Below, in pieces: positions 1 to 64,000 of a stretch of DNA of 64,000 nucleotides. Under the pieces are notes generated by a model. The model searched no databases. It worked only from the letters and a program-made list of their open reading frames with translations, and was not told where the DNA came from. A program made the translations under genes and the position numbers. This DNA comes from Muriicola jejuensis (GTDB lineage Bacteria > Bacteroidota > Bacteroidia > Flavobacteriales > Flavobacteriaceae), in the NCBI RefSeq assembly GCF_010671595.1, contig NZ_JAABOP010000001.1, forward strand, positions 1,426,001 to 1,490,000. Reading direction: 5' to 3'. Positions within the stretch are counted from its first letter, which is position 1, and every line of letters begins with the position of its first letter.

Positions 1-1098
1 CCTTTCTTCGAGCAAGGTGTCAATCTCTTTTTGCAAGGCGTTGAGCAAGGTCAGGGGGACGAGGTTCTGATAGATATTTCTCAGGAAGAGCAATCTGTTA
101 TGGGCCTCTCTCAGAGGCGTCCAAAGCTCTGTAAACCTGGGCATGAGTCCATCTATAACAGTCTTTTTGTGCTCGGAGAGGCTTTTACTGTAAAGCGCCT
201 CGTCCCCAAAATTGGCTTTCCAGTCTGCCTTGTAGTTTGTACCTACAGGATTTTCCTGCATTTTTTTCATAAAATCGGGGAACCAGCCCGATCTGAAATC
301 CGACCTTTCCAATCCGGCTTCGGCTATGTGCTTCAAAACTTCCGTCGCCATCTTATTAATATCCCCGTAAAGGCTCCGGATAACCCTCTTCAGGTTCTTT
401 TGCAGGTCCAGGAAGGCATCGGTGTCCTTGTTCTTCAGGACTTTCAGGAAGGAGAGGTGGTTCTCATCGAACAGCATGGAGCCTACTTTATTCAGGTCAT
501 AACTGACGTCCCAGCTTTTACCTTCTTCTATTTTTTCCAGGGCGAAGTCGACGATCAAGTCCGTAAGCCTGTTGCCTGGCCTTGCGTTTCCCAGCATCCT
601 GTCTATACCCTCGCTGAGCAACAGGTCCTTGTCCAGGACCACTTCAAAGTTATGCGGTAGTTTCAGGTCGCGCGCAAAGGTTCTGATGATCCGGTGGTTA
701 AACTTGTCTATGGTGGAAATATCGAAGAATGCGTAGTTGTGGAGGATCTCCCTCAAGACCCTGCCGGATCTGGCGCACAATGCTGCCGGAGGTAAACTAA
801 GTTCCTCGGAAACCTGTAAAAACAGGGCGTCATTGTGGGTTTTTTCAGTATCTGAGGCGAAGAGGGATAGACTTTTCAGAATCCGCTGCTTCATTTCATT
901 GACAGCCTTGTTAGTAAAAGTGATGGCAAGGATTCGCCTGAATTCCTGCCGGCCGTCTTCCGCGAGGATGAGTTTCAGGTATTCCTTGACCAGGGTAAAG
1001 GTCTTGCCTGAACCCGCAGAGGCATCGTAAATCTGATAGGAGTGCAGCAGTCGTTGTTTTACCTCGCAAAATAAGCAAACGCCGACAGTTCTTAACAT
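1..1098 (-). CDS. UvrD/RecB-type ATP-dependent helicase, 5' part (runs off the left edge)
   Basis: The minus strand is open for 366 codons from ATG at 1098 to the window edge. Near the N-terminus it has a Walker A sequence, DASAGSGKTFTLVKEY, followed by ILAITFTNKAVNEMKQRI, which is motif Ia of superfamily 1 UvrD-like helicases. The phrase ASAGSGKT, rather than the PGTGKT-like forms of UvrD/PcrA, points to the RecB/AddA group of helicase-nucleases acting on double-strand ends. The nuclease domain, if present, lies outside the window. The first ~20 residues (MLRTVGVCLFCEVKQ) are atypical, so the true start may lie slightly downstream. It is divergent from sodA with a 74-bp gap. Confidence 0.85.
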   Translation of the reverse strand, partial: MLRTVGVCLFCEVKQRLLHSYQIYDASAGSGKTFTLVKEYLKLILAEDGRQEFRRILAITFTNKAVNEMKQRILKSLSLFASDTEKTHNDALFLQVSEELSLPPAALCARSGRVLREILHNYAFFDISTIDKFNHRIIRTFARDLKLPHNFEVVLDKDLLLSEGIDRMLGNARPGNRLTDLIVDFALEKIEEGKSWDVSYDLNKVGSMLFDENHLSFLKVLKNKDTDAFLDLQKNLKRVIRSLYGDINKMATEVLKHIAEAGLERSDFRSGWFPDFMKKMQENPVGTNYKADWKANFGDEALYSKSLSEHKKTVIDGLMPRFTELWTPLREAHNRLLFLRNIYQNLVPLTLLNALQKEIDTLLEER

Positions 1099-1129
1099 AA
1101 AATTAGGGGATTATAAATGTTAAAATCCC

Positions 1130-1137
1130 TAAATTTG
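1130..1137 (+). promoter_or_regulatory. putative -7 promoter element of sodA
   Basis: TAAATTTG matches the Bacteroidota -7 consensus TAnnTTTG exactly and lies 35 bases before the sodA start codon. I see no TTG at the expected -33 distance, so this is a half-supported promoter. Confidence 0.5.
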
Positions 1138-1172
1138 ACACTCACGGATTATTAACAATTAACAATACAAAT

Positions 1173-1781
1173 ATGGCATTTGAACTACCAAAATTACCCT
1201 ATGCATACAATGCGCTCGAACCGTATATAGATGCGCGTACCATGGAGATCCACCATACAAAGCACCACAACGGATATACCTCAAAACTAAATGCTGCCAT
1301 TGAGGGAACACCCATGGCCGGCAAGGGCATAGAAGAGATCCTCAAAGGACTCGACATGAATAACAAAGCGGTGCGAAACAATGGTGGGGGATATTTCAAC
1401 CACTGCCTGTTCTGGGAGATCATGGGTCCCAATGCCGGGGGAAACCCGTCTGGCGAACTCGCAGACGCTATCGGAGATGCTTTCGGGTCTTTTGAGAACT
1501 TCAAGAACAAATTCAGCGATGCGGCCGGAGGTCAGTTCGGTTCCGGATGGGCCTGGCTTTGCGTACACAAAGGAGGAAAGGTTGAGATCTGTGCGACGCC
1601 GAACCAGGACAACCCATTGATGCCCAATGTAGGCTGTGGAGGGTATCCCATCCTGGGGATAGACGTCTGGGAACACGCTTATTACCTGCACTACCAGAAC
1701 AGACGACCTGATTATATCAACGCTTTTTTCAATGTGATCAACTGGAATAAAGTGGCTGAGAGCTACAAGGCACACAAATAA
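1173..1781 (+). CDS. sodA: superoxide dismutase, Fe/Mn family (Mn-type residues)
   Basis: This 202-residue protein converts superoxide to oxygen and hydrogen peroxide. The metal ligands are visible: His27 (in HHTKHHNGY), His77 (FNH), and Asp164 and His168 (DVWEH). A glycine in the GGGYFNH stretch and Gln145 in TPNQDNP are the features that normally separate Mn enzymes from Fe enzymes, so Mn or cambialistic use is likely. There is no signal peptide, so the protein should be cytoplasmic. It appears monocistronic: it has its own upstream -7 element and a strong terminator immediately downstream. Confidence 0.96.
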
Positions 1782-1808
1782 TTGAGCAGAGACAGGAATT
1801 ATAATGAG

Positions 1809-1840
1809 AACCGCGACTCTAATTGGGTCGCGGTTTTTTT
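1809..1840 (+). terminator. intrinsic terminator of sodA
   Basis: The perfect 9-bp inverted repeat AACCGCGAC / GTCGCGGTT (1809-1817 with 1827-1835) is followed by a T run, 28 bases after the sodA stop codon. Confidence 0.9.
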
Positions 1841-1862
1841 ATATAATGATATGACTGTCAAT

Positions 1863-1935
1863 AGAAAAGGGCGGAGAAGCCTCCACCCTTTTCGTCCCAA
1901 ATCTTACCATAAACTTAACCTACTTATGCTATGGC
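1863..1935 (-). ncRNA. tandem small-RNA gene, copy A
   Basis: This is one of three near-identical minus-strand units. A 39-base conserved core (1896-1934; minus-strand 5' end CCATAGCATAAGTAGG) is followed by a hairpin and a short U run. In copy A the hairpin is GGGUGGAG/CUCCGCCC as minus-strand RNA. One pair is U-G in that RNA but would be a C/A mismatch on the plus strand, which supports minus-strand transcription. Upstream lies TAATTTAG (1940-1947), one mismatch from TAnnTTTG, with TTG 19 bases further up (1967-1969). The core differs from B and C at one loop position. No ORF fits. It may belong to a described flavobacterial RNA family such as Flavo-1, which I could not check. Confidence 0.68.
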
Positions 1936-2065
1936 ACTACTAAATTACTGGTATTGTGAGAAATAACAAAAAAAAACAAGGAAATTTTGGACAATAAGAT
2001 ACTTTCAGCCAAAGAAGAAATGGACTGAAAAGAAAAGATTTCAGGTAATATTCTGATAATCAGAA

Positions 2066-2138
2066 ATAAAAAAGGCAGGATAGATCCTGCCTTTTTTCCC
2101 CAAATCTTACCATGAACTTAACCTACTTATGCTATGGT
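2066..2138 (-). ncRNA. tandem small-RNA gene, copy B
   Basis: Second copy of the unit. The core is at 2098-2137 and the terminator is a perfect 13-bp stem with a 4-base loop (2068-2080 with 2085-2097) ending in six U. Its stem sequence (GGCAGGA/TCCTGCC) differs from copies A and C on both arms, so the helix is conserved while the sequence is not. Directly upstream is the best promoter of the array, TTG-N18-TACATTTG, placed so that transcription would begin at or next to the first base of the conserved core. That coincidence is the main reason for calling this an independent RNA gene and not a purF 3' UTR element. Confidence 0.74.
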
Positions 2139-2142
2139 CCTC

Positions 2143-2174
2143 CAAATGTAATTCAAGGCCGGGCGCCGCAAAAA
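2143..2174 (-). promoter_or_regulatory. promoter of small-RNA copy B
   Basis: On the minus strand, TTTTTG (2174-2169) is followed by 18 bases and TACATTTG (2150-2143). Both elements match the Bacteroidota -33/-7 consensus with canonical spacing. The -7 element ends five bases before the conserved RNA core. Confidence 0.72.
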
Positions 2175-2292
2175 GGTTTTGGACAAAATCCTTTTTAATC
2201 AGATGAAATACCATTTGAGGAGGATTGACGGGCTGAGGTTGAAGAAACGGACTACAAAAGGCGGTATTGAGGGCATTCTGGACGGTTGAACA

Positions 2293-2366
2293 ATAAAAAA
2301 GGTGGAGAAGTCTCCACCTTTTTTGCCCCAAATCTTACCATGAACTTAACCTACTTATGCTATGGC
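2293..2366 (-). ncRNA. tandem small-RNA gene, copy C (nearest purF)
   Basis: Third copy. The core is at 2326-2365 and the terminator stem is GGUGGAG/CUCCACC flanked by A and U runs (2295-2307 with 2312-2324). Its -7 element is TACATTTA (2372-2379), one mismatch from consensus, and no TTG is found at -33. Instead two direct repeats containing TGCATTTCATCG lie 20 bp apart upstream (2409-2444), where activators usually bind. This copy starts about 106 bases after the purF stop on the same strand. A possible fold pairs CCAU at the 5' end with AUGG 25 bases on, leaving the invariant GUAGGUUAAGU in a loop. Confidence 0.7.
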
Positions 2367-2408
2367 AAGTCTAAATGTAACTTTGATTGCCCCCGTTCGA
2401 CGATAAAG

Positions 2409-2444
2409 GCGATGAAATGCATAAAATATCGATGAAATGCACAA
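2409..2444 (-). promoter_or_regulatory. paired direct-repeat operator upstream of small-RNA copy C
   Basis: GATGAAATGCA occurs twice (2411-2421 and 2431-2441) at a 20-bp period, about two helical turns. The second copy sits inside the 16-mer TCGATGAAATGCACAA (2429-2444), which recurs exactly at 40544-40559. Relative to the predicted start of copy C the repeats are centred near -50 and -70. That is a typical position for an activator binding direct repeats, as LytTR-family regulators do. The regulator itself is not in the window. Confidence 0.5.
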
Positions 2445-2471
2445 TTTTTAACAAAACCCTCCTGTTTTACC

Positions 2472-4370
2472 CTAATAGGCCCGTTCGTTCTTGCCTTCAT
2501 AAAAGTTGATGAATGCCCTGTTTACGACCTTATTTCCTCCCGGAGTGGGATAATCGCCTGTAAAATACCAGTCGCCCAGATTCTTCGGACACGCCTGGTG
2601 GAGGTTCTCAATGGTCTGGTAGATGATCTCGACCTCGGCTTTGATTCCTGCCGGACTCAGGAGCTCCCCTATCTTCTGAGAGATCTGATCCGCACTGAAG
2701 GGGGCGTAAAATTCCTTTACATAATTGATGATCTCGCTGTCCTGCCGGTGGATCTGTTCTTTGCATTTGTGATAGATGTCCTCCACGAGAGACAGACTGT
2801 TGTTCTCACGGTGCAACTCCAACGCTGCCTTGAAGGCGATGAAATCCTCCAGTTTTGCCATATCTATCCCATAGCAATCGGGATAGCGGATCTGGGGAGC
2901 AGAAGAAACCACGATGATCTTCTTGGGCGACAGCCGGTCGAGGATACCTAATATGCTGTTCTTTAAAGTAGTGCCACGGACGATACTGTCATCTATGATC
3001 ACCAGGTTGTCATTTTCGGTAACCGAGCCATAGGTAATATCGTAGACATGTGCCACCAGGTCATCCCTGCTGCTGTCCTGGGTGATAAACGTCCTCAGCT
3101 TGGCATCCTTTATAGCGACTTTTTCAATTCTCGGCCGGATCTCGAGGATCTCGTGTAATTCGTCCCTGCTGATGCCCGATCCGATCTCCAGGATCTGTTC
3201 TTCCTTTTTCTTGTTCAGGTAGTTCTGGGCTTCTCTCACCATCCCCAGAAAGGAGGTTTCTGCCGTATTGGGGATATAGGAAAAGACGGTATTCCTGATA
3301 TCGTGATCGATGGAGGTAAGGATCTTGGGGAAAATGAGCCTCCCCAGTTCCTTCCGTTCCTGGTAGATCTCAAGGTCGCTCCCTCTCGAGAAATAGATGC
3401 GTTCAAAGGAACACGCCTTCCTCTCCATGGGTTCCATGATCTTTTTCACGCTTACTTTTCCGTTCTTCTTGATGATGATCGCATGCGCGGGGTCCAGTTC
3501 TTTCACGGCCTGGTACTGAACGTTGAAAACGGTCTGTATGGCCGCCCTTTCAGAGGCCACGACCACAACCTCCTCGTCCTGGTAAAAATAGGCAGGACGA
3601 ATACCAGAAGGGTCCCTGAGTACAAAGGCATCCCCGTGTCCGAGCATGCCGGCCATGGCATATCCGCCATCCCAGTTCTTCGCAGCCTTTCTAAGGATCT
3701 TTGCCAGGTTGAGACGCTCAGCGATCAGGGGGGAGGCTTCCATCTTATTGAACCCTTCCTTTTTGATCTGTTTGTAAAGTTTTGCGACCGCGTCGTCCAG
3801 GAAATGACCGATCTTTTCCATGACCGTTACCGTGTCCGCCATTTCTTTGGGGTGCTGTCCCAGCTGTACGAGGTTGTCGAACAACTCGGCCACGTTGGTC
3901 ATATTGAAGTTTCCGGCTACGATCAGGTTCCTGTGCATCCAGTTGTTCTGGCGCAGGAAGGGGTGGACGTTCTCTATACTGTTTTTCCCGAACGTACCGT
4001 ATCGAACATGGCCCAGAAGTACTTCGCCAATGTAGGGGATATGCTTCTTTTGAGCCTCTGCATCATCGGCGTATTCCGGATGCTCCACAAAGGCCCGGTT
4101 GACGCGGTCCGTGATCTGGGCGAAGATATCCTGAATCGGCTGTGCCTGTACGGACCTTACCCTGCTCATATATCGCTGTCCGGGTTGTACATCCAGTTTG
4201 ATACTCGCAAAACCAGCCCCGTCCTGTCCCCGGTTGTGCTGCTTCTCCATCATGAGGTACATCTTGTTCACCCCGTAGAAAGCAGAACCGTATTTTTTCT
4301 TGTAATAATCAAGGGGTTTCAGCAATCGGATCAGCGAGATCCCGCATTCGTGTTTTATGGCGTCGCTCAT
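2472..4370 (-). CDS. purF: amidophosphoribosyltransferase (long Bacteroidota form)
   Basis: This 632-residue class II glutamine amidotransferase should make 5-phosphoribosylamine from PRPP and glutamine, the first step of purine synthesis. Cys9 in KHECGISL is the expected nucleophile and would be exposed by removal of a short propeptide. The phosphoribosyltransferase PRPP loop is seen as NLVIIDDSIVRGTTLKNS. The protein is longer than the ~500-residue E. coli enzyme, with extra sequence in both halves. The upstream neighbour is a PfkB kinase, and purN lies two genes further up. A terminator separates it from pfkB, so read-through or an unseen promoter must drive it. The small-RNA array follows downstream. 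Confidence 0.9.
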   Translation of the reverse strand: MSDAIKHECGISLIRLLKPLDYYKKKYGSAFYGVNKMYLMMEKQHNRGQDGAGFASIKLDVQPGQRYMSRVRSVQAQPIQDIFAQITDRVNRAFVEHPEYADDAEAQKKHIPYIGEVLLGHVRYGTFGKNSIENVHPFLRQNNWMHRNLIVAGNFNMTNVAELFDNLVQLGQHPKEMADTVTVMEKIGHFLDDAVAKLYKQIKKEGFNKMEASPLIAERLNLAKILRKAAKNWDGGYAMAGMLGHGDAFVLRDPSGIRPAYFYQDEEVVVVASERAAIQTVFNVQYQAVKELDPAHAIIIKKNGKVSVKKIMEPMERKACSFERIYFSRGSDLEIYQERKELGRLIFPKILTSIDHDIRNTVFSYIPNTAETSFLGMVREAQNYLNKKKEEQILEIGSGISRDELHEILEIRPRIEKVAIKDAKLRTFITQDSSRDDLVAHVYDITYGSVTENDNLVIIDDSIVRGTTLKNSILGILDRLSPKKIIVVSSAPQIRYPDCYGIDMAKLEDFIAFKAALELHRENNSLSLVEDIYHKCKEQIHRQDSEIINYVKEFYAPFSADQISQKIGELLSPAGIKAEVEIIYQTIENLHQACPKNLGDWYFTGDYPTPGGNKVVNRAFINFYEGKNERAY

Positions 4371-4382
4371 AGTTCAATTCAT

Positions 4383-4407
4383 AAAAAAAGCCCTGATCCG
4401 GCAGGGC
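4383..4407 (-). terminator. terminator between the PfkB kinase and purF
   Basis: GCCCTG/CAGGGC (4390-4395 with 4402-4407) followed on the minus strand by seven U. It begins right after the kinase stop codon and ends before the purF start, so it likely attenuates co-transcription. Confidence 0.8.
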
Positions 4408-4408
4408 A

Positions 4409-5335
4409 TTATCTCAACTCAATATCGAATTGTGTCAACTGTTTAAATTGCTCCAGTCGACTTTCAGCTTCTTCCTTAGTCAGATCCTGCATCCGCTCGG
4501 TACCGAACTTCTCCACGCAGAAGGAAGCGAGGTTGGATCCGTGGATCACCGCATTCCTGAGATTGTTAAAGGACACATTTTCCGTTTCTGCCAGGTATCC
4601 CACAAATCCGCCTGCAAAGGTGTCGCCCGCCCCGGTTGGATCAAAAACATCCTCAAGCGGGAGGGCAGGAGCAAAGAAAACTTCCCCATTGTGGAATAGC
4701 AGGGCCCCGTTCTCCCCTTTCTTGATCACCACGTACTTCGGACCCATTCGATGGATCTTCTGTGCCGCCCTGACCAGGGAATATTCGTTGGAAAGCTGCC
4801 TTGCCTCGCTGTCATTGATCGTGATCACATCCGTCCTGCCAATCACCTCTTTCAACTCAGGCATGGTGTGGTTCATCCAGAAGTTCATGGTATCGAGTAC
4901 GGTGATCTTTGGCTCTTCCTTCATCTGTTCGATGGCCTTGAGTTGGACGGAAGGGTGCAGGTTGCCCAGCATGAGCACGTCTGCATCCCTGAAGTGTTCC
5001 GGGATCACAGGTTCAAAATCCGCCAGGACGTTCAGCTCGGTGGTCAGGGTTTCCCTGCTGTTGAGGTCTGTATTGTATTTACCGCTCCAGAAGAAGGTCT
5101 TCCCCTCTTTTTTGATCTCAATGCCAGAGATGTCGATCCCTTTTTTCTTGAGCAGGCTCAGGTACTCCTGTGGAAAATCCCCTCCTACTACGGAAACGAT
5201 GGCTGTTTTTGCCTTGAATTGGGCGGCAGCCAGGCCAATAAAGGTGGCAGCACCTCCCAGGATCTTATCCGTTTTTCCGAAAGGGGTTTCTATAGCGTCA
5301 AAAGCTACCGTTCCCAATATCAAGAGCTTGCCCAT
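4409..5335 (-). CDS. PfkB-family carbohydrate/nucleoside kinase
   Basis: This 308-residue protein has the ribokinase-family fold. GGAATFIGLAAAQF near residue 30 is the first PfkB signature region, and DPTGAGDTFAGGFVGY is the second signature, carrying the catalytic Asp and anion hole. The substrate cannot be read from sequence. Its place between rnhA/purN and purF makes a nucleoside or ribose-type sugar plausible, but that is inference. It is distinct from the fructokinase at 33.6 kb. A consensus -7 element precedes it. Confidence 0.85.
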   Translation of the reverse strand: MGKLLILGTVAFDAIETPFGKTDKILGGAATFIGLAAAQFKAKTAIVSVVGGDFPQEYLSLLKKKGIDISGIEIKKEGKTFFWSGKYNTDLNSRETLTTELNVLADFEPVIPEHFRDADVLMLGNLHPSVQLKAIEQMKEEPKITVLDTMNFWMNHTMPELKEVIGRTDVITINDSEARQLSNEYSLVRAAQKIHRMGPKYVVIKKGENGALLFHNGEVFFAPALPLEDVFDPTGAGDTFAGGFVGYLAETENVSFNNLRNAVIHGSNLASFCVEKFGTERMQDLTKEEAESRLEQFKQLTQFDIELR

Positions 5336-5356
5336 AAACTAGCTTCAAATTCGATG

Positions 5357-5364
5357 CAAATATA
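5357..5364 (-). promoter_or_regulatory. putative -7 element of the PfkB kinase gene
   Basis: TATATTTG on the minus strand matches TAnnTTTG exactly, 21 bases before the kinase ATG. No clear TTG is seen at -33. Confidence 0.5.
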
Positions 5365-5415
5365 CGCTTTTGTAATTGCCCCGGCAGACTTAGAATTCAG
5401 GAATACTCCCCTCGC

Positions 5416-6054
5416 TTATTTTCGACCGAAATCAGCCGGTATCTCACCCCAGGCAAGGGTTTCCCATTTTACGATGGGGGTGGTGTAGGAATTCTTTTGC
5501 AGCCATTTCTCTGCCCGTTCTACGAGGTCGAAAAGTTCCCGGTTTCTGGGATTGGGTTCCAGTTTGGTGTTGCAGCGTTTTTTCCGCACCCAACTGATAG
5601 CGGTACGCGAATCGGAATACAGGACCCTGTCCGAGCGGCGTTCTTTTAAAAACGCGAGGCCGTGAACGATGGCCAGGAATTCCCCGATGTTATTGGTTCC
5701 TTCTGGAAAAGGTCCTTGTTTAAATAGTCTTTTCCCGGTCTTGGTATCGACGCCCTGATATTCCATTTTACCGGGATTGCCACTGGAAGCTGCGTCTACG
5801 GCTATGGAATGCAGGTTGGGCTCCCCGATCCTGATCAATTCCTCGGACGTGAGCCGGGGCTCTTTCTTCTTTTTTTGCCCTTTAAAGGCGGCGTATGAAC
5901 TGTTGTAGGCCTTTTCGGCCAGCTCCTTATCTGCAAAACCCATGTACTGAGCACCTTTTATTCCGGAGATCTGCCGTTTACATTCTTCCCAGCTTCCGTA
6001 AACCCCGGGGACCTTTCCCTTCCAGACCACGTAGAATTTGTTTTTAGACGCCAT
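5416..6054 (-). CDS. rnhA: ribonuclease H with N-terminal viroplasmin domain
   Basis: This 212-residue protein removes RNA from RNA:DNA hybrids. Residues ~5-52 (KFYVVWKGKVPGVYGSWEEC) form a caulimovirus-type viroplasmin domain of the kind that binds hybrids in eukaryotic RNase H1. A basic linker (KKKKEPR) follows. The RNase H domain starts near residue 80, with the acidic active-site residues Asp87, Glu125, Asp148 and, near the C-terminus, Asp208. The start codon overlaps the purN stop by one base (TGATG), so the two are probably translationally coupled. Confidence 0.9.
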   Translation of the reverse strand: MASKNKFYVVWKGKVPGVYGSWEECKRQISGIKGAQYMGFADKELAEKAYNSSYAAFKGQKKKKEPRLTSEELIRIGEPNLHSIAVDAASSGNPGKMEYQGVDTKTGKRLFKQGPFPEGTNNIGEFLAIVHGLAFLKERRSDRVLYSDSRTAISWVRKKRCNTKLEPNPRNRELFDLVERAEKWLQKNSYTTPIVKWETLAWGEIPADFGRK

Positions 6055-6623
6055 CAGTTTCCGGTTAAAAGCTCTTCGATAACCCTCGGGAAATGCTTGT
6101 GTTCGAGCAGCCTTACCTTCCTGCCGATCTCTTCTGCCGAATCTTCCGGATCCAGGGATGTTCTCTGTTGCTCGATAACAGCTCCCTCGTCATACCTTTC
6201 ATTCACGTAGTGGATGGTGATGCCGGATTCCTTTTCCCCATGGGCTTTTACCGACTCATGGACGTAATGCCCGTACATGCCTTTTCCCCCGTATTTGGGG
6301 AGGAGTGCAGGGTGAATGTTGATGATTTTGCCGGAGAATGCCTGTACCATTTCCTTTGGTATCAGGCGGAGGAAGCCCGCCAGTACAATGAGATCCGGGT
6401 TGATACTTTTCAGGAGTTGGAGGACCAACCCCCCTCCTTTGAAGCTGGCACGATTAAAATAAAACGCCGGGATACCGAGGGAGTTGCAACGCTCCAGGAC
6501 ATAGGCATCCTTTTTGTCCGTAAGGACACAGGAAATAGCAATTCGGGGATGATCCTCAAAGTACCTGGCGATGTTCTCCACATTGGTGCCGGAACCTGAA
6601 GCGAACAGGACGATATGTTTCAT
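6054..6623 (-). CDS. purN: phosphoribosylglycinamide formyltransferase
   Basis: This 189-residue enzyme transfers a formyl group from 10-formyl-THF to GAR in purine synthesis. The phosphate-binding GSGTN is at residues 10-14, and the catalytic residues Asn102, His104 (NIHPALLP) and Asp145 (NERYDEGAVI) are all present. I chose the ATG at 6623 because it gives the usual MKHIVLFASGSGTN start. An in-frame TTG lies 12 bases upstream. It is the first gene of a purN-rnhA pair and diverges from acpP across 243 bases. Confidence 0.93.
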   Translation of the reverse strand: MKHIVLFASGSGTNVENIARYFEDHPRIAISCVLTDKKDAYVLERCNSLGIPAFYFNRASFKGGGLVLQLLKSINPDLIVLAGFLRLIPKEMVQAFSGKIINIHPALLPKYGGKGMYGHYVHESVKAHGEKESGITIHYVNERYDEGAVIEQQRTSLDPEDSAEEIGRKVRLLEHKHFPRVIEELLTGN

Positions 6624-6800
6624 TTTTGAATTCAAGTAGTGGAAGTTTGATCGACCCGTCGGGAGGCTAACAACATGGTTTACAGTTCAGAAAAGGGCGA
6701 TCAGCTTGGCATCAGTAACCTGTCCTCACGCGTATTTTTTATGCCACTAAAGTAATATACTTGCGATTAAATTTCTTAAATTACCCTACAATTTGGCTTC

Positions 6801-6819
6801 TGGTGGTGAATTTCCACCA
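6801..6819. promoter_or_regulatory. inverted repeat upstream of acpP
   Basis: TGGTGG - 7 bases - CCACCA is a perfect 6-bp inverted repeat ending nine bases before the acpP -7 element. It overlaps the space where a -33 contact would be, so it could be an operator. No T run follows, which argues against a terminator. Confidence 0.35.
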
Positions 6820-6827
6820 AAGTTTTT

Positions 6828-6835
6828 TATTTTTG
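6828..6835 (+). promoter_or_regulatory. -7 promoter element of acpP
   Basis: TATTTTTG matches TAnnTTTG, 31 bases before the acpP start. The region downstream is A-rich, as is common in Bacteroidota leaders. Confidence 0.55.
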
Positions 6836-6866
6836 CCAACAATTAAAAATTTAAACCAAAAAAATT

Positions 6867-7100
6867 ATGTCAGACATTGCATCAAGAGTAAAGGCAATCA
6901 TCGTTGATAAGTTAGGAGTTGATGAAAACGAAGTTGTGGCAGAGGCTAGCTTCACCAACGATCTCGGGGCAGATTCATTGGACACTGTTGAACTGATCAT
7001 GGAATTCGAAAAAGAGTTTGATATCCAGATCCCGGATGACCAGGCAGAGAATATCGCAACCGTCGGCCAGGCTATAAGCTATATTGAAGAGGCCAAATAA
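6867..7100 (+). CDS. acpP: acyl carrier protein
   Basis: This 77-residue acidic protein carries growing fatty-acyl chains on a 4'-phosphopantetheine arm. The attachment site is Ser37 in [10 protein letters not shown], followed by the helix II stretch [14 protein letters not shown] typical of ACP. Length and composition are standard. It precedes fabF, as in many bacteria, but a terminator-like hairpin separates the two, fitting the usual need for much more ACP than synthase. Confidence 0.97.
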
Positions 7101-7130
7101 ATAATGATATAAGTAACATCTTGTAATTTA

Positions 7131-7167
7131 TCCATGTGGTTTCCACGCTGCATGGATATTTTTTTTA
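7131..7167 (+). terminator. partial terminator between acpP and fabF
   Basis: TCCATG (7131-7136) pairs with CATGGA (7151-7156), with an inner GTGG/CCAC pairing, followed by a T-rich run. Its position suggests attenuation of read-through into fabF. Confidence 0.75.
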
Positions 7168-7210
7168 ATTTTCGCTTGGTATAGGTACATCTCTCATAAA
7201 AAATGGTTCT

Positions 7211-8461
7211 ATGGAGTTAAAACGAGTAGTAGTCACCGGATTAGGCGCATTAACGCCCATTGGGAATACCCTCGAGGAATACTGGGAAGGACTCAAATCA
7301 GGGAAAAGCGGTTCTGCACCTATTACTTACTACGATACCGAAAAATTTAAGACCAAGTTCGCCTGTGAGCTAAAAAATTTCGATCCTCAGAATTTTTTTG
7401 ACAGGAAGGAAGCCAGAAAACTTGACAGATTCACTCAGTACGCCCTGGTTTCCTCAGATGAGGCTATTGCAGATTCGGGTCTCGACCTGAATGCGCTGGA
7501 CAAGTTCAGGGTAGGCGTAATCTGGGGAGCCGGGATCGGGGGTCTGGAGACCTTCCAGAACGAGGTGATGGATTTCGCCAAGGGGGATGGAACTCCCAGA
7601 TTCAATCCTTTTTTTATCCCCAAGATGATCGCAGACATCGCCCCGGGGAATATCTCGATCAAGCACGGGTTCATGGGTCCCAACTATACGACGGTTTCGG
7701 CCTGCGCCTCTTCGGCAAACGCCATGATCGATGCCCTTAATTACATCAGACTGGGATATTGTGACGTAATTGTGACCGGAGGAAGCGAAGCTGCAGTGAC
7801 CATGGCCGGTATGGGGGGCTTTAACGCCATGCATGCTCTTTCCACCCGAAACGACAGCCCGGAAACGGCCTCAAGGCCTTTTGACGCCACCAGAGACGGA
7901 TTCGTCCTGGGGGAAGGCGCAGGTGCCCTTATCCTGGAAGAATACGAGCACGCCAAAGCCAGGGGCGCCAAGATCTACGCCGAGATGGTCGGCGGAGGGA
8001 TGTCCAGCGATGCTTACCACATGACAGCTCCTCACCCCGATGGGATCGGTGTGGTCCGCGTGATGGAAAACTGCCTTCGTGATGCCGGCATGAAACCCGA
8101 AGAAATAGATGCCATTAATACCCATGGAACTTCTACACCTCTGGGGGATGTGGCCGAACTGAAGGCGATCTCCCAGGTATTCGGAGAACACGCACCTGAT
8201 ATCAATATCAATTCGACGAAATCCATGACGGGCCATTTGCTGGGCGCGGCAGGGGCCATAGAGGCCATCGCCTCCATCCTGGCCATGAAGCACAGTCTGG
8301 TACCGCCTACGATCAACCATTCCACCGTAGACGATAATATCGATCCAAAATTGAATCTGACCCTGAACAAGGCACAACCCAGGGATGTAAAGGTGGCCAT
8401 GAGCAATACCTTCGGATTCGGCGGGCACAACGCCTGCGTGATCTTTAAAAAAATAAGTTAG
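7211..8461 (+). CDS. fabF: beta-ketoacyl-ACP synthase II
   Basis: This 416-residue condensing enzyme elongates acyl-ACP with malonyl-ACP. The active-site Cys165 lies in TTVSACASSANAM. The two histidines are in NTHGTSTPLGD and STKSMTGHLLGAAGA, giving the Cys-His-His triad of KAS I/II. The N-terminal VVVTGLGALTPIGN is characteristic. It follows acpP and precedes rnc by 7 bases, and is probably co-transcribed with rnc. Confidence 0.96.
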   Translation: MELKRVVVTGLGALTPIGNTLEEYWEGLKSGKSGSAPITYYDTEKFKTKFACELKNFDPQNFFDRKEARKLDRFTQYALVSSDEAIADSGLDLNALDKFRVGVIWGAGIGGLETFQNEVMDFAKGDGTPRFNPFFIPKMIADIAPGNISIKHGFMGPNYTTVSACASSANAMIDALNYIRLGYCDVIVTGGSEAAVTMAGMGGFNAMHALSTRNDSPETASRPFDATRDGFVLGEGAGALILEEYEHAKARGAKIYAEMVGGGMSSDAYHMTAPHPDGIGVVRVMENCLRDAGMKPEEIDAINTHGTSTPLGDVAELKAISQVFGEHAPDININSTKSMTGHLLGAAGAIEAIASILAMKHSLVPPTINHSTVDDNIDPKLNLTLNKAQPRDVKVAMSNTFGFGGHNACVIFKKIS

Positions 8462-8468
8462 ACGCCGG

Positions 8469-9206
8469 ATGAATTTTCCCTCAAATATCTTCAATTCCCA
8501 TTCTAAAAAGGATGGGGATTTTTTTTTAGGGATATCAAAAGTACTGGGCTTCAAGCCAAAGGATGTCAGTATCTATAAAAAGGCGTTCCTGCATCGTTCC
8601 GCCAACCAAAAAGATAAGAAGGGCAATCCGATGAACTACGAGCGCCTGGAATTCCTGGGGGATGCCATGCTGGGAACCATTATCTCCAAACACCTCTACA
8701 ACGAAGTTCCTGGAGGGGATGAGGGCTACCTGACAAAAATGCGATCCAAGATCGTAAGCAGGAAGCACCTCAATGAACTGGGGAAGGACCTGAACCTCAT
8801 ACGTTTTGTAGAAACAAAGATCCCAAAATCCCATTTTGGAGACAATATCCACGGGAACGTTTTTGAGGCCCTGATCGGGGCCATCTATCTCGACAAAGGG
8901 TATAAGTACTGTGAAAAGTTCATTCAGGAACGGGTGATAGAACCCTACGTCGACATCGAACAGCTGGAAGGCAAAGTGATCAGTTACAAAAGCCTTCTGA
9001 TCGAATGGTGCCAGAAACAAAAGAAGGAATTCAAATACGATGTGTACGAAGACAACGGGAACGATCCTTTGAAACACTTTGGGGTGAGGCTGACCATCAA
9101 CGGCAAACAGGTGGCCAAGGCCCGGGCCACCTCCAAGAAGAAGGCAGAAGAAAAGGCCTCAAAAAGAGCCTTTTTTGCCCTGCAGCACAAAATAGAAAAT
9201 TCCTGA
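8469..9206 (+). CDS. rnc: ribonuclease III
   Basis: This 245-residue double-stranded RNA endonuclease processes rRNA precursors and structured RNAs. The RNase III signature ERLEFLGDAMLG is near residue 58, and the second acidic cluster is in NVFEALIGAIYLDKGY. A C-terminal dsRNA-binding domain covers roughly residues 175-242 (SYKSLLIEWCQ ... KKKAEEKASKRAF). It lies directly behind fabF. As a nuclease for RNA duplexes it is also a plausible partner for the small RNAs at 1.9-2.4 kb, although nothing here shows that. Confidence 0.96.
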   Translation: MNFPSNIFNSHSKKDGDFFLGISKVLGFKPKDVSIYKKAFLHRSANQKDKKGNPMNYERLEFLGDAMLGTIISKHLYNEVPGGDEGYLTKMRSKIVSRKHLNELGKDLNLIRFVETKIPKSHFGDNIHGNVFEALIGAIYLDKGYKYCEKFIQERVIEPYVDIEQLEGKVISYKSLLIEWCQKQKKEFKYDVYEDNGNDPLKHFGVRLTINGKQVAKARATSKKKAEEKASKRAFFALQHKIENS

Positions 9207-9302
9207 TCCTTTCCATTGAGAAAAGATGTGCGCTCCTATTTCACCGGGAACTGACTAGGTGAATAACGTTATAAATTATATATTTACATCTTAGGCTTTT
9301 TT

Positions 9303-9761
9303 ATGGGGTCAAGCATGCGGATATTGGAAGATTTTTATGCTGAGGAGTTTGCGCTGGCAGGGATTCACACCGGCCTGGAGGACTACTCCCTGGTCTACGC
9401 CCTTAACAAAATCCTGAAACTCAACCTCAGGAGGGCCGTAGAGGATCTTTCTTTTACCTCCGGGATCTTTTACCCGTATTTTGAATGGAAGGATGAATTG
9501 TATGACCGGAACTGGTCGCTCCTGACCAATTCATGTATAACGATGCACAGGGGCCATTCGGATGATCTTTTTCCGGAAGAACCTTCTTTTTCGAACCATC
9601 CCCTGGTGCCCGAACACAAAGGAGTGAACTTCCTGCTAAAAACAGAAGAGGATGCATTGAATGCGGAGGTGATCTCAAAGATCAAAACCATTCCCGGTGT
9701 TATTACGGCCTATGTCATTGAAACAGTGAGCCTGAAGTCGAAGACCAACTTAATTTTTTAG
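9303..9761 (+). CDS. IPExxxVDY family protein
   Basis: This 152-residue protein belongs to a family of unknown function typically found beside rnc and pyk in flavobacteria. I recognise the N-terminal pattern DFYAEEFALAGIHTGLEDYSLVYALN and the C-terminal IPGVITAYVIE, a divergent form of the IPE name motif. There is no signal peptide or membrane segment. An alternative start four codons in (MRILEDF) is possible. TATATTTA at 9279-9286 is a near-consensus -7 element. The gene ends 3 bases before pyk, indicating co-transcription. Confidence 0.8.
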   Translation: MGSSMRILEDFYAEEFALAGIHTGLEDYSLVYALNKILKLNLRRAVEDLSFTSGIFYPYFEWKDELYDRNWSLLTNSCITMHRGHSDDLFPEEPSFSNHPLVPEHKGVNFLLKTEEDALNAEVISKIKTIPGVITAYVIETVSLKSKTNLIF

Positions 9762-9764
9762 AGA

Positions 9765-11207
9765 ATGCCGAACAAGAAGAAGACAAAGATAGTAGCTACC
9801 CTTGGACCTGCCTGCAGTGACAAGGAAACGCTCAGGAAAATGATTGAGGCCGGGGTTGATGTGTTTCGCGTCAACTTCTCCCATGCGGATTATGACGATG
9901 TTAAGGCGCGTATTGAAATGATCCGAGAGCTCAACGATGAGCTGGGCATATACACGGCCATCCTGGCCGATCTTCAGGGACCAAAACTCCGGGTAGGAGT
10001 AATGGCCGGGGAAGTGGTGGTGGCCCCTGGGGATGAGATCACCTTTAAGACGGGAAAGCCTTTTGAAGGCAATTCCCAAAAAGTCTATATGAACTATAGC
10101 GAATTCCCCAGGGATGTAAATCCGGGAGAAAGGATCCTCCTCGATGACGGAAAACTGATCTTCGAGGTGCTTGCCACCAACAAGAAAGATGAAGTACAGG
10201 CCAGGGTGATCCAGGGAGGGCCGCTGAAATCCAAAAAAGGGGTGAACCTGCCCAACACGAACATTTCGCTTCCCGCCCTGACCAAAAAGGACATCAAAGA
10301 TGCGATCTTCGCCATTTCCCAAAAGGTAGACTGGATCGCATTGAGCTTTGTACGCTATAGTCAGGACCTCATCGACCTGCAGAACCTGATCGAGGAACAC
10401 TCCGAGCACAAGATCCCCATCGTGGCCAAGATCGAAAAACCAGAGGCCGTTGAGAACATCGACAAGATCGTATCTTACTGCGACGGACTCATGGTGGCCA
10501 GGGGAGATTTGGGGGTTGAAGTACCTGCCCAGGAAGTACCATTGATCCAGAAGACACTTGTGCTAAGGGCCAAAAGGGCCAGAATACCAGTGATCATAGC
10601 CACTCAGATGATGGAAACCATGATCACCAGCCTTACGCCCACCCGGGCTGAAGTGAACGATGTGGCCAATTCCGTTATGGACGGTGCCGATGCGGTCATG
10701 CTCTCCGGGGAGACCTCGGTGGGGAATTACCCCGTACAGGTTATAGAGAAAATGTCGAGTATTCTGCAAAGCGTAGAGGGATCTGAGCTTATCAAAGTGC
10801 CCCAGGAACCACCCCATATCAGGACTAAGCGATACATCACCAAAGCGGTCTGTTTCCACGCGGCCACCATGGCCAATGAGATCAAGGCTAAAGCGATATC
10901 GACCCTGACCAATAGCGGATATACGGCCTTCCAGATCTCTGCCTGGAGACCCAGTGCACATATCCTGGTTTTCACTTCCAATAAGAGGATCCTCACCCAG
11001 CTGAACCTGCTGTGGGGAGTTAAGGCTTTTTATTACGACAAATTCGTGTCTACCGATGAGACCATAGAGGATGTGAACCGCATCGCCTGTGAAAAAGGTT
11101 TCCTGGAAGCCGGGGATATGCTTATCAGCCTGGCGGCCATGCCCATCAAAGCCAAGGGAATGGTGAACACCCTTAGGGTCACAGAAATCGATTCCTGTAG
11201 TTTTTAG
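9765..11207 (+). CDS. pyk: pyruvate kinase
   Basis: This 480-residue glycolytic enzyme makes pyruvate and ATP from phosphoenolpyruvate and ADP. The N-terminal KIVATLGPACSD and FRVNFSHA, the active-site region IPIVAKIEKPEAVENID, and the metal/nucleotide region MVARGDLGVEVP are present, followed by the B-barrel sequence ATQMMETM. The C-terminal allosteric domain is complete. The gene follows the IPExxxVDY gene by three bases and converges with dinB four bases later with no obvious terminator between. Confidence 0.96.
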   Translation: MPNKKKTKIVATLGPACSDKETLRKMIEAGVDVFRVNFSHADYDDVKARIEMIRELNDELGIYTAILADLQGPKLRVGVMAGEVVVAPGDEITFKTGKPFEGNSQKVYMNYSEFPRDVNPGERILLDDGKLIFEVLATNKKDEVQARVIQGGPLKSKKGVNLPNTNISLPALTKKDIKDAIFAISQKVDWIALSFVRYSQDLIDLQNLIEEHSEHKIPIVAKIEKPEAVENIDKIVSYCDGLMVARGDLGVEVPAQEVPLIQKTLVLRAKRARIPVIIATQMMETMITSLTPTRAEVNDVANSVMDGADAVMLSGETSVGNYPVQVIEKMSSILQSVEGSELIKVPQEPPHIRTKRYITKAVCFHAATMANEIKAKAISTLTNSGYTAFQISAWRPSAHILVFTSNKRILTQLNLLWGVKAFYYDKFVSTDETIEDVNRIACEKGFLEAGDMLISLAAMPIKAKGMVNTLRVTEIDSCSF

Positions 11208-11211
11208 GGGA

Positions 11212-12309
11212 TTACAACTCAAGTCTGAGCTGTACAGAAACACTCTTTTCCCCCTCGTGAGAAGCGTCCTTTCCCCTGAGGTTAGACAAGGAGATCCCCA
11301 AAAGCCTGACCGAATTGTCCAGGGGCTGCTGGTAGAGCAGATCCAGGGCGGTGTCCAGGATCAGGTCTTTGTCTGAGATGAAATAAGGAAGGGTCCTGCT
11401 TCGGGTTTGCAGCGTAAAATCACTGTATTTGATCTTTAGGGTAACCGTTCTGGCGGAGGTGCCCGCTTTTGCAACCCTCCTGGCCAGTTCTTCGGCGATG
11501 AGTCCCAGCCGGTCTTTCATGAATACCTCGCTGCTCAGATTCTCGCTGAATGTCCGTTCGGCCCCCAGGGATTTGGGAATGCGGTGAGACCTGACCTCAC
11601 TGCGATGGATCCCCCGGACCACTTCATAATAGTGGATCCCGCTCTTGCCAAAGTGCTCTTCCAGGAATTCCAGGCTTTTATCCTTCATATCCTTTCCTGT
11701 AAAGATCCCCAGCTGATACATCTTTTCTGCGGTCACCTTGCCCACACCGTAGAACTTCCTGATGTCCAGGTCTTCGAGAAATGGGATCACTTCTTCCGGT
11801 TCTATCGTCTTCTGCCCGTTGGGTTTATTGATATCGCTGGCTACCTTGGCTATAAATTTATTGACCGAGATACCTGCTGAAGCCGTCAGGCCGACTTCCT
11901 CGAAAATACGTCTGCGGATCTCACTGGCGATCAGGGAGGCGGAGGGATTGCCCGCCATATTACTCGTTACATCCAGATAAGCCTCATCCAGGGAAAGGGG
12001 TTCCACCTTGTCTGTGTAGTCAAAGAAGATAGACCGGATCCTGGAGGAGATCTCCTTATACCGGTCGAACCGAGGTTTTACAAAAATGAGTTCAGGGCAT
12101 AACTTGGCGGCCAAAACGCCACTCATGGCACTCCTCACCCCGAATTTTCTGGCCTCATAACTGGCGGCAGCCACAACCCCTCTTTTTGCACCTCCTCCAA
12201 CCGCAATGGGCTTTCCTTTCAACTCCGGATGGTCTAACTGCTCTACGGATGCATAGAAGGCATCCATATCCACATGGATTATTTTGCGGATGGGAAATTC
12301 GAAAGACAT
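11212..12309 (-). CDS. dinB: DNA polymerase IV (Y-family translesion polymerase)
   Basis: This 365-residue protein copies past DNA lesions. The N-terminal HVDMDAFYASVEQ carries Asp14 and Asp16, and SLDEAYLDV carries the third catalytic acid pair. An HhH/thumb region and a little-finger domain follow. I chose the ATG at 12309 because the encoded MSFEFPIRKIIHVDMD is the normal Pol IV start. Reading frame continues upstream, but that sequence is antisense to the divergent gene. No SOS-box-like palindrome was recognised. The -7 element lies so close that the mRNA may be nearly leaderless. Confidence 0.94.
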   Translation of the reverse strand: MSFEFPIRKIIHVDMDAFYASVEQLDHPELKGKPIAVGGGAKRGVVAAASYEARKFGVRSAMSGVLAAKLCPELIFVKPRFDRYKEISSRIRSIFFDYTDKVEPLSLDEAYLDVTSNMAGNPSASLIASEIRRRIFEEVGLTASAGISVNKFIAKVASDINKPNGQKTIEPEEVIPFLEDLDIRKFYGVGKVTAEKMYQLGIFTGKDMKDKSLEFLEEHFGKSGIHYYEVVRGIHRSEVRSHRIPKSLGAERTFSENLSSEVFMKDRLGLIAEELARRVAKAGTSARTVTLKIKYSDFTLQTRSRTLPYFISDKDLILDTALDLLYQQPLDNSVRLLGISLSNLRGKDASHEGEKSVSVQLRLEL

Positions 12310-12312
12310 AAA

Positions 12313-12320
12313 CAAATTTA
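12313..12320 (-). promoter_or_regulatory. putative -7 element of dinB
   Basis: TAAATTTG on the minus strand is an exact TAnnTTTG match only three bases before the dinB ATG. Transcription would start at or beside the start codon. Confidence 0.4.
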
Positions 12321-12337
12321 AGTCATATCTTAGTTTT

Positions 12338-13006
12338 ATGGACCAGGCCGTTAAAACCGCTATACTTTTGGGAGCTACAGGATTGACTGGGGGTAGATTG
12401 CTGGAAAATCTCCTCTCCGACACGAGGTATGGACGGATCAGGGTTTTTTCCCGTTCCCCTTTGGATATTTCCCATCCCAAACTGGAAGTGCACAAGGGGG
12501 ATCTCTTAAAGCTCTCCGAGTTCAGGTTGTCCTTTAAAGCAGATGAGGTCTTTTGCTGTATAGGCACGACCAAAGCTCGTACCCCCGATAAGGAAAAGTA
12601 CAGGGCCATCGATTACGGCATCCCAGTGGCCGCTGCACAATTGTGCAGGGAGAACGGTATAGAAACCTTCCTGGTCATATCTGCCCTGGGGGCAGATCCC
12701 AGGAGCCGGGTCTTCTACAACCGTACCAAGGGGGAAATGGAAAAGGCGGTTTTGAATAGAGGGATTAAGCGAATCTTTATACTTCAGCCTGCGTTGATAA
12801 GTGGGCAAAGGGATGAAAGCAGGCCCGGGGAATGGATCGCAAAGCAGCTTTTTAAGGTGCTGGACCTTTTGCTGATCGGACCTCTGAAAAAGTACAGGTC
12901 CATAAAGGCCGAGGAGATCGCCAGGGCCATGATCTGGCTTGCCAACAACGACTATGAATTTAAGAGGATAGAATCTGATACCATAAAAAGCCTGGCTAAT
13001 GCTTGA
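12338..13006 (+). CDS. NAD(P)-binding atypical SDR / NmrA-like protein
   Basis: This 222-residue protein has an N-terminal Rossmann motif, AILLGATGLTGGRLLENLL, and resembles the HTATIP2/NmrA-type atypical short-chain dehydrogenases. Other matching features are CCIGTTKARTPDKEKYR and VISALGADPRSRVFYNRTKGEMEKAV, the latter with the family's Y-x3-K. Substrate unknown. The ATG at 12338 is preferred over an upstream ATG that would overlap dinB. It begins a three-gene run with overlapping ends, and its stop overlaps the next start by 8 bases. Confidence 0.8.
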   Translation: MDQAVKTAILLGATGLTGGRLLENLLSDTRYGRIRVFSRSPLDISHPKLEVHKGDLLKLSEFRLSFKADEVFCCIGTTKARTPDKEKYRAIDYGIPVAAAQLCRENGIETFLVISALGADPRSRVFYNRTKGEMEKAVLNRGIKRIFILQPALISGQRDESRPGEWIAKQLFKVLDLLLIGPLKKYRSIKAEEIARAMIWLANNDYEFKRIESDTIKSLANA

Positions 13007-13475
13007 GATTGAAAGAAAGTTTCTGGTAAAGTCCGATGCTTACCGAATGGAGGCCTTTGACAAGAAGGAGATTATTCAGGGGTTCCTCAACACCCACCCA
13101 GACAGGACCGTAAGGGTGCGCCTGAGCGGTAACAAGGGTTTTATAACGGTAAAGGGAAGGACGGATGCGGAAGGGATCACCAGGTTTGAGTGGGAAAGGG
13201 AAATACCGGCCGTGGAGGTCAGGGCCCTTCTGGAGATCTGCGAACCCGGAGTGATACGCAAGGTGCGCTATCTGGTCAGGAGCGGAGAACACCTGGTTGA
13301 GGTCGACGAGTTTGCAGGAGAGAATGAAGGATTGGTCGTCGCCGAGATCGAAATGAATGAAATCAATGAGTTTATTCTAAAACCAGACTGGCTGGGGGAT
13401 GAAGTAACAGGTGAACCAAAATACTACAATTCCCAGCTTAGCAAAAAGCCGTATACCACATGGAAAAATGTCTGA
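12999..13475 (+). CDS. CYTH domain protein (class IV cyclase / triphosphatase family)
   Basis: This 158-residue protein starts with EIERKFLV, the hallmark ExExK of CYTH enzymes, and has alternating charged strands (RVRLSGNKGFITVKGR, EWEREIP, VRYLV, EVDEF) that line the triphosphate tunnel. Small stand-alone bacterial members usually hydrolyse inorganic triphosphate. Cyclase activity is less likely. It overlaps both neighbours (8 bases upstream, 16 bases downstream), implying translational coupling. Confidence 0.88.
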   Translation: MLEIERKFLVKSDAYRMEAFDKKEIIQGFLNTHPDRTVRVRLSGNKGFITVKGRTDAEGITRFEWEREIPAVEVRALLEICEPGVIRKVRYLVRSGEHLVEVDEFAGENEGLVVAEIEMNEINEFILKPDWLGDEVTGEPKYYNSQLSKKPYTTWKNV

Positions 13476-13963
13476 AACTGTTCTGCCTGATCCTCGTTCT
13501 TATATTAATGAGTTCCTGCGCTGAGAGAAAAAGCCCAAAGGAACCACACGCAGATACCCATGAGGAATCTCGGCCTTCCCTTGCACAGGTAAAGCAGAAC
13601 CTGGTGGATAAAGGATATGAAATCTTCGATTATATAGATCCAAAGACAGCAGACACGGTCCTGATGCAGCAGTATTTTATTGCCTTTTTAAAGAAGGGTC
13701 CTACCAGATCTAAAAGCAAGGAAGAGGCAGATAGTTTACAGGCCTTACACCTGGAGCACCTCAGCCGGATGTACGATCTGGGCTACGCAGACATTTCAGG
13801 GCCTTTCGGGGACGACGGGGAGATCAGGGGTATTACAATCTACAATACTCCCACCTTGGAGATGGCCGATAGCCTGGCCAATTCGGATCCTATGGTAAAA
13901 GCAGGCCGACTCGTCATTGAGGTCCATCCCTGGTGGGCTGCCAAGGGTTTTCCCCTCAGATAG
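13460..13963 (+). CDS. lipoprotein with YCII-related domain
   Basis: This 167-residue protein has a lipoprotein signal: a hydrophobic run followed by the lipobox LMSSC. The rest resembles the YCII/YciI-like ferredoxin-fold family (YFIAFLKKGPTRSKSKEE ... HLSRMYDLGYADISGPF ... IYNTPTLEMADSLANSDPM). The activity of these domains is unknown. It is the last gene of the overlapping run from 12338 and converges with pheS at a 3-base gap. Confidence 0.8.
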   Translation: MEKCLKLFCLILVLILMSSCAERKSPKEPHADTHEESRPSLAQVKQNLVDKGYEIFDYIDPKTADTVLMQQYFIAFLKKGPTRSKSKEEADSLQALHLEHLSRMYDLGYADISGPFGDDGEIRGITIYNTPTLEMADSLANSDPMVKAGRLVIEVHPWWAAKGFPLR

Positions 13964-13966
13964 GGA

Positions 13967-14986
13967 TTAAAAAGCGCTTTTGAACTGCTCGAGGAATCGC
14001 AGGTCATTTTCGCTCAGAAGGCGGATGTCCGAGATCTGATGCAGCAATAGGGCAATACGGTCTATACCCATCCCGAAAGCGAAACCGGAATACTCCTTGG
14101 AACTGATACCGCAATTGTCGAGTACATTGGGATCTACCATGCCACAGCCCATGATCTCCAGCCATCCGGTGCCCTTTGTCATACGGTAATCCGTTTCGGA
14201 TTCGAGGCCCCAATACACATCCACTTCAGCGCTGGGTTCGGTAAAAGGAAAATAGGAAGGCCTTAGCCTGATCTTCGACTTCCCGAAAAGCTCGGTAGTA
14301 AAGAATTGCAGGGTCTGTTTGAGATCGGCGAAGGAGACGTCCTTATCGATGTATAGGCCTTCTACCTGGTGAAAAAAACAATGAGACCGGGCTGAAATAG
14401 CCTCGTTGCGGTAGACCCTGCCGGGGGATATCGTCCTGATGGGGGGCTTGTGAGTCTCCATATAGCGCACCTGTACAGAGGAGGTATGGGTCCTTAGGAG
14501 GAGGTCCGGGTTGGTCTGAATAAAAAATGTGTCCTGCATGTCCCTGGCCGGATGGTGCTCCGGGAGGTTCAGGGCGGTGAAGTTATGCCAGTCGTCTTCG
14601 ATCTCAGGCCCTTCGGAGACATTGAAACCAATTCGACTGAAGATATCGATGATCTGGTTCTTCACGATGGAGATAGGGTGCCTGGAACCTAATTCCAGCG
14701 GTTCCCCCGGGCGGGTGAGGTCGCCATAAACGGATTTTCGGGTAACGCTCTCTTCCAGACTGGCCTTGAGTGCACTCACCTTCTCGGTGGCCAGGACCTT
14801 CAATTCATTGATGGTCTTGCCGAATTCCTTTTTTTGGTCGTTAGGAACTTTCTTGAATTCGCTGAAAAAATGGTTCAGGATCCCTTTTTTCCCGAGGTAC
14901 TTTATCCGGAATTCCTCAACAACTTCTTCGGAGGTGGCAGTGAATTCCTGAACCTCTCTGATATGTTCCTTTAATTGATCGATCAT
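13967..14986 (-). CDS. pheS: phenylalanyl-tRNA synthetase alpha subunit
   Basis: This 339-residue class II synthetase subunit charges tRNA-Phe together with PheT, which is not in the window. A coiled-coil N-terminal tRNA-binding arm is followed by GSRHPISIVKNQIIDIF and motif 2 (RTISPGRVYRNEAISARSH). Motif 3 is GFAFGMGIDRIALLL near the C-terminus. Length is normal. It is expressed alone from a consensus -7 element upstream. Confidence 0.96.
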   Translation of the reverse strand: MIDQLKEHIREVQEFTATSEEVVEEFRIKYLGKKGILNHFFSEFKKVPNDQKKEFGKTINELKVLATEKVSALKASLEESVTRKSVYGDLTRPGEPLELGSRHPISIVKNQIIDIFSRIGFNVSEGPEIEDDWHNFTALNLPEHHPARDMQDTFFIQTNPDLLLRTHTSSVQVRYMETHKPPIRTISPGRVYRNEAISARSHCFFHQVEGLYIDKDVSFADLKQTLQFFTTELFGKSKIRLRPSYFPFTEPSAEVDVYWGLESETDYRMTKGTGWLEIMGCGMVDPNVLDNCGISSKEYSGFAFGMGIDRIALLLHQISDIRLLSENDLRFLEQFKSAF

Positions 14987-15012
14987 TTTAGGCAGACTTG
15001 GTTTCCCGCGTT

Positions 15013-15020
15013 CAAAAATA
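15013..15020 (-). promoter_or_regulatory. -7 promoter element of pheS
   Basis: TATTTTTG on the minus strand matches TAnnTTTG, 26 bases before the pheS ATG. Confidence 0.5.
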
Positions 15021-15071
15021 GGGGTTTTTTGTTTTCCGCCACTCGTTCTTACAAAGATTCCATCAAGGAGT

Positions 15072-16949
15072 TCAACCCGAGGGCTGCAGAGATGGGACCG
15101 GGTTTTTCAGCACAAACTTTACGCTCTGTCCGAATGTATCAAAAATGTGTTCAGGGGGGATGAGATCCGGGATAATATCTATTCGCTCCATCATATACCG
15201 GGGCTGGTCCAGGATCCTGACAAACAGGACACGGATATTTTTAGAACGCAGGTCCTGGAGTACGTCCTCCATGGCGTAGAGTCCTGATTGGTCCATATAC
15301 TGCATCCTGCCCAGGCGTATGATGACCGTGGTGGCCGATTCCGGGATCTGGTCAGCCAGCATCTGGAAATCACTGGTAGTACCAAAGAACAAAGGCCCTT
15401 TAATGTGCTTGATAAAGACTTTTTCCTTGAGTGAATCCGGAAATCCTTTCTCATCGGCCCAGGCCTTTTCACTTCCCGCCGAGCGGATCTCCGAACGTTT
15501 GGCCGTGAGGTCACCAATCTTCTTCATAAACATCAGGGAAGCGATCACGAGTCCGATTCCCACGGCGTAAACGAGGTTCCATATGGTCGACAATACCAGG
15601 ACCACTAGCATAATAATGACCTCAGAACTCAATTTAACAGGGCCTATCACCATATCCTTGGGAAGGCTGGGAATGGCTTTTAAACCTTTGTAATCCATCA
15701 CCTTGATCCCTACGGTGATCAGTATACCTGCCAGTACTGCTGCCGGAATTTGTGAGGCCACCGGCCCTAAGGCAAGTAGGATAATCAATAAGAGAATGCC
15801 CGAGATGACTCCGGATAACCGGGTTTTCCCTCCGGCATTGATATTGACCACTGTTCTGATAGTGGCTCCGGCTCCGGGGATTCCTCCAAAGATGGCTGCA
15901 ACGCTGTTGCCAATTCCCTGTCCGACCAGTTCCTTATTGGGATTGTGCCTGGTCTTGGTCATGTTGTCTGCCACTACGGAGGTGAGGAGGGAGTCTATGG
16001 ATCCCAGCAGGGCAAGGGTAAGCGCCGTGAAGACATAAGGGGTAATTGAGGTAAGCCTGAACTGGGTTACAATTCCGAGATTTGGTACGGGAAATCCTTC
16101 GGGGATGGTCTCTATAGGACGGTAATCCAGACCAATACCATACGCTATTCCTGAGACCAGGATCAGGGCAGCCAGAGTACTTGGCACCTTGTCGGTGATT
16201 TTTTTTAAGCCGAAGATGATCCCAACTGTGATCAGTGCGAGGATGAGTTCGATGAAATCTATATTGCGGAGCGCCCTGGGAAGAACGGAGATGGCGCCAA
16301 TCACTCCGGAAGCTTCCTTCGCAGCCAGAACCTGTGCCTCCTTGAGGATCTCCTCATCCGTGATCTCTCCGGCCCTGGAGATGGTCTCCTTAAAATCTTC
16401 CAGGACCAGGATCCCCTCTCCTGCTTCTTCTCTAAGGATATTTTCCAGGATCAGTTCCTCTGCTTCCGGAGTGAAGGGTTTTACGTAGCTCTCATCTTCT
16501 TTGGGATAATATCCCAGGGCAGGGAGTAATTGTGTGATAATGATGATGAGGCCGATGGCTGTCATAAACCCGGACACGACGGGGTATGGGATATACCGTA
16601 TATAACTGCCAATGCCGATCAGACCGAGCCCGATCTGCATGAGCCCCCCCAGGAGGAACACTGTAAGGATGGCAGGAAGAGCTTTTTCCACACTGCCGTC
16701 ATAGCCCGCAATAATACCGGCGATCACGATCATACTCACCGCCGTCATGGGCGCAGTAGGCCCGGATATCTGAGTGGGTGTGCCCCCAAAAAGGGCTGCG
16801 AAGATGCTTATGAAAATAGCGCCGTACAATCCGGCACTGGGCCCCAGGCCTGAACTAACTCCGAAGGCCAGGGCTAACGGAAGGGCCACGATCCCGGCGG
16901 TGATCCCCCCAAGGAGATCGCCCCGAAAATGCGTGAATAGAGCTTTCAT
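15072..16949 (-). CDS. SulP-family anion transporter with STAS domain (SulP1)
   Basis: This 625-residue inner-membrane protein has the SulP core: ITAGIVALPLALAFGVSSGLGPSAGLYGA, the TPTQISGPTAPMT motif and many hydrophobic spans. A C-terminal STAS domain covers ~525-610 (VIIRLGRMQYMDQSGLYAMEDVL). Residues ~149-230 form a mainly hydrophilic insertion between membrane spans that SulP2 has in a shorter form and SulP3 lacks. The gene lies downstream of a beta-carbonic anhydrase and a second SulP, all on one strand, so bicarbonate is the most likely substrate. Sulfate remains possible. Confidence 0.88.
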   Translation of the reverse strand: MKALFTHFRGDLLGGITAGIVALPLALAFGVSSGLGPSAGLYGAIFISIFAALFGGTPTQISGPTAPMTAVSMIVIAGIIAGYDGSVEKALPAILTVFLLGGLMQIGLGLIGIGSYIRYIPYPVVSGFMTAIGLIIIITQLLPALGYYPKEDESYVKPFTPEAEELILENILREEAGEGILVLEDFKETISRAGEITDEEILKEAQVLAAKEASGVIGAISVLPRALRNIDFIELILALITVGIIFGLKKITDKVPSTLAALILVSGIAYGIGLDYRPIETIPEGFPVPNLGIVTQFRLTSITPYVFTALTLALLGSIDSLLTSVVADNMTKTRHNPNKELVGQGIGNSVAAIFGGIPGAGATIRTVVNINAGGKTRLSGVISGILLLIILLALGPVASQIPAAVLAGILITVGIKVMDYKGLKAIPSLPKDMVIGPVKLSSEVIIMLVVLVLSTIWNLVYAVGIGLVIASLMFMKKIGDLTAKRSEIRSAGSEKAWADEKGFPDSLKEKVFIKHIKGPLFFGTTSDFQMLADQIPESATTVIIRLGRMQYMDQSGLYAMEDVLQDLRSKNIRVLFVRILDQPRYMMERIDIIPDLIPPEHIFDTFGQSVKFVLKNPVPSLQPSG

Positions 16950-16999
16950 AAGAGGTTTGGATCGGTTGTTCCTTCTAAGATACTCTTATTTAAGCAAAT

Positions 17000-17025
17000 A
17001 AAAGCCAGTAAAATATACTGGCTTT
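17000..17025 (-). terminator. hairpin between carbonic anhydrase and SulP1
   Basis: AAAGCCAGTA (17001-17010) pairs with TACTGGCTTT (17016-17025), a perfect 10-bp stem with a 5-base loop. The U tract on the minus strand is weak, so it may be a partial terminator after the carbonic anhydrase gene. Confidence 0.65.
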
Positions 17026-17049
17026 CATGAATTTGTGGGAAAAGTACAT

Positions 17050-17676
17050 TTAGTCCAAATGATAGATCTCCATAATGTTTTTGAGGATGTCCTCAAAATT
17101 GATCCTTAGGTCTACCAGTTTCCCTGTATGTATGTCAAAGACCCAGCCGTAGACCTTTAAGTTTCGGTCCCGGTAGGCTTTCTGTACGGCCGCTGTTTTG
17201 ATGAGGTTCACGCACTGTTCCTGCACGTTGAGCTCCACCAGCCGTTCGTATTTTTTCTCTTCATCTGAAATGGAATCGAGCTCTTTCCTGTGAATGCGGT
17301 ATACATCCCTTATATTGCGCAGCCAGGGGTTGAGAACGCCCAGGTCTGCCGACTGCATGGCGGCCTTCACCCCTCCACAGCCGTAGTGCCCGCATACCAC
17401 TACATGGTTCACTTTCAGGTGTTGTATGGCGTATTCTACCACAGACATGACGTTCAGATCCACGCTGATGACCATATTGGCAATGTTCCTGTGGACAAAG
17501 ACCTCCCCGGGCCCCAGCCCCATGACCTCTTCAGCCGTGACCCGGCTGTCCGAACATCCGATATAGAGCATTTCAGGGTTTTGACCCTTTCCCATTTCGT
17601 CGAAGAATCGGGAATCTGTCTTGAGCTTTTCACTGATCCATTTTTCGTTGTTCTTAAAAACTTCTTCTATTTTCAT
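17050..17676 (-). CDS. beta-carbonic anhydrase
   Basis: This 208-residue zinc enzyme interconverts CO2 and bicarbonate. The zinc ligands Cys41, His97 and Cys100 lie in GCSDSRV and CGHYGCGG, and the Asp43-Arg45 dyad is intact. There is no signal peptide, so it should be cytoplasmic. It sits between two SulP transporters: 20 bases behind SulP2 and 100 bases ahead of SulP1. The arrangement suggests that imported bicarbonate is handed to, or balanced by, this enzyme. Confidence 0.95.
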   Translation of the reverse strand: MKIEEVFKNNEKWISEKLKTDSRFFDEMGKGQNPEMLYIGCSDSRVTAEEVMGLGPGEVFVHRNIANMVISVDLNVMSVVEYAIQHLKVNHVVVCGHYGCGGVKAAMQSADLGVLNPWLRNIRDVYRIHRKELDSISDEEKKYERLVELNVQEQCVNLIKTAAVQKAYRDRNLKVYGWVFDIHTGKLVDLRINFEDILKNIMEIYHLD

Positions 17677-17696
17677 CTGTCGCTTATTAGGGGTTG

Positions 17697-19277
17697 TTAT
17701 GCCGTTTTGGGTCTGAGTGTAAAGAATTTGATAAAACTATCTGGATCTTTGATGATACCTTTTTCAGATATCAGGGTAATGTGAATATTCCTTTCTTTGG
17801 CTTTATAAGAGAAATCCTCGAGAATTTCGATAATATCGTTATCCAAATAGCGGGTATTTCGCACATCCAGTTCAAGATAAGTATCTTTAGGGAGACCTTC
17901 TAATTCTTTAAGGATGGCCCCTTTGTTAAAAAAGGTCACTTCTTCTGCAAAGGTCATTTTAATCTTGTGAAAACCATTGCTTTTGTCCTGTATGTGAAGA
18001 AAATGGGAATTCTGATAGCTCTTGATCAGGATCACGACGATCCCCACGCCAAGTCCCAGTCCAATCCCCACGAGGAGGTCGGTAAATATAATCCCCAGGA
18101 CGGTGACCGTGAACGGGATGAACTGCTTCCAGCCAAGGGCGTACATTTTCTTAAACAGTGCAGGCTTGGCGAGTTTATACCCTACGATGAAGAGGATTGC
18201 TGCCAGTACTGACAAAGGGATCATATTGAGCAACCTTGGGATCAGGATTACGGAGATCAGCAATAAAAATCCATGGATAATGGCAGACATCTTGGATTTT
18301 GCCCCCGACTGTATATTGGCCGAACTTCGGACGATCACCTGAGTGATTGGCAAACCGCCTATCAGACCGGAAATGATATTTCCTGTACCCTGTGCCAGGA
18401 GTTCTCTGTTGGTGGGGGTCACGTGCTTCTCGGGATCCAGTTTATCCGTAGCCTCCACACACAACAAAGTCTCCAGGCTGGCCACAAGAGCTATGGTGAA
18501 GGCGGTAATCCAGATCTCTGGCTGTGTGATCACTCCGAAATTAGGAAAACTGAACTGTGCCAGGAATGACGCTGCATCATCGGGTATGGGTACCTTTACA
18601 AGGTGATCTGTGGTAATCCCCCAGAAGGGATGTCCCTTCGTGAGCACAAAAAAAAGTATACCGGTAATCACCGCGACTAGAGGACCCTGAATGAGCTGGA
18701 AGAATCTGGCTTTTTTTACCAGAACCCTGTCCCATAACAAGAGTATTCCCAGCCCGAGGATGGCTACTGCCGTAGCCCCCGGACTAATATATCGCAGTGC
18801 ATTGAAGATTTCCGAAAATGTATTCTCCCCGTCGACCTGTACAAATGCCAGATCTCCTTCGGGGTCCACATCATATCCGAAGAAATGCGGGATCTGTTTG
18901 AGAATGATGATGATACCTATCCCAGTGAGCATCCCTTTGATCACGGAAGATGGAAAGTAGTATCCTATAATTCCCGCTCTCAGCAACCCGAAAAGCAATT
19001 GGATCATACCACCCAAAACCACCGCCAATAGAAAATTCTGGTATCCCCCCAGGGCGCCTATGGCGGTGAGAACAATAGCCGCCAGACCTGCCGCGGGACC
19101 GCTTACCCCTATGGTGGAGCCACTGAGGGAACCCACTACAATGCCTCCTACAATTCCCGCGATCAGTCCGGAGAACAAGGGAGCCCCGCTGGCCAAAGCT
19201 ATCCCCAAACAGAGAGGAAGGGCAACAAAGAAGACTACGATACTAGCCGGCAAATCATTTTTAAGTGTTTTGAACAT
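17697..19277 (-). CDS. SulP-family anion transporter (SulP2)
   Basis: This 526-residue membrane protein has the SulP signature region (ASIVVFFVALPLCLGIALASGAP and STIGVSGPAAGLAAIVL) and about a dozen hydrophobic spans. A short C-terminal STAS-like region (TYLELDVRNTRYLDNDIIEILEDF) is recognisable. It is the likely first gene of the SulP2 - carbonic anhydrase - SulP1 run. SulP proteins next to carbonic anhydrase are often bicarbonate transporters (BicA-like). The assignment is from context. Confidence 0.88.
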   Translation of the reverse strand: MFKTLKNDLPASIVVFFVALPLCLGIALASGAPLFSGLIAGIVGGIVVGSLSGSTIGVSGPAAGLAAIVLTAIGALGGYQNFLLAVVLGGMIQLLFGLLRAGIIGYYFPSSVIKGMLTGIGIIIILKQIPHFFGYDVDPEGDLAFVQVDGENTFSEIFNALRYISPGATAVAILGLGILLLWDRVLVKKARFFQLIQGPLVAVITGILFFVLTKGHPFWGITTDHLVKVPIPDDAASFLAQFSFPNFGVITQPEIWITAFTIALVASLETLLCVEATDKLDPEKHVTPTNRELLAQGTGNIISGLIGGLPITQVIVRSSANIQSGAKSKMSAIIHGFLLLISVILIPRLLNMIPLSVLAAILFIVGYKLAKPALFKKMYALGWKQFIPFTVTVLGIIFTDLLVGIGLGLGVGIVVILIKSYQNSHFLHIQDKSNGFHKIKMTFAEEVTFFNKGAILKELEGLPKDTYLELDVRNTRYLDNDIIEILEDFSYKAKERNIHITLISEKGIIKDPDSFIKFFTLRPKTA

Positions 19278-19345
19278 AAGAGAATGTGTTTGTTCCTGTA
19301 CCAGACCGGTACGGGGAGTTATTAAATAATGTAGAATTCAGGCGG

Positions 19346-19657
19346 TCAGGAAAGTTCTTCGGGAGGGGGGAGCTTTATTTCCAGATAGATGGCACGGAAG
19401 GTTTCATTAGTGTTCCAGGCCGAGTGCTCTGAATAGAGTGAAGATAATCCGTTTCTGAGGCTAAAGGGCAGGGAGAAGAGGGTCTCTTCAGAATGATCCA
19501 CTTTTTCCTGTTCCTTAGACTCCTCTTCGTTCAAATTAAACGCTATACCAGGGCTGTTCTCATCCAGTAATTGAAGAATAGGCGGAGCTGTGATCGACAG
19601 AAGCCAAAGGACACTGACGAACACGACGAGACCAGATCTGATTTTTTTTAGCTCCAT
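19346..19657 (-). CDS. small membrane-anchored hypothetical protein
   Basis: This 103-residue protein has one N-terminal hydrophobic segment (GLVVFVSVLWLLSITAPPILQLL), then an acidic stretch (NEEESKEQEKVDHSEE) and a proline-rich tail ending in PPPEELS. No family is recognised. It stands between the Bat operon and SulP2 on the same strand, 46 bases after batE. Gene-like codon use and a plausible start support it as real. Confidence 0.62.
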   Translation of the reverse strand: MELKKIRSGLVVFVSVLWLLSITAPPILQLLDENSPGIAFNLNEEESKEQEKVDHSEETLFSLPFSLRNGLSSLYSEHSAWNTNETFRAIYLEIKLPPPEELS

Positions 19658-19703
19658 TTCCCAAAAATAAAAGGAATACTATCAATTCCAAGTAAAAAGT
19701 AAA

Positions 19704-20462
19704 CTAAAAGTCTTTCAAAGCCTTCATATCCGAGGCTGGGATCCACCCGTTCTTGCCGTCGGACAACCTGATCTTCTTCCAGTCTTCCAGGGTCTCCTCT
19801 ACAAAAACCTTGCTTCCTTCGTGGAGGGTGAAAAGGGTAGTGCTCCTGTTGTTGGGTTCTTCTTTCACTGCTGTTTCCCGGGCAAAAATGATCGCAGGCC
19901 GGGTATCCCTGTATTCCTGGTATTGCAGAACGGCGAGGGTCACACTCATGACCGTGAGAAAAAGGCAGACCATGCTTCCAATAAACGCCAGTCTTTTTTT
20001 ATCCGCAAACCTGAAGAAATAGAAGGCTATATACAGCAGGACAAAAAGGATCATAAGAACGATTGAGGTATAGGCCCACTGATCATAGGTCATGATATTC
20101 ATCACCCGGGAGGTGATCCTTGTCATCGCGCTTTGAGGGATGGGTTCGATCTCATCGATCGTCATCTGCCGGGCATAGTTGAGGTTATCCCTGATCTCCG
20201 TATCGTTGGGATCCAGCAACAAGGCCTTTTCATAATAATAGATAGAGGGCGCTATTTCTTTGAGTTTATAGTGCGCATTGCCCAGATTGAAATAGAGGCT
20301 TGGTGAGTGAGACCCGCTCTCGAGGATATGCTGATAGTTCTCGATGGCCAGTTCATAGTCGCCTTCGTTATAGGCTTTGGTCGCCTCTTCGAACAACACC
20401 TCATTCTGGGAATAACAGAACGAGGCAACGAATAACCACAATAGAAGAATGTGCTTTTTCAT
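19704..20462 (-). CDS. batE: BatE: TPR and SH3-like domain membrane protein
   Basis: This 252-residue protein has a signal sequence (HILLLWLFVASFCYSQ), TPR repeats over ~20-95 (EATKAYNEGDYELAIENYQHIL ...), two membrane segments near 125-175, and a C-terminal SH3-like domain ending in GWIPASDM. The ATG at 20462 is one base from the batD stop (TAATATG), so upstream reading frame is ignored. It is the last gene of the Bat operon, which has been linked to oxygen tolerance in Bacteroides and to stress or envelope integrity elsewhere. The molecular role is unresolved. Confidence 0.88.
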   Translation of the reverse strand: MKKHILLLWLFVASFCYSQNEVLFEEATKAYNEGDYELAIENYQHILESGSHSPSLYFNLGNAHYKLKEIAPSIYYYEKALLLDPNDTEIRDNLNYARQMTIDEIEPIPQSAMTRITSRVMNIMTYDQWAYTSIVLMILFVLLYIAFYFFRFADKKRLAFIGSMVCLFLTVMSVTLAVLQYQEYRDTRPAIIFARETAVKEEPNNRSTTLFTLHEGSKVFVEETLEDWKKIRLSDGKNGWIPASDMKALKDF

Positions 20463-20463
20463 A

Positions 20464-22248
20464 TTACAATTGTTTGTCGAGGGATGAGATGACTTCGATG
20501 GCCTTGTCGTAATCCTGCTGCATCTGCACCTGTGAAAAGGGACTGTACCTCGCCATTTCGCAGTTCTTGAGAAGGGAAATAAAACCGTCTGTGGCAAGTT
20601 CATCGACTTTCTTTTTTGTGAAGAGAGCTTCGATCTTTTCCTTACTGAACTCGGTGGTCTCTATCTTCAGTTTGGCCTTGAGATAGTTGTGGAGCGCTTT
20701 TTCCAGTGCTATGTAGAATTCGTCCTTCTCTCCCATGGCCTTCCTGGCTTTGTACAGGTATTTCCTCGCGAGCTTATTGGCCCTTTTGATCTTCCTTCCT
20801 GCGACATCGCTTGCAATTGCTTCTCTTCTCCTGCCGAAGATGATGGCGAGTGGAATGATCAAAAGCGGGCTCAGGAAAAAGAGGTAGTAGTTCAGAGAGC
20901 CGAAGAACGGAGTCTCTGTCCTGGGGGTCAGATCAGGAGATAATTTTATAAAGTGGAACTGGCTCCCTGTTGCCTGTACCGGCCTTTTGTTGTTGGAAGC
21001 GATGGGAATGCTACCCCCTGAGGATTCCAGGGGTCCGCTGGTCACCTCAATATTGATCTCCTCCGAAGACAGTGTTTTATAGGTCTCATCCTCGGGATCA
21101 AAATAACTGAAGCGGATAGGGGGTATGGGATAGTTGCCTTTGAATGAAGGCACCACCGTATAGTTGTTGCTCACCTTCCCCTGCATTCCCGAGAGGGTGG
21201 TCCTCACGTTTTCGTTGTACTCCGGCTCGTAAACTTCCAGGGAACCCGGCATTTCGAGGGCGGGTAACTGGAAGAGTTTGAGGTTCCCATTTCCTTCCAC
21301 TTCCACGACGGCCTGCAGGGATTCAGTGGCCTTCAGCGTGCTTTTACTCGTGGTTACCTGAAAGCGGAAGCTTCCCACTGCCCCACTAAAATCGCTGGGT
21401 TGCCCCTCCTGGGGAAGGGGTTGTACCTCTATGGTCCTATTTCCGGCAGATACGGTCTTATTGGTCTGGGTATAGATAGGCTGCCCGAAAAAATCCCTCC
21501 GGTTAGTGGGTACGTCCAGGGTGATCTCCAGTGAGAGGGGCTCAATTTCAAGGGCCCCGCTTTTCTGAGGATAGAGGACCACGCGTTTCAATATCACGTA
21601 GCGGTAGGATTTCCCCTCGTAGGTACCATTCTTTACACTATAAGAGGTAACCGGAATATCCTGGCTCCAGAAGTTGTTGTAAGTAGGGTTGTCCAGAGGG
21701 CGGAAATTAGACACATTAATCGTAGGGCTCACGTATAGTTTGTAAACCACGCTCACCGCCTCATTCATGTAGGGATTGGATTTTGAGACCTCGGCCACAA
21801 GGTGCAGGTTCTGATCGGCGATGTCATCCGCCGTGAGCTGGTCACTGGGCTTGTCGACCGCCGCGGTCACCTCCACCTTTTTTGGGGTGGTCTTGTAGGT
21901 AATCCCGTCAATGACAATGGTCGCCTGATTGATGGTAAACACCCCTCTCTGAGTGGGGGCCAGGGTGTAGGAGTAGGTCTTGGAATAACTTTTAACCCCA
22001 TTGATCCACGAAGAACTGATAGCTTGGGAAGGCCCCATCAGGACCCTGAATCCCTCGAAATTGGGAGGGGTAAAGTTATCCCCATCCCGGTTCATGGTGA
22101 ATTCCACACGCAGGCGTTCATTCAATCCGAGTTTTTCTTTGCTCAGATTAGTTTCAAACTCCACGGCCTCATCCTCCTGTGCGAATCCGATCATGGCTCC
22201 GAACAGGAACAAGATCACCAGAACCTTGTGTAGTACGGTCTGTTTCAT
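20464..22248 (-). CDS. batD: BatD: periplasmic protein with C-terminal membrane anchor
   Basis: This 594-residue protein has a signal peptide ending in GFAQ, then a long beta-rich periplasmic region typical of BatD (NERLRVEFTMNRDGDNFTPP; YSYTLAPTQRGVFTI). One membrane span follows near residue 440 (YYLFFLSPLLIIPLAIIFG), then a cytoplasmic tail with a charged helical region. The start is the ATG at 22248, which overlaps the batC stop by one base (TGATG). An adjacent in-frame GTG is less likely. It lies between batC and batE. Confidence 0.88.
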   Translation of the reverse strand: MKQTVLHKVLVILFLFGAMIGFAQEDEAVEFETNLSKEKLGLNERLRVEFTMNRDGDNFTPPNFEGFRVLMGPSQAISSSWINGVKSYSKTYSYTLAPTQRGVFTINQATIVIDGITYKTTPKKVEVTAAVDKPSDQLTADDIADQNLHLVAEVSKSNPYMNEAVSVVYKLYVSPTINVSNFRPLDNPTYNNFWSQDIPVTSYSVKNGTYEGKSYRYVILKRVVLYPQKSGALEIEPLSLEITLDVPTNRRDFFGQPIYTQTNKTVSAGNRTIEVQPLPQEGQPSDFSGAVGSFRFQVTTSKSTLKATESLQAVVEVEGNGNLKLFQLPALEMPGSLEVYEPEYNENVRTTLSGMQGKVSNNYTVVPSFKGNYPIPPIRFSYFDPEDETYKTLSSEEINIEVTSGPLESSGGSIPIASNNKRPVQATGSQFHFIKLSPDLTPRTETPFFGSLNYYLFFLSPLLIIPLAIIFGRRREAIASDVAGRKIKRANKLARKYLYKARKAMGEKDEFYIALEKALHNYLKAKLKIETTEFSKEKIEALFTKKKVDELATDGFISLLKNCEMARYSPFSQVQMQQDYDKAIEVISSLDKQL

Positions 22249-23063
22249 CACCAGTCTTTTGCGTTCTTGCTTTTAGGTCCCTTTACCTTTTTTTCATTCA
22301 TCTTCTCCTGCACCTTGTTCTCCTCATTCTGCATGGCCTCCAGCAGGTTCTTTATCTGTTGGGGGGAAAGCTGATTGGGTTTGGGTTGATTCTTCTCCTC
22401 GGGCTTTTCCCCTTGTTTGGGCTGTTCCTTTTTCTCCTCTCCTTCCCCTTCCTTATTGTCTTCCTTTTCCTGGTCTCCTCCTTCCTTTTCCTGTTGGTCT
22501 TGCTGGTCTTCTTTATTTTCCTGCTCCTGCGGGTCTTCCTTTTCTTTTTGGTCCTTTTTCTCGTCTTCCCCGTCCTTCTGCTGATTTTGCTGTTTTTTAG
22601 CCAGTGCTTTTGCCAGTGCGAGGTTGTATCGGGTCTCCTCGTCAGACGGGTTATTTCTGAGGGCTTCCTTATAGGCCTCGACGGCCTTTTCATACTCCTC
22701 GTTTTTCATAAAGACATTACCCATGTTGTGGAATGCCTTGTGTTTTTCCGGTTTTTCCCCTGCGATCTCCCCTGCTTGCTTGAACCGGCCAAAAGCCTCT
22801 TCCAAACTCTCCTTTTTGTAATACGCAGTACCCAGATTGTAAGGGGCTATGGCGTTTTCCCCGCTTTTTGAGATGGCCCTGCGGTAATCGGCTTCGGCTT
22901 TTACAAATTCGTTCTCAGACAGTTCCTCGTTCGCTTGCCAGGTCAGGTTCAGGGAATTCTTCAGAGCCTTTTCGGATTCCCTGGCCTTCTCTTCCTGAGC
23001 GAAAGCAGAAGAGATCATACCCAGCGCGAGTAAAAAAAACAGCTTATTCATGATCTTCTTCAT
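22248..23063 (-). CDS. batC: BatC: TPR protein with highly charged tail
   Basis: This 271-residue protein has a signal peptide (FFLLALGMISSAFAQ), three or so TPR units over ~40-150 (APYNLGTAYYKKESLEEAFGRF; AFHNMGNVFMKNEEYEKAVEAY) and a low-complexity Lys/Glu/Gln/Asp-rich tail from ~155 to 235. A conserved-looking C-terminal segment containing LSPQQIKNLLEAMQNEE follows. Its 5' end overlaps batB by 20 bases. TPR and acidic tail suggest a scaffold for the VWA proteins BatA and BatB. Confidence 0.88.
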   Translation of the reverse strand: MKKIMNKLFFLLALGMISSAFAQEEKARESEKALKNSLNLTWQANEELSENEFVKAEADYRRAISKSGENAIAPYNLGTAYYKKESLEEAFGRFKQAGEIAGEKPEKHKAFHNMGNVFMKNEEYEKAVEAYKEALRNNPSDEETRYNLALAKALAKKQQNQQKDGEDEKKDQKEKEDPQEQENKEDQQDQQEKEGGDQEKEDNKEGEGEEKKEQPKQGEKPEEKNQPKPNQLSPQQIKNLLEAMQNEENKVQEKMNEKKVKGPKSKNAKDW

Positions 23064-24090
23064 TAAAAAGGTTCAACTTTTGGAGCCATTTTGTTTTTCT
23101 CTCCAGTAAAAAGACATCTAAAAATAGGAAGAATAAGGCTGCGCCCAAAAACCACTGGAACTGATCCTTGTAATCTGCAAACTGCTTTGCCTCAAATTCG
23201 GTCTTGTCTATCTGGTTGAGCGCATCCTTGATCTCTTCTACGGCTTTTTCTGTATTGGAGCCGTCAATATATGCTCCATTTCCCTTATCGGCAATTTCCT
23301 CCAGGATCTCGGGATGTAGTCTGGTAATGACCACCTCGCCTTGGCTATCCTTTTTCAACTCCTGGGTGATCCCATTTCTCTTGATGGGGATAGGAGCTCC
23401 TTTTTCTTTCCCAACGCCTATCGTAAATACTTTGATCCCTTGCTCGACCGCCAGGTCTACGGCATCTATGGCAAGACCGTCACTGTGGTCTTCCCCATCC
23501 GATACTATGAACAAGACCCGGTTGGTTTGTTCCTGGTCGTCGTAGAAGGTCGTGGCCAGTTTAATGGCCTCATCGATGGCCGTTCCCATAGACGACAGCA
23601 GGTCTGTGTTCAGGTATTGCAGGAACATCTTTGCCACGGCGTAATCCGTGGTGATGGGCAGTTGAGGAGCCGCTTGTCCGGCATAGGCGATGATGCCTAT
23701 CCGGTCGCTGGCGAGTTGATTGATGATCTCAGAGACCAGCCGTTTTGCTTTTTCAAGCCTGTTAGGGGCTATGTCTTCAGCCAGCATGCTTTTGGATACA
23801 TCGATGGCAAAGACGATATCGACCCCTTCCCTTTTTACGGTCTCCAGTTTCGTGCCTATCTTGGGGTTGGCCAGCCCCAGGATCAGTCCGGAGAGTCCCA
23901 GCAGGAGTACGATAAGTTTTAGAACGCTTTTAAATCCCGAACGGGCCGGGGCGAGTTTTTTGAGCAGTTCCGGATCCGCGAATTTGCGCTGGGTCCTCTT
24001 TTTCCAGTACAGCAATACGAGATACAGCAGGACCATTCCCGGAAAGAGGAGGAAGAGGTAGAAATAAGTAGCTTGATCTATCTGTATCAC
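23044..24090 (-). CDS. batB: BatB: membrane-anchored VWA domain protein
   Basis: This 348-residue protein has N-terminal membrane segments, a von Willebrand A domain over ~85-290 and a C-terminal membrane segment. The metal-site motif DVSKS (DxSxS) is in VFAIDVSKSMLAEDI, with later MIDAS Thr/Asp positions in GTAIDEAI and FIVSDGEDHSDG. The start appears to be GTG at 24090. It lies 3 bases after batA. The paired VWA proteins probably form a membrane complex with BatC-E. Confidence 0.9.
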   Translation of the reverse strand: MIQIDQATYFYLFLLFPGMVLLYLVLLYWKKRTQRKFADPELLKKLAPARSGFKSVLKLIVLLLGLSGLILGLANPKIGTKLETVKREGVDIVFAIDVSKSMLAEDIAPNRLEKAKRLVSEIINQLASDRIGIIAYAGQAAPQLPITTDYAVAKMFLQYLNTDLLSSMGTAIDEAIKLATTFYDDQEQTNRVLFIVSDGEDHSDGLAIDAVDLAVEQGIKVFTIGVGKEKGAPIPIKRNGITQELKKDSQGEVVITRLHPEILEEIADKGNGAYIDGSNTEKAVEEIKDALNQIDKTEFEAKQFADYKDQFQWFLGAALFFLFLDVFLLERKTKWLQKLNLFNEEDHE

Positions 24091-24093
24091 GGT

Positions 24094-25092
24094 TTACACA
24101 AAACTTTTAAATACGGTGGTTCTGAAGAGCCACTCAGAAAGCAGGAGCACACCGGCAAGGAGGATCCAGGGTCTGAATTTTTCTTCGTAATTATAATATC
24201 TGAATTCTTCTATTTCGGTTTTTTCCAATTTGTTGATCTCATCGTAGATAGCCTCCAGCTTTTGGTTGTTGGTCGCCCTGAAGTACTGGCCCCCGGTAAC
24301 CTCGGCAATCTTTTGCAGCAGGGCCTCATCGATCTCCACCTCCCTCATCCCATAGCGAAAGGTTCCATCCGCATTATAGGCGATGGGTGAAAGGGCATTC
24401 CCATTGGTGCCCAGGCCTATGGTATAGGTTTTTATCCCGAATTCAACGGCCAGATTGGAAGCCGTTTCGGGTTCTATAAACCCGGAGTTGTTTACTCCGT
24501 CGGTAAGCAGGATGATCACCTTGCTGGTCGCCTTGCTGTCCTTCAAGCGGTTTACCGCAGTGGCCAGCCCCATTCCGATGGCTGTGCCGTCTGCCAGCTG
24601 GCCATAGGTGATCTCACTGAGGGCATTGAGCACAATCCCCTTGTCACTGGTGATCGGGGTCTTGGTATAGCTTTCCCCCGCATAGGCCACCAGCCCGATA
24701 CGATCGTTGGGTCTTTCCTCTATAAACTTGGATGCCACCTCTTTCAGAGCCGCAAGGCGGTTAGGCCTGAGATCTCTTGCGAGCATACTGGAGGATACGT
24801 CTATCGCCATGACGATGTCGATACCCCTGGTGGTTTTGGTTCGGGTAGATACCTCCCTGATCTGTGGCCTGGCCATGGCCGTGATGATACACGCCAGGGC
24901 TATCAGCCGAAATGCAAACAATACAGGTTTCAAACGCGGGAGCCAATCATTCTTGGGGAAACCCTTCAAACTGGGCATCCTTAAGGCAGCCGTTTGTTCC
25001 TTGCGTTTGAAAAAATACCAGAGCGCGGCCACCGGTAGCCCCAGGAGCAACCAGAAGAACTGTGGATTTGCAAATTGTATGTTCTCAAACAT
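24094..25092 (-). CDS. batA: BatA: membrane-anchored VWA domain protein
   Basis: This 332-residue protein has an N-terminal membrane span (FFWLLLGLPVAALWYFF), a second near residue 60, a VWA domain with MIDAS motif DVSSS in VMAIDVSSSMLARDL and LLTDGVNNSG, and a C-terminal span. It begins with ATG directly against the preceding stop codon (zero gap). It is the closest paralogue of BatB in the operon. Confidence 0.92.
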   Translation of the reverse strand: MFENIQFANPQFFWLLLGLPVAALWYFFKRKEQTAALRMPSLKGFPKNDWLPRLKPVLFAFRLIALACIITAMARPQIREVSTRTKTTRGIDIVMAIDVSSSMLARDLRPNRLAALKEVASKFIEERPNDRIGLVAYAGESYTKTPITSDKGIVLNALSEITYGQLADGTAIGMGLATAVNRLKDSKATSKVIILLTDGVNNSGFIEPETASNLAVEFGIKTYTIGLGTNGNALSPIAYNADGTFRYGMREVEIDEALLQKIAEVTGGQYFRATNNQKLEAIYDEINKLEKTEIEEFRYYNYEEKFRPWILLAGVLLLSEWLFRTTVFKSFV

Positions 25093-26748
25093 CTATACCT
25101 GTATTTTTACGTCAATAGAATTGATGATACGGTCCATGATCTCTTCGGCATAGGGATCTCCTTCCTCCCAGGAAAGGACTACCTGCTGTTGGAAACCTTT
25201 TCCCCCGAAGAGGATAATGGCGTATTTACCCCTGATCCGTTCTCCTCCACTCTCATCCTGATAGATCGCACTGCCGAAAACCTTTATACCGGGCACCCCT
25301 GAGGCGGAACTGAATTCCTCCTGTTTGGTGATGATATTTCTCGCGCCCTTGTCCACAAATCCTTTCAGGATCTGATCGATGCTTTTCTGGTAATCCGGTT
25401 CCTTAGGTTCTGCCAACAATATAGAGGAAGTTCCCACGCCCAGCAGGTTGTCTGGATTATAAAAGGAAAATACCTGCTTGTCCCGGACAACGTCCTTTTC
25501 CTCAGGACTGATCTCCACCTCCTGCCGTATCAGGACGTCAGGGGCTGCGAGTTCCACAGGGGGATAGCCGTATGAGCTGGATACCCATTCGCCTTCAAGC
25601 ATGTCTTTGGAAGATCGGAAAATGAGGTTGTTCCGGACATTGTCCAGCCCGTAGTAAAATACCGTGGCGATCAATCCCAGAACGATCACGGCTGCTGTGG
25701 CCAGGGCTATCTGTACCTTTCGCCTTCGTTGTTTTCTTTTCTTCTGCTCTTCTTTATACGCAGCCTGTTCCATCAATTCTTCCTCAGTGGGCTCAGGGAT
25801 GGCCTCCTTGGTCTTGATCACGATCTGTTCTATGGCCTTGCGGTCTTCCTCAGCCCGGGAGGATTCCGGTTTTGAACGCGCGAACTTCACCAGGTCGGCC
25901 GTGTCCAGGATCCGCTTGAATTGCCGGATCGTCTCATCTTCGATCTTGAGCTCACCCGCATCCTTCATCAATTCCAGCTTGGCTATGAGCTGATCGGTGG
26001 TACTTTCCAGGGCCGAAATATGTACATCCTCCTCCAGGTAGGACCGGACGATCTCGGTTAATTCGGAATAGTATTTCTTGTATTCTTCCTGTATAATATA
26101 TTTGGAATTTTCCAGGCGTTTGAGTTCGAGCAAGGCGCGGTCGTATGGCGGAAGTAGGGCCTCTTCCTCTTCCTGACTCAGCGGCTTGCGCCTTAAGATA
26201 TACCACAGCAACACAGCGAGTAACAGCAGGGAGCCCAGAATGACCCATACATAAAAGGGAATAGAGGCGGTGTTCTTTTCCACCGGAATGAGGGGTTTGA
26301 TATCGTAGAATTCCTTGGAGACCGTATCCACCTCTATGGAGGTTACCGAAATCCTCAGGGAATCCGTAAAATATCCTTTACCGTCTATCTCTATCCTTTG
26401 GGTGGGAAGGAGGTAGTTCCCGGAATCGAACTGTGTCAGGGCATAGATCTTTTGCAGCGTCATCCTGTCTAATTGGCGCGTGGTGTCTGTCTTGAAAGCT
26501 TCCACGGTCTCCAGGGGAGAGAAGGTCTGTCCTTCTGGGAAAATCACACTGGAGGTCGAATCGGCTTCCACGGTGACCGTGAACCGGATCTGTTCACCAA
26601 TCTTGATCGCAGTGGTATCTACAGAAGTAGAGACCTTCGGCCCCTGCTGGGCCAGGGAGGAAAATGTGAGTCCCAATAGCAATACCAGGGTCCCTGCCCA
26701 TCTGCCGAGGCCTGAAAATCTATTCTCTGTAGGGTTGCACATTTTCAT
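25093..26748 (-). CDS. Bat operon membrane protein, N-terminal BatD-like
   Basis: This 551-residue protein has a signal peptide ending near SSLAQ, a BatD-like beta domain (KIGEQIRFTVTVEAD), a membrane span near 170-185, a cytoplasmic helical region with a DUF4381-like character (LLPPYDRALLELKRLENSKY), a second span near 345-365 (IALATAAVIVLGLIATVFYYG) and a long C-terminal domain of unknown fold. It occupies the usual position between the DUF58 gene and batA. The extra ~190-residue C-terminal domain is more than I would expect for a plain DUF4381 protein. Confidence 0.75.
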   Translation of the reverse strand: MKMCNPTENRFSGLGRWAGTLVLLLGLTFSSLAQQGPKVSTSVDTTAIKIGEQIRFTVTVEADSTSSVIFPEGQTFSPLETVEAFKTDTTRQLDRMTLQKIYALTQFDSGNYLLPTQRIEIDGKGYFTDSLRISVTSIEVDTVSKEFYDIKPLIPVEKNTASIPFYVWVILGSLLLLAVLLWYILRRKPLSQEEEEALLPPYDRALLELKRLENSKYIIQEEYKKYYSELTEIVRSYLEEDVHISALESTTDQLIAKLELMKDAGELKIEDETIRQFKRILDTADLVKFARSKPESSRAEEDRKAIEQIVIKTKEAIPEPTEEELMEQAAYKEEQKKRKQRRRKVQIALATAAVIVLGLIATVFYYGLDNVRNNLIFRSSKDMLEGEWVSSSYGYPPVELAAPDVLIRQEVEISPEEKDVVRDKQVFSFYNPDNLLGVGTSSILLAEPKEPDYQKSIDQILKGFVDKGARNIITKQEEFSSASGVPGIKVFGSAIYQDESGGERIRGKYAIILFGGKGFQQQVVLSWEEGDPYAEEIMDRIINSIDVKIQV

Positions 26749-26752
26749 AATA

Positions 26753-27619
26753 TCAAGCGCGTTGCTTAAAATATCCCAGTAATTTTTTTACATAACTCTC
26801 ATCCACCCTGCATTGCAGGATTCCCGCACCCGACTTGGTAAATGCGTTCCTGAAATAATCCACCCTCTCCCTGTAATGGGCCTCGTAGGCCCTTCTTACC
26901 TGTTTGGATGAGGTATTCACCAGGTGGAATTCCCCCGATTCGGCGTCCTGCATCTGTACCATCCCGAGGTTGATCATGTGTTCTTCCTTCGGATCGTACA
27001 CGCGGATCCCCGTTACATCGTGCTTGTTCCCCACGATCTTGAGGGTGTGTTCGTACTCCTCCATCAGAAAGTCTGAAAGGACGAATACGATGGCCCTTTT
27101 CTTCATGACATTCGAGAGGTATTTCAGGGCCTCACTGAGGTCGGTTTTTTTGCTTTTGGGGTGAAATTCCAGCAATTCGCGAATGATTCGAAGCACATGG
27201 CTTTTCCCTTTTTTAGGCGGGATGAACAATTCCACCTCGTCCGAGAACATGATCATGCCAACTTTGTCATTATTCTGCAGGGCAGAAAAGGCCAGGGTGG
27301 CCGAGATCTCCGTGATCACCTCTTTCTTGAACTGGTTCACAGTACCGAAATGCTCGGACCCACTCACGTCGATTAGGAGCATCAGGGTGAGTTCACGCTC
27401 CTCCTCGAAGACCTTGACAAAAGGTTCGTTATACCGGGCAGTCACGTTCCAGTCGATCGACCTCACGTCATCCCCGTACTGGTATTGGCGGACCTCACTG
27501 AAGGTCATCCCACGCCCCTTGAAGGTGGAGTGGTACTCTCCTCCGAAAATATGATCAGACAACCGACGGGTCTTGATCTCGATCTTCCGAACTTTCTTCA
27601 GTAATTCCTTGGTATCCAT
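26753..27619 (-). CDS. DUF58 domain protein of the MoxR/Bat operon
   Basis: This 288-residue cytoplasmic protein has the DUF58 signature SDHIFGGEYHSTFKGRGM followed by EVRQYQYGDDVRSIDWNVTARYNEPFVK. A VWA-like fold follows (LMLLIDVSGSEHFGT, with DxSGS). DUF58 proteins accompany MoxR ATPases and are thought to be partners or substrates in assembling metal-dependent complexes. It lies 63 bases after moxR and 4 bases ahead of the next gene. Confidence 0.92.
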   Translation of the reverse strand: MDTKELLKKVRKIEIKTRRLSDHIFGGEYHSTFKGRGMTFSEVRQYQYGDDVRSIDWNVTARYNEPFVKVFEEERELTLMLLIDVSGSEHFGTVNQFKKEVITEISATLAFSALQNNDKVGMIMFSDEVELFIPPKKGKSHVLRIIRELLEFHPKSKKTDLSEALKYLSNVMKKRAIVFVLSDFLMEEYEHTLKIVGNKHDVTGIRVYDPKEEHMINLGMVQMQDAESGEFHLVNTSSKQVRRAYEAHYRERVDYFRNAFTKSGAGILQCRVDESYVKKLLGYFKQRA

Positions 27620-27682
27620 AGGTTCAAGTTTGAGCAGGAGGGTTCAAAAGCAGGCTTTGAACGAAATTTACGCCTTGAACTG

Positions 27683-28684
27683 TTAGGGTACTTCAATCTC
27701 GTTTACGATGCGATTGATGATCTCTTCAGAAGTAATGCTCTCTGCTTCTGCCTCGTAGGTGATCCCTATTCGGTGCCGCAGTACGTCATGGATGACGGCC
27801 CTGACGTCCTCCGGGACCACATATCCCCTTCTCTTGATGAAGGCATAACATTTGGCCGCTATGGCAAGGTTGATACTACCTCTGGGGGATGCCCCGAAGC
27901 TGATCAGCGGCTTGAGGTTCTCCAGGTCATATTTTTCCGGGTACCGGGTGGCGAAGACCAGGTCCAGGATATATTTTTCGATCTTCTCATCCATATACAC
28001 CTCCCTCACAGCCTTCTGTGCGTCCAGGATCTGTTTGAGACTTACCACCGGTTTTACCGTTTCGTATGCCCCGTTGAGGTTTTGACGGATGATTAGCTGC
28101 TCCTCTGTCATCTTGGGATAGTCGATGACGGTCTTGAGCATAAACCGGTCTATCTGAGCTTCCGGCAGGGGGTAGGTTCCTTCCTGTTCTATGGGGTTTT
28201 GAGTAGCCATTACCAGGAAAGGGGGATCCAGGGGAAAGGTCTCGTCCCCTATAGTCACCTGCCGTTCCTGCATGGCTTCCAGCAAGGCAGATTGTACTTT
28301 GGCCGGAGCCCGGTTGATCTCATCTGCAAGGACAAAATTGGCGAAGATGGGTCCCTTCTTGATAGAGAAATCATTCGCTTTGATATTGTAGATCAGTGTA
28401 CCAACCACATCGGCCGGGAGCAGATCAGGAGTGAACTGTATTCGGCTGAAACTTCCTTTGACCGCTTTGGCCAGGGTGTTAATCGCCAGGGTCTTGGCCA
28501 GTCCGGGTACCCCTTCCAACAGGATATGACCCTGTCCCAAAAGGCCTATCAGCAACCGTTCCGTCATCCGCTTTTGTCCTACGATGACCTTGTTCATCTC
28601 CATCATCAGCAGGTCTATAAATGCGCTTTCCCTGGCAATCTTCTCATTTACCGCACTTATATCTACCGTGTTATTCTCTTCCAT
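27683..28684 (-). CDS. MoxR-family AAA+ ATPase
   Basis: This 333-residue AAA+ ATPase has Walker A GVPGLAKT (~77-84) and Walker B VLADEINRAPAK, followed by the sensor region ATQNPIEQEGTYPLPEAQIDRF typical of MoxR. It is the first gene of the Bat operon and probably acts as a chaperone-like ATPase on the VWA proteins encoded downstream. It diverges from the aldo/keto reductase gene across 156 bases. No consensus promoter was recognised for it. Confidence 0.94.
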   Translation of the reverse strand: MEENNTVDISAVNEKIARESAFIDLLMMEMNKVIVGQKRMTERLLIGLLGQGHILLEGVPGLAKTLAINTLAKAVKGSFSRIQFTPDLLPADVVGTLIYNIKANDFSIKKGPIFANFVLADEINRAPAKVQSALLEAMQERQVTIGDETFPLDPPFLVMATQNPIEQEGTYPLPEAQIDRFMLKTVIDYPKMTEEQLIIRQNLNGAYETVKPVVSLKQILDAQKAVREVYMDEKIEKYILDLVFATRYPEKYDLENLKPLISFGASPRGSINLAIAAKCYAFIKRRGYVVPEDVRAVIHDVLRHRIGITYEAEAESITSEEIINRIVNEIEVP

Positions 28685-28840
28685 ACATTGATTTTTATCA
28701 GTTGTTTATTTATCCCTTGGTTGAAAGGCTTTGCAAATTCAAAATTTATTCATTTACAGCCTGTTAACGATTGGTTAAAAATTGCGGGAACCCCAAGTTT
28801 TATGATGTTTTTAAGGGATTTTTAGTAATTTCACCTGCCT

Positions 28841-29716
28841 ATGAAAACACTAGCAAATTTCTCCAGGATCATAGCCGGAACTATGACCTGGGGAGCATGG
28901 GGAAAGAAACTCTCCAAGCAGGAGATGATCACCCTGATGAACCATTGTCTTGAAACTGGCGTGACGACCTTTGATCATGCGGATATCTACGGGGGTTACG
29001 GCAATGAGGAAGAGTTCGGCAATGCCTACGCTTTCAGCAAAATCCCAAGGGAAGACATACAGCTGATCACCAAATGCGGGATACAGTATCTGACCAAAGC
29101 CAGGGACAATAAGGTAAAACATTATGAGTATTCAGAGGAATACATCATCTGGTCTGCCGAGCGATCCCTGGAGAAACTCTGCACAGACTACGTAGACCTG
29201 CTTCTTCTCCACAGACCCAGTCCGCTTATGGACCCCGAACCTATCGCAAGGGCCGTTGAACAACTTCTGAAAAGTGGAAAGATACGCTCTTTCGGAGTTT
29301 CCAATTTCACCCCTTCCCAGATCGCCATGCTGGAAACTGCAATACCCGTGGAGTCCAACCAGGTGGAATGTTCCCTGACTGCTGAAGGGGTCATGTATGA
29401 CGGGACCCTGGATGATTGTATCGCGAACAAGAGGATGGCCATGGCCTGGTCTCCCCTGGGCTCTTATTTCCGTGAGGACAATCATAAGACCAAAAGGATC
29501 AGGGAGGCACTACAGCCCATGAAGGTAAGGTATTCGGCCTCTGAAGACCAGTTGATCCTCGCCTGGCTGATGAAGCATCCGGCAAAGATCTATCCCGTGA
29601 TCGGGACTTCCAACGCCGGCAGAATAACCGATTCCCTGCGAGCAGTAGAGATATCCCTGGACCTCGAAGACTGGTTTATTTTGCTTCAGGCCTCACAGGG
29701 GCATGAGGTTCCCTAA
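28841..29716 (+). CDS. aldo/keto reductase
   Basis: This 291-residue NADPH-dependent oxidoreductase has the TIM-barrel AKR motifs: FDHADIYGGYGNEEEFG with the catalytic Asp/Tyr, LITKCGIQ with the Lys, and LLLLHRPSPLMDP with the His. SFGVSNFTPSQI and PVIGTSNAGRITDSL contact the cofactor. It is closest in style to the YdhF group. Substrate unknown. It is followed 8 bases later by an SDR gene and then an AlbA-type gene, probably one transcript. Confidence 0.92.
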   Translation: MKTLANFSRIIAGTMTWGAWGKKLSKQEMITLMNHCLETGVTTFDHADIYGGYGNEEEFGNAYAFSKIPREDIQLITKCGIQYLTKARDNKVKHYEYSEEYIIWSAERSLEKLCTDYVDLLLLHRPSPLMDPEPIARAVEQLLKSGKIRSFGVSNFTPSQIAMLETAIPVESNQVECSLTAEGVMYDGTLDDCIANKRMAMAWSPLGSYFREDNHKTKRIREALQPMKVRYSASEDQLILAWLMKHPAKIYPVIGTSNAGRITDSLRAVEISLDLEDWFILLQASQGHEVP

Positions 29717-29724
29717 AGGCAGGT

Positions 29725-30492
29725 ATGATGAACAAGAAAAGGAAAATAGCATTTATTACAGGGGCGACCAGTGGCATTGGAAAGGCCACCGCCGAGGTTT
29801 TTGCGTCCCACGGTATCTCCCTGGTAATTTGCGGGAGGAGGCAGGCCCAACTCAACGCCCTCCGGAAGGAATTGGGAGGGATTACAGAAGTACATACCCT
29901 GAATTTCGACGTACGGGACAAGGACGTGGTAGCCGATGCTGTTCAGTCCCTTCCCAAGGAATTTGCAGATATAGACATCCTGGTGAACAACGCGGGCAAT
30001 GCGCACGGACTGGATCCTATTCAAAAAGGGGATCTGGCCGACTGGGATGCGATGATCGATATCAACGTAAAGGGATTGCTCTATGTATCAAAAGCGATCC
30101 TCCCTGGGATGATCTCCCGAAAGAGCGGTCATATTATCAATATCGGTTCCACGGCTGGAAAGGAAGTGTATCCTAACGGGAACGTGTATTGCGCGAGTAA
30201 ACATGCGGTGGATGCGATCAACCAGGGGATGAGGCTCGACCTGAACGAGTACGGGATACGGGTGGGTGCCGTAAATCCCGGCCTGGTGGAAACCGAATTC
30301 AGCGAGGTGAGGTTCAAGGGCGACCTCGAGAGGGCAAAGAAGGTCTACAAGGGATACCAGCCACTAAAACCCGAGGACATCGCAGATATCATCTACTTTG
30401 TGATCACCCGACCCTACCATGTGAATATTGCTGACCTTGTGGTGATGCCCACCGCCCAGGCGAGCAGTACGATTGTGAAGAAAGAAGCATGA
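29725..30492 (+). CDS. short-chain dehydrogenase (YdfG-like)
   Basis: This 255-residue classical SDR has the cofactor motif TGATSGIGKAT (TGxxxGIG), NNAG in ILVNNAGNAHG, and the catalytic Ser-Tyr-Lys as NIGSTAGKEVYPNGNVYCASKHAV. It resembles YdfG-type 3-hydroxy acid/serine dehydrogenases, which reduce malonic semialdehyde or oxidise L-allo-threonine/serine. Specificity is not certain. Two adjacent ATGs are possible starts. Its stop overlaps the next gene's ATG by four bases. Confidence 0.92.
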   Translation: MMNKKRKIAFITGATSGIGKATAEVFASHGISLVICGRRQAQLNALRKELGGITEVHTLNFDVRDKDVVADAVQSLPKEFADIDILVNNAGNAHGLDPIQKGDLADWDAMIDINVKGLLYVSKAILPGMISRKSGHIINIGSTAGKEVYPNGNVYCASKHAVDAINQGMRLDLNEYGIRVGAVNPGLVETEFSEVRFKGDLERAKKVYKGYQPLKPEDIADIIYFVITRPYHVNIADLVVMPTAQASSTIVKKEA

Positions 30493-31625
30493 TCAATAAA
30501 CGCCTTCTGGTAAAGAACCTGTTGGCCCACAATGACGAGAATAGCTTTTACGACAAGAAGCGGTTCATAGACATTGGGCAGAGGGAAGGGAAGGCGAAGT
30601 TTTTAAAGCACGTCTGTGCCCTGGCCAACAGCAATCCCAGAAACCATTCTTTTATTGTCATAGGGGTTGAGGATGAGGATAACAAGATCGTAGGAGTCGA
30701 TTTTTTCGACGACAGCAAGATCCAGAACCTGGTCAATGCCTACCTGGACAACCCCCCATTGATCTCCTATGAAAATATCCCCTTTCCACATCTCCCCGAA
30801 GGAAAGGTAGTAGGACTTGTGACCATCAAATCGAACGGCAAGGTCTGTGCCCTGAGGAAGAACATCTGGAAGTACTACGGGGGTGCGGTCTTTTTTCGCG
30901 AGGGGAGTATCAGCATGCCCAAGGCTTTTGACATCGAACTCAAGGACCTCAATTCGGACATGGTCTCCACCATAGAACAGCACGCCCGGAACAACATTGA
31001 ACTTACCCTGGACGGGGTGATCGATTTTATCAACCACCGCCACAAGGACCTCAGCAGCAGCTACAAGGTGTTTAAGGAACAATTTGTGATCTGCTGGGCC
31101 GGAAACAAAAAGGTGGTCAAGGATCAAACCTATTATTCCAGGGTAGACATCGAATTGATCAACGAGCAGGTAAAACTCTTCTACTCAGCGCTGGATGAGA
31201 TCACCATCGTGATCACGGAAGAAACCTTTGCCATCACCGAATACGTACATTTGGGCCTCGGCAAGGAAAAGCGCTATTACCCCCTCGAAGAGGTGGCGAT
31301 CACCTTCCAGGACAACGGAACCTATCAGATACAGAGCGAATTGATCTTTGAGCCCCCTCGCTACGACCGGAAGACACTCTACCACATCTTAAACACCAAT
31401 AACACTCTGTTACAAAAACTCCAAAAGAACCTCAGGCTCAACAAGGCAGACACGGCCGACCTTAAACTGGCACCGGCCACCTATCTTTTGTGCTATCTGA
31501 ACGGCTTCGAAGAGGCAAAGGACCATATGGAGACCCTCAAGGAGCTTGTGAAAACCAGGGACCGTGAGACGTACAACAACCTGAAGGAATCCCAAAGGAT
31601 CCTCAGGAAGGTGAGGTACAGTTAA
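30489..31625 (+). CDS. AlbA_2 (Schlafen-type AAA_4) domain protein
   Basis: This 378-residue protein has an N-terminal AlbA_2/Schlafen-like fold over ~10-150: IDIGQREGKAKFLKHVCALANSNP, then SFIVIGVEDEDNKIVGVD and a later FFREGSISMP, the conserved FxRxGSxxxP-like element. The C-terminal ~220 residues match no family I know. Such proteins are often annotated as ATP-binding or DNA-binding regulators. The start overlaps the SDR stop (ATGA) and the end overlaps the convergent amylosucrase gene by four bases. Confidence 0.78.
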   Translation: MINKRLLVKNLLAHNDENSFYDKKRFIDIGQREGKAKFLKHVCALANSNPRNHSFIVIGVEDEDNKIVGVDFFDDSKIQNLVNAYLDNPPLISYENIPFPHLPEGKVVGLVTIKSNGKVCALRKNIWKYYGGAVFFREGSISMPKAFDIELKDLNSDMVSTIEQHARNNIELTLDGVIDFINHRHKDLSSSYKVFKEQFVICWAGNKKVVKDQTYYSRVDIELINEQVKLFYSALDEITIVITEETFAITEYVHLGLGKEKRYYPLEEVAITFQDNGTYQIQSELIFEPPRYDRKTLYHILNTNNTLLQKLQKNLRLNKADTADLKLAPATYLLCYLNGFEEAKDHMETLKELVKTRDRETYNNLKESQRILRKVRYS

Positions 31626-33562
31626 GGTTTAGTAAGCCAAATAAGTTCGTAGGGTTGTACCTCTACGAGTCCGCTTGAAAGCTTCCAATCTCCTTCCCGA
31701 AGGAGATCTTTCAGGTTCCCATCCCTGAGGTATCCCAGGCGGTGGAGCAAATGGGTATCGAGAAGCTGGGGATGTTCATCGAAGTTTGTGATCACGAGCA
31801 CGCCTCTACCTTCCTTGCCCGTGCGTTCGTATACGAAAAGGTGGGGATTTGCAGGGTCGTGGATTTCCAGGTTGTTATGGTCCGCGAATACGCCCTTCTT
31901 TTTCCTGAGGGCGATCATCTTCTTAATGCCTGCAAATATCCTGGACGAGGGTCTTTCCTGATCCTTCAGTTGGGAAACGGCTTCCCAGTTGTGTCTGGGG
32001 CGGTTTACCCATCGGCTGTCATTTCGCTTGTGTGGATCTTCCAGGTACGAATAATCATTGAGGGACCCGAGTTCATCCCCTGCGTAAATCAGGGGAATAC
32101 CCCCAAAAGAGAGGATGATGCCATGCAACATCAGTATCTTCTTCAGGGAAATCTCCACGCCTTCGGGATCACTGTTTCGCATCGCTTTTTCAAGCCCCAG
32201 GAGGGAGGCGCAACTTCCCGTGATGCGGCTGTCTCCCGTAGCCGGATTTTCCATGAACTTGTACCCCATGGCCGGGCTCCATTCAAGCCCCTGGCAGTAA
32301 TAATTGATCAGAAAACTCCGGTGCATCCAGGGGTCGAGTCCCAATTGGGCGATGTAGCCGTCATCCAGACCCAGGCCAATATCGTCATGGCAGCGCAGGT
32401 AATTGATCCAGGTGGCAGTGTCCGGCTTCTTGGGTACACTTTTCAGGGATTTCTGCAGGAGCAGAGTCTTCTTTGTAGCGATTGAGTTCCAGAGAAGGGA
32501 CATGAGAGAGGCATTGTAGGCGATTTCGCATTCATTCCCTTCCAGGTCCCCTTCCCCGAAATACTTGACGATGTCATGGGGAGATACAATGGCCTCTGCG
32601 AGGAACACCACCCCCGGGGCAATTACCTGCAGGCACATCCTGAAAAGGGAGATGAGTTTGTGAGCTTCCGGCAGGTTCTGGGAGATGGTGCCTATTTTCT
32701 TCCACAGAAAAGCCAGGGCATCGAAGCGAACGACATCTACTCCGCTGTTCACCATATCCACCAGGTTGGTCAGCATTTCTGTGAATACCCTGGGATTGGT
32801 GTAATTCAAGTCCCACTGATAGGAATTAAAAACTGTCATCACCCATTTGGATATCTCCGGCCTGTAGGTAAAATTCCCCGGGGAAGTTGAGGGAAATACT
32901 TCAGGGAGGGTGGCCTCGAAGGCGTCGGGCACAGTCCTGTCCGGATACATATAGTAAAAGTTCTGATAGGTGGTATCTCCACTGAGGGCTTTTTTAGCCC
33001 AGGGGTATTCATCGGAGGTGTGATTCACCACGAAGTCGAGCATGAGGTACATCCCGTGCTCCCTTAATTTAGCGGTGAGTTCGAGGAGGGATTTCTTGTT
33101 TCCGTACCTGGGATCTACCGCCGTGTAGCTGTTGACGGCATATCCGCCGTCATTCTCTCCCTTTGGCCTTTTGGTGATGGGCATCAGGTGAAGGAAGTTC
33201 ACCCCCAGTTCCTCAAAATACGGGATCTTTTCCTGCACGCCTTTGAGGTTGTCGTTGAAGAGATCCACGTAGAGTTGCATCCCCGTGATCTTATGGGATT
33301 GGTGCCAGTCTCCTGCTTTCAGCAACTGCAGGTCACGGAGTCTTAATTCTTCAGGCCTTTTCTCGAACAGTTTCTCGAGCAATCCGGGCAACTTTTTCCT
33401 GTATAAGTCGTGTTCCGTCTCCGGATACAGTGTTCGGAAGAGACCCTGGATCAAAGGGAGGTTGGTTTCCAGGCGTTTTTTAAAAAGCGACAGGGGATGA
33501 ACATTCTGAAGATCCCGCAATTCCTTTGAGGCCAGCTTTTTGTGGAGGGCCGTTTGGTTCAT
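31622..33562 (-). CDS. amylosucrase (GH13_4)
   Basis: This 646-residue GH13 enzyme should transfer glucose from sucrose onto a growing alpha-1,4-glucan, releasing fructose. Diagnostic stretches are GGYAVNSYTAVDPRYGN, DFVVNHTSDEYPWA, the nucleophile region GVDVVRFDALAFLWKKIGT, the acid/base Glu in VVFLAEAIVSPHD, and YLRCHDDIGLGLDD, which is typical of amylosucrase. There is no signal peptide, so it is cytoplasmic. Its start overlaps the fructokinase stop by four bases. That coupling fits a sucrose pathway. Confidence 0.88.
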   Translation of the reverse strand: MNQTALHKKLASKELRDLQNVHPLSLFKKRLETNLPLIQGLFRTLYPETEHDLYRKKLPGLLEKLFEKRPEELRLRDLQLLKAGDWHQSHKITGMQLYVDLFNDNLKGVQEKIPYFEELGVNFLHLMPITKRPKGENDGGYAVNSYTAVDPRYGNKKSLLELTAKLREHGMYLMLDFVVNHTSDEYPWAKKALSGDTTYQNFYYMYPDRTVPDAFEATLPEVFPSTSPGNFTYRPEISKWVMTVFNSYQWDLNYTNPRVFTEMLTNLVDMVNSGVDVVRFDALAFLWKKIGTISQNLPEAHKLISLFRMCLQVIAPGVVFLAEAIVSPHDIVKYFGEGDLEGNECEIAYNASLMSLLWNSIATKKTLLLQKSLKSVPKKPDTATWINYLRCHDDIGLGLDDGYIAQLGLDPWMHRSFLINYYCQGLEWSPAMGYKFMENPATGDSRITGSCASLLGLEKAMRNSDPEGVEISLKKILMLHGIILSFGGIPLIYAGDELGSLNDYSYLEDPHKRNDSRWVNRPRHNWEAVSQLKDQERPSSRIFAGIKKMIALRKKKGVFADHNNLEIHDPANPHLFVYERTGKEGRGVLVITNFDEHPQLLDTHLLHRLGYLRDGNLKDLLREGDWKLSSGLVEVQPYELIWLTKP

Positions 33563-34515
33563 GGGAGATTGTTCAGTTGATTTTTATCCGGAAGGGAATC
33601 GATAGCGCCGTACCCCGTAGTGGTAATAGCCCCGGCCTTATTGGCGGTGAGGACCATTTCCATAAGGAGTTCATCATTTTCAAGGAGGTGTGAATGCGAA
33701 GACAGCTCACTGATCTGCTGCAACAAGCAGCCGATAAAGGCATCCCCCGCCCCGGTGGTATCTACCGGTTCCACCGGGATACTGGGGATGGTGCGATGGG
33801 TTTGGTTCGTACTTATCCATGTTCCTTCAGAGCCCAGGGTAATGGCAATGATCCCCGTGCCCATTTCGTGCAGTGCCTTACTCGCCTCTACCAGATCGGA
33901 TTTCCCGGATAACATCCTGGCCTCTTCCAAACTGAATTTGCAGAGGTGTGATTTTTCAATATAGGGCATACACTTTTTTATAAAGAGGTCTTCGGCCCCG
34001 TGCCACAAATCGGCGCGAAAGTTCGGATCGAAACTGATAAAGGCATTCTCCGTGATGGCATCAAACAGGTAATGTCCATAGGTTTTTTCCAACGGGCCTC
34101 CAAGCAGTGCGGTGGCTGCTCCCAGGTGAACCATCTGGTCGCGGAAGTTGTCCTTGACAGAGGAATCATAGGTAAGTTCCCGGTCGGCTCCCCTGGAGAA
34201 TACAAAATCCCGCTCCCCGTTCTCGGCCAGGGAAACAAAAGCAAGTGTAGTAAAGGTATCCGATCTTTGAAGGAGGGAGAGGTCTACATCACAGGCTTCC
34301 AGGGTTTTGATAAGGTACGTTCCAAATGGATCCTCGCCCACGCAGCCTATAAAGGCACTTTTTCCTTCTAATTTGGAGATGGCACAGGCGACGTTGGCAG
34401 GAGCCCCTCCGGCCTTCTTGGTGAAGAGGGAGGCCTTGGTTAGGTCGGCTCCCTGATTTTCCGCTACAAAATCAATGAGAAGCTCACCGATACAATAAAT
34501 CTTTTTGGATAGCAT
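33559..34515 (-). CDS. fructokinase (PfkB family)
   Basis: This 318-residue sugar kinase has IYCIGELLIDFV at the N-terminus, the first PfkB signature KKAGGAPANVACAISKLEG and the second signature DTTGAGDAFIGCLL with the catalytic Asp. GELLIDF and GGAPANVA are typical of bacterial fructokinases. It is translated just ahead of, and overlapping with, amylosucrase, so it would phosphorylate the fructose that enzyme releases. No sucrose transporter or regulator lies next to the pair. Confidence 0.88.
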   Translation of the reverse strand: MLSKKIYCIGELLIDFVAENQGADLTKASLFTKKAGGAPANVACAISKLEGKSAFIGCVGEDPFGTYLIKTLEACDVDLSLLQRSDTFTTLAFVSLAENGERDFVFSRGADRELTYDSSVKDNFRDQMVHLGAATALLGGPLEKTYGHYLFDAITENAFISFDPNFRADLWHGAEDLFIKKCMPYIEKSHLCKFSLEEARMLSGKSDLVEASKALHEMGTGIIAITLGSEGTWISTNQTHRTIPSIPVEPVDTTGAGDAFIGCLLQQISELSSHSHLLENDELLMEMVLTANKAGAITTTGYGAIDSLPDKNQLNNLP

Positions 34516-34674
34516 TTGAAGAACCTGTCAACTTTTATGAGGATCAAGTATAGGAAATAATAAGCGGATTTTAAACTTCCTAAAACATAATCTCATCGGG
34601 GATTGCGCATTCTGTCCAAAATATTTTTCGCCCTGCCATGGGGGCTAACCGCGATAAATTGCGAATTTTGCACC

Positions 34675-35400
34675 ATGAGAACTTTGGTCGTAGGGGACAT
34701 TCACGCAGGGGGCAAGGCCCTTCCACAGGTGCTCGAGAGGGCAGGGATAAGGCAGGACGACCTGCTTATTTTTTTGGGGGATTACGTCGACGGGTGGAGC
34801 GAAGCCGTCGAAACCGTGGAGTACCTCCTGGAATTGCAGCAGAAGTACAGGTGTGTATTCCTCAGGGGAAACCATGACGAACTCTGTTATCGCTGGCTCG
34901 AGACCGGGGAGCACAATCCCCTCTGGCTCGAGAACGGAGGACAGGCCACCATCGATTCCTACGAAAAGGCGGGAAAAGAGATCAAGCAGGCTCATATTTC
35001 GTTTTACAAAGCCCTTCGCAACTATCACCTGGATTCGGCAAACCGACTCTTCCTCCACGCCGGATTTACCAACCTGAAAGGGGTGGAATTCGAATATTTT
35101 ACGAAGACATTCTATTGGGACCGTACCTTATGGGAACTCGCCCTCTCCCTCGATCCTTCCATCCCAAAAGACAGTATTTACTATCCAAAGAGACTTCTCC
35201 ACTACGCTGAGATATTCATAGGGCATACCCCTTTGAGCAAGATCGGCAAGTCTACCCCTCACCGGGCAGCCAACGTGTGGAATATCGATACCGCAGCTGC
35301 CTATAAGGGACCCCTTTCCGTCCTGGATGCCGATACCAAGGAATTCTGGCAAAGTGACCCCGTTTGCTCTTTTTATCCGTGGGAGAAAGGGAGAAACTGA
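34675..35400 (+). CDS. metallophosphoesterase (PPP-type serine/threonine phosphatase-like)
   Basis: This 241-residue protein has the calcineurin-like metal motifs in order: GDIHAGG (Asp8, His10), GDYVDGW and GNHDE, with a later histidine in LFLHAGF and IGHTPLS. This layout is that of small bacterial PPP phosphatases acting on phosphoproteins or diadenosine polyphosphates. The target is not predictable. The ATG at 34675 starts with MRTLVVGDIH, the usual family start. The desaturase gene follows 67 bases later on the same strand. Confidence 0.88.
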   Translation: MRTLVVGDIHAGGKALPQVLERAGIRQDDLLIFLGDYVDGWSEAVETVEYLLELQQKYRCVFLRGNHDELCYRWLETGEHNPLWLENGGQATIDSYEKAGKEIKQAHISFYKALRNYHLDSANRLFLHAGFTNLKGVEFEYFTKTFYWDRTLWELALSLDPSIPKDSIYYPKRLLHYAEIFIGHTPLSKIGKSTPHRAANVWNIDTAAAYKGPLSVLDADTKEFWQSDPVCSFYPWEKGRN

Positions 35401-35467
35401 ATTTTGGCAATTCTTTAGTAAGTGTTCCATCTTATTTTACCGTCCTTTGAAGGAAAAGTATCCCGTG

Positions 35468-36460
35468 ATGATAAAGAATGTTCGATTGGAAGTTATGGAA
35501 ACCTTAGAGCCTGAGATCTCAGGATTTATGGAATCCTATCTGATCCCGCCAGATGAGATCTGGCAGCCTACCGACTTCCTGCCGGATTCCAGATCCGAGG
35601 GATTTTTTGATGCGGTTGAAGAGCTCAGGGAAGAAGCCAAGGAACTCGAATACGACTTCTGGGTCACCCTCGTAGCCGATACGATAACCGAAGAGGCCCT
35701 GCCCACCTATGAATCCTGGCTGATGGATGTAGAGGGGATCAACCAGCACGGAGAGAACAAAAACGGTTGGACCCGTTGGGTGCGCGCCTGGACGGCAGAG
35801 GAGAACAGACACGGCGATGTCCTTAACAAATACCTGTATCTCTCAGGAAGGGTAGATATGAGACAGGTCGAGATTTCCACCCAGCATCTCATCGCCGACG
35901 GTTTTGATATTGGAACGGACCGGGACCCCTATAAAAATTTTATCTATACCACATTTCAGGAACTGGCTACCAACATTTCCCATAAGCGCGTCGGCCAGAT
36001 GGCCAAGAAAAAAGGAAATCTTTTATTGGGTAAGATGTGCAGTATTATCGCCGGAGACGAAATGCGTCATCATTTGGCGTATCGAGAATTCGTAAAGTCT
36101 ATCCTGGAATACGATCCCAACGGGATGGTCCTCGCTTTTGCTGAGATGATGAAAAAGAAGATCGTCATGCCGGCTCATTTCCTGAGGGAGTCCGGAGGAG
36201 CCATAGGGGAGGCTTTCGAAAATTTCTCAATCTGTGCCCAGAGACTCGGGGTCTACACCGCAAACGACTATGTCGAAATCCTGTCCAAACTCAACAATTA
36301 CTGGGATATTGGGTCATTGAGAGGGCTTACTGAAGAAGCGGAGAAAGCCAGGGAATATCTGATGAAACTTCCCGAAAGACTGGAAAGGATCGCTTCGCGC
36401 ATGAGGTTCCCGGACGAGCGTTACAAGTTTGCCTGGGTTCAGGCCAACGGGCTCTTATAA
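35468..36460 (+). CDS. acyl-ACP desaturase (diiron, plant-type)
   Basis: This 330-residue ferritin-like diiron oxygenase should insert a double bond into acyl-ACP. The iron ligands appear as the paired E-x2-H motifs AEENRHGD and GDEMRHHLAY, with glutamates in ITEEALPTYE and TTFQELATN. It is similar in length to stearoyl-ACP 9-desaturases of plants and actinobacteria. There is no signal peptide. ATG at 35468 is preferred, although a GTG one codon upstream is possible. A flavobacterial membrane desaturase would look quite different. Confidence 0.9.
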   Translation: MIKNVRLEVMETLEPEISGFMESYLIPPDEIWQPTDFLPDSRSEGFFDAVEELREEAKELEYDFWVTLVADTITEEALPTYESWLMDVEGINQHGENKNGWTRWVRAWTAEENRHGDVLNKYLYLSGRVDMRQVEISTQHLIADGFDIGTDRDPYKNFIYTTFQELATNISHKRVGQMAKKKGNLLLGKMCSIIAGDEMRHHLAYREFVKSILEYDPNGMVLAFAEMMKKKIVMPAHFLRESGGAIGEAFENFSICAQRLGVYTANDYVEILSKLNNYWDIGSLRGLTEEAEKAREYLMKLPERLERIASRMRFPDERYKFAWVQANGLL

Positions 36461-36489
36461 AGAGCAGCTTCGGGGAAGAATTCTTTCCT

Positions 36490-37014
36490 TTACAACTTAC
36501 CGTGCTTGTGTTCTTTTTGCCATTTGGCGAGTTCCTTCCACTTGCCCTCTGCTGCCATTTTGGCCTGCATTGGCCAGGAGGAGGGGTCGTGCACCTTGTA
36601 GCGGTCTCCTCCGGAATCCAGCACTTCCTGGCATTTGTCTACCGAGGTTTCTGCAAGGTTTCTCCAGGTCTTGATCTCGTAATTGTGGAAGAGGCTCCTG
36701 ATCTTGGGGCCGATCCCTTCAATTAAGGTAAGGTCATTGAGTTTTACCGCCTTGCCCATGATCTTACGGGCTTCGTCGGCATCAAAGCTCTGGTAGTCAT
36801 CGTGGTTAAGTGAAGACCCCGCGGCCAGTTTGTGCTTGCACTTTTCGAGCTCCACCCGGGCCTTTTCCTTTTCCTGCGTAAGCTGCTTTATCTGAGATTT
36901 ATAGTCTACCGTAGGGTTGGCGCCCCTGCCGATGAGGTAACCAAAAAATCCACAAATGAGGCCCACGCTTAAAGGGATAAGCCAGCACCAGATATTCATA
37001 TATTCTAATTCCAT
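36490..37014 (-). CDS. membrane-anchored helix-hairpin-helix protein
   Basis: This 174-residue protein has an N-terminal membrane span (IWCWLIPLSVGLICGFFGYLIG), a coiled coil (~40-65; KSQIKQLTQEKEKARVELEKC) and a C-terminal helix-hairpin-helix region LTLIEGIGPKIRSLFHNYEI resembling DUF4332 or the domain on extended L21-like proteins. The HhH suggests nucleic-acid or protein binding near the membrane. Function unknown. It converges with the desaturase gene across 29 bases. MNIWCW five codons in is an alternative start. Confidence 0.8.
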   Translation of the reverse strand: MELEYMNIWCWLIPLSVGLICGFFGYLIGRGANPTVDYKSQIKQLTQEKEKARVELEKCKHKLAAGSSLNHDDYQSFDADEARKIMGKAVKLNDLTLIEGIGPKIRSLFHNYEIKTWRNLAETSVDKCQEVLDSGGDRYKVHDPSSWPMQAKMAAEGKWKELAKWQKEHKHGKL

Positions 37015-37107
37015 GGGAAGTGTTTTATTTCGTTGTTGTTTTTTGAGATTCGACTAACCTCTGACAAGGAGCTCTTTTGAACTCAATTGTATAAGGGGAT
37101 GACAAAT

Positions 37108-37200
37108 TCATGAACACTGGCCGCAATACATGACAAAGAAGTAGATACCTGCGAGGAGGGTTATGATAAACCCGAGGATATTCGTGGTTTTTCTGGACAT
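37108..37200 (-). CDS. 30-residue membrane peptide
   Basis: An ATG at 37200 opens a 30-codon frame encoding one membrane segment (ILGFIITLLAGIYFFVMY) preceded by a basic N-terminus (MSRKTTN) and ending in CGQCS. The positive-inside charge pattern, the uninterrupted hydrophobic span and the CxxC-like end look like a genuine small membrane protein. It stands alone between the HhH gene and the ALDH terminator, all on the minus strand. It is too short for standard gene callers. No function is known to me. Confidence 0.6.
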   Translation of the reverse strand: MSRKTTNILGFIITLLAGIYFFVMYCGQCS

Positions 37201-37236
37201 ACTTGTAATGGTTAGTGAATTCTTCCTACAAGATAT

Positions 37237-37270
37237 TAAAAAAAGCCATACCCGGGATGCAGGTATGGCT
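37237..37270 (-). terminator. intrinsic terminator of the aldehyde dehydrogenase gene
   Basis: AGCCATACC (37244-37252) pairs with GGTATGGCT (37262-37270). On the minus strand a run of seven U follows, 33 bases after the ALDH stop. Confidence 0.87.
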
Positions 37271-37303
37271 TAGGTTTTATCCTCGGTAAAGGAGTATGCG
37301 ATC

Positions 37304-38857
37304 TTACAGATCGAATTTGATCCCTTGTGCCAGGGGCAGCTCTGTGGTGTAATTGATGGTGTTGGTCTGCCTTCTCATATAGATCTTCCAGGCATCGGAA
37401 CCAGATTCCCGTCCTCCACCGGTTTCCTTCTCCCCTCCGAATGCGCCTCCTATCTCGGCTCCTGAGGTCCCGATATTGACATTGGCGATCCCACAGTCAC
37501 TTCCGGCGGCGGAAAGGAATTTTTCGGCCTCCCTGAGGTCTCCGGTCATAATGGCTGATGAAAGTCCCTGTACCACACCATTCTGAAGGGCAATGGCATT
37601 TTCGACCTCTCCTGAATAGGGGATCAGATAGAGAATGGGGGCGAAGGTCTCATGCTGTACGATCTCAAAGGTGTTCTTGGCCTCTGCTATGGCAGGTTTT
37701 ACATAACACCCGCTCTCGTATCCCTCGCCTTCAAGCACACCGCCTTCCACGAGGATCTTTCCTCCCTGGGCAACCACCTGCTCGAGGGCTTCCTTATACA
37801 TTTTAACCGCATCCCGGTCGATCAGCGGCCCGACGTGGTTGGTTTCATCGAGAGGATTGCCTATCCGCAACTGGCCGTAAGCTGCTATGAGGGCTTCTTT
37901 TACCTTGTCGTAGACGGATTCGTGCACGATCAGCCTTCTGGTGGAAGTGCACCGCTGCCCCGCCGTACCTACGGCCCCGAAAACAGCTCCGATCACGGTC
38001 ATCTTTATATCCGCCTTGGGAGTGACGATGATGGCGTTGTTCCCGCCCAGTTCAAGAAGGGATTTGCCTAACCTGCCGGCCACGGCCTGGGCCACGATCT
38101 TACCCATACGGATAGACCCTGTAGCTGAGACCAGGGGGATGCGCTTATCATGTGTCATGAATTCCCCTACCCTGTAGTCCCCGTTTATCAGGCAGGAAAT
38201 ACCTTCAGGCAGACTGTTTTCTTTCAGGACATCGGCGATGATATGCTGGCAGGCAATTCCGCACAGGGGAGTCTTCTCGGAAGGCTTCCAGACACACACA
38301 TCCCCGCATACCCAAGCGAGTGCTGTGTTCCAGGCCCAAACGGCCACCGGGAAGTTGAAGGCGGAAATGATCCCCACCACTCCAAGAGGGTGGTATTGTT
38401 CATACATTCTGTGACCGGGCCTTTCGGAGTGCATGGTAAGACCGTGCAGCTGGCGGGAGAGTCCCACGGCAAAATCACAGATATCTATCATTTCCTGTAC
38501 TTCCCCAAGACCTTCCTGATAGGATTTGCCCATTTCATAGGATACGAGTTTTCCGAGGGGTTCCTTGAGTTCCCTCAATCGCTGCCCGAACTGGCGGACG
38601 ATCTCCCCTCTTTGGGGTGCGGGCTTCAAACGCCACACTTCAAAGGCTTCAGAGGCCCTCTCCATGATCCTTTCGTAGTCTTCTTTCGTGGTGGATCTGA
38701 CCCGGGCGATCAGTGTACCGTCTACAGGGGAATGAGAATCTATAACCTCCCCCGAGGAAAAGAACTTCGTGCCCGTAGAAGAGCCTTCGTTGAGTTCTTT
38801 TATTCTGAGAGCTTTCAATGTGTTTTGTATTCCGGAATCAACCATTGCAGTTGCCAT
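37304..38857 (-). CDS. amaB: aldehyde dehydrogenase, ALDH7 / alpha-aminoadipic semialdehyde dehydrogenase type
   Basis: This 517-residue NAD-dependent dehydrogenase has the catalytic Cys in TAGQRCTSTRRLIVHE and the general-base Glu in LLELGGNNAI. The phrases ISAFNFPVAVWAWN and NVNIGTSGAEIGGAFGGEKETGGGRESGSDAWK are those of the ALDH7 group, which oxidises alpha-aminoadipic semialdehyde/piperideine-6-carboxylate in lysine degradation. It has its own promoter-like -7 element and a strong terminator, so it is probably monocistronic. The gene symbol is by family resemblance. Confidence 0.85.
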   Translation of the reverse strand: MATAMVDSGIQNTLKALRIKELNEGSSTGTKFFSSGEVIDSHSPVDGTLIARVRSTTKEDYERIMERASEAFEVWRLKPAPQRGEIVRQFGQRLRELKEPLGKLVSYEMGKSYQEGLGEVQEMIDICDFAVGLSRQLHGLTMHSERPGHRMYEQYHPLGVVGIISAFNFPVAVWAWNTALAWVCGDVCVWKPSEKTPLCGIACQHIIADVLKENSLPEGISCLINGDYRVGEFMTHDKRIPLVSATGSIRMGKIVAQAVAGRLGKSLLELGGNNAIIVTPKADIKMTVIGAVFGAVGTAGQRCTSTRRLIVHESVYDKVKEALIAAYGQLRIGNPLDETNHVGPLIDRDAVKMYKEALEQVVAQGGKILVEGGVLEGEGYESGCYVKPAIAEAKNTFEIVQHETFAPILYLIPYSGEVENAIALQNGVVQGLSSAIMTGDLREAEKFLSAAGSDCGIANVNIGTSGAEIGGAFGGEKETGGGRESGSDAWKIYMRRQTNTINYTTELPLAQGIKFDL

Positions 38858-38894
38858 AATTTGAGTGTTTTGAATTGAATAGTTCGTTGTCGTG

Positions 38895-38902
38895 CAAAGC
38901 TA
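38895..38902 (-). promoter_or_regulatory. -7 promoter element of the ALDH gene
   Basis: TAGCTTTG on the minus strand matches TAnnTTTG, 37 bases before the ALDH ATG. No good -33 TTG was seen. Confidence 0.45.
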
Positions 38903-38959
38903 CGAATAATTACCCTCTTGGAATGCTACCCGGGATACAGTTCGGGCTGCGTGTACTTC

Positions 38960-39319
38960 CTAAAGGTGCAGAAGGACCAGAGCGATCAGGGCTGGTAACC
39001 CCTGGATGAAGAAGATCTTTTTGGAGGCCGTAACTGCCCCGAATATACCGGCAAGCAGCACACAGCTTAGAAAAAAAATGGAGATGTAAATCTTCCACAT
39101 GTGATCCTCAATAAAAAAGGTCCAGATCAACCCTGCTGAAAGAAAACCATTGTATAGCCCCTGGTTGGCCGCAAGGACCTTTGTGGGTTCAAAGAGTTCC
39201 CGGGGGAATCCTCTAAAGACCTTCGGCCCTTTGCTGGTCCAGGCAAACATTTCGAGCCACAGGAAGTAGAGGTGCATGAATGCGATAAGTCCGATCAAAA
39301 TTTCTATGGCTACCCTCAT
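38960..39319 (-). CDS. DUF1304 membrane protein
   Basis: This 119-residue protein has four hydrophobic segments. It shows the DUF1304 features: an early HLYFLWLEMFAW, then FEPTKVLAANQGLYNGFLSAGL and a final GLPALIALVL. The family has no known activity. It starts 9 bases after the 3-hydroxyanthranilate dioxygenase gene and is probably co-transcribed with it. Confidence 0.88.
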   Translation of the reverse strand: MRVAIEILIGLIAFMHLYFLWLEMFAWTSKGPKVFRGFPRELFEPTKVLAANQGLYNGFLSAGLIWTFFIEDHMWKIYISIFFLSCVLLAGIFGAVTASKKIFFIQGLPALIALVLLHL

Positions 39320-39328
39320 AATACGATG

Positions 39329-39874
39329 TTATTCCTGATCGTTCGCGACAAACCTCGGATCTGATTCCATCACATGCCCACATTGGGAACAGGTGCGAAA
39401 ATCCTCAGAGCCGTAGAAACGCTCGAAGTGATGAAGAAAATCCTTTTCAATGTCCTCCAGAGTGAAGTAGGCCTCGTAGAGTTTGTGGTTGCAGTTATCA
39501 CAGAACCAAAGCAAGCCGTCCTTACCTCCGAGGTCTGCCCGTTTGCGTTCAATGACCAGTCCGATTGAACCTTTATGCCGAAACGGCGAATGAGGCACCC
39601 CTGCGGGATGCAGGTACATGTCCCCCGGACCGAGGTTCATCGTTTTTTTCTTTCCGTCTTCCTGTATGTGCACTTCGATGTTGCCTTCCAGCTGGTAGAA
39701 GAGTTCCTCGGTCTCGTTATAATGATAGTCTTTCCTTGCGTTTGGGCCCGCGACGACCATCACAATATAGTCGCCGGCGTCTTTATAGAGGTTCTTATTT
39801 CCAACGGGGGGTTTTAAGGAGTCCCTGTTTTCCTCTATCCACTGGTTGAGGTTAAATGGGGGTCTGATGGACAT
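39329..39874 (-). CDS. nbaC: 3-hydroxyanthranilate 3,4-dioxygenase
   Basis: This 181-residue cupin opens the ring of 3-hydroxyanthranilate in the kynurenine pathway, the route to quinolinate/NAD or to full degradation. Iron ligands His51, Glu57 and His95 and the substrate arginines Arg47 and Arg99 are in place. The bacterial-type C-terminal rubredoxin-like iron site is intact: Cys125/Cys128 (CDNC) and Cys162/Cys165 (CSQC). No other kynurenine-pathway gene is in the window. It is first in a two-gene unit with DUF1304. Confidence 0.93.
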   Translation of the reverse strand: MSIRPPFNLNQWIEENRDSLKPPVGNKNLYKDAGDYIVMVVAGPNARKDYHYNETEELFYQLEGNIEVHIQEDGKKKTMNLGPGDMYLHPAGVPHSPFRHKGSIGLVIERKRADLGGKDGLLWFCDNCNHKLYEAYFTLEDIEKDFLHHFERFYGSEDFRTCSQCGHVMESDPRFVANDQE

Positions 39875-39918
39875 ATTTTTAATGTGAGATTAAGAGCAGG
39901 CATTCTGCCGGCTATGCT

Positions 39919-39926
39919 CAAAAATA
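39919..39926 (-). promoter_or_regulatory. -7 promoter element of the dioxygenase gene
   Basis: TATTTTTG on the minus strand is an exact TAnnTTTG match, 44 bases before the dioxygenase ATG. Confidence 0.45.
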
Positions 39927-39950
39927 CGAAAAAGGGACTCAAATGTAGGG

Positions 39951-40427
39951 TTACTTGTAGAAGATCTGGGTGTAGAATAGGGTTCCATCCGAACCTCTTT
40001 TCACACTGATGGCAGTGAAGGTGTAATCAGCCTCCATCGTACCCTTGTGATTCGGGCTTTGTAACCATCCCTGAAAGGCGGCAGCGGCGGTTGGGTAATC
40101 CATGGCCACGTTTTCGGCGATCTCCTTGGCATTGGCCTCGGCAGCTATTTTGGAAGCCCGGGCACTGAAATTATCATGGCTGATAGTGCCTTTGGCCACC
40201 ATATAATCAGTATGCTGGTTGGCGTAGTCATAGGCCAGTTCGCTGAACTGTAAAGGTTGCGCACCCAATGACACCCTGTGTTCGTTGACGATATATAGCA
40301 GCTCCTGTTCCACTTCCACCGCATTCAAAGCTACGGGGATAACAGGTTCATCCAGGGATTCCTTAGAACAGGATACCCCAAACAACAGGACTATCGCCCA
40401 GAAAAAAACAGGCAAACTTCTTCTCAT
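39951..40427 (-). CDS. CAP-domain lipoprotein (SCP/PR1-like)
   Basis: This 158-residue lipoprotein has a signal with lipobox LFGVSC. A bacterial CAP domain follows: LLYIVNEHRVSLGAQPLQFSELAYDYANQHTDYMVAKG, SHDNFSARASKIAAEANAKEIAENVA, and WLQSPNHKGTMEADYTF. The paired His and Glu of the CAP cleft are present. The role of bacterial CAP proteins is mostly unknown. A copy of the 16-mer found upstream of small-RNA copy C lies 117 bases upstream of its start. Confidence 0.88.
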   Translation of the reverse strand: MRRSLPVFFWAIVLLFGVSCSKESLDEPVIPVALNAVEVEQELLYIVNEHRVSLGAQPLQFSELAYDYANQHTDYMVAKGTISHDNFSARASKIAAEANAKEIAENVAMDYPTAAAAFQGWLQSPNHKGTMEADYTFTAISVKRGSDGTLFYTQIFYK

Positions 40428-40543
40428 ATAGTGTTCCTCGCAAGCAGGTAGGGAAGAAGTTGGGGGCTTTTCCTCCTTTCGGTAAAAGAAGAGGGTAAGT
40501 ATACTAAAAAGGTTCGAAGTTTGGGTTTATTCGTCCGGAAAAT

Positions 40544-40559
40544 TCGATGAAATGCACAA
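40544..40559 (-). promoter_or_regulatory. isolated copy of the 16-mer TCGATGAAATGCACAA
   Basis: The plus-strand sequence is identical to 2429-2444. It lies in the 190-base gap upstream of the CAP lipoprotein gene, in the same orientation relative to the minus-strand gene. No second repeat at 20 bp is seen here. Confidence 0.35.
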
Positions 40560-40618
40560 ATCGGCTTCCTTGGCAAACCCGAATTATGAAGAGGGAATTG
40601 AATAGAGGTCAGGAGCGT

Positions 40619-41128
40619 TCAATACGATGATTCCTCATCTTCGGTATCTTTCCTGATCACCTTGCTAAAGACCAGGTTCCCAAGATTCCGTATAGGTTCG
40701 TAAAGGGCTGATTCCTCTTTCACATCATCGTTGATGAGCCCCAAATTCTTGTTCACGCTTTCGAAGAATACGAGAAGGGCACCGAGGATGATGGCGACTT
40801 TGAGGGTGCCGAAGACCCCGCCGGCGATCTTGTTGAGCAGGCCAAGCATGGCAATCTCGGCTATCTTGGTGAGCAACCTCGCAGCCAGTATCACCAGGGA
40901 GACAATGATTAAAAAGGTGATGATAAAGGAGGTCAGGCTCATGACCCTCTCATTCCAGTTAAAATGGGAGGCCAGGTAGTTGCCGACGATATACGAAAAA
41001 TGGATTGCCCCATAAAGGCCCGCCACCAGGGCAAGAATGGAGGCGATCTCCACGACGAGGCCATTTTTTACACCTTTGAAGAGGCCGTACAACAACAACA
41101 GGCCCAAAACGATGTCGATAAAATTCAC
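40619..41128 (-). CDS. cvpA: CvpA family membrane protein
   Basis: This 169-residue protein has four membrane segments and the CvpA pattern: FIDIVLGLLLLYGLFKGVKNGLVVEIASI at the N-terminus and a glycine-rich final span (LLNKIAGGVFGTLKVAIILGALL). The tail is acidic. CvpA has been tied to colicin V production and envelope stress. I chose the GTG at 41128 over the ATG at 41158. A perfect -7 element (TATATTTG) lies between them, and the GTG gives the usual family N-terminus. Confidence 0.82.
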   Translation of the reverse strand: MNFIDIVLGLLLLYGLFKGVKNGLVVEIASILALVAGLYGAIHFSYIVGNYLASHFNWNERVMSLTSFIITFLIIVSLVILAARLLTKIAEIAMLGLLNKIAGGVFGTLKVAIILGALLVFFESVNKNLGLINDDVKEESALYEPIRNLGNLVFSKVIRKDTEDEESSY

Positions 41129-41144
41129 TGGTTGGCGGTTTGTA

Positions 41145-41152
41145 CAAATATA
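41145..41152 (-). promoter_or_regulatory. -7 promoter element of cvpA
   Basis: TATATTTG on the minus strand matches TAnnTTTG, 16 bases before the preferred GTG start. It would place the transcript start downstream of the alternative ATG. Confidence 0.45.
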
Positions 41153-41218
41153 GGACATTGATTTGTACCTTTAACCCCGTAAACAAAGGTTGAAGAGCCT
41201 GATAAAATCCGGGATCAC

Positions 41219-41575
41219 ATGGCCAGGGACGAAGTGCTTAAGAATCGATGGGAAGCGTTGGTGGATAAACTATCCTCTCAATTCTCGGACGGGGACCCCC
41301 TTGAACTGGACGCCATCATTTACCTGATCGGGGTACAGGAACTCGGACAGTACCACCGCACTTATAAAAAGGACGAAAAGATCAACCTCATGCATATCGC
41401 CATCTGCAGGCTACTCGAACCTTACGGCTACTACGAATTTGAGTATTTCGATGAGGAGGGATGGCCACATTACAAAACAAAAGAGGCCCTCCCTCCCCTG
41501 AAACCCGGAGAACAATCCGTACTGATGAAAGAGGCCATCGTATCCTATTTTCTCGAGAAAGACTATTTGTCATGA
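41219..41575 (+). CDS. conserved hypothetical protein, 118 residues
   Basis: This soluble, acidic protein is mostly helical by appearance (LDAIIYLIGVQELGQYHRTYKKDEKINLMHIAICRLLEPYGYYEFEYFDEEGWPHY). No family is recognised. It has no signal or membrane segment. Its codon use and the four-base overlap with the next gene (ATGA) support it as real. TACCTTTA upstream (41166-41173) resembles a -7 element. Confidence 0.72.
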   Translation: MARDEVLKNRWEALVDKLSSQFSDGDPLELDAIIYLIGVQELGQYHRTYKKDEKINLMHIAICRLLEPYGYYEFEYFDEEGWPHYKTKEALPPLKPGEQSVLMKEAIVSYFLEKDYLS

Positions 41576-41892
41576 AAGGCTTTACTCCTTATTACGCCGT
41601 CATCTTTACCACCGTGCGGGCTGAAGGTGATCTGGGCTATGCGGAAATGGCAGATAGGATGGAAGCTCTGGCCAGGGTACAACCGGGTTTCCTCGGCTTT
41701 GAAACTGCCAGAAGTGAGATCGGCATAAGCGTGAGCTACTGGAAGAGCCTGGACGACATTGCCCGATGGAAGGAAAACGCCCAGCACCTCGAAGCCCAGC
41801 GAACTGGAAGGGAAAAATGGTACGAACATTACACCCTGAGGATCTGCAGGGTGGAAAGGGAATACGGGTTTAATCGGGACCCTCAGGAATAA
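41572..41892 (+). CDS. antibiotic biosynthesis monooxygenase (ABM) domain protein
   Basis: This 106-residue ferredoxin-like dimeric alpha/beta barrel protein contains YYAVIFTTVRAEGDLGYAEMADRMEALARVQPGFLGFETAR and SYWKSLDDIARWKENAQHLEAQ, which are the ABM/heme-monooxygenase-like signature. Cofactor and substrate are unknown. ATG at 41572 is chosen because it overlaps the preceding stop as ATGA and begins right before the first strand. Confidence 0.85.
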   Translation: MKGFTPYYAVIFTTVRAEGDLGYAEMADRMEALARVQPGFLGFETARSEIGISVSYWKSLDDIARWKENAQHLEAQRTGREKWYEHYTLRICRVEREYGFNRDPQE

Positions 41893-41972
41893 CGTAATCT
41901 TAATCCGGCCGATTTTGTCTTACGGACGTGTACCCTTATTTTCGAGAGGATTAATCCAATGAAATTAATTTT

Positions 41973-43643
41973 ATGTCGACCACCCCATTCTTTTCAAACC
42001 TCAACAGAAAGAAGACCACGGCAGAGATCGCCAAAACTACTTTCGACCTTATCGTCATAGGCGGAGGGATTACCGGAGGGGGAATTGCCCTCGACGCTGC
42101 CTCGAGAGGGATGAAGGTGCTCCTCCTGGAAAAAGGGGATTTTGCCTCTGGAACCAGCAGTAAATCCACTAAACTCATACACGGGGGGCTGCGTTATCTG
42201 AAGCAGTTCGACTTCTGGCTGGTCAAGGAAGTGGGTTCCGAACGCGCCATAGTTCACAAACTGGCACCCCACCTGGTCCTTCCGGAGAAAATGTTGCTGC
42301 CCCTTATCGATGGAGGGTCCTATGGGAAATGGCTGACTTCCGTCGGACTCAAAGTATACGATATCCTGGCACAGGTAAGCGGGGATGACAAGAGGAAGAT
42401 GCTGGAGAAGAAAGAGGCTCTGGCCCTGGAACCCCTGCTACCCAAGAAAAAGGTAAAAGGTGCCGGGTATTACGCAGAATACCGTACGGATGATGCCCGA
42501 CTCACCCTGGAGAACATCAAGACCAGCCTGGAGTTCGGGGCGAAGGCGCTCAACTACGCAGAGGTCACCGAATTCCTCTACAAAGAGGATATGGTCTGCG
42601 GGGTAAAGTTTACGGATGTCCTAAGCGGAGATACCTTCCCGGTGAAGGCCAAATACGTGATCAATGCGGCCGGTCCCTGGGTGGACGACCTGCGGAGTAT
42701 CAACCACAGCAAGAAAGGGAAACGCCTCCACCTCACAAAAGGGGTGCACCTGGTCTTTCCTCACAAAAAGCTGCCTGTAAAGCAATCCGTGTATTTCGAT
42801 GTGCCCGATGGCCGGATGATCTTCGCCATTCCCAGGGGAAAGATCACCTACGTGGGGACCACAGACACCAACTACAACTCGGACAAGGACCAGGTGGAAA
42901 CCGACCTTGCCGATGCCATTTACCTGATCGCCGCCGTAAACAATATGTTCCCTGAGATCGAACTGGAGATGAAAGACATTGAATCTTCCTGGGCAGGTCT
43001 TCGCCCCCTTATCCATGAAGAGGGGAAATCTGCCTCGGAACTCTCCAGGAAGGATGAGATCTTCACTTCGGACAGCGGACTCATAAGCATAGCCGGGGGG
43101 AAACTTACGGGGTACCGAAAGATGGCCGAGCGGGTAGTGAACAGGATCGCCAAAAAAATGGAAGAGGAGGAAGACAAGAAATGGCCCGAGTGCAAGACGG
43201 ATACCATCCCCCTCTGCGGCAATGACTTTAAAAAATACAAGGAGGTAAAAAAATACATCGAACAGGTCCATAGCCGAATCCAACCGGATGGTTTCTCGAA
43301 ATACGACGCCTGGTACCTGGTCACCAATTACGGAAAACAGACCGAGGAGATCCTAGAGCTCTATGAAAAGCGGAAAGAAAAGGACATACACCAAAGAATG
43401 ATCCTGTCAGAACTCGGATTCACCGTTGCCAGGGAAATGGTTCAGTCGCCCCTCGACTTCTTTGTCAGGCGAACCGGGCGGCTTTATTTTGACATCCAGA
43501 GCGTAAGGGATCACATGGATGCCGTTATCGGGGAATTGGGCAGGACCTTTAAGGCCGACAAAAAGGCCACAGCCGTTTGGAAGGAGGAACTGGAAGCCGA
43601 ATTGAAAACCCATTCAAGCTTCACCCTCGACAAGGATAAATAA
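41973..43643 (+). CDS. glpD: glycerol-3-phosphate dehydrogenase (FAD-dependent)
   Basis: This 556-residue flavoprotein oxidises glycerol-3-phosphate to dihydroxyacetone phosphate and feeds electrons to quinone at the inner membrane. The N-terminal FAD motif is DLIVIGGGITGGGIALDAASRG. Substrate-site regions SSKSTKLIHGGLRYL, GTSSK and WAGLRPLI are typical of GlpD, and the C-terminal all-helical DAO_C domain is present. It converges with gpsA across 8 bases, so opposite reactions of one metabolite pool are encoded tail to tail. Confidence 0.94.
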   Translation: MSTTPFFSNLNRKKTTAEIAKTTFDLIVIGGGITGGGIALDAASRGMKVLLLEKGDFASGTSSKSTKLIHGGLRYLKQFDFWLVKEVGSERAIVHKLAPHLVLPEKMLLPLIDGGSYGKWLTSVGLKVYDILAQVSGDDKRKMLEKKEALALEPLLPKKKVKGAGYYAEYRTDDARLTLENIKTSLEFGAKALNYAEVTEFLYKEDMVCGVKFTDVLSGDTFPVKAKYVINAAGPWVDDLRSINHSKKGKRLHLTKGVHLVFPHKKLPVKQSVYFDVPDGRMIFAIPRGKITYVGTTDTNYNSDKDQVETDLADAIYLIAAVNNMFPEIELEMKDIESSWAGLRPLIHEEGKSASELSRKDEIFTSDSGLISIAGGKLTGYRKMAERVVNRIAKKMEEEEDKKWPECKTDTIPLCGNDFKKYKEVKKYIEQVHSRIQPDGFSKYDAWYLVTNYGKQTEEILELYEKRKEKDIHQRMILSELGFTVAREMVQSPLDFFVRRTGRLYFDIQSVRDHMDAVIGELGRTFKADKKATAVWKEELEAELKTHSSFTLDKDK

Positions 43644-43651
43644 GCTTCACC

Positions 43652-44653
43652 TTAGTCCATACGATCCGCAAGTGCCTTAAAGTTCTTTCGGGCGCTTTCG
43701 TTCTGGTAGAGGATGCGGTAGACCGTATCTATGATGGGGGTGCGGACCTTGTTCTTGAAAGAATTCTTTTGCTCATAGGCGCTTTTGGTCGCATAATACC
43801 CCTCGGCCACCATGTTCATTTCCATCATAGCACTCTTTACGGTATAGCCTTTTCCGATCATATTGCCGAACATCCGGTTCCGGCTGAAGGTGGAATAGCC
43901 GGTCACCAGCAGGTCGCCCAGATAGGCAGAATTGTTGATGTTACGCTTCATCTTATGCACCCTCTTGATATACCTTTTCATCTCCCGGATCGCGTTGCTC
44001 ATCAGCACGCTCTGAAAATTGTCCCCATAACCCAAACCGTGCGCGATCCCTGCTGCCAGGGCGTAAATGTTCTTCAGCATGGCGGCGTATTCCGTGCCGA
44101 TGATATCATCTGAGATCTTGGTTTTGATAGACTCGCTGCCCAGTTTGGAGGCTACCAGTTTAGCCTTGTCCTTGTCTGCAGAGGCTACCGTGAGGTAAGA
44201 GAGCCGGTCTAAGGCCACTTCCTCTGCATGGCATGGTCCGGTGATCACACCGATATTTTTTAATGGGATGTCGTATGCATCGTGGAAATGCTCTCCCACG
44301 ATCTTGCCGCTTTCCGGCACGATCCCCTTGATGGCGCTAAAGATGATCTTGTCCTTCAGCGGAATGCTGAGTTTTTGCAATTCGCTTTCCAAAAAGGCCG
44401 ATGGGATAGCAAAGATAAGTACGTCCGCGGCTTTCACGGCTACGTCGATATTGTCCGTAAGGTTGAGCTGGGACAACCTGAATTCTACCGAGGTGAGGTA
44501 GTTCGGATTGTGTTTGTTGGTCTTTATGAATTCGATGGCCTCAGAATTCCTCATATACCAGGTTACCTTCGGAAGATTTTTTGTCAGCATTTTCACCAGG
44601 GCCGTCGCCCAGCTGCCTCCTCCCAGAACGGCAAATCGCACTTGCTTTTTCAT
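43652..44653 (-). CDS. gpsA: NAD(P)-dependent glycerol-3-phosphate dehydrogenase
   Basis: This 333-residue enzyme reduces dihydroxyacetone phosphate to glycerol-3-phosphate for phospholipid synthesis. The Rossmann motif GGGSWATALVKML, the AIPSAFLESEL region, GPCHAEEVALD and the catalytic-lysine region MLKNIYALAAGIAHGLGYGDN are as expected. It lies opposite glpD. Confidence 0.93.
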   Translation of the reverse strand: MKKQVRFAVLGGGSWATALVKMLTKNLPKVTWYMRNSEAIEFIKTNKHNPNYLTSVEFRLSQLNLTDNIDVAVKAADVLIFAIPSAFLESELQKLSIPLKDKIIFSAIKGIVPESGKIVGEHFHDAYDIPLKNIGVITGPCHAEEVALDRLSYLTVASADKDKAKLVASKLGSESIKTKISDDIIGTEYAAMLKNIYALAAGIAHGLGYGDNFQSVLMSNAIREMKRYIKRVHKMKRNINNSAYLGDLLVTGYSTFSRNRMFGNMIGKGYTVKSAMMEMNMVAEGYYATKSAYEQKNSFKNKVRTPIIDTVYRILYQNESARKNFKALADRMD

Positions 44654-44779
44654 ATTCCCTTCTTTGGGGATTAAAAGTAATTAAAATCAAATAGTATGTA
44701 AATATCAGTAAATCAGATATTTAAAACAAATGGCATGATGCTTGTTTACAAATATACAAGAATCATAAAACCGAGTGCC

Positions 44780-45718
44780 ATGAGAAATTTTACCCTTTTA
44801 AGTTTAGCGACCTTCGCGATGCTTACCTTAAGCAGCTGTTATACCGAGGTCATTGTGGATGATGTCATTGTGGATGATGTTCCTCTGCAGACCAGACAGG
44901 TCTTGCAGGCCTATGATCTGTGGTATGTCGATATCGAGTCTACCCAGGGGCTGGGGGAAGTGCCATTTATGCAGAGAGCCTTTACCCTCTCCTTTGTCAA
45001 TGGGTTGCTCTATGCCAATAACAACCTGTCTGGCATCGGAAGAACGGGTAACGGACTCGGGATTCGGGTTGGGTATTTCGATGCCGGAGGAGGTGTCCTG
45101 GAGATCGACCACGATATTGACGGGGTGTGGACTTTCGAGGTGTACAATGTGAATGGCAGGACCATAGAACTCTATAACAGGCGTTCTAATACTTCCTATT
45201 TCCTTGACGGATATCAGCGTTCTGATTTCGACTATGACCGACTATTCTATGAGAACATAGAACTCCTCCTTCAGGAATACGACGTTTGGGAAAAGACCTA
45301 TGTGAGCGATACCGGCTACCTCAATGACTTTGACCAGGAGAACTTCCTGCAGTTCTTTCAGGGTGGTACCGGCACCCGCTTCAGGTCGTCCATAGATCCC
45401 ATTGGGACTCCTTTACCGAATATTGTCTGGGATTACGAAGGGTTTTACGAGATCTACAATGTACAAAACGATGAAACGCTCAAAACTTTAACACTGGACT
45501 ACTCCTTTATGGGCAATGATTATTTTGAGTTGTACGTTATTGATGACAGGACCATAGAGTTGTACCACCCAGACAGCGGAACGGTCTATGAGTTCACAGG
45601 GAGGGGCTATATCCAGTACCTGAAATCAGAAAGAACCCCTGAATCCAGGAAGCGTCTGAAAAGCAACCATCCCACCATGGATGTGAAAAGGCAAAGGAAG
45701 GCGGTTTCCGGGAAATAG
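44780..45718 (+). CDS. repeat-containing lipoprotein of unknown function
   Basis: This 312-residue protein has a lipoprotein signal with lipobox LTLSSC. Right after the cysteine is an exact tandem repeat VIVDDVIVDD, encoded by two copies of a 15-base unit. The body consists of two related ~100-residue halves, each with a W(T/D)-F/Y-E-x-YNV ... RTIELY pattern (VYNVNGRTIELYNR and YVIDDRTIELYHPD). No known family is recognised. ATG at 44780 gives the correct signal sequence. A strong terminator follows, so it is monocistronic. Confidence 0.82.
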   Translation: MRNFTLLSLATFAMLTLSSCYTEVIVDDVIVDDVPLQTRQVLQAYDLWYVDIESTQGLGEVPFMQRAFTLSFVNGLLYANNNLSGIGRTGNGLGIRVGYFDAGGGVLEIDHDIDGVWTFEVYNVNGRTIELYNRRSNTSYFLDGYQRSDFDYDRLFYENIELLLQEYDVWEKTYVSDTGYLNDFDQENFLQFFQGGTGTRFRSSIDPIGTPLPNIVWDYEGFYEIYNVQNDETLKTLTLDYSFMGNDYFELYVIDDRTIELYHPDSGTVYEFTGRGYIQYLKSERTPESRKRLKSNHPTMDVKRQRKAVSGK

Positions 45719-45757
45719 ATAAAGAAGCATAATTTTTTTGGTTGGTTATTTGGTTAG

Positions 45758-45797
45758 AAACCGTCCTGCCCTTCCCGGGCAGGGCGGTTTTATCTTT
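45758..45797 (+). terminator. intrinsic terminator after the repeat lipoprotein gene
   Basis: A 14-bp stem, 45758-45771 with 45777-45790, pairs with one U-G wobble and is followed by TTTATCTTTT. Confidence 0.88.
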
Positions 45798-45847
45798 TCA
45801 CTCCTATTTTTTCGTACCTTAACTCAGCAATTCTTCAATGAGAAAAG

Positions 45848-46819
45848 ATGGATTCCAGGTATGACGTTAAAGCGGGAAATACGGGGCACAAGGAGATCCC
45901 GGGGAACCCTTCCACAGCTACCAGCAGTAGCAAGAAATTGAACGACCGTTCGGCAGGCGGCCCATTGAAAGTAATGAGTGAGGAGGATTGGCAATTCTGG
46001 GTTCACAACGGTTATGTGGTGATCAAAAAAGCCGTGCCCAGAGAACAGGCACAAGAAACGGCCCGGTTTCTCTGGGAATTCGACGAAAAGGACCCAAATA
46101 ACCCCGAGACCTGGTACGCACCACCAAGAGCCGAAATGAAGATGAAGGAACTGGCGGGTACCGGCATGGTGGAGGTATACAACCACCAGCTCCTCTGGAA
46201 CAACAGGCAGACCCAAATGGTCTATGAGGCCTTTGTGGATATTTGGGGGACGGAGAAATTGTGGGTGACCATAGACCGGGCCAACCTCAACTTTCCACAA
46301 CGTCCCGGCTTTGAACAGAAGGGCTTTATACACTGGGATTACGATCCGGAGACCAAGCCCCAGAATGTTCAGGGGGTCCTTGCCCTTGCAGACCAGACAG
46401 ACGAGAACATGGGCGGATTTCAGTGCATCCCCTGGCTCTTCAGAAATTATGAGACCTGGAAGGAGGGTCAGCCTAAAGACCGGGATCGTTTCCAGCCAGA
46501 CATTACGGGCCTCGAGGACAAGATCGTAAAGGTAAAACTGGAGACGGGTGACCTCTTGATCTTCAACAGCCTCCAGCCACACGGGATCAGGCCCAATCGC
46601 TCCAAGGATCGGGTCCGGATCGCCCAGTACATCTCCATGATGCCGGCAGAACCCGAAAACGAGGCCCTGCTCAACTGGAGGATACATTCCTGGAAGAACC
46701 GCGTTGCCCCGGATGGGTACGCCTTTCCCGGCGATCCCAGGAACTGGGAGCAGGAAAAATACGGGACTGCGAAATTATCTCCTCTGGGAGAAAAGTTGTT
46801 GGGTCTCACCTCCTGGTAA
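45848..46819 (+). CDS. phytanoyl-CoA dioxygenase (PhyH) family protein
   Basis: This 323-residue Fe(II)/2-oxoglutarate oxygenase has the metal motif H-x-D in FIHWDYDPETKP and the distal His in NSLQPHGIRPNRSKDRVRIAQY, which also carries the 2OG-binding Arg. The N-terminal ~45 residues are low-complexity and rich in Ser/Asn. The sequence EEDWQFWVHNGYVVIKKAV is the usual PhyH opening. Substrate unknown. It stands alone between the repeat lipoprotein and SulP3. Confidence 0.86.
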   Translation: MDSRYDVKAGNTGHKEIPGNPSTATSSSKKLNDRSAGGPLKVMSEEDWQFWVHNGYVVIKKAVPREQAQETARFLWEFDEKDPNNPETWYAPPRAEMKMKELAGTGMVEVYNHQLLWNNRQTQMVYEAFVDIWGTEKLWVTIDRANLNFPQRPGFEQKGFIHWDYDPETKPQNVQGVLALADQTDENMGGFQCIPWLFRNYETWKEGQPKDRDRFQPDITGLEDKIVKVKLETGDLLIFNSLQPHGIRPNRSKDRVRIAQYISMMPAEPENEALLNWRIHSWKNRVAPDGYAFPGDPRNWEQEKYGTAKLSPLGEKLLGLTSW

Positions 46820-46872
46820 GCCCTAAAATCCTGAAATCTCTTGCGGGAGTCGGCCACCTTGTAAATTAATGG

Positions 46873-46880
46873 TACTTTTG
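46873..46880 (+). promoter_or_regulatory. -7 promoter element of SulP3
   Basis: TACTTTTG matches TAnnTTTG, 21 bases before the inferred TTG start codon of the transporter gene. It supports a start near 46902 and a very short leader. Confidence 0.48.
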
Positions 46881-46901
46881 CCCCCTTAAATTCACAAGGA
46901 T

Positions 46902-48431
46902 TTGAAGAAGTACCTCCATTTGTTCGATTTTTCCCAGAAAGTTAATTACCGGACCGAGATCTTATCGGGACTAACGGTAGCCCTGGCCCTGGTTCCGGAA
47001 GCCATCGCATTCGCTCTTATCGCCGGGCTTTCTCCCCTTACGGGTCTCTACGCCGCTTTCGTCATGGGGCTGGTCACTTCCGTCCTGGGAGGCCGGCCGG
47101 GGATGATCTCCGGAGCCACAGGTGCCGTAGCCGTGGTTATCGTAACCCTCGCCCAGCAACACGGGGTGGAATACGTTTTTGCGGCGGTCGTACTGGCCGG
47201 ACTCCTGCAGGTACTGGCCGGGGTTTTAAGGTTGGGTAAGCTCATGCGACTGGTGCCCCACCCGGTGATCTTCGGGTTTGTGAACGGTCTGGCCATCATC
47301 ATCTTCATGTCCCAGCTAGATCAATTCAAGAATTCCGACGGGAGTTGGATGGGGGGAAGTACATTGCTTTTATTTTCCGGACTGGTATTGCTGACCATGC
47401 TCGTCATCTGGGGCCTGCCCAGGCTGAGCAAGGCCGTGCCTGCTTCTCTCGTAGCCATCCTGCTGGTGTTTGGCATCGTCTTTTTATTTGGAATTGAAAC
47501 CCGAACCATAGGGGATATAGCTTCCATTAAGGGAGGGTTTCCGCCCTTCCACCTTCCGGAGGTTCCCTTCACCCTGGAGACCCTGCAGATCATTTTTCCG
47601 TATGCCGCGATCGTGGCCGGGGTCGGACTCATAGAAAGTTTGCTTACCCTGAATATCGTGGATGAGATCACGGAGACCAGGGGCCGCGGAAACAAAGAGG
47701 CTGTGGCACAGGGCACGGCCAATATCCTCTCCGGGGTTTTTTCCGGGATGGGAGGATGTGCTATGATCGGGCAGAGCCTAATCAATACCTCCAACGGTGC
47801 CAGGGCGCGACTTTCAGGCATCGTGGCCTCCCTTATGCTCCTGGTCTTTGTGGTCTATGGTGCAGATCTGATAGAAAGAGTGCCTATGGCGGCCCTAACT
47901 GGCCTGATGATCATGGTTGCCCTGGGAACCTTTGAATGGGCAAGCCTTCGTACTTTCAGGAGGATGCCAAAGAGTGATGTCCTTGTTATGGTCCTGGTCA
48001 CCCTGGTAACGGTTTTCCTGCACAACCTCGCTTTGGCTGTGCTAGTAGGGGTGATCATTGCTGCCCTGGTATTTGCCTGGGACAACGCCAAGCGTATCCG
48101 GGCCCGAAAATATCTAGATGAAGATGGGGTAAAGCACTATGAGATCTACGGCCCCCTCTTTTTTGGATCGGTTGCCCTTTTTAATGAAAAGTTCGATGTG
48201 CTAAACGACCCCGATGAGGTGATCATCGACTTCAGGGAAAGCAGGGTAGTAGACATGTCGGCCATAGAAGCCTTGAACAAGATCACCGAAAGATACCTCA
48301 AAGTGGGCAAGAAGGTGCATTTGAAACACCTGAGCAGGGACTGCAAACAGCTACTCAAAAATGCAGATGATATCATCGAGGTCAATGTCCTGGAAGACCC
48401 AACCTACAAGGTGGTGGTCGATAAGATCTGA
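46902..48431 (+). CDS. SulP-family anion transporter with STAS domain (SulP3)
   Basis: This 509-residue membrane protein shows the SulP opening EILSGLTVALALVPEAIAFALIAGLSPLTGLYAAF, the GRPGMISGATGAVAVV motif and a C-terminal STAS domain (~425-505; EVIIDFRESRVVDMSAIEALNKI). It is more compact than SulP1. The start appears to be TTG at 46902, since no in-frame ATG occurs before the first membrane span. It has no carbonic anhydrase neighbour, so its substrate may differ from that of SulP1/2. Confidence 0.87.
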   Translation: MKKYLHLFDFSQKVNYRTEILSGLTVALALVPEAIAFALIAGLSPLTGLYAAFVMGLVTSVLGGRPGMISGATGAVAVVIVTLAQQHGVEYVFAAVVLAGLLQVLAGVLRLGKLMRLVPHPVIFGFVNGLAIIIFMSQLDQFKNSDGSWMGGSTLLLFSGLVLLTMLVIWGLPRLSKAVPASLVAILLVFGIVFLFGIETRTIGDIASIKGGFPPFHLPEVPFTLETLQIIFPYAAIVAGVGLIESLLTLNIVDEITETRGRGNKEAVAQGTANILSGVFSGMGGCAMIGQSLINTSNGARARLSGIVASLMLLVFVVYGADLIERVPMAALTGLMIMVALGTFEWASLRTFRRMPKSDVLVMVLVTLVTVFLHNLALAVLVGVIIAALVFAWDNAKRIRARKYLDEDGVKHYEIYGPLFFGSVALFNEKFDVLNDPDEVIIDFRESRVVDMSAIEALNKITERYLKVGKKVHLKHLSRDCKQLLKNADDIIEVNVLEDPTYKVVVDKI

Positions 48432-48440
48432 GGAAGGTAC

Positions 48441-50177
48441 CTATTCCTGCAAAGGACCTAAGGTAAACACCAGGGCCTGCCAGGGTTCCAGGGAGAATAC
48501 CCGGTCCTTGTAGTACACCTGCGGCAGATTGTTCAACAGCAGGTCTTCCAGTTCTTCTTCCACGGGCACCGGAAGGGTCACGATATCGTTCGAAAAGTTC
48601 AAAATGACGAGCATTTTCTGACCTTCCCATTCCCTGGTATATGCATAGATCTTCTCGTGCTCCGGCAAAAGGAGGGTATAGGCACCGTAGACGAGGGCAG
48701 GACTTTCCTTTCGCAGGGAAACCATGGCCTTGAAATGGTTGAGTACTGACGAAGGGTCTTCCTTCTCCACCGCCACATTGACCGTCTTGTAATTCTCGTT
48801 GACAGGCAGCCATGGGGTTCCGGAACTGAACCCGGCATTGAGGGTGGTATCCCATTGCATGGGGGTACGGCCATTATCTCTGGAGGAGAATTTCAGGTTA
48901 GCCATATAGGTTTCCAGGTCTCCTCCGGCCAACTTCACCTTTTCATATCCATTCAGGGCAGCGATGTCCCTGTATAGGGAAATACTGTCGAATCCGATAT
49001 TGGTCATCCCCAACTCGTCCCCGTAGTAGCAGTAGGGAGTACCCCTCATGCTGAGGATAAAAGTGTTGAGTAGTTTGGCGGAGGCTGCCCTGAATCTTGG
49101 GTCATCACTGCCGAAACGGCTCACGAGTCGGGCCTGGTCGTGGTTGGCCAAAAAGATGGAAAGCCACCCCTTTTCGGCGAATTCCTGATCCCAGCGGGAA
49201 AAGACCTCCTTGAAATGTGCCAGGGAGTACCCTTCCGGTTTGGCGATATCCACCCCTTCAAAGGCATAGGCCATGTTGAGTTCCTTCCGGTCAGCATCCA
49301 CCAGTTCGTGGGCTTCCTCAAAATTACGACCAGCTCCCTCAGCCACCGACATCACATCGTATTTGCTAAAGACTTCCTGGTTCATTTCCCTGAGGTAGTC
49401 GTGCAATCCTGGCTGCATGGCGTAGTATTGTATAAAATTTTGCTCCAAGTCATCCGGGAATTCCGGATAGGTGGTATCCTTGGCTGCAAACTGGAAGGCG
49501 TCAAGCCGGAAACCGTCCACTCCCTTTTCTGCCCAGAATTTCATCAGGTCATAGACCTCCTGCCTCACCTTTGGATTCTCCCATTTGAGGTCGGGTTGTT
49601 GTTGTGAGAAGTAATGCAGGTAATACGCATCGGTGATGGAATCGTATTTCCAGGCGTCACCGGCCGCGTCAAAGAGGCTGTAGCGATAAGGGGGCTTTCC
49701 CTTCTCGGCAGGCCACCAGTGGTAGTAATCCCGGTAAGGGTTGTCCCTGGAGCTGCGCGACTGCAGGAACCACTCGTGCTGGTCACTGCTGTGATTCACG
49801 ACCACATCCATGATAAAACGGATCCCGCGGTCGTGCATGCCTTTGAGCATAGCATCAAAATCCTCCATGGTGCCGAACTCCTCCATAATACTTCGGTAGT
49901 CGCTGATATCATACCCATTGTCCGCATTGGGAGAGCTGTAGATAGGGTTAAGCCAGACCATGGTCACTCCCAGGCTTTGGATATAGTCTAATTCCTCGAT
50001 GATCCCCTTCAAGTCGCCAACCCCGTCCCCGTCCGTATCCTTGAAACTGCGGGGGTAGATCTGGTAGACGATTCCTTCCTTCCACCAGGTGTCGTCTTTA
50101 ATTACAGTAGATTCGGCCTTCTCAGAACAACCGGTTATACAAAAGACCAGGGCGGTGCACAGAAGGAAGTATCTCAT
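48441..50177 (-). CDS. GH13 alpha-glucosidase/alpha-amylase family lipoprotein
   Basis: This 578-residue protein has a lipoprotein signal (lipobox CITGC), so it is anchored in the envelope. The GH13 barrel follows: WWKEGIVYQIYPRSFKDTDGDGVGDLKGI, DVVVNHSSDQHEWF, the nucleophile Asp in GVDGFRLDAFQF, the acid/base Glu in MSVAEG, and ANHDQARLVSRFG. The calcium-like DTDGDGVGD and overall pattern fit the oligo-1,6-glucosidase/alpha-glucosidase subgroup acting on short alpha-glucans. No SusC/SusD pair is nearby. ATG at 50177 is preferred to an in-frame TTG 9 bases upstream. Confidence 0.88.
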   Translation of the reverse strand: MRYFLLCTALVFCITGCSEKAESTVIKDDTWWKEGIVYQIYPRSFKDTDGDGVGDLKGIIEELDYIQSLGVTMVWLNPIYSSPNADNGYDISDYRSIMEEFGTMEDFDAMLKGMHDRGIRFIMDVVVNHSSDQHEWFLQSRSSRDNPYRDYYHWWPAEKGKPPYRYSLFDAAGDAWKYDSITDAYYLHYFSQQQPDLKWENPKVRQEVYDLMKFWAEKGVDGFRLDAFQFAAKDTTYPEFPDDLEQNFIQYYAMQPGLHDYLREMNQEVFSKYDVMSVAEGAGRNFEEAHELVDADRKELNMAYAFEGVDIAKPEGYSLAHFKEVFSRWDQEFAEKGWLSIFLANHDQARLVSRFGSDDPRFRAASAKLLNTFILSMRGTPYCYYGDELGMTNIGFDSISLYRDIAALNGYEKVKLAGGDLETYMANLKFSSRDNGRTPMQWDTTLNAGFSSGTPWLPVNENYKTVNVAVEKEDPSSVLNHFKAMVSLRKESPALVYGAYTLLLPEHEKIYAYTREWEGQKMLVILNFSNDIVTLPVPVEEELEDLLLNNLPQVYYKDRVFSLEPWQALVFTLGPLQE

Positions 50178-50284
50178 ATTGGGCAAGTGTTAGAAATCTC
50201 CTTAAAAATAGGGAATATAGGCCAGTTTCAGAACCCTTGTCTTCAAATTAAATCCCGATTTACCGTAAGAAAGGGGCGTTGTTT

Positions 50285-51010
50285 TTATCGAATTTGGTAT
50301 TCCACATAGAGCAGGGCCCTGACCTTGAGTGTCCCAGTATTGACGGCAATATCGCCGCCCTGTTTCATATCCATTTCAAGGTTCATCACGCTATTCCTTT
50401 GCATGTCATTCACAGGGAAGGATACTTCCGGGGTCACATTGCTGATCCTGCTGATCGCCTTCTCAGTCTCCGGCAATTGGGAGAGAAGTTCGTCAGCAAG
50501 GGCATTGGCCTTGGAAAGGGCATCCAGGTAGGCTTTATTCTCCAGCCCATTGATATCTGAGTGGGAATAGGACAGACCACCCAGATTCAGGTTCTCATTC
50601 TCGAGTAAGGTGGAGTAGATCATCGGCAGGGAATCCATGGATCTCACGGTGACCACAATGGAGGTCGAACTTTCATACCCGATGAACACCTGCTCCCCGT
50701 TATCCCACCGGTACTTTTTGTTTAGCTCCACATTGGTGGTCAGAATGTCTTTGGGTGCGATCCCAAAACCCTTCAACTGATCGGTGAGCGCATTCGATTT
50801 TACCACCAGGCATTCTTTAGCAGCTAGGACAGTCGACTCCACGCAGCTCAGGTTGGCCCGGAAGGAGGCCATGTTAGGCAGGGTCTCGATTTCCCCAACC
50901 GATTTCAGCATGATAGTCTTTGGAGGGTTCTGAATTTGAGTGCTGCCTACACGGCAACCGGCGATGAACAGAAAGGCCAGAAGTATTGTGAGTGTTCTCA
51001 TAGATTTCAT
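50285..51010 (-). CDS. SIMPL domain (DUF541) lipoprotein
   Basis: This 241-residue protein has a lipoprotein signal (AFLFIAGC). A SIMPL/DUF541 domain follows: MLKSVGEIETLPNMASFRANLSC, ALTDQLKGFGIAPKDILTTNVELNKKY, and a closing LKVRALLYVEYQI. SIMPL proteins are periplasmic and poorly understood, with links to oxidative stress and outer-membrane protection. The ATG at 51010 gives the correct signal. It lies downstream of the DUF885 gene on the same strand with a 70-base gap. Confidence 0.85.
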   Translation of the reverse strand: MKSMRTLTILLAFLFIAGCRVGSTQIQNPPKTIMLKSVGEIETLPNMASFRANLSCVESTVLAAKECLVVKSNALTDQLKGFGIAPKDILTTNVELNKKYRWDNGEQVFIGYESSTSIVVTVRSMDSLPMIYSTLLENENLNLGGLSYSHSDINGLENKAYLDALSKANALADELLSQLPETEKAISRISNVTPEVSFPVNDMQRNSVMNLEMDMKQGGDIAVNTGTLKVRALLYVEYQIR

Positions 51011-51080
51011 TTTTGAATTGATTTCAAATCCTGTGCCAACTGATAAGCTTCCCCATAAAATAAGGATTACGCGAAGGAGG

Positions 51081-52730
51081 TCACTCATCAAAGATGGATT
51101 TCAGATGCCAATCTTGTCCGGTCATTTCCCAATGTCCGAGAGAGATCGGGATATTACCCATACTGTTAAGCCGGTCCATGAACTCCTTTACCGTAAAGGG
51201 CGTACCCTGGGTTTCTTTCATTTTGGCAAAGTCGGCCATGGCGCTTTCAAGCAGGTATTTCCCCGTGATATAGCTGCTCCCGTAACCGGGTTGCCGCATG
51301 TAGAGGTGTTGTTCGAAGAGCAAAAGTTCCTTTTCGGTCTTCATCCAGCCTCTCGGGGTGTATTCTGAATGGATCCCACCCGCTTCTTCCATGGTCATCA
51401 TATTGGCGTGTGCATAGAGGGATCCCAGGCCCCGGGCAGCGCGCTGGGCGATCATGATATAGACGATCTCCCTGCTCCGGGGGGAATCGTCGTATAATCC
51501 GCCTTGCAGGAACAATTCTTCCACAGCCGTAGCCGTACCCTCGTTGCGGGAATCAAAGATGTTGTAGAGAAGGGGTCCCCTTCGGATCTCACTCTGGTGG
51601 GGTTCTTCCCGCATCCGTGCCAACTCGAACCAGTGGTAGAAATGGGAATAGAGGGGCCTGGGGTCATAGTGTTCCCCGATCACGAAAAAATTGCGCTTCT
51701 CCTCCGGGACAAAGTTGCCCAGGTGTTCACGGAGGGCGGGTTCAAAATAGTCCCTGACCGTAACGATGTCCTGCCCGCCAAGGAAGGCCATAAGGCTTTC
51801 CGCGGCTCTGTCGGCCATTTCTTCATAGGCCTCCGGACTGTTTGCTGCCACCATGGGTGGAAGAGCCCTGTTCCGGTGCTCCTCCATTTTCAGGGAAGAC
51901 CAGGCCCGTGCCAGTTCCCTTTTTAACAACATCACCTCGTCCTCCCAGTTCAGGGGTACCAGATGCACGTTCTGGAGGTACCAGGTATAGTTCTCTTTAC
52001 CAATCCCTGACGGACCATTCTTTTTACCGCCTTCATTTCTCAACCAGACAGCGAATTCTTCTGTGGATGATATGGCCTCATTTACGGCCTTTACCAGTTG
52101 GGAATCACGGGTTACACCTTCGCGAGTTAGTATTTCCCTAAGGTCCCTGACCTGATCTTCAATGACCCGTATTCCGGCCTTCCAGAGTTCGGCGGCATTC
52201 CCGGTCAGATTCTCCCGTGCCTGTGCATTCAGAGAAGGGATGACGCTGAGGTCAGAGAGCAGTCGCTTTCTTTCTTCCGGGTTCAGGGGGAAGGAATAGG
52301 TCCAGAGCTCCGTGGTCTTGTGATGGGTGGGCCCTTCGTGTGCAGGTACATCCGACTGGTAGGTCCAAACCGACTTGTAAAAAGCCGGGTCCCTTTCCCA
52401 GGGTTTGAGGATTCGGTGGTTGAAATCATATCCGTTCATCTCCGCCCAGACCAGCATCCAGTCTACTTTTTGAGGGACCTCCCAGCCTGTGGTGTCTATG
52501 GAAGTAAGCCGACTCCTAAGTTCCAGGAACCGGGGCCACCTGTTTTCAAAGGTCTCAGCGGTGTAATCGGGTGCTCCATTGCGCATAGGGGGTTCCTCAA
52601 AGGCACGCCAGGTCTTGAACAGGTCCTCAAGATCGCCATAGGAGGGGCTGTTATCCCTTTTATCATTTCCTTGTCCCGTCAGGGAAAATGAAAGCAAAAG
52701 GGCAAAGCAAAGGGGATAGTATTTTCTCAT
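51081..52730 (-). CDS. DUF885 family secreted protein
   Basis: This 549-residue protein has a signal peptide ([14 protein letters not shown]) and a long helical DUF885 domain. Part of the C-terminal half, [24 protein letters not shown] followed by [16 protein letters not shown], matches the conserved region where most members show an EGWAxYxE metal-like motif. Here it is EGTATAVEE, a clear variant. Many DUF885 proteins are considered putative metallopeptidases, and this variant may differ in activity. It precedes the SIMPL lipoprotein gene. Confidence 0.82.
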
Positions 52731-52811
52731 CAGGAGTCTGTTTTAGAATGCACACAGGCTAAAGTAGGAATTTCGGGCAAGATGGAAGTGTCTACCGGAT
52801 GTGCCATTCGG

Positions 52812-53624
52812 TCACAATCCGAGTGTTGACCGGAGCCGATCCCACTGGGTCCTGAACCAGCTTGTTTTCTGACTCAGGTCCTTATCTTCCAGAATTTTCA
52901 TGGCATCCTCATACCCCTTGTTGATGATCTCCTGGATCTGGCTTGTATCGGCCCGGTCAAAGGTAGATAGGTCGGGCTTGATTAGCAGGTCGGCATTTTC
53001 AGTCTGAAGTTTAGCAGCCTGTTGCATGATAAAGTGGAAACTGTTCATAAGAACATCCAGGATGTTTTCGGGGTCTTTGTATTCGTGTTCGGCATTCAGG
53101 TCTACGCCGATGACGTATTCAGCCCCGATCTCCCGGAGGGTTTTAATAGGAACATTCTCGACAATACCCCCGTCTAACAACATTCTCCCCCCGATCTTTA
53201 CCGGTTTGAACAGGCCCGGAATGCAGGTACTGGCCATAACGGCCTGGGCGACCGAACCTTCCCTCAAAATCACTTTCTCCCCTTTGCTGGCATCGGTGGC
53301 GATGATGGCCAGGGGGATGTCTGCATCTTCTATGCGCTGGTCGCCGATATGATCCACGAGGAGTTCCCCGAATTTTTCATTGGATAACAGGCTGTATCTG
53401 GAAAGGGAGATACTGGTGATATCCATCCATTTCAGCTTACAGGAGATCTCGTTGATCTCCTTCCAGTTCTTCCCAAAAGCATAGAGGGCCGCTACGAAGG
53501 CACCGATGCTTGTTCCAGTGATAAATTCTATCCTGGCCTCCCTCTCCTCGAGTGCCTTTAGCACGCCAATATGTGCGGCCCCCAGCACGGCACCTCCCCC
53601 GAGGGCAAGACCCATTTTTTTCAT
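52812..53624 (-). CDS. patatin-like phospholipase
   Basis: This 270-residue lipid acyl hydrolase has the oxyanion GGGAVLGAAHIG, the nucleophile Ser in FITGTSIGAFVAALYA (GxSxG), and the catalytic Asp in LLDGGIVENVPI (DGG). The domain is of the RssA/NTE-like bacterial type. There is no signal peptide, so it is cytoplasmic or membrane-associated. It stands alone between the DUF885 gene and the adenylate cyclase gene. Confidence 0.93.
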   Translation of the reverse strand: MKKMGLALGGGAVLGAAHIGVLKALEEREARIEFITGTSIGAFVAALYAFGKNWKEINEISCKLKWMDITSISLSRYSLLSNEKFGELLVDHIGDQRIEDADIPLAIIATDASKGEKVILREGSVAQAVMASTCIPGLFKPVKIGGRMLLDGGIVENVPIKTLREIGAEYVIGVDLNAEHEYKDPENILDVLMNSFHFIMQQAAKLQTENADLLIKPDLSTFDRADTSQIQEIINKGYEDAMKILEDKDLSQKTSWFRTQWDRLRSTLGL

Positions 53625-53738
53625 AGAGATGTTATTTCAGATATTACCGATAAGTATATCTAGACTCGGGATAATTTACATTAAAATGTTTATTTGACTG
53701 TTCATTGGATGAATACCATTTTAGGGAATTCCGAGAAT

Positions 53739-55499
53739 TTACTTTAGAAAATACATTTTCAAGGCTCCACGGTTTTTGACCTCAATTTCTCCTCGGTATT
53801 CGCACTCGTACTCTTGCTTAATCTCCATGTAAGTGGTTTCAGAGATATTGATCCGACCGGGTTGGGAATTCGCCTCCATGCGCGAAGCGATATTCACGGT
53901 ATCCCCCCAGATGTCGTACTGCCATTTTTTTATCCCTACAATCCCTGCAACAACGGGCCCGGAATGCAGTCCGACCCTGATCTCAAAATGATTTAGCCCA
54001 TCCTTTGCTCCCCGGGTTTTGGCAACAAAGGCGGTCATTTCCTTGGCTGCTTTAATGGCATTCAGCGCGTGTGAGGAATTGGGCGTGGGCAGTCCGCTTG
54101 CACACATATAGGAATCTCCCACCGTTTTAATTTTCTCTAACCCGTAGGCTGAGGAAATCTCATCAAATTTTTTGAAATAGCTGTCGATACTTTCTACAAG
54201 TCTAACAGGTTCTGTATGTTCTGCTATTTTCGAAAATTCCACAAAATCAGTGAACAAAACAGTGACTGCTTCACATTTTACAGCCTCAACGCGACCATTG
54301 CTCTTTAATTCCTTGGCTATTTCTGAGGGCAAAATATTGAGAAGCAACTTCTCTGATTTTTTTTTCTCTTTGGAAATACTTCGATAATACCAGAATAAGG
54401 TTATGAGTCCTACTAACGTAAATCCCAGTATAATGCGCTGATTTCTCTTCTGCTGGTTGAGCAGGTCAACCTCTACCTGTTTTTGAGACACTTCAAAGTC
54501 TGTCCGCAAGTCGGCCATGGATTGTACGGCCTTGATGTTGTTTACACTATCCCGGTAGGCAACATGATCTTTATAGTGTTTTAGAGAGGCGCTGGTGTTT
54601 CCAACGGTTTCATAAAGTTCAGACAGTTTGAGGTTTGCATCACTAATCTGGTCCTTTAACCCGTATTGTCTTGCTAGATTCAGGCTTCTTTGGGCATATT
54701 TGATGGCAGCTTCACTATCGCCTTTCTCTAATTCAATTTCGGCTATGGAAAGGAGATATACACTTATAGGGTAATAGTCTTTATAGGCTTCCAATATGCG
54801 AACTGCTTCATTGATATTTTTTTCGCCGAGGTCGTTTTGTCCCAGGTTGGCATAAACCATACCCATATTTCCCAGCGTATAGGCTTTGCCGATGTCATAA
54901 TTCTCTAATTCAAATAATTGCTCTGCTTCTTTGAAATAGACCAACGCCGAATCATATACTTTCTGGCCAAGGAGTGCGTCGCCCGCATTGGAAAGTGTGG
55001 CAGCCAGGGCAACCCTATCTGTATATTTGCGCAATGCCGTGACTGCTTTATGGTAGTAAAGCATTGCATTCTCGTGATTATCAGAGATCGTATAGATATC
55101 TGCAATCGCACCATAGGCACTTCCTTCGAGGGACCCGAGACCTTCCCTTTTAGAGATTTCTGCACATTTAATATAAGCTTCAAGTGCTTTTTCAAGTTCA
55201 CCCATTTGTATGTGGGCATTACCCTTCTGAAAATACCCCTGTGATAAATAGTCAGAATTATTATTTATGCGGGCAAGGGCTATCAATTCTTCAGCATATT
55301 CAACGACAAGTTCAAAATTGTTGATCTCGTTAAAAGCCAGGTCACTGAGTAATTGAAGTTTCGCATCACCAGTTACGGTGTCTGCCTTATAAACTGCAGT
55401 CAGTCTATCTGCGACCCTTTGGTCTTGGGCAAATAAAGTGATGGAAATAACCCAAAAAAGGCCTATTAGAATGTAATAGGCCTTTGTTTGTATAACCAT
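53739..55499 (-). CDS. TPR-domain class III adenylate cyclase
   Basis: This 586-residue protein has a signal peptide (1-25), about six TPR units (~50-330), one membrane span (355-372) and a cytoplasmic cyclase domain (~395-586) behind a short coupling helix (LLLNILPSEIAKELK). All active-site residues are present: metal-binding Asp418 (LFTDF) and Asp462 (VGDSYM), substrate-selecting Lys458 and Asp529 (the ATP-type pair), and transition-state Asn536 and Arg540. It should therefore make cAMP in response to a signal sensed by periplasmic TPRs. It lies 2 bases after a small gene. By eye its DNA is AT-richer than the neighbours. Confidence 0.92.
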   Translation of the reverse strand: MVIQTKAYYILIGLFWVISITLFAQDQRVADRLTAVYKADTVTGDAKLQLLSDLAFNEINNFELVVEYAEELIALARINNNSDYLSQGYFQKGNAHIQMGELEKALEAYIKCAEISKREGLGSLEGSAYGAIADIYTISDNHENAMLYYHKAVTALRKYTDRVALAATLSNAGDALLGQKVYDSALVYFKEAEQLFELENYDIGKAYTLGNMGMVYANLGQNDLGEKNINEAVRILEAYKDYYPISVYLLSIAEIELEKGDSEAAIKYAQRSLNLARQYGLKDQISDANLKLSELYETVGNTSASLKHYKDHVAYRDSVNNIKAVQSMADLRTDFEVSQKQVEVDLLNQQKRNQRIILGFTLVGLITLFWYYRSISKEKKKSEKLLLNILPSEIAKELKSNGRVEAVKCEAVTVLFTDFVEFSKIAEHTEPVRLVESIDSYFKKFDEISSAYGLEKIKTVGDSYMCASGLPTPNSSHALNAIKAAKEMTAFVAKTRGAKDGLNHFEIRVGLHSGPVVAGIVGIKKWQYDIWGDTVNIASRMEANSQPGRINISETTYMEIKQEYECEYRGEIEVKNRGALKMYFLK

Positions 55500-55501
55500 G
55501 G

Positions 55502-55873
55502 TTATTTTTGTTTCGGTTGAATCTTAATGCGGGGATCAAACTTTTTGCGCTGCCCTGCACCGTCTTTTCCAAGCCATCCAGTGCCTGCTGTTGTCCATTC
55601 TATATAATAATCTTCCCATTGGTCACTTCCGATGTCAGGATTGACCGTGCCTTGCCAGTTTATAGAATTTGGAAGTTGTTTAGGATCGGGCTTGAAAACA
55701 TCAAAAGACATAGGTTTTTCTGAAATTTTTGTGATTGCCGCTACACCCGAACCAGGTTCAATAACCCAGGTAATTTGATCACCCTGTACGGCATTCGTAG
55801 TTCCTTCATCTGACATGGTCAATTTTCCTGTTTTAGGATCACTTCCGGTAATTTTAATGATAATGTCTCCCAT
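55502..55873 (-). CDS. unrecognised 123-residue protein paired with the cyclase
   Basis: This soluble protein lacks a signal peptide. It looks beta-rich: IIIKITGSDPKTGKLTMSDEGTT, QGDQITWVIEPGSGVAAITKI, then a Trp-rich stretch containing INWQGTVNPDIGSDQWEDYYIEWT and GTGWLGKDGAGQRKKFDP. No family is recognised. The close of its frame is 2 bases from the cyclase ATG, so the two are probably co-translated and functionally linked. A cytoplasmic small protein upstream of a TPR cyclase might be a sensor partner or target, which is inference. Confidence 0.7.
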   Translation of the reverse strand: MGDIIIKITGSDPKTGKLTMSDEGTTNAVQGDQITWVIEPGSGVAAITKISEKPMSFDVFKPDPKQLPNSINWQGTVNPDIGSDQWEDYYIEWTTAGTGWLGKDGAGQRKKFDPRIKIQPKQK

Positions 55874-56059
55874 TTATTTAAATTTTAGTTGGTTTGAGTT
55901 TTAATCAACAAGATACTATTTTTTATTCCGAAGTCTTCATTCGGCTCTGCAATTAAGTTGTTAATACAAATACGTGTTACTATAGACAAATATCTATTCA
56001 TGGGGGATATATATTTACAAATAATGATTAACTAGGGATTTTTAGCAGAACTAAACGAG

Positions 56060-57088
56060 ATGGACTCACCTGATATTAAAAAGGCCGTCAATAAGAGCCT
56101 TGATTATCTTTGGTCTAGAAATGCAAACGGATTCTGGGAAGGATTCCCAACTCTGGCCGGAACTTCCGATATCTGGGTCACCGGTTTTGTACTGGCTCAT
56201 ATTTCGTCTCTTACCGGAAATACATCTACCAGGCAAAGGACCCATGAATTTCTAATTAACGCCCGTCATCCTCAGGGAGGGTGGTCTTACAGCGCTATCG
56301 TTCCCCCAGATGCAGATTCTACAGCCTGGTGCCTGGCTGCGCTCAGTGGCCAGCAGAATCTCACTAAAGATATGCTGAAAGCATCCAGAACTTTCCTTTG
56401 GGGTCACTATACAGGCAAAGGGATCGCTACCTATATCCCCGCTTCGGGAATTCAGCAGTTCATTGGGGCACCTTCTGAAGAGTTCATGACTGGCTGGTAC
56501 AATGCTCACCCGGATGTTTCCATAGCAGCCGTACTGGCAGATATTCATGGCATTCATATGCCTGAAACTCTTGATTGGATAGCAGGTTTGCCCAAGAAAG
56601 ACGGAATGATAGCTTCCTACTGGTGGCGCAGCCCTTTTTATAGCACGGCCCTTTACCTCAGGGCAATTAAGGCCCTTAAAAAGAACCTGAGTACAGTGGA
56701 TCAATCAATATTGGTGACCACCCTTCAAAGAGATCAGATGGATAATGGAGGATACGGGTTGGATGATTCGGACACCCCTGACATTTTTAGCGCTGCTTTG
56801 GCCTTAGAATGCATGATTTACCTAGAGAAGGATGTGTTGAGCGATAACATGAAGGCATGCGTCAATTATTTGCTGAGTGCGCAAAACCCAGACGGCAGTT
56901 GGGAAGGTCATCTCATCTTACGCCTTCCGGCACCTGACGTTTTGGATCCTGAAACGGTCTTTTCCTGGAATAACCCGGAGGGCGGAGGAAATTCATTCAT
57001 TGCAGACAGGGCCGGACTTTTCACTACTACCCTAGCCTGCCATTCCCTCGCACTTTGGGGAGAAAAGATAAGCGCATCCAAACAATGA
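56060..57088 (+). CDS. squalene/terpene-cyclase-like alpha-barrel protein
   Basis: This 342-residue protein has prenyltransferase/squalene-oxidase repeats: GGWSYS (73-78), GGYGLDD (230-236) and NPDGSWEG (276-283) are QW-like. The segment PPDADSTAW (82-90) aligns with the DxDD proton-donor motif of class II cyclases, but reads D84-A-D86-S87, so the third acid is Ser. A second acidic cluster, DDSDTPD, lies at 235-241. The protein is about half the size of squalene-hopene cyclase. Its stop overlaps the next gene's ATG (ATGA). It could be a non-canonical terpene cyclase or a related barrel with another role. Confidence 0.78.
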   Translation: MDSPDIKKAVNKSLDYLWSRNANGFWEGFPTLAGTSDIWVTGFVLAHISSLTGNTSTRQRTHEFLINARHPQGGWSYSAIVPPDADSTAWCLAALSGQQNLTKDMLKASRTFLWGHYTGKGIATYIPASGIQQFIGAPSEEFMTGWYNAHPDVSIAAVLADIHGIHMPETLDWIAGLPKKDGMIASYWWRSPFYSTALYLRAIKALKKNLSTVDQSILVTTLQRDQMDNGGYGLDDSDTPDIFSAALALECMIYLEKDVLSDNMKACVNYLLSAQNPDGSWEGHLILRLPAPDVLDPETVFSWNNPEGGGNSFIADRAGLFTTTLACHSLALWGEKISASKQ

Positions 57089-58095
57089 GTAAAGATAACC
57101 AGGTATCCTTTATAGATTGGCATGATCACTTTGGACGTATCTTTTTCAAAGCATGGAAGAGAGTGGGTCTGCCAGATCCGGCTGGACATATTACCAGGTA
57201 TATCGCACAACGGGAACACCAGCAATTACCTGGTGATTGGATTAAGACAAACCATAAGATTTCCCCAGGAATTCATGGGACAAGACTTTATTCGGTATAT
57301 GGATTTGGAAATATTGTTGGGAATGTTTTTTCAGATCTGTTTGGTTTGAGCCCGGAGCAAAAAGAAAAGGCATCAGACTGGTGCGGCCGTTTTAATCTGG
57401 GAATCAGCCTTTTTGATTTTATCACCGATGAACAGGAAGGCGCAACAGAACTGATCAAATTACCTGTATTTCAGAAGTTTTCGAAATCAGATACTGCAGA
57501 GCGGACAGTTTTAACACCGGCACAGGAGTTACTTGTCAAGCTTACTGCTGATGTCCTAGAAGAGTTCATACAAACGGGATTCAGTCTGGAAGATCTTCAG
57601 CCGTTATTCGATGCCCAGCTCTACCTGTCCCAGAAAAAGATTCACATGTCTGTAGACCTTTTGAAGATCCAGAAGGCCCTATTCATAAAATCAGCCGAAC
57701 CATTTTCTCTTATGGCTGCTTTCGTAGCCAGACATGGTGGGTTAAAGGATCAGGAGCGGATGAAACGGAACCGGAGTCTGGGGCAAGTTTTAGGCAAATT
57801 ATACTGGATGGTTGACGATGCGCGTGACATCTGGACAGATTTGAACGAAGGAAATTGGAATCTCTTTCTGGCTGAAGTTGCACGTTTAGATCCCGCTCTT
57901 TTCCAAGAAGAAAATCAAGTGTATAACCAAAAGGAAATAACAGATATTTTACAATTGGTCGCTTATCCTGAGGCACTAACCCATGCTGTTTTAGAAGAAC
58001 TAACGGGAGCTCTTGATTCCCTCCACACTACTCAGAAAACAAAAGATAAGACCATGGGATTGATTGCTGCTTCTTTGCAGGAGTGGTTAGGATAA
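57085..58095 (+). CDS. class I isoprenoid-synthase-like protein
   Basis: This 336-residue, almost all-helical protein has two acidic motifs placed like those of class I prenyl/terpene synthases. The first is LFDFITDE (Asp111, Asp115, Glu116), a D-x3-DE. The second is MVDDARDIWTDLNEG (Asp244, Asp245, Asp248, Asp252), a DDxxD. They are 130 residues apart, as in prenyl synthases. Overall similarity to any one family is low. It starts at ATG 57085, overlapping the barrel gene, and the two proteins would supply separate beta-like and alpha domains of a terpenoid enzyme. It converges with the RhlE gene. Confidence 0.7.
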   Translation: MSKDNQVSFIDWHDHFGRIFFKAWKRVGLPDPAGHITRYIAQREHQQLPGDWIKTNHKISPGIHGTRLYSVYGFGNIVGNVFSDLFGLSPEQKEKASDWCGRFNLGISLFDFITDEQEGATELIKLPVFQKFSKSDTAERTVLTPAQELLVKLTADVLEEFIQTGFSLEDLQPLFDAQLYLSQKKIHMSVDLLKIQKALFIKSAEPFSLMAAFVARHGGLKDQERMKRNRSLGQVLGKLYWMVDDARDIWTDLNEGNWNLFLAEVARLDPALFQEENQVYNQKEITDILQLVAYPEALTHAVLEELTGALDSLHTTQKTKDKTMGLIAASLQEWLG

Positions 58096-58114
58096 GCAGC
58101 CCGTATCTTCCTTC

Positions 58115-59383
58115 TTATCTTTTTTTCCTACGAAATCCCTGTGTGTGCCGCCCGTTATTATTGTTACGGTTGGCAAAAAACTCCTGCTTCCTGCGCTGTT
58201 TCTCTTTTTCCATTTCCTTCTTTTCCGCTGCATTCATGGGGCGGTCCGTCTGGGGGAAGGGATGGTCCGTGATGACCTCGATCTTCTGGCGGGTCAGTTT
58301 TTCGATATCGGTGATAAAGGCGTTCTCCTCAGGTTCACAAATGGATATTGAAATACCCTCTTCACCGGCACGGCCACAGCGCCCGATTCGGTGCACATAG
58401 GTCTCAGGTTCATTGGGGATGTCGTAGTTGATCACATGCCGGAGTTTGTCTATGTCTATTCCCCGGGCGGCGATATCGGTCGCTACGAGTACTCTCTTTT
58501 TCCCGTCCTTGAAATCATTCAGGGCCTTTTGGCGCTGGTTCTGGGATTTGTTCCCGTGGATGGCAGCCGCTTCGATCCTCTTTTTATGAAGGTTGCGGAC
58601 GATCTTGTCGGCCCCGTGTTTGGTACGTGAAAAAAGAAGTACCTGATCCATCTCCGGATCCTGAAGGATATGCAGGAGGAGGTCGTTCTTGTTGGCTTTG
58701 TTGGTGGTGTAAAGGTACTGCTGGATGGTCTCCGCCGTCGAAGACACGGGACTGACGGCCACCTTTTTGGGGTTCTTCAGGATTTGACGGGACAATTCCA
58801 CAATACTCTGGGGCATGGTGGCCGAAAAGAAGAGGGACTGTCGCTGTTTGGGCAGTTTGGCAATGATCTTTTTAATGTCGTGGATAAAACCCATGTCGAG
58901 CATGCGGTCTGCCTCATCCAGTACAAAATATTTGATGTGATCCAGGGTGATATAGCCCTGGTTCATCAGGTCCAGTAATCGACCCGGCGTGGCCACCAGG
59001 ATATCCACCCCGTTGCGCAGTGCAGTGGTTTGGGCATTCTGGGAGACACCCCCAAAAATAACCGTGTTCCGCAGATGGGTGTATTTGCCGTACTCGGTAA
59101 AGCTCTCAGCGATCTGAATGGCCAGTTCCCGTGTAGGGGTCACAACCAGAGCCTGTATACTTCTTTTACCCTTGCCGTGTTCTGTTTCGTTAGCAAGGTG
59201 CTGTAAGATAGGGATGGCAAAGGCTGCGGTCTTCCCGGTTCCCGTTTGTGCACTGCCGATGACATCTTCTCTGCCCAGGGCAAGGGGAATGGCGCTGGCC
59301 TGGATGTCAGTTGGAATAATATAGTCCACATCTTTAAGTGCTTTAAGGATGGGAGGGATCAATTTAAGATCTTCAAAGGTCAT
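58115..59383 (-). CDS. rhlE: DEAD-box RNA helicase, RhlE type
   Basis: This 422-residue ATP-dependent RNA helicase has the Q motif region ([13 protein letters not shown]), motif [12 protein letters not shown], Ia PTRELAIQI, motif II DEAD in [14 protein letters not shown], motif III SAT, and motif [16 protein letters not shown] basic tail ([19 protein letters not shown]) follows, as in RhlE. It functions in RNA remodelling and ribosome or RNA decay pathways. The start is ATG 59383. An in-frame TTG 15 bases upstream is less likely. Confidence 0.94.
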
Positions 59384-59691
59384 ATTGTTTTCTTTCAAGC
59401 CGCAAAAGTACTACTAAATGAGCCGACAGCATAGGGAATAGAGCAATAACTGCCTGAGGTTGACCTATCCTGAGACTATCCGGCTTAAATAGGCTTGTGT
59501 TTTGAAGAATTTGTTCATTTCAGGCCTAATGGAGTTTTTGAGACATGAGATGCGGACAATATCTATTGAAATGATAGAAGAAATGGGAGGTAGGGTCCCG
59601 TAAAATATCCGTATCTTTTAACAGGCTATGGCGATCGATCAGAAGACCCAGAAGTCTAAACAAGATCGCGGACCCTTTAAAATCTGACCGT
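59384..59691. other. 308-base intergenic region upstream of rhlE and the DUF3185 gene
   Basis: Divergent gap. I see no tRNA, terminator or repeat. TATCTTTT (59612-59619) is a one-mismatch -7 element on the plus strand, followed by a 19-codon frame starting at ATG 59628 (MAIDQKTQKSKQ...), ending four bases before the DUF3185 start. Whether that frame is translated is unknown. Confidence 0.4.
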
Positions 59692-59910
59692 ATGAAAAGA
59701 ATTATTGGAATCCTACTTCTGCTACTGGCAGTCTATCTGGGATATACCGGAATTACGAAATTTTCTGACAGTTCATCCTCGGTAGACATCCTGGGGGTGG
59801 AACTCAAGGCGGAGGATAACCAGCAAAAGAACACCTCTTACATCTTTATCGGCTTTGCCGTCATTGCAGCCATAGGCGGGATCGCACTGGTCAGATCAGA
59901 CAGCAAATAA
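59692..59910 (+). CDS. DUF3185-type small membrane protein
   Basis: This 72-residue protein has two hydrophobic segments, IIGILLLLLAVYLGYTGITK and FIGFAVIAAIGGIALV, separated by a short polar loop (SDSSSSVDILGVELKAED). That layout is that of DUF3185. No function is known. It converges with the following minus-strand gene across 23 bases. Confidence 0.72.
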   Translation: MKRIIGILLLLLAVYLGYTGITKFSDSSSSVDILGVELKAEDNQQKNTSYIFIGFAVIAAIGGIALVRSDSK

Positions 59911-59933
59911 GATCATAGAATGTCTCGGGTCTA

Positions 59934-60236
59934 TTACAGGATGAGGATAAGGAGCAGGATAACGATCAGTGCTCCGGCAGAAATATAGATCCCGTTCCCG
60001 GTAGTACGCAACTGGGTTTTGATGGCTCGCACCTCCATTCTCAGGGCTTTTTTTTCTGCCCGTTCCAGGTTGGATTTGTCCATGGCTTTGATCTCTTCCA
60101 GGCGGTCTAGCATGACCCTTACCTCAGCCGGAATCTCCGTGGGTTCTGGTGTTTTATCTTTCTTTGCAGCCTGAACGGGGGAAGACAGGCCCAGGGTAAA
60201 AGAGAGGAGAAGAGCCATTAGGGTCGCTTTTTTCAT
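59934..60236 (-). CDS. small secreted/membrane protein with C-terminal anchor
   Basis: This 100-residue protein has a signal peptide (LMALLLSFTLGLSSPVQA), a charged helical middle (AEVRVMLDRLEEIKAMDKSNLERAEKKALRMEVRAIKTQL) and a C-terminal hydrophobic segment (IYISAGALIVILLLILIL). This arrangement is common in Bacteroidota, but its role is unknown. ATG at 60236 is chosen because it begins the signal peptide. Frame continues upstream without support. Confidence 0.72.
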   Translation of the reverse strand: MKKATLMALLLSFTLGLSSPVQAAKKDKTPEPTEIPAEVRVMLDRLEEIKAMDKSNLERAEKKALRMEVRAIKTQLRTTGNGIYISAGALIVILLLILIL

Positions 60237-60358
60237 TGGGTTAATTTTACGGTTGGACATCAATGTAGCTTTTTTCCAAGAATCCATGAGATGTTTCCCG
60301 GACAATAAAGCAAAGGACTCCTAGGTTTTGGAAAAGGAAGGAATCAGGCCTCTGTATT

Positions 60359-61429
60359 TCAGTCAGTTACCGCACTGATCCTGGCCCATAATTCATTGTC
60401 GAACCCGGAGATGGCAAACGCCGGGTTAGCTGGATCTGCAGCATTTCCCATTCGTATGACGACCATATTTCGACTAGGCACGACATAGACCCTCTGGTCC
60501 AGGGCTCCCATCCCGGCAAACATGTCTAAAGGAGCATTGGGGACCAGGGGCCCCGTGTATTGCTCCTGACCCCCGGGGAGCATAAAGACTGATTTGCCAT
60601 TGAGCCACCAGAAGTATCCGTAGGAAGTATTAATATCCTGGGAAGTATTGTGGCTATCGATGAAAAAAGACTCATTGACCACCTGATCTCCATCCCAGTT
60701 TCCGTTGTTCAGGGCGAGGAGTCCAAACCGCGCCATGCTCCTGGCGGTGCTGTGATAAATGGTAAAAATAGCACCGTAATTCCAGAATCCGTCCATGCCT
60801 ATCCTGTTTTTGAGCCGGGTATTGAAATAAGCTTCAAATTCCTGGTTGCCCGCTTCTGCGACCACATCGATGAGCTTCTGGAAGACGTTGCCATAGGCCC
60901 AACGGGTACCTGCGTCCGCCAGGTAGGTCAGGTTATCTTTTACCACCAGCTGCTTGGTGTCATCTATCCCTGAGGTCATGGTGAGCAGATGCCAGGGGGT
61001 GATCAGGTCTTCTTTTTCCAGGGTCATGTTCGTCCATCCCTCTCCGAGATAATCAGACACTTGGGCGTCTATATTGAGGAAACCGTCCTCTTGTGCAAGG
61101 CCTGTCGTAGTGCCCACCAGGGTCTTCCCGGCGCTGTTCCACTCCCATGTATCCGCGGCTGTTTGCCCGTCAAAATATTCTTCTACTACGATCCTTCCAT
61201 TCACGAGGATGATGAAGGATTTGGTATTCTTTTCCGCCAGGTAATCCTTCAGGGGTTGAAGGGCAGTTTCGTTCCAGCCCAATTCGGAGGGTGAAGTGGT
61301 CTCCCAATTGATACCTGAAACCGGTGGAAAATACATGCCCGAATCAGGCTCAGGCGTTGTGTTGTTGTCATCCTTGCTGCAGTTGGTCAAAAACAATAAG
61401 GAGGAAAGGAGGATCAGGGTCTTTTTCAT
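60359..61429 (-). CDS. serine hydrolase lipoprotein (class C beta-lactamase-like)
   Basis: This 356-residue protein has a lipobox in SLLFLTNC. The penicillin-binding/esterase fold has the nucleophile Ser-x2-Lys in EWNSAGKTLVGTT and the Tyr-x-Asn motif in WAYGNVF. A GGQ near residue 285 occupies the place of the KTG motif, so true beta-lactamase action is unlikely and esterase or peptidase is more so. It stands alone. Confidence 0.87.
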   Translation of the reverse strand: MKKTLILLSSLLFLTNCSKDDNNTTPEPDSGMYFPPVSGINWETTSPSELGWNETALQPLKDYLAEKNTKSFIILVNGRIVVEEYFDGQTAADTWEWNSAGKTLVGTTTGLAQEDGFLNIDAQVSDYLGEGWTNMTLEKEDLITPWHLLTMTSGIDDTKQLVVKDNLTYLADAGTRWAYGNVFQKLIDVVAEAGNQEFEAYFNTRLKNRIGMDGFWNYGAIFTIYHSTARSMARFGLLALNNGNWDGDQVVNESFFIDSHNTSQDINTSYGYFWWLNGKSVFMLPGGQEQYTGPLVPNAPLDMFAGMGALDQRVYVVPSRNMVVIRMGNAADPANPAFAISGFDNELWARISAVTD

Positions 61430-61617
61430 AAGTTGGTGATCAGGGTGAACGTTGAAAGGGATCAGTTGATTTATATCGCTTTACTTATGAAGGTACAAAC
61501 GAATTTATAAGGGTTTTGTTGTATTGGAAAAAGACCGCCTTCCCTTGTTTTCATTCGGAATAGAGGGTCTTCTAACTCGTTGGGAGCTCCGGTTTCGGAA
61601 GCGCTTTTTGGAGGTAC

Positions 61618-62067
61618 TCAGTTTTTGATCAGGTCCACACCCTTCATCCAGAAGATCTGTGATTCAAAAAAACGAAGTCGGGTTGTCACTTCCCTGTCGC
61701 TCTTATCCCGGGGCGATTTTGAGATCCACCGCGCCTGGGTCCCCGTAAAATCAAGGGTGTATTGCTCATTGAGATCGCCAGTTTCAGTAACAAATGAGAT
61801 CACCGGGATTTCCGTACTAAATTTCCTTCTGGCCTCTGCCTTCCATGATCCTCTTCCGTAAAGGTCCGTCTCTGAGGGAAGGCTTTTTTTTCGCTGTGTT
61901 CGCGAATGGAAATAAAAGGTCCCATCAGGGTTCAGCCTGAGTGTATATACGATGAAATGCTGTTCCTCACTCCCCATTTCCAGGGTGTATTCTCCTTGAA
62001 CCTGATCGATTTGGGCCCATGAGGCAAATGGGATTAGCAACAGAAATATGTGAGTCAGAACTTTCAT
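61618..62067 (-). CDS. secreted hypothetical protein, 149 residues
   Basis: A signal peptide (THIFLLLIPFASWAQ) precedes a small beta-rich domain (GEYTLEMGSEEQHFIVYTLRLNPDGTFYFHSRTQ). The pattern LNPDGTFYFHS...GRGSWKAE is reminiscent of lipocalin-like extracytoplasmic proteins. No function is known. The ATG at 62067 starts the signal. Confidence 0.75.
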   Translation of the reverse strand: MKVLTHIFLLLIPFASWAQIDQVQGEYTLEMGSEEQHFIVYTLRLNPDGTFYFHSRTQRKKSLPSETDLYGRGSWKAEARRKFSTEIPVISFVTETGDLNEQYTLDFTGTQARWISKSPRDKSDREVTTRLRFFESQIFWMKGVDLIKN

Positions 62068-62146
62068 GTTATTGTCTCGGTTTAACCACTTGGAATATTT
62101 CATGGAGTGGTGCAATTTTCGAGCCAAAGTCGGAGATATATTAAAC

Positions 62147-62779
62147 TCAATAAATGATTCCGGGTGTCTGATGGAGATAAGCAGGATCTTCGATCTGTTT
62201 GAGCATAAAATGAGCCACATCGGCCCGGGAGATCCACAGGGTCAGGATGTAACTCCCCAGATTTTTCCCGGTTCTGTACTTCCCCTTCCTCCGTCCATTG
62301 GTGAGCTGACCCGGGCGTACGATGGTCCAGTCGAGCTCGCTTTCCTGTATCAGGTCTTCCTGTTTTGCCTTGTCCCGGAAGTAGAAGAAAAGGATAAACG
62401 GGATTGCGAAGAGGGTGTAGTACAACCCCATCCTGAAGCGGCTGTCACCTATCCCCAGGGAGGTGATACAGATTAAACGCTTTATCCCCTGCTTTTCCAT
62501 CTCAACGATCACGTTTCGGGTACCTGCTGAAAGGATGGAGGTGGGCACAATAAATCTCTTGTGGCCAAGGGCTGAGAGCACCGCATCCTGTCCTTGAAAG
62601 GCCTTTCCGAAACTCTCGGGCCTGAGGACATCGCCCTGTACCACCCTGAGGTTGGGATGGTCGATCTTAACTTTTTTTGGATTGCGTACCAGGGCCGTGA
62701 TCCTGTAACCTGCCTCCAGGCCTTGTTTGATCAGCTCCCTGCCCGTTTTACCGGTGCCGCCTATCACAAGAATTTTCAC
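62147..62779 (-). CDS. NAD(P)-binding atypical SDR family protein
   Basis: This 210-residue protein has the Rossmann motif KILVIGGTGKTGRELIKQGL and the pattern SALGHKRFIVPTSILSAGTRNVIVEMEKQGIKRLICITSLGIGDSR. It belongs with NmrA/BVR-B-like proteins. Substrate unknown. I chose the GTG at 62779, which gives the normal start VKILVIGGTG. It is the second protein of this type in the window, besides the one at 12338. Confidence 0.83.
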   Translation of the reverse strand: MKILVIGGTGKTGRELIKQGLEAGYRITALVRNPKKVKIDHPNLRVVQGDVLRPESFGKAFQGQDAVLSALGHKRFIVPTSILSAGTRNVIVEMEKQGIKRLICITSLGIGDSRFRMGLYYTLFAIPFILFFYFRDKAKQEDLIQESELDWTIVRPGQLTNGRRKGKYRTGKNLGSYILTLWISRADVAHFMLKQIEDPAYLHQTPGIIY

Positions 62780-62928
62780 GAGATGGATTTTGAGGTAAAG
62801 GTTATGAATTATCCCGTTGATCACCTTATCAGGGATCCTGAACTGTTGGATTACCTTCCCCAATTGAAAGGATGATCCCATAGGATAGGGTCAACTTCTA
62901 TTCGTATGATGCTGGGAGGTTTTAGGGT

Positions 62929-63288
62929 TTATTCTATTGTTCGATAGATCACGATGAGGACCCCAATGGCAAAAATGGAAGTGAAGATGAGCTTATTATG
63001 CCTGGCAAGCCAGTTGGGAAGGAATATATCAAAATTGTCCTTTGTGGAATCCGAGTATTTCCTGGCGATCAGCGTAAGCGGGCAGAACATCTTGAAGATC
63101 AATAAGGTAAGGCCCTCTCCGAGGATAAGGACAATGCCGATCCAGGTGTAGATATTCACGGTATCTGCAATTCCCGTGTACAGAATATAAAAGATAACAA
63201 AGACAAAAAAAGCCCAGATCACGGTGTGGATTAATTTGATGGCCCATAGTTTCTTCCCGGCGTTCGCGATGTGTGGTCTGTTGTTCAT
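62929..63288 (-). CDS. small integral membrane protein
   Basis: This 119-residue protein has about three hydrophobic segments (TVIWAFFVFVIFYILYTGI, WIGIVLILGEGLTLLIF, IFTSIFAIGVLIVIY). The sequence KMFCPLTLIARKYSDS is a conserved-looking Cys-Pro motif. No function recognised. It follows the symporter gene by 35 bases on the same strand and may be co-transcribed. Confidence 0.78.
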   Translation of the reverse strand: MNNRPHIANAGKKLWAIKLIHTVIWAFFVFVIFYILYTGIADTVNIYTWIGIVLILGEGLTLLIFKMFCPLTLIARKYSDSTKDNFDIFLPNWLARHNKLIFTSIFAIGVLIVIYRTIE

Positions 63289-63323
63289 ATGATCTGTCGC
63301 GTAATGAATTCCTGAGGTCCGGG

Positions 63324-64000
63324 CTATTCTGGCCCCGGGGGGTTCCGAGTGAGTTTCACCTGATCGGAAGGCCAGGCCGGATGCTTCTTATCCGGCGATA
63401 CCAGACTTCCTATGACCATGGCCAGGCAACTCAGTACAAAGCCGTAAATAGTGGCGTCTATCCGGGTCTCGTAAAGATAGCAAAAGAACCAGACAAAGCC
63501 CCCTGTGATCACGGCTGCCCATGCCCCTGCCACAGAGGCTTTTTTCCAGAAAAGGCCAAAGGTAAAAGGGGCAAAAAGGCATACGAGGATCAAGGCCAGG
63601 GAAGCAGCCACCAGGCCCACTATGTCGATATCGCTAAAGGCAAAATAACAAGAGAACGCCGCTACGACCACCACACTGAGTCGGGTGTACAGCAGCAATC
63701 TCCGGTCTGAAATTCCCCGGGCATACGTTTTGATGAGGTTTTCGCCGATTACGGTGGCCGGTGCCAGCATGGCCCCGCTGGAAGTACTCAGGATAGCGGA
63801 GATCATGGCCCCGTAAAAAAGGATTTGCACAGGCGTACTGGTGAACATAAGAACCATGGCGGGGATGATCTCCTGCCCGTCCCCTGCATCCATCAATTCG
63901 GGATAGAGTTGGGCGCCCCCCAGACCGATCAACAAAGGGATACTGGGGATGGTTACCATCAGAAAGGCACCGAGGAAAAGCCCATTTCTGGCGGCCTTTT
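63324..64000 (-). CDS. sodium:solute symporter, C-terminal part (runs off the right edge)
   Basis: The frame enters at 63998 and reads RNGLFLGAFLMVTIPSIPLLIG, continuing with FTSTPVQILFYGAMISAILSTSSGAMLAPATVIGENL, the signature region of the SSS family. Several further hydrophobic spans follow and a short hydrophilic tail. At least 225 residues are present, with the N-terminal half outside the window. Substrate unknown. Confidence 0.88.
   Translation of the reverse strand, partial: KAARNGLFLGAFLMVTIPSIPLLIGLGGAQLYPELMDAGDGQEIIPAMVLMFTSTPVQILFYGAMISAILSTSSGAMLAPATVIGENLIKTYARGISDRRLLLYTRLSVVVVAAFSCYFAFSDIDIVGLVAASLALILVCLFAPFTFGLFWKKASVAGAWAAVITGGFVWFFCYLYETRIDATIYGFVLSCLAMVIGSLVSPDKKHPAWPSDQVKLTRNPPGPE

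Follow-up and report, generated by a model that had tools for sequence, protein, structure and literature searches.

In the window, by which we mean the whole 64-kb stretch of DNA analysed here, a short sequence recurs three times on the minus strand between two convergent genes. One of these we take to be purF, following a first-pass annotation of the same DNA, and the other is presumably, judging by its sequence, a superoxide dismutase gene, sod. The locus raises the questions of what these repeated units are, how they are controlled and on what they might act, in a family (the Flavobacteriaceae) in which post-transcriptional control is little explored.

Three putative small RNA genes

The units, here called copies A, B and C (Table 1), each start with CCATAGCATAAGTAGGTTAAGTTYATGGTAAGATTTGGG and finish in a hairpin and a T-run on the minus strand, and share a near-identical core of 40 nt. 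Within them, CATAAGTAGGTTAAGT has exactly three matches in the window, all on the minus strand (1913-1928, 2116-2131 and 2344-2359; up to 3 mismatches allowed, with a mean of 0.40 in shuffled sequences), and, with up to 2 mismatches allowed, no further copy was found in the rest of the 3.3-Mb genome, in agreement with the three core copies annotated at first pass. The tandem arrangement described there is also seen, but the spacing of 196-229 bases is replaced by measured distances of 203 and 228 bases between core starts. Each copy folds as a 5' hairpin followed by a terminator hairpin, and none of 200 shuffled sequences per copy folds as well, which bears out the hairpin noted after every copy. 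Only the terminator of copy B is recognised by a strict consensus scan, and the U-run of copies A and C sits mostly within the terminator stem. The hairpin of copy A contains, as had been claimed, a U-G pair that forms only in minus-strand RNA, the plus strand giving C-A. Upstream of copy B lies TTG-N18-TACATTTG, which ends 5 nt before the core as originally described, and the near matches reported for the other two copies correspond to TACATTTA in copy C and TAATTTAG in copy A. A sigma-70 type promoter scan of the region gave no match, as is expected for this phylum.

Table 1. Coordinates of the array, its predicted elements and its neighbours in the window
Feature	Position	Strand	Basis
sod (superoxide dismutase), conserved convergent downstream neighbour	1173-1781	plus	synteny
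sRNA copy A (last copy, sod side)	1864-1935	minus	predicted 5' end 1935; fold and covariance-model match at 1864-1934
Terminator hairpin, copy A	1864-1893	minus	fold; missed by simple terminator scan
5' hairpin, copy A (loop GUAGG, stem CCAUA/UAUGG)	1906-1935	minus	fold and covariation analysis
A-type conserved promoter region TTTGTTATTTCTCACAATACCAGTAATTTAG	1940-1970	minus	comparison of 51 A-type copies
sRNA copy B (middle copy)	2068-2138	minus	predicted 5' end 2138; fold and covariance-model match
Terminator hairpin, copy B	2068-2097	minus	fold and simple terminator scan
Promoter, copy B, TTG-N18-TACATTTG	2143-2171	minus	sequence reading; TAnnTTTG family-wide
Two-site operator, copy B, GTATTTCATCTGATTAAAAAGGATTTTGTCCAAAA, period 20	2177-2211	minus	weight-matrix scan; top score in 864 kb of genome
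sRNA copy C (first copy, purF side)	2295-2366	minus	predicted 5' end 2366; fold and covariance-model match
Terminator hairpin, copy C	2295-2324	minus	fold; missed by simple terminator scan
-7 element, copy C, TACATTTA	2372-2379	minus	sequence reading
Two-site operator, copy C, GCATTTCATCGATATTTTATGCATTTCATCGCCTT, period 20	2406-2440	minus	weight-matrix scan; score second in 864 kb
purF, conserved upstream neighbour, same strand as array	2472-4370	minus	synteny

A TAnnTTTG element (at least 5 of 6 bases) is present upstream of 336 of 348 distinct copies, compared with 101 shuffled and 102 reverse-complemented controls, and it ends 5 nt before the core in 267 of the 348; full matches number 153, compared with 6 for shuffled upstream sequences and 3 for reverse-complemented ones. 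Directly before CCATA, 337 of the 348 copies have a purine, which is likely the start site. In an alignment of 47 copies, both sides change in 9 of the 12 base pairs of the terminator, and the covariation values of the whole structure are reached by none of 500 shuffles. A hairpin forms from the 5' part, with 98.3% of its cells paired across the 47 copies and a double change in 1 of its 9 pairs; with so few base changes, this hairpin is backed mainly by its fold. A 1-nt indel splits the cores into two groups (GGTAAGATTT and GGTAGATTT), so that no peptide frame is conserved and a peptide product is excluded. An own promoter, a conserved non-coding core and an intrinsic terminator, by which trans-acting sRNA genes are identified, are all found here.

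The copies follow an order within the array. A-type copies, told by their promoter, are present in 39 of 119 arrays (window included) and stand last on the sod side in all 39, five of which carry a second A-type copy elsewhere. Zero to four B-type copies lie between the A type and the first copy, which is usually of C type, and many arrays consist of C types alone. The core ending GGGACG, as in copy A, occurs in 39 of the 51 A-type copies compared with 1 of the 295 others.

Distribution and synteny of the family

No Rfam family reached its cut-off in the 64-kb window, including Flavo-1 (RF01705), the family singled out for comparison in the first-pass annotation; Flavo-1 is also absent from the 54 Rfam matches at E up to 10 in the interval 1780-2500. 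The best of the matches below the cut-off (STnc40), and most of the others examined, rest on the terminator hairpin. No prior description of the RNA family was found in the literature listings searched. As judged from its sequences, the family is real and conserved, lies outside Rfam, and is apparently new as a family in that literature.

Within the genus, eight of nine genomes match (that of the window counted), the ninth being 68% complete. Copy C is identical at 71 of 71 bases in the eight matching genomes, all of which also have copies A and B. In an alignment of four species of the genus, identical columns account for 120 of 120 in the cores, 89 of 96 in the terminators, 36 of 48 in the promoter zones and 68 of 111 in the operator zones, but only 104 of 296 in the rest of the spacer, as anticipated by the first-pass description of the spacers as unrelated. 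In two genomes of the genus (G003 and G006, loci L004 and L010) the starts of the first and second copies are about 1.1-1.2 kb apart as compared with about 228 bases, so that something lies between them.

A covariance model built from 47 of 62 distinct copies was run on 395 genomes across the phylum. All matches above 60 bits lie inside the Flavobacteriaceae, in 33 of the 41 genomes of that family drawn, and matches outside it reach 25-33 bits only. Twenty of the 25-33-bit matches were examined, and the 19 of them outside the Flavobacteriaceae resemble unrelated terminators. A 33-bit match within the family (L223 in genome G627) has the appearance of a degenerate copy. With one genome taken per genus, the RNA is found in 45 of 60 Flavobacteriaceae genera (E <=1e-6).

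A further sample, of named loci, comprises at least 118 stretches matching the core pattern in species genomes; the 80 titles listed are those of Flavobacteriaceae genera or metagenome bins, a few of which give only Bacteroidetes, Bacteroidota or Flavobacteriia. Core conservation in this sample is partly by construction, since the loci were selected by the core, whereas the phylum-wide covariance search was not so selected. With 2 mismatches allowed, the 16-mer matches in 279 of 299 family genomes, a result discarded as evidence because the reversed pattern matches about as often; exact and tandem matches alone are counted.

Among the matches listed, purF lies upstream on the same strand at 102 of the 118 named loci and sod downstream on the opposite strand at 93; one or both are kept at 114, and of the remaining four, two sit no more than 140 nt from an end of the stretch retrieved. 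The first copy follows the purF match by 70-150 nt at 97 of the 102 listed loci. These 118 loci carry one copy in 55 cases, two in 26, three in 19, four in 12, five in 5 and six in 1. One five-copy array (G497:C4:179089-180128) has a spacing of 240-243 bases and is apparently a recent tandem amplification.

The regular position of the first copy behind purF could suggest that the units are terminators of the purF 3' UTR, or products of read-through processing, and not independent genes, and between purF and copy C a simple scan, which also misses the hairpins of copies A and C, detects nothing like a terminator. Most copies, however, have their own fixed-distance promoter, purine start and operator, the arrays reach six copies, and the core, which is unneeded for termination, is nonetheless invariant in the genus alignment, all of which makes this reading very improbable. 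The chance that this is a REP-like or mobile repeat at the DNA level, its hairpins being incidental, is close to negligible: the units are tandem and multi-copy as such a repeat could be, but there are only three in the genome, nearly all the named relatives listed have them at a single conserved locus, their covariation includes G-U pairs, and their promoter is conserved. The purine start, the fixed-distance promoter, terminator covariation, the core indel and synteny uphold the first-pass view of multi-copy RNA genes as opposed to a duplicated stretch, and the array units are predicted, with little room for doubt, to be RNA genes.

The double-site operator and a LytTR response regulator

Two features were added to those of the first-pass annotation: an operator of two direct repeats ahead of both copy B and copy C, and a distinct conserved promoter region at copy A. 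In most copies of the family a direct-repeat pair of the form GCATTTCATCTAAWA lies upstream of the promoter; in the majority of cases its proximal site begins 54-55 nt ahead of the RNA. With 2 of the 348 copies dropped for having too little upstream sequence, a double site (joint score >=10) is present in 273 of 295 non-A upstream sequences at any period and in 268 at a period of 20 (239) or 21 (29), against 0 of 295 shuffled and 11 of 295 reverse-complemented controls; the weight matrix was trained on the same 295 sequences that it scored, and the fixed period and the tests at regulator genes are the independent part of this result. At the same score the double site is found upstream of 7 of 51 A-type copies, and copy A of the window is without it. 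What A-type copies have in common in its place is TTTGTTATTTCTCACAATACCAGTAATTTAGT or a close variant of it, a region deeply conserved among the 51.

In a scan of 864 kb of the genome (forty stretches and the window), copies B and C have the two highest-scoring double sites, and eight further matches reach 15 bits or more. Sixth among these ten, at 19.5 bits, is a site 24 nt before the ATG of P0001, which encodes a 230-residue response regulator with REC and LytTR DNA-binding domains (Pfam E 1e-18 and 4e-21) and whose neighbours, judging by their sequences, we take to be priA and rpsF. The genome has nine LytTR genes, and among them the double site is confined to P0001, the next scoring 3.6. 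Apart from B and C, three matches outscore the P0001 site (20.1-22.7), and no called gene begins in the 2.8 kb downstream of them, so the score by itself is unspecific. Sites for LytTR proteins are reported to be 9-bp direct-repeat pairs with a spacing of 10-13 bp, which usually activate from a position upstream of the -35 (PMC11347149), and the sRNA double sites fit this rule, being direct repeats of about 9 bp upstream of the -35 box in 268 of the 295 non-A upstream sequences.

The site is also seen at the regulator gene in other genomes. In the 30 best-matching of 60 genomes (own included) it is mostly 24-47 nt before the start, and 21 of the 30 upstream regions beat the best of 600 shuffles (14.4). 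A further 16 genomes, in which weak and discordant cases are included, contribute 5 regions that do so, leaving 20 of 46 overall at or below the shuffle maximum. A close regulator (E <=1e-75, a cut-off placed at a gap in the E-values after the gap had been seen) and the RNA occur together in 42 of the 60 genomes; the regulator alone is found in 1, the RNA alone in 3 and neither in 14 (Fisher p 5.5e-10, a statistic that ignores shared ancestry). Each of the three RNA-only genomes has a weaker, distant match to the regulator, and one of them, G054, still has the operator. The single genome with a regulator and no RNA match, G018, lacks the operator at the regulator gene and is weak in the pairing test described below. 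Since the regulators, leaders and genomes are related, the counts of co-occurrence, sites and leaders are not independent of one another. The RNA family, its promoters, terminators and operators, its synteny and its co-occurrence with the regulator are what the sequences directly back; control of the non-A copies by the LytTR protein is a good probability.

Predicted pairing and the proposed circuit

The loop region CAUAAGUAGGUUAAGUU is complementary to AACUUAACCUACUUAUG, a sequence with a start codon at its end. CCUACUUAUG spans the regulator start in L334 (which is only 42% identical and perhaps no orthologue), and other regulator leaders across the family carry ACUUAACCUA, CUUAACCUA or CCCAUUUAUG. 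Against 44 distinct regulator leaders (GTG or TTG being assigned by hand as the start of some), the loop gives a mean duplex z of -1.41, with p <0.05 in 14, compared with mean values of +0.38 for purF (3 of 75), +0.49 for sod (0 of 84) and +0.34 for rpsF (2 of 45) control leaders. Over positions -25 to +8 of the regulator leaders, 1 of 1194 distinct dinucleotide shuffles is as good as the loop, or 3 of 1000 with CAT kept, and the signal is found in three separate leader groups. Operator half-sites are not its cause, given z of -0.9 for the operator part of the leaders and -0.2 for that of 150 sRNA upstream sequences. Pairing of the linker with the regulator leader was rejected, p <0.05 being reached in 4 of 44 leaders as against 10 of 75 for purF and 5 of 45 for rpsF.

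The first-pass annotation had suggested the loop as a target-pairing seed, and the complementarity to regulator leaders agrees with this, but no excess of targets for the loop, the linker or the whole core was found among 730 start regions of the genome (24 shuffles each), which included stretches around many of its 28 SusC-type matches. The leader of the regulator in the genome itself pairs with the loop at a modest -8.5 kcal/mol, short of significance (p 0.195). Pairing at start codons is the predicted mechanism that we lean towards; the leaders being related, the p value in the own genome being 0.195 and the 730 regions giving no excess, we put RNA feedback on the LytTR regulator at about even odds. 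For whole-core pairing, the fourth of the 730 start regions is that of a 185-residue protein (L266:17401-17958, plus strand), which looks like a sigma factor.

The closest parallel in layout is with FopS (RF04319) and GibS, which are described as multicopy sRNAs of Bacteroidota with their own promoters and a conserved 5' part followed by an intrinsic terminator, and with a seed that pairs near start codons, as is predicted for the array loop (PMC11697453, PMC7366714). The FopS model has 71 positions and the array units are about 70 nt long, and the short string UUCAU-GUA-AGAUUU is common to both. In B. thetaiotaomicron there are 14 FopS paralogues, reported to repress translation of SusC-like transporters and to be countered by RbpB (PMC11697453). 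FopS differs in having 12-15 copies per genome and not a tandem array at one locus, a single-stranded 5' end (seed R1') where the array RNAs have a 5' hairpin, and RbpB as partner, whereas the present genome has no match to RRM_1 (PF00076) at E <=0.001 (a control was positive in 2 of 14 genomes, Bacteroides included); the LytTR-type double site is a further difference. No FopS match above the cut-off is found in the genome, the model scoring copy C at 19.9 and copy B at 16.8 bits (copy A is unlisted) against a gathering cut-off of 56. We note that a FopS-like unit with a seed-like GTGTTTTTCATTGTCTTAATTTTAA and a terminator-like hairpin scores 43.9 bits against the same cut-off in another genome of the order (L364 in G397). 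The same draw contains two genomes with a full FopS match, and G397 is from a different family than these.

Three alternatives touch on the function and control of these RNAs. They could be flavobacterial homologues of Bacteroides FopS/GibS in which the linker UUCAUGGUA(A)GAUUU serves as seed for pairing with the start regions of SusC, and both the like layout (PMC11697453) and the alignment of UUCAUGGUA--AGAUUU by the FopS model point that way. This is nonetheless distinctly unlikely, in view of the low model scores, the lack of any match at E <=0.01 in Flavobacteriaceae among 296 genomes of the phylum, a similarity that is reached by 195, 2393 and 655 of 20000 shuffles (1 to 12%), the presence of UUCAUAGUA in 9 of 10 FopS loci examined, and the genome's lack of an RRM_1 match; on present sequences the array RNAs are analogous in layout and work like FopS in part, but are not members of that family. 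The RNAs could instead be real sRNAs whose invariant loop and linker titrate a protein, mRNA pairing not being their main function: loop and linker are near-invariant in the 348 copies (partly through sample selection) beyond what one seed needs, multiple copies suit titration, and start regions show no excess pairing, but the complementarity of the loop to regulator leaders in three separate groups, and the lack of a candidate protein, with no RRM_1 match in the genome, leave this unlikely. A comparably small chance attaches to an operator that belongs to another regulator, either another LytTR protein or one of AraC type, with P0001 merely co-regulated. Proteins of AraC type are also compatible with half-sites about 21 bp apart, 20 of the 46 regulator upstream regions do not exceed the shuffle maximum, and three higher-scoring sites in the 864 kb scanned are away from gene starts; against this, the site obeys the LytTR rule, is present at one LytTR gene of nine, and is missing at the regulator gene of G018.

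The reading that we prefer, and consider somewhat better than an even bet as a whole, is of an sRNA family driven by a LytTR protein, acting by start-codon pairing and feeding back on its activator. The three genes of about 70 nt would encode members of one trans-acting sRNA family, each with its own promoter and terminator. P0001 would bind the pair of direct repeats that immediately precedes the -33 box and activate the purF-side copies (C and B in the window), and the sod-side copy A would answer to other control. The exposed invariant loop region would then pair across start codons and lower translation, with the mRNA of the LytTR regulator as one conserved target and hence negative feedback, as for OmrA/B and ompR. 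LytTR binding at the sites, activation, pairing and repression are the steps that we infer. More tentatively, and with rather less than even confidence, the circuit may be ancient and Flavobacteriaceae-wide, comprising an autoregulated LytTR regulator and tandem sRNAs between purF and sod whose loops pair across start codons, the regulator's first, without an RbpB-type RRM hub, in an array ordered as LytTR-driven copies first, an expandable middle and a last copy on a different signal. If true, this would be a feedback between response regulator and sRNA using a LytTR protein in a phylum, the Bacteroidota, that reportedly has no Shine-Dalgarno sequences in its mRNAs (PMC6847099). With an RNA family this compact and conserved, with candidates for both activator and target and with exact sites, the whole circuit becomes testable in a laboratory strain.

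Regulatory RNAs under LytTR response regulators include RNAIII under AgrA in Staphylococcus and VR-RNA under VirR in Clostridium, which are larger single-copy RNAs in contrast to the tandem 70-nt copies here. The circuit logic resembles that of OmrA and OmrB of E. coli, paralogous sRNAs that are activated by a response regulator (EnvZ/OmpR) and repress the mRNA of that regulator (PMC12692685); sequence and regulator class differ, and the feedback proposed here is a prediction only. For Flavobacterium psychrophilum, 85 new independent RNAs have been reported; Rfp18 of that species is, like the array RNAs, a conserved flavobacterial sRNA with strong structure and is said to pair via a third stem-loop, whereas the array RNAs have two hairpins (PMC9723704). 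One of Rfp1-89 may already be an expressed member of the array RNA family.
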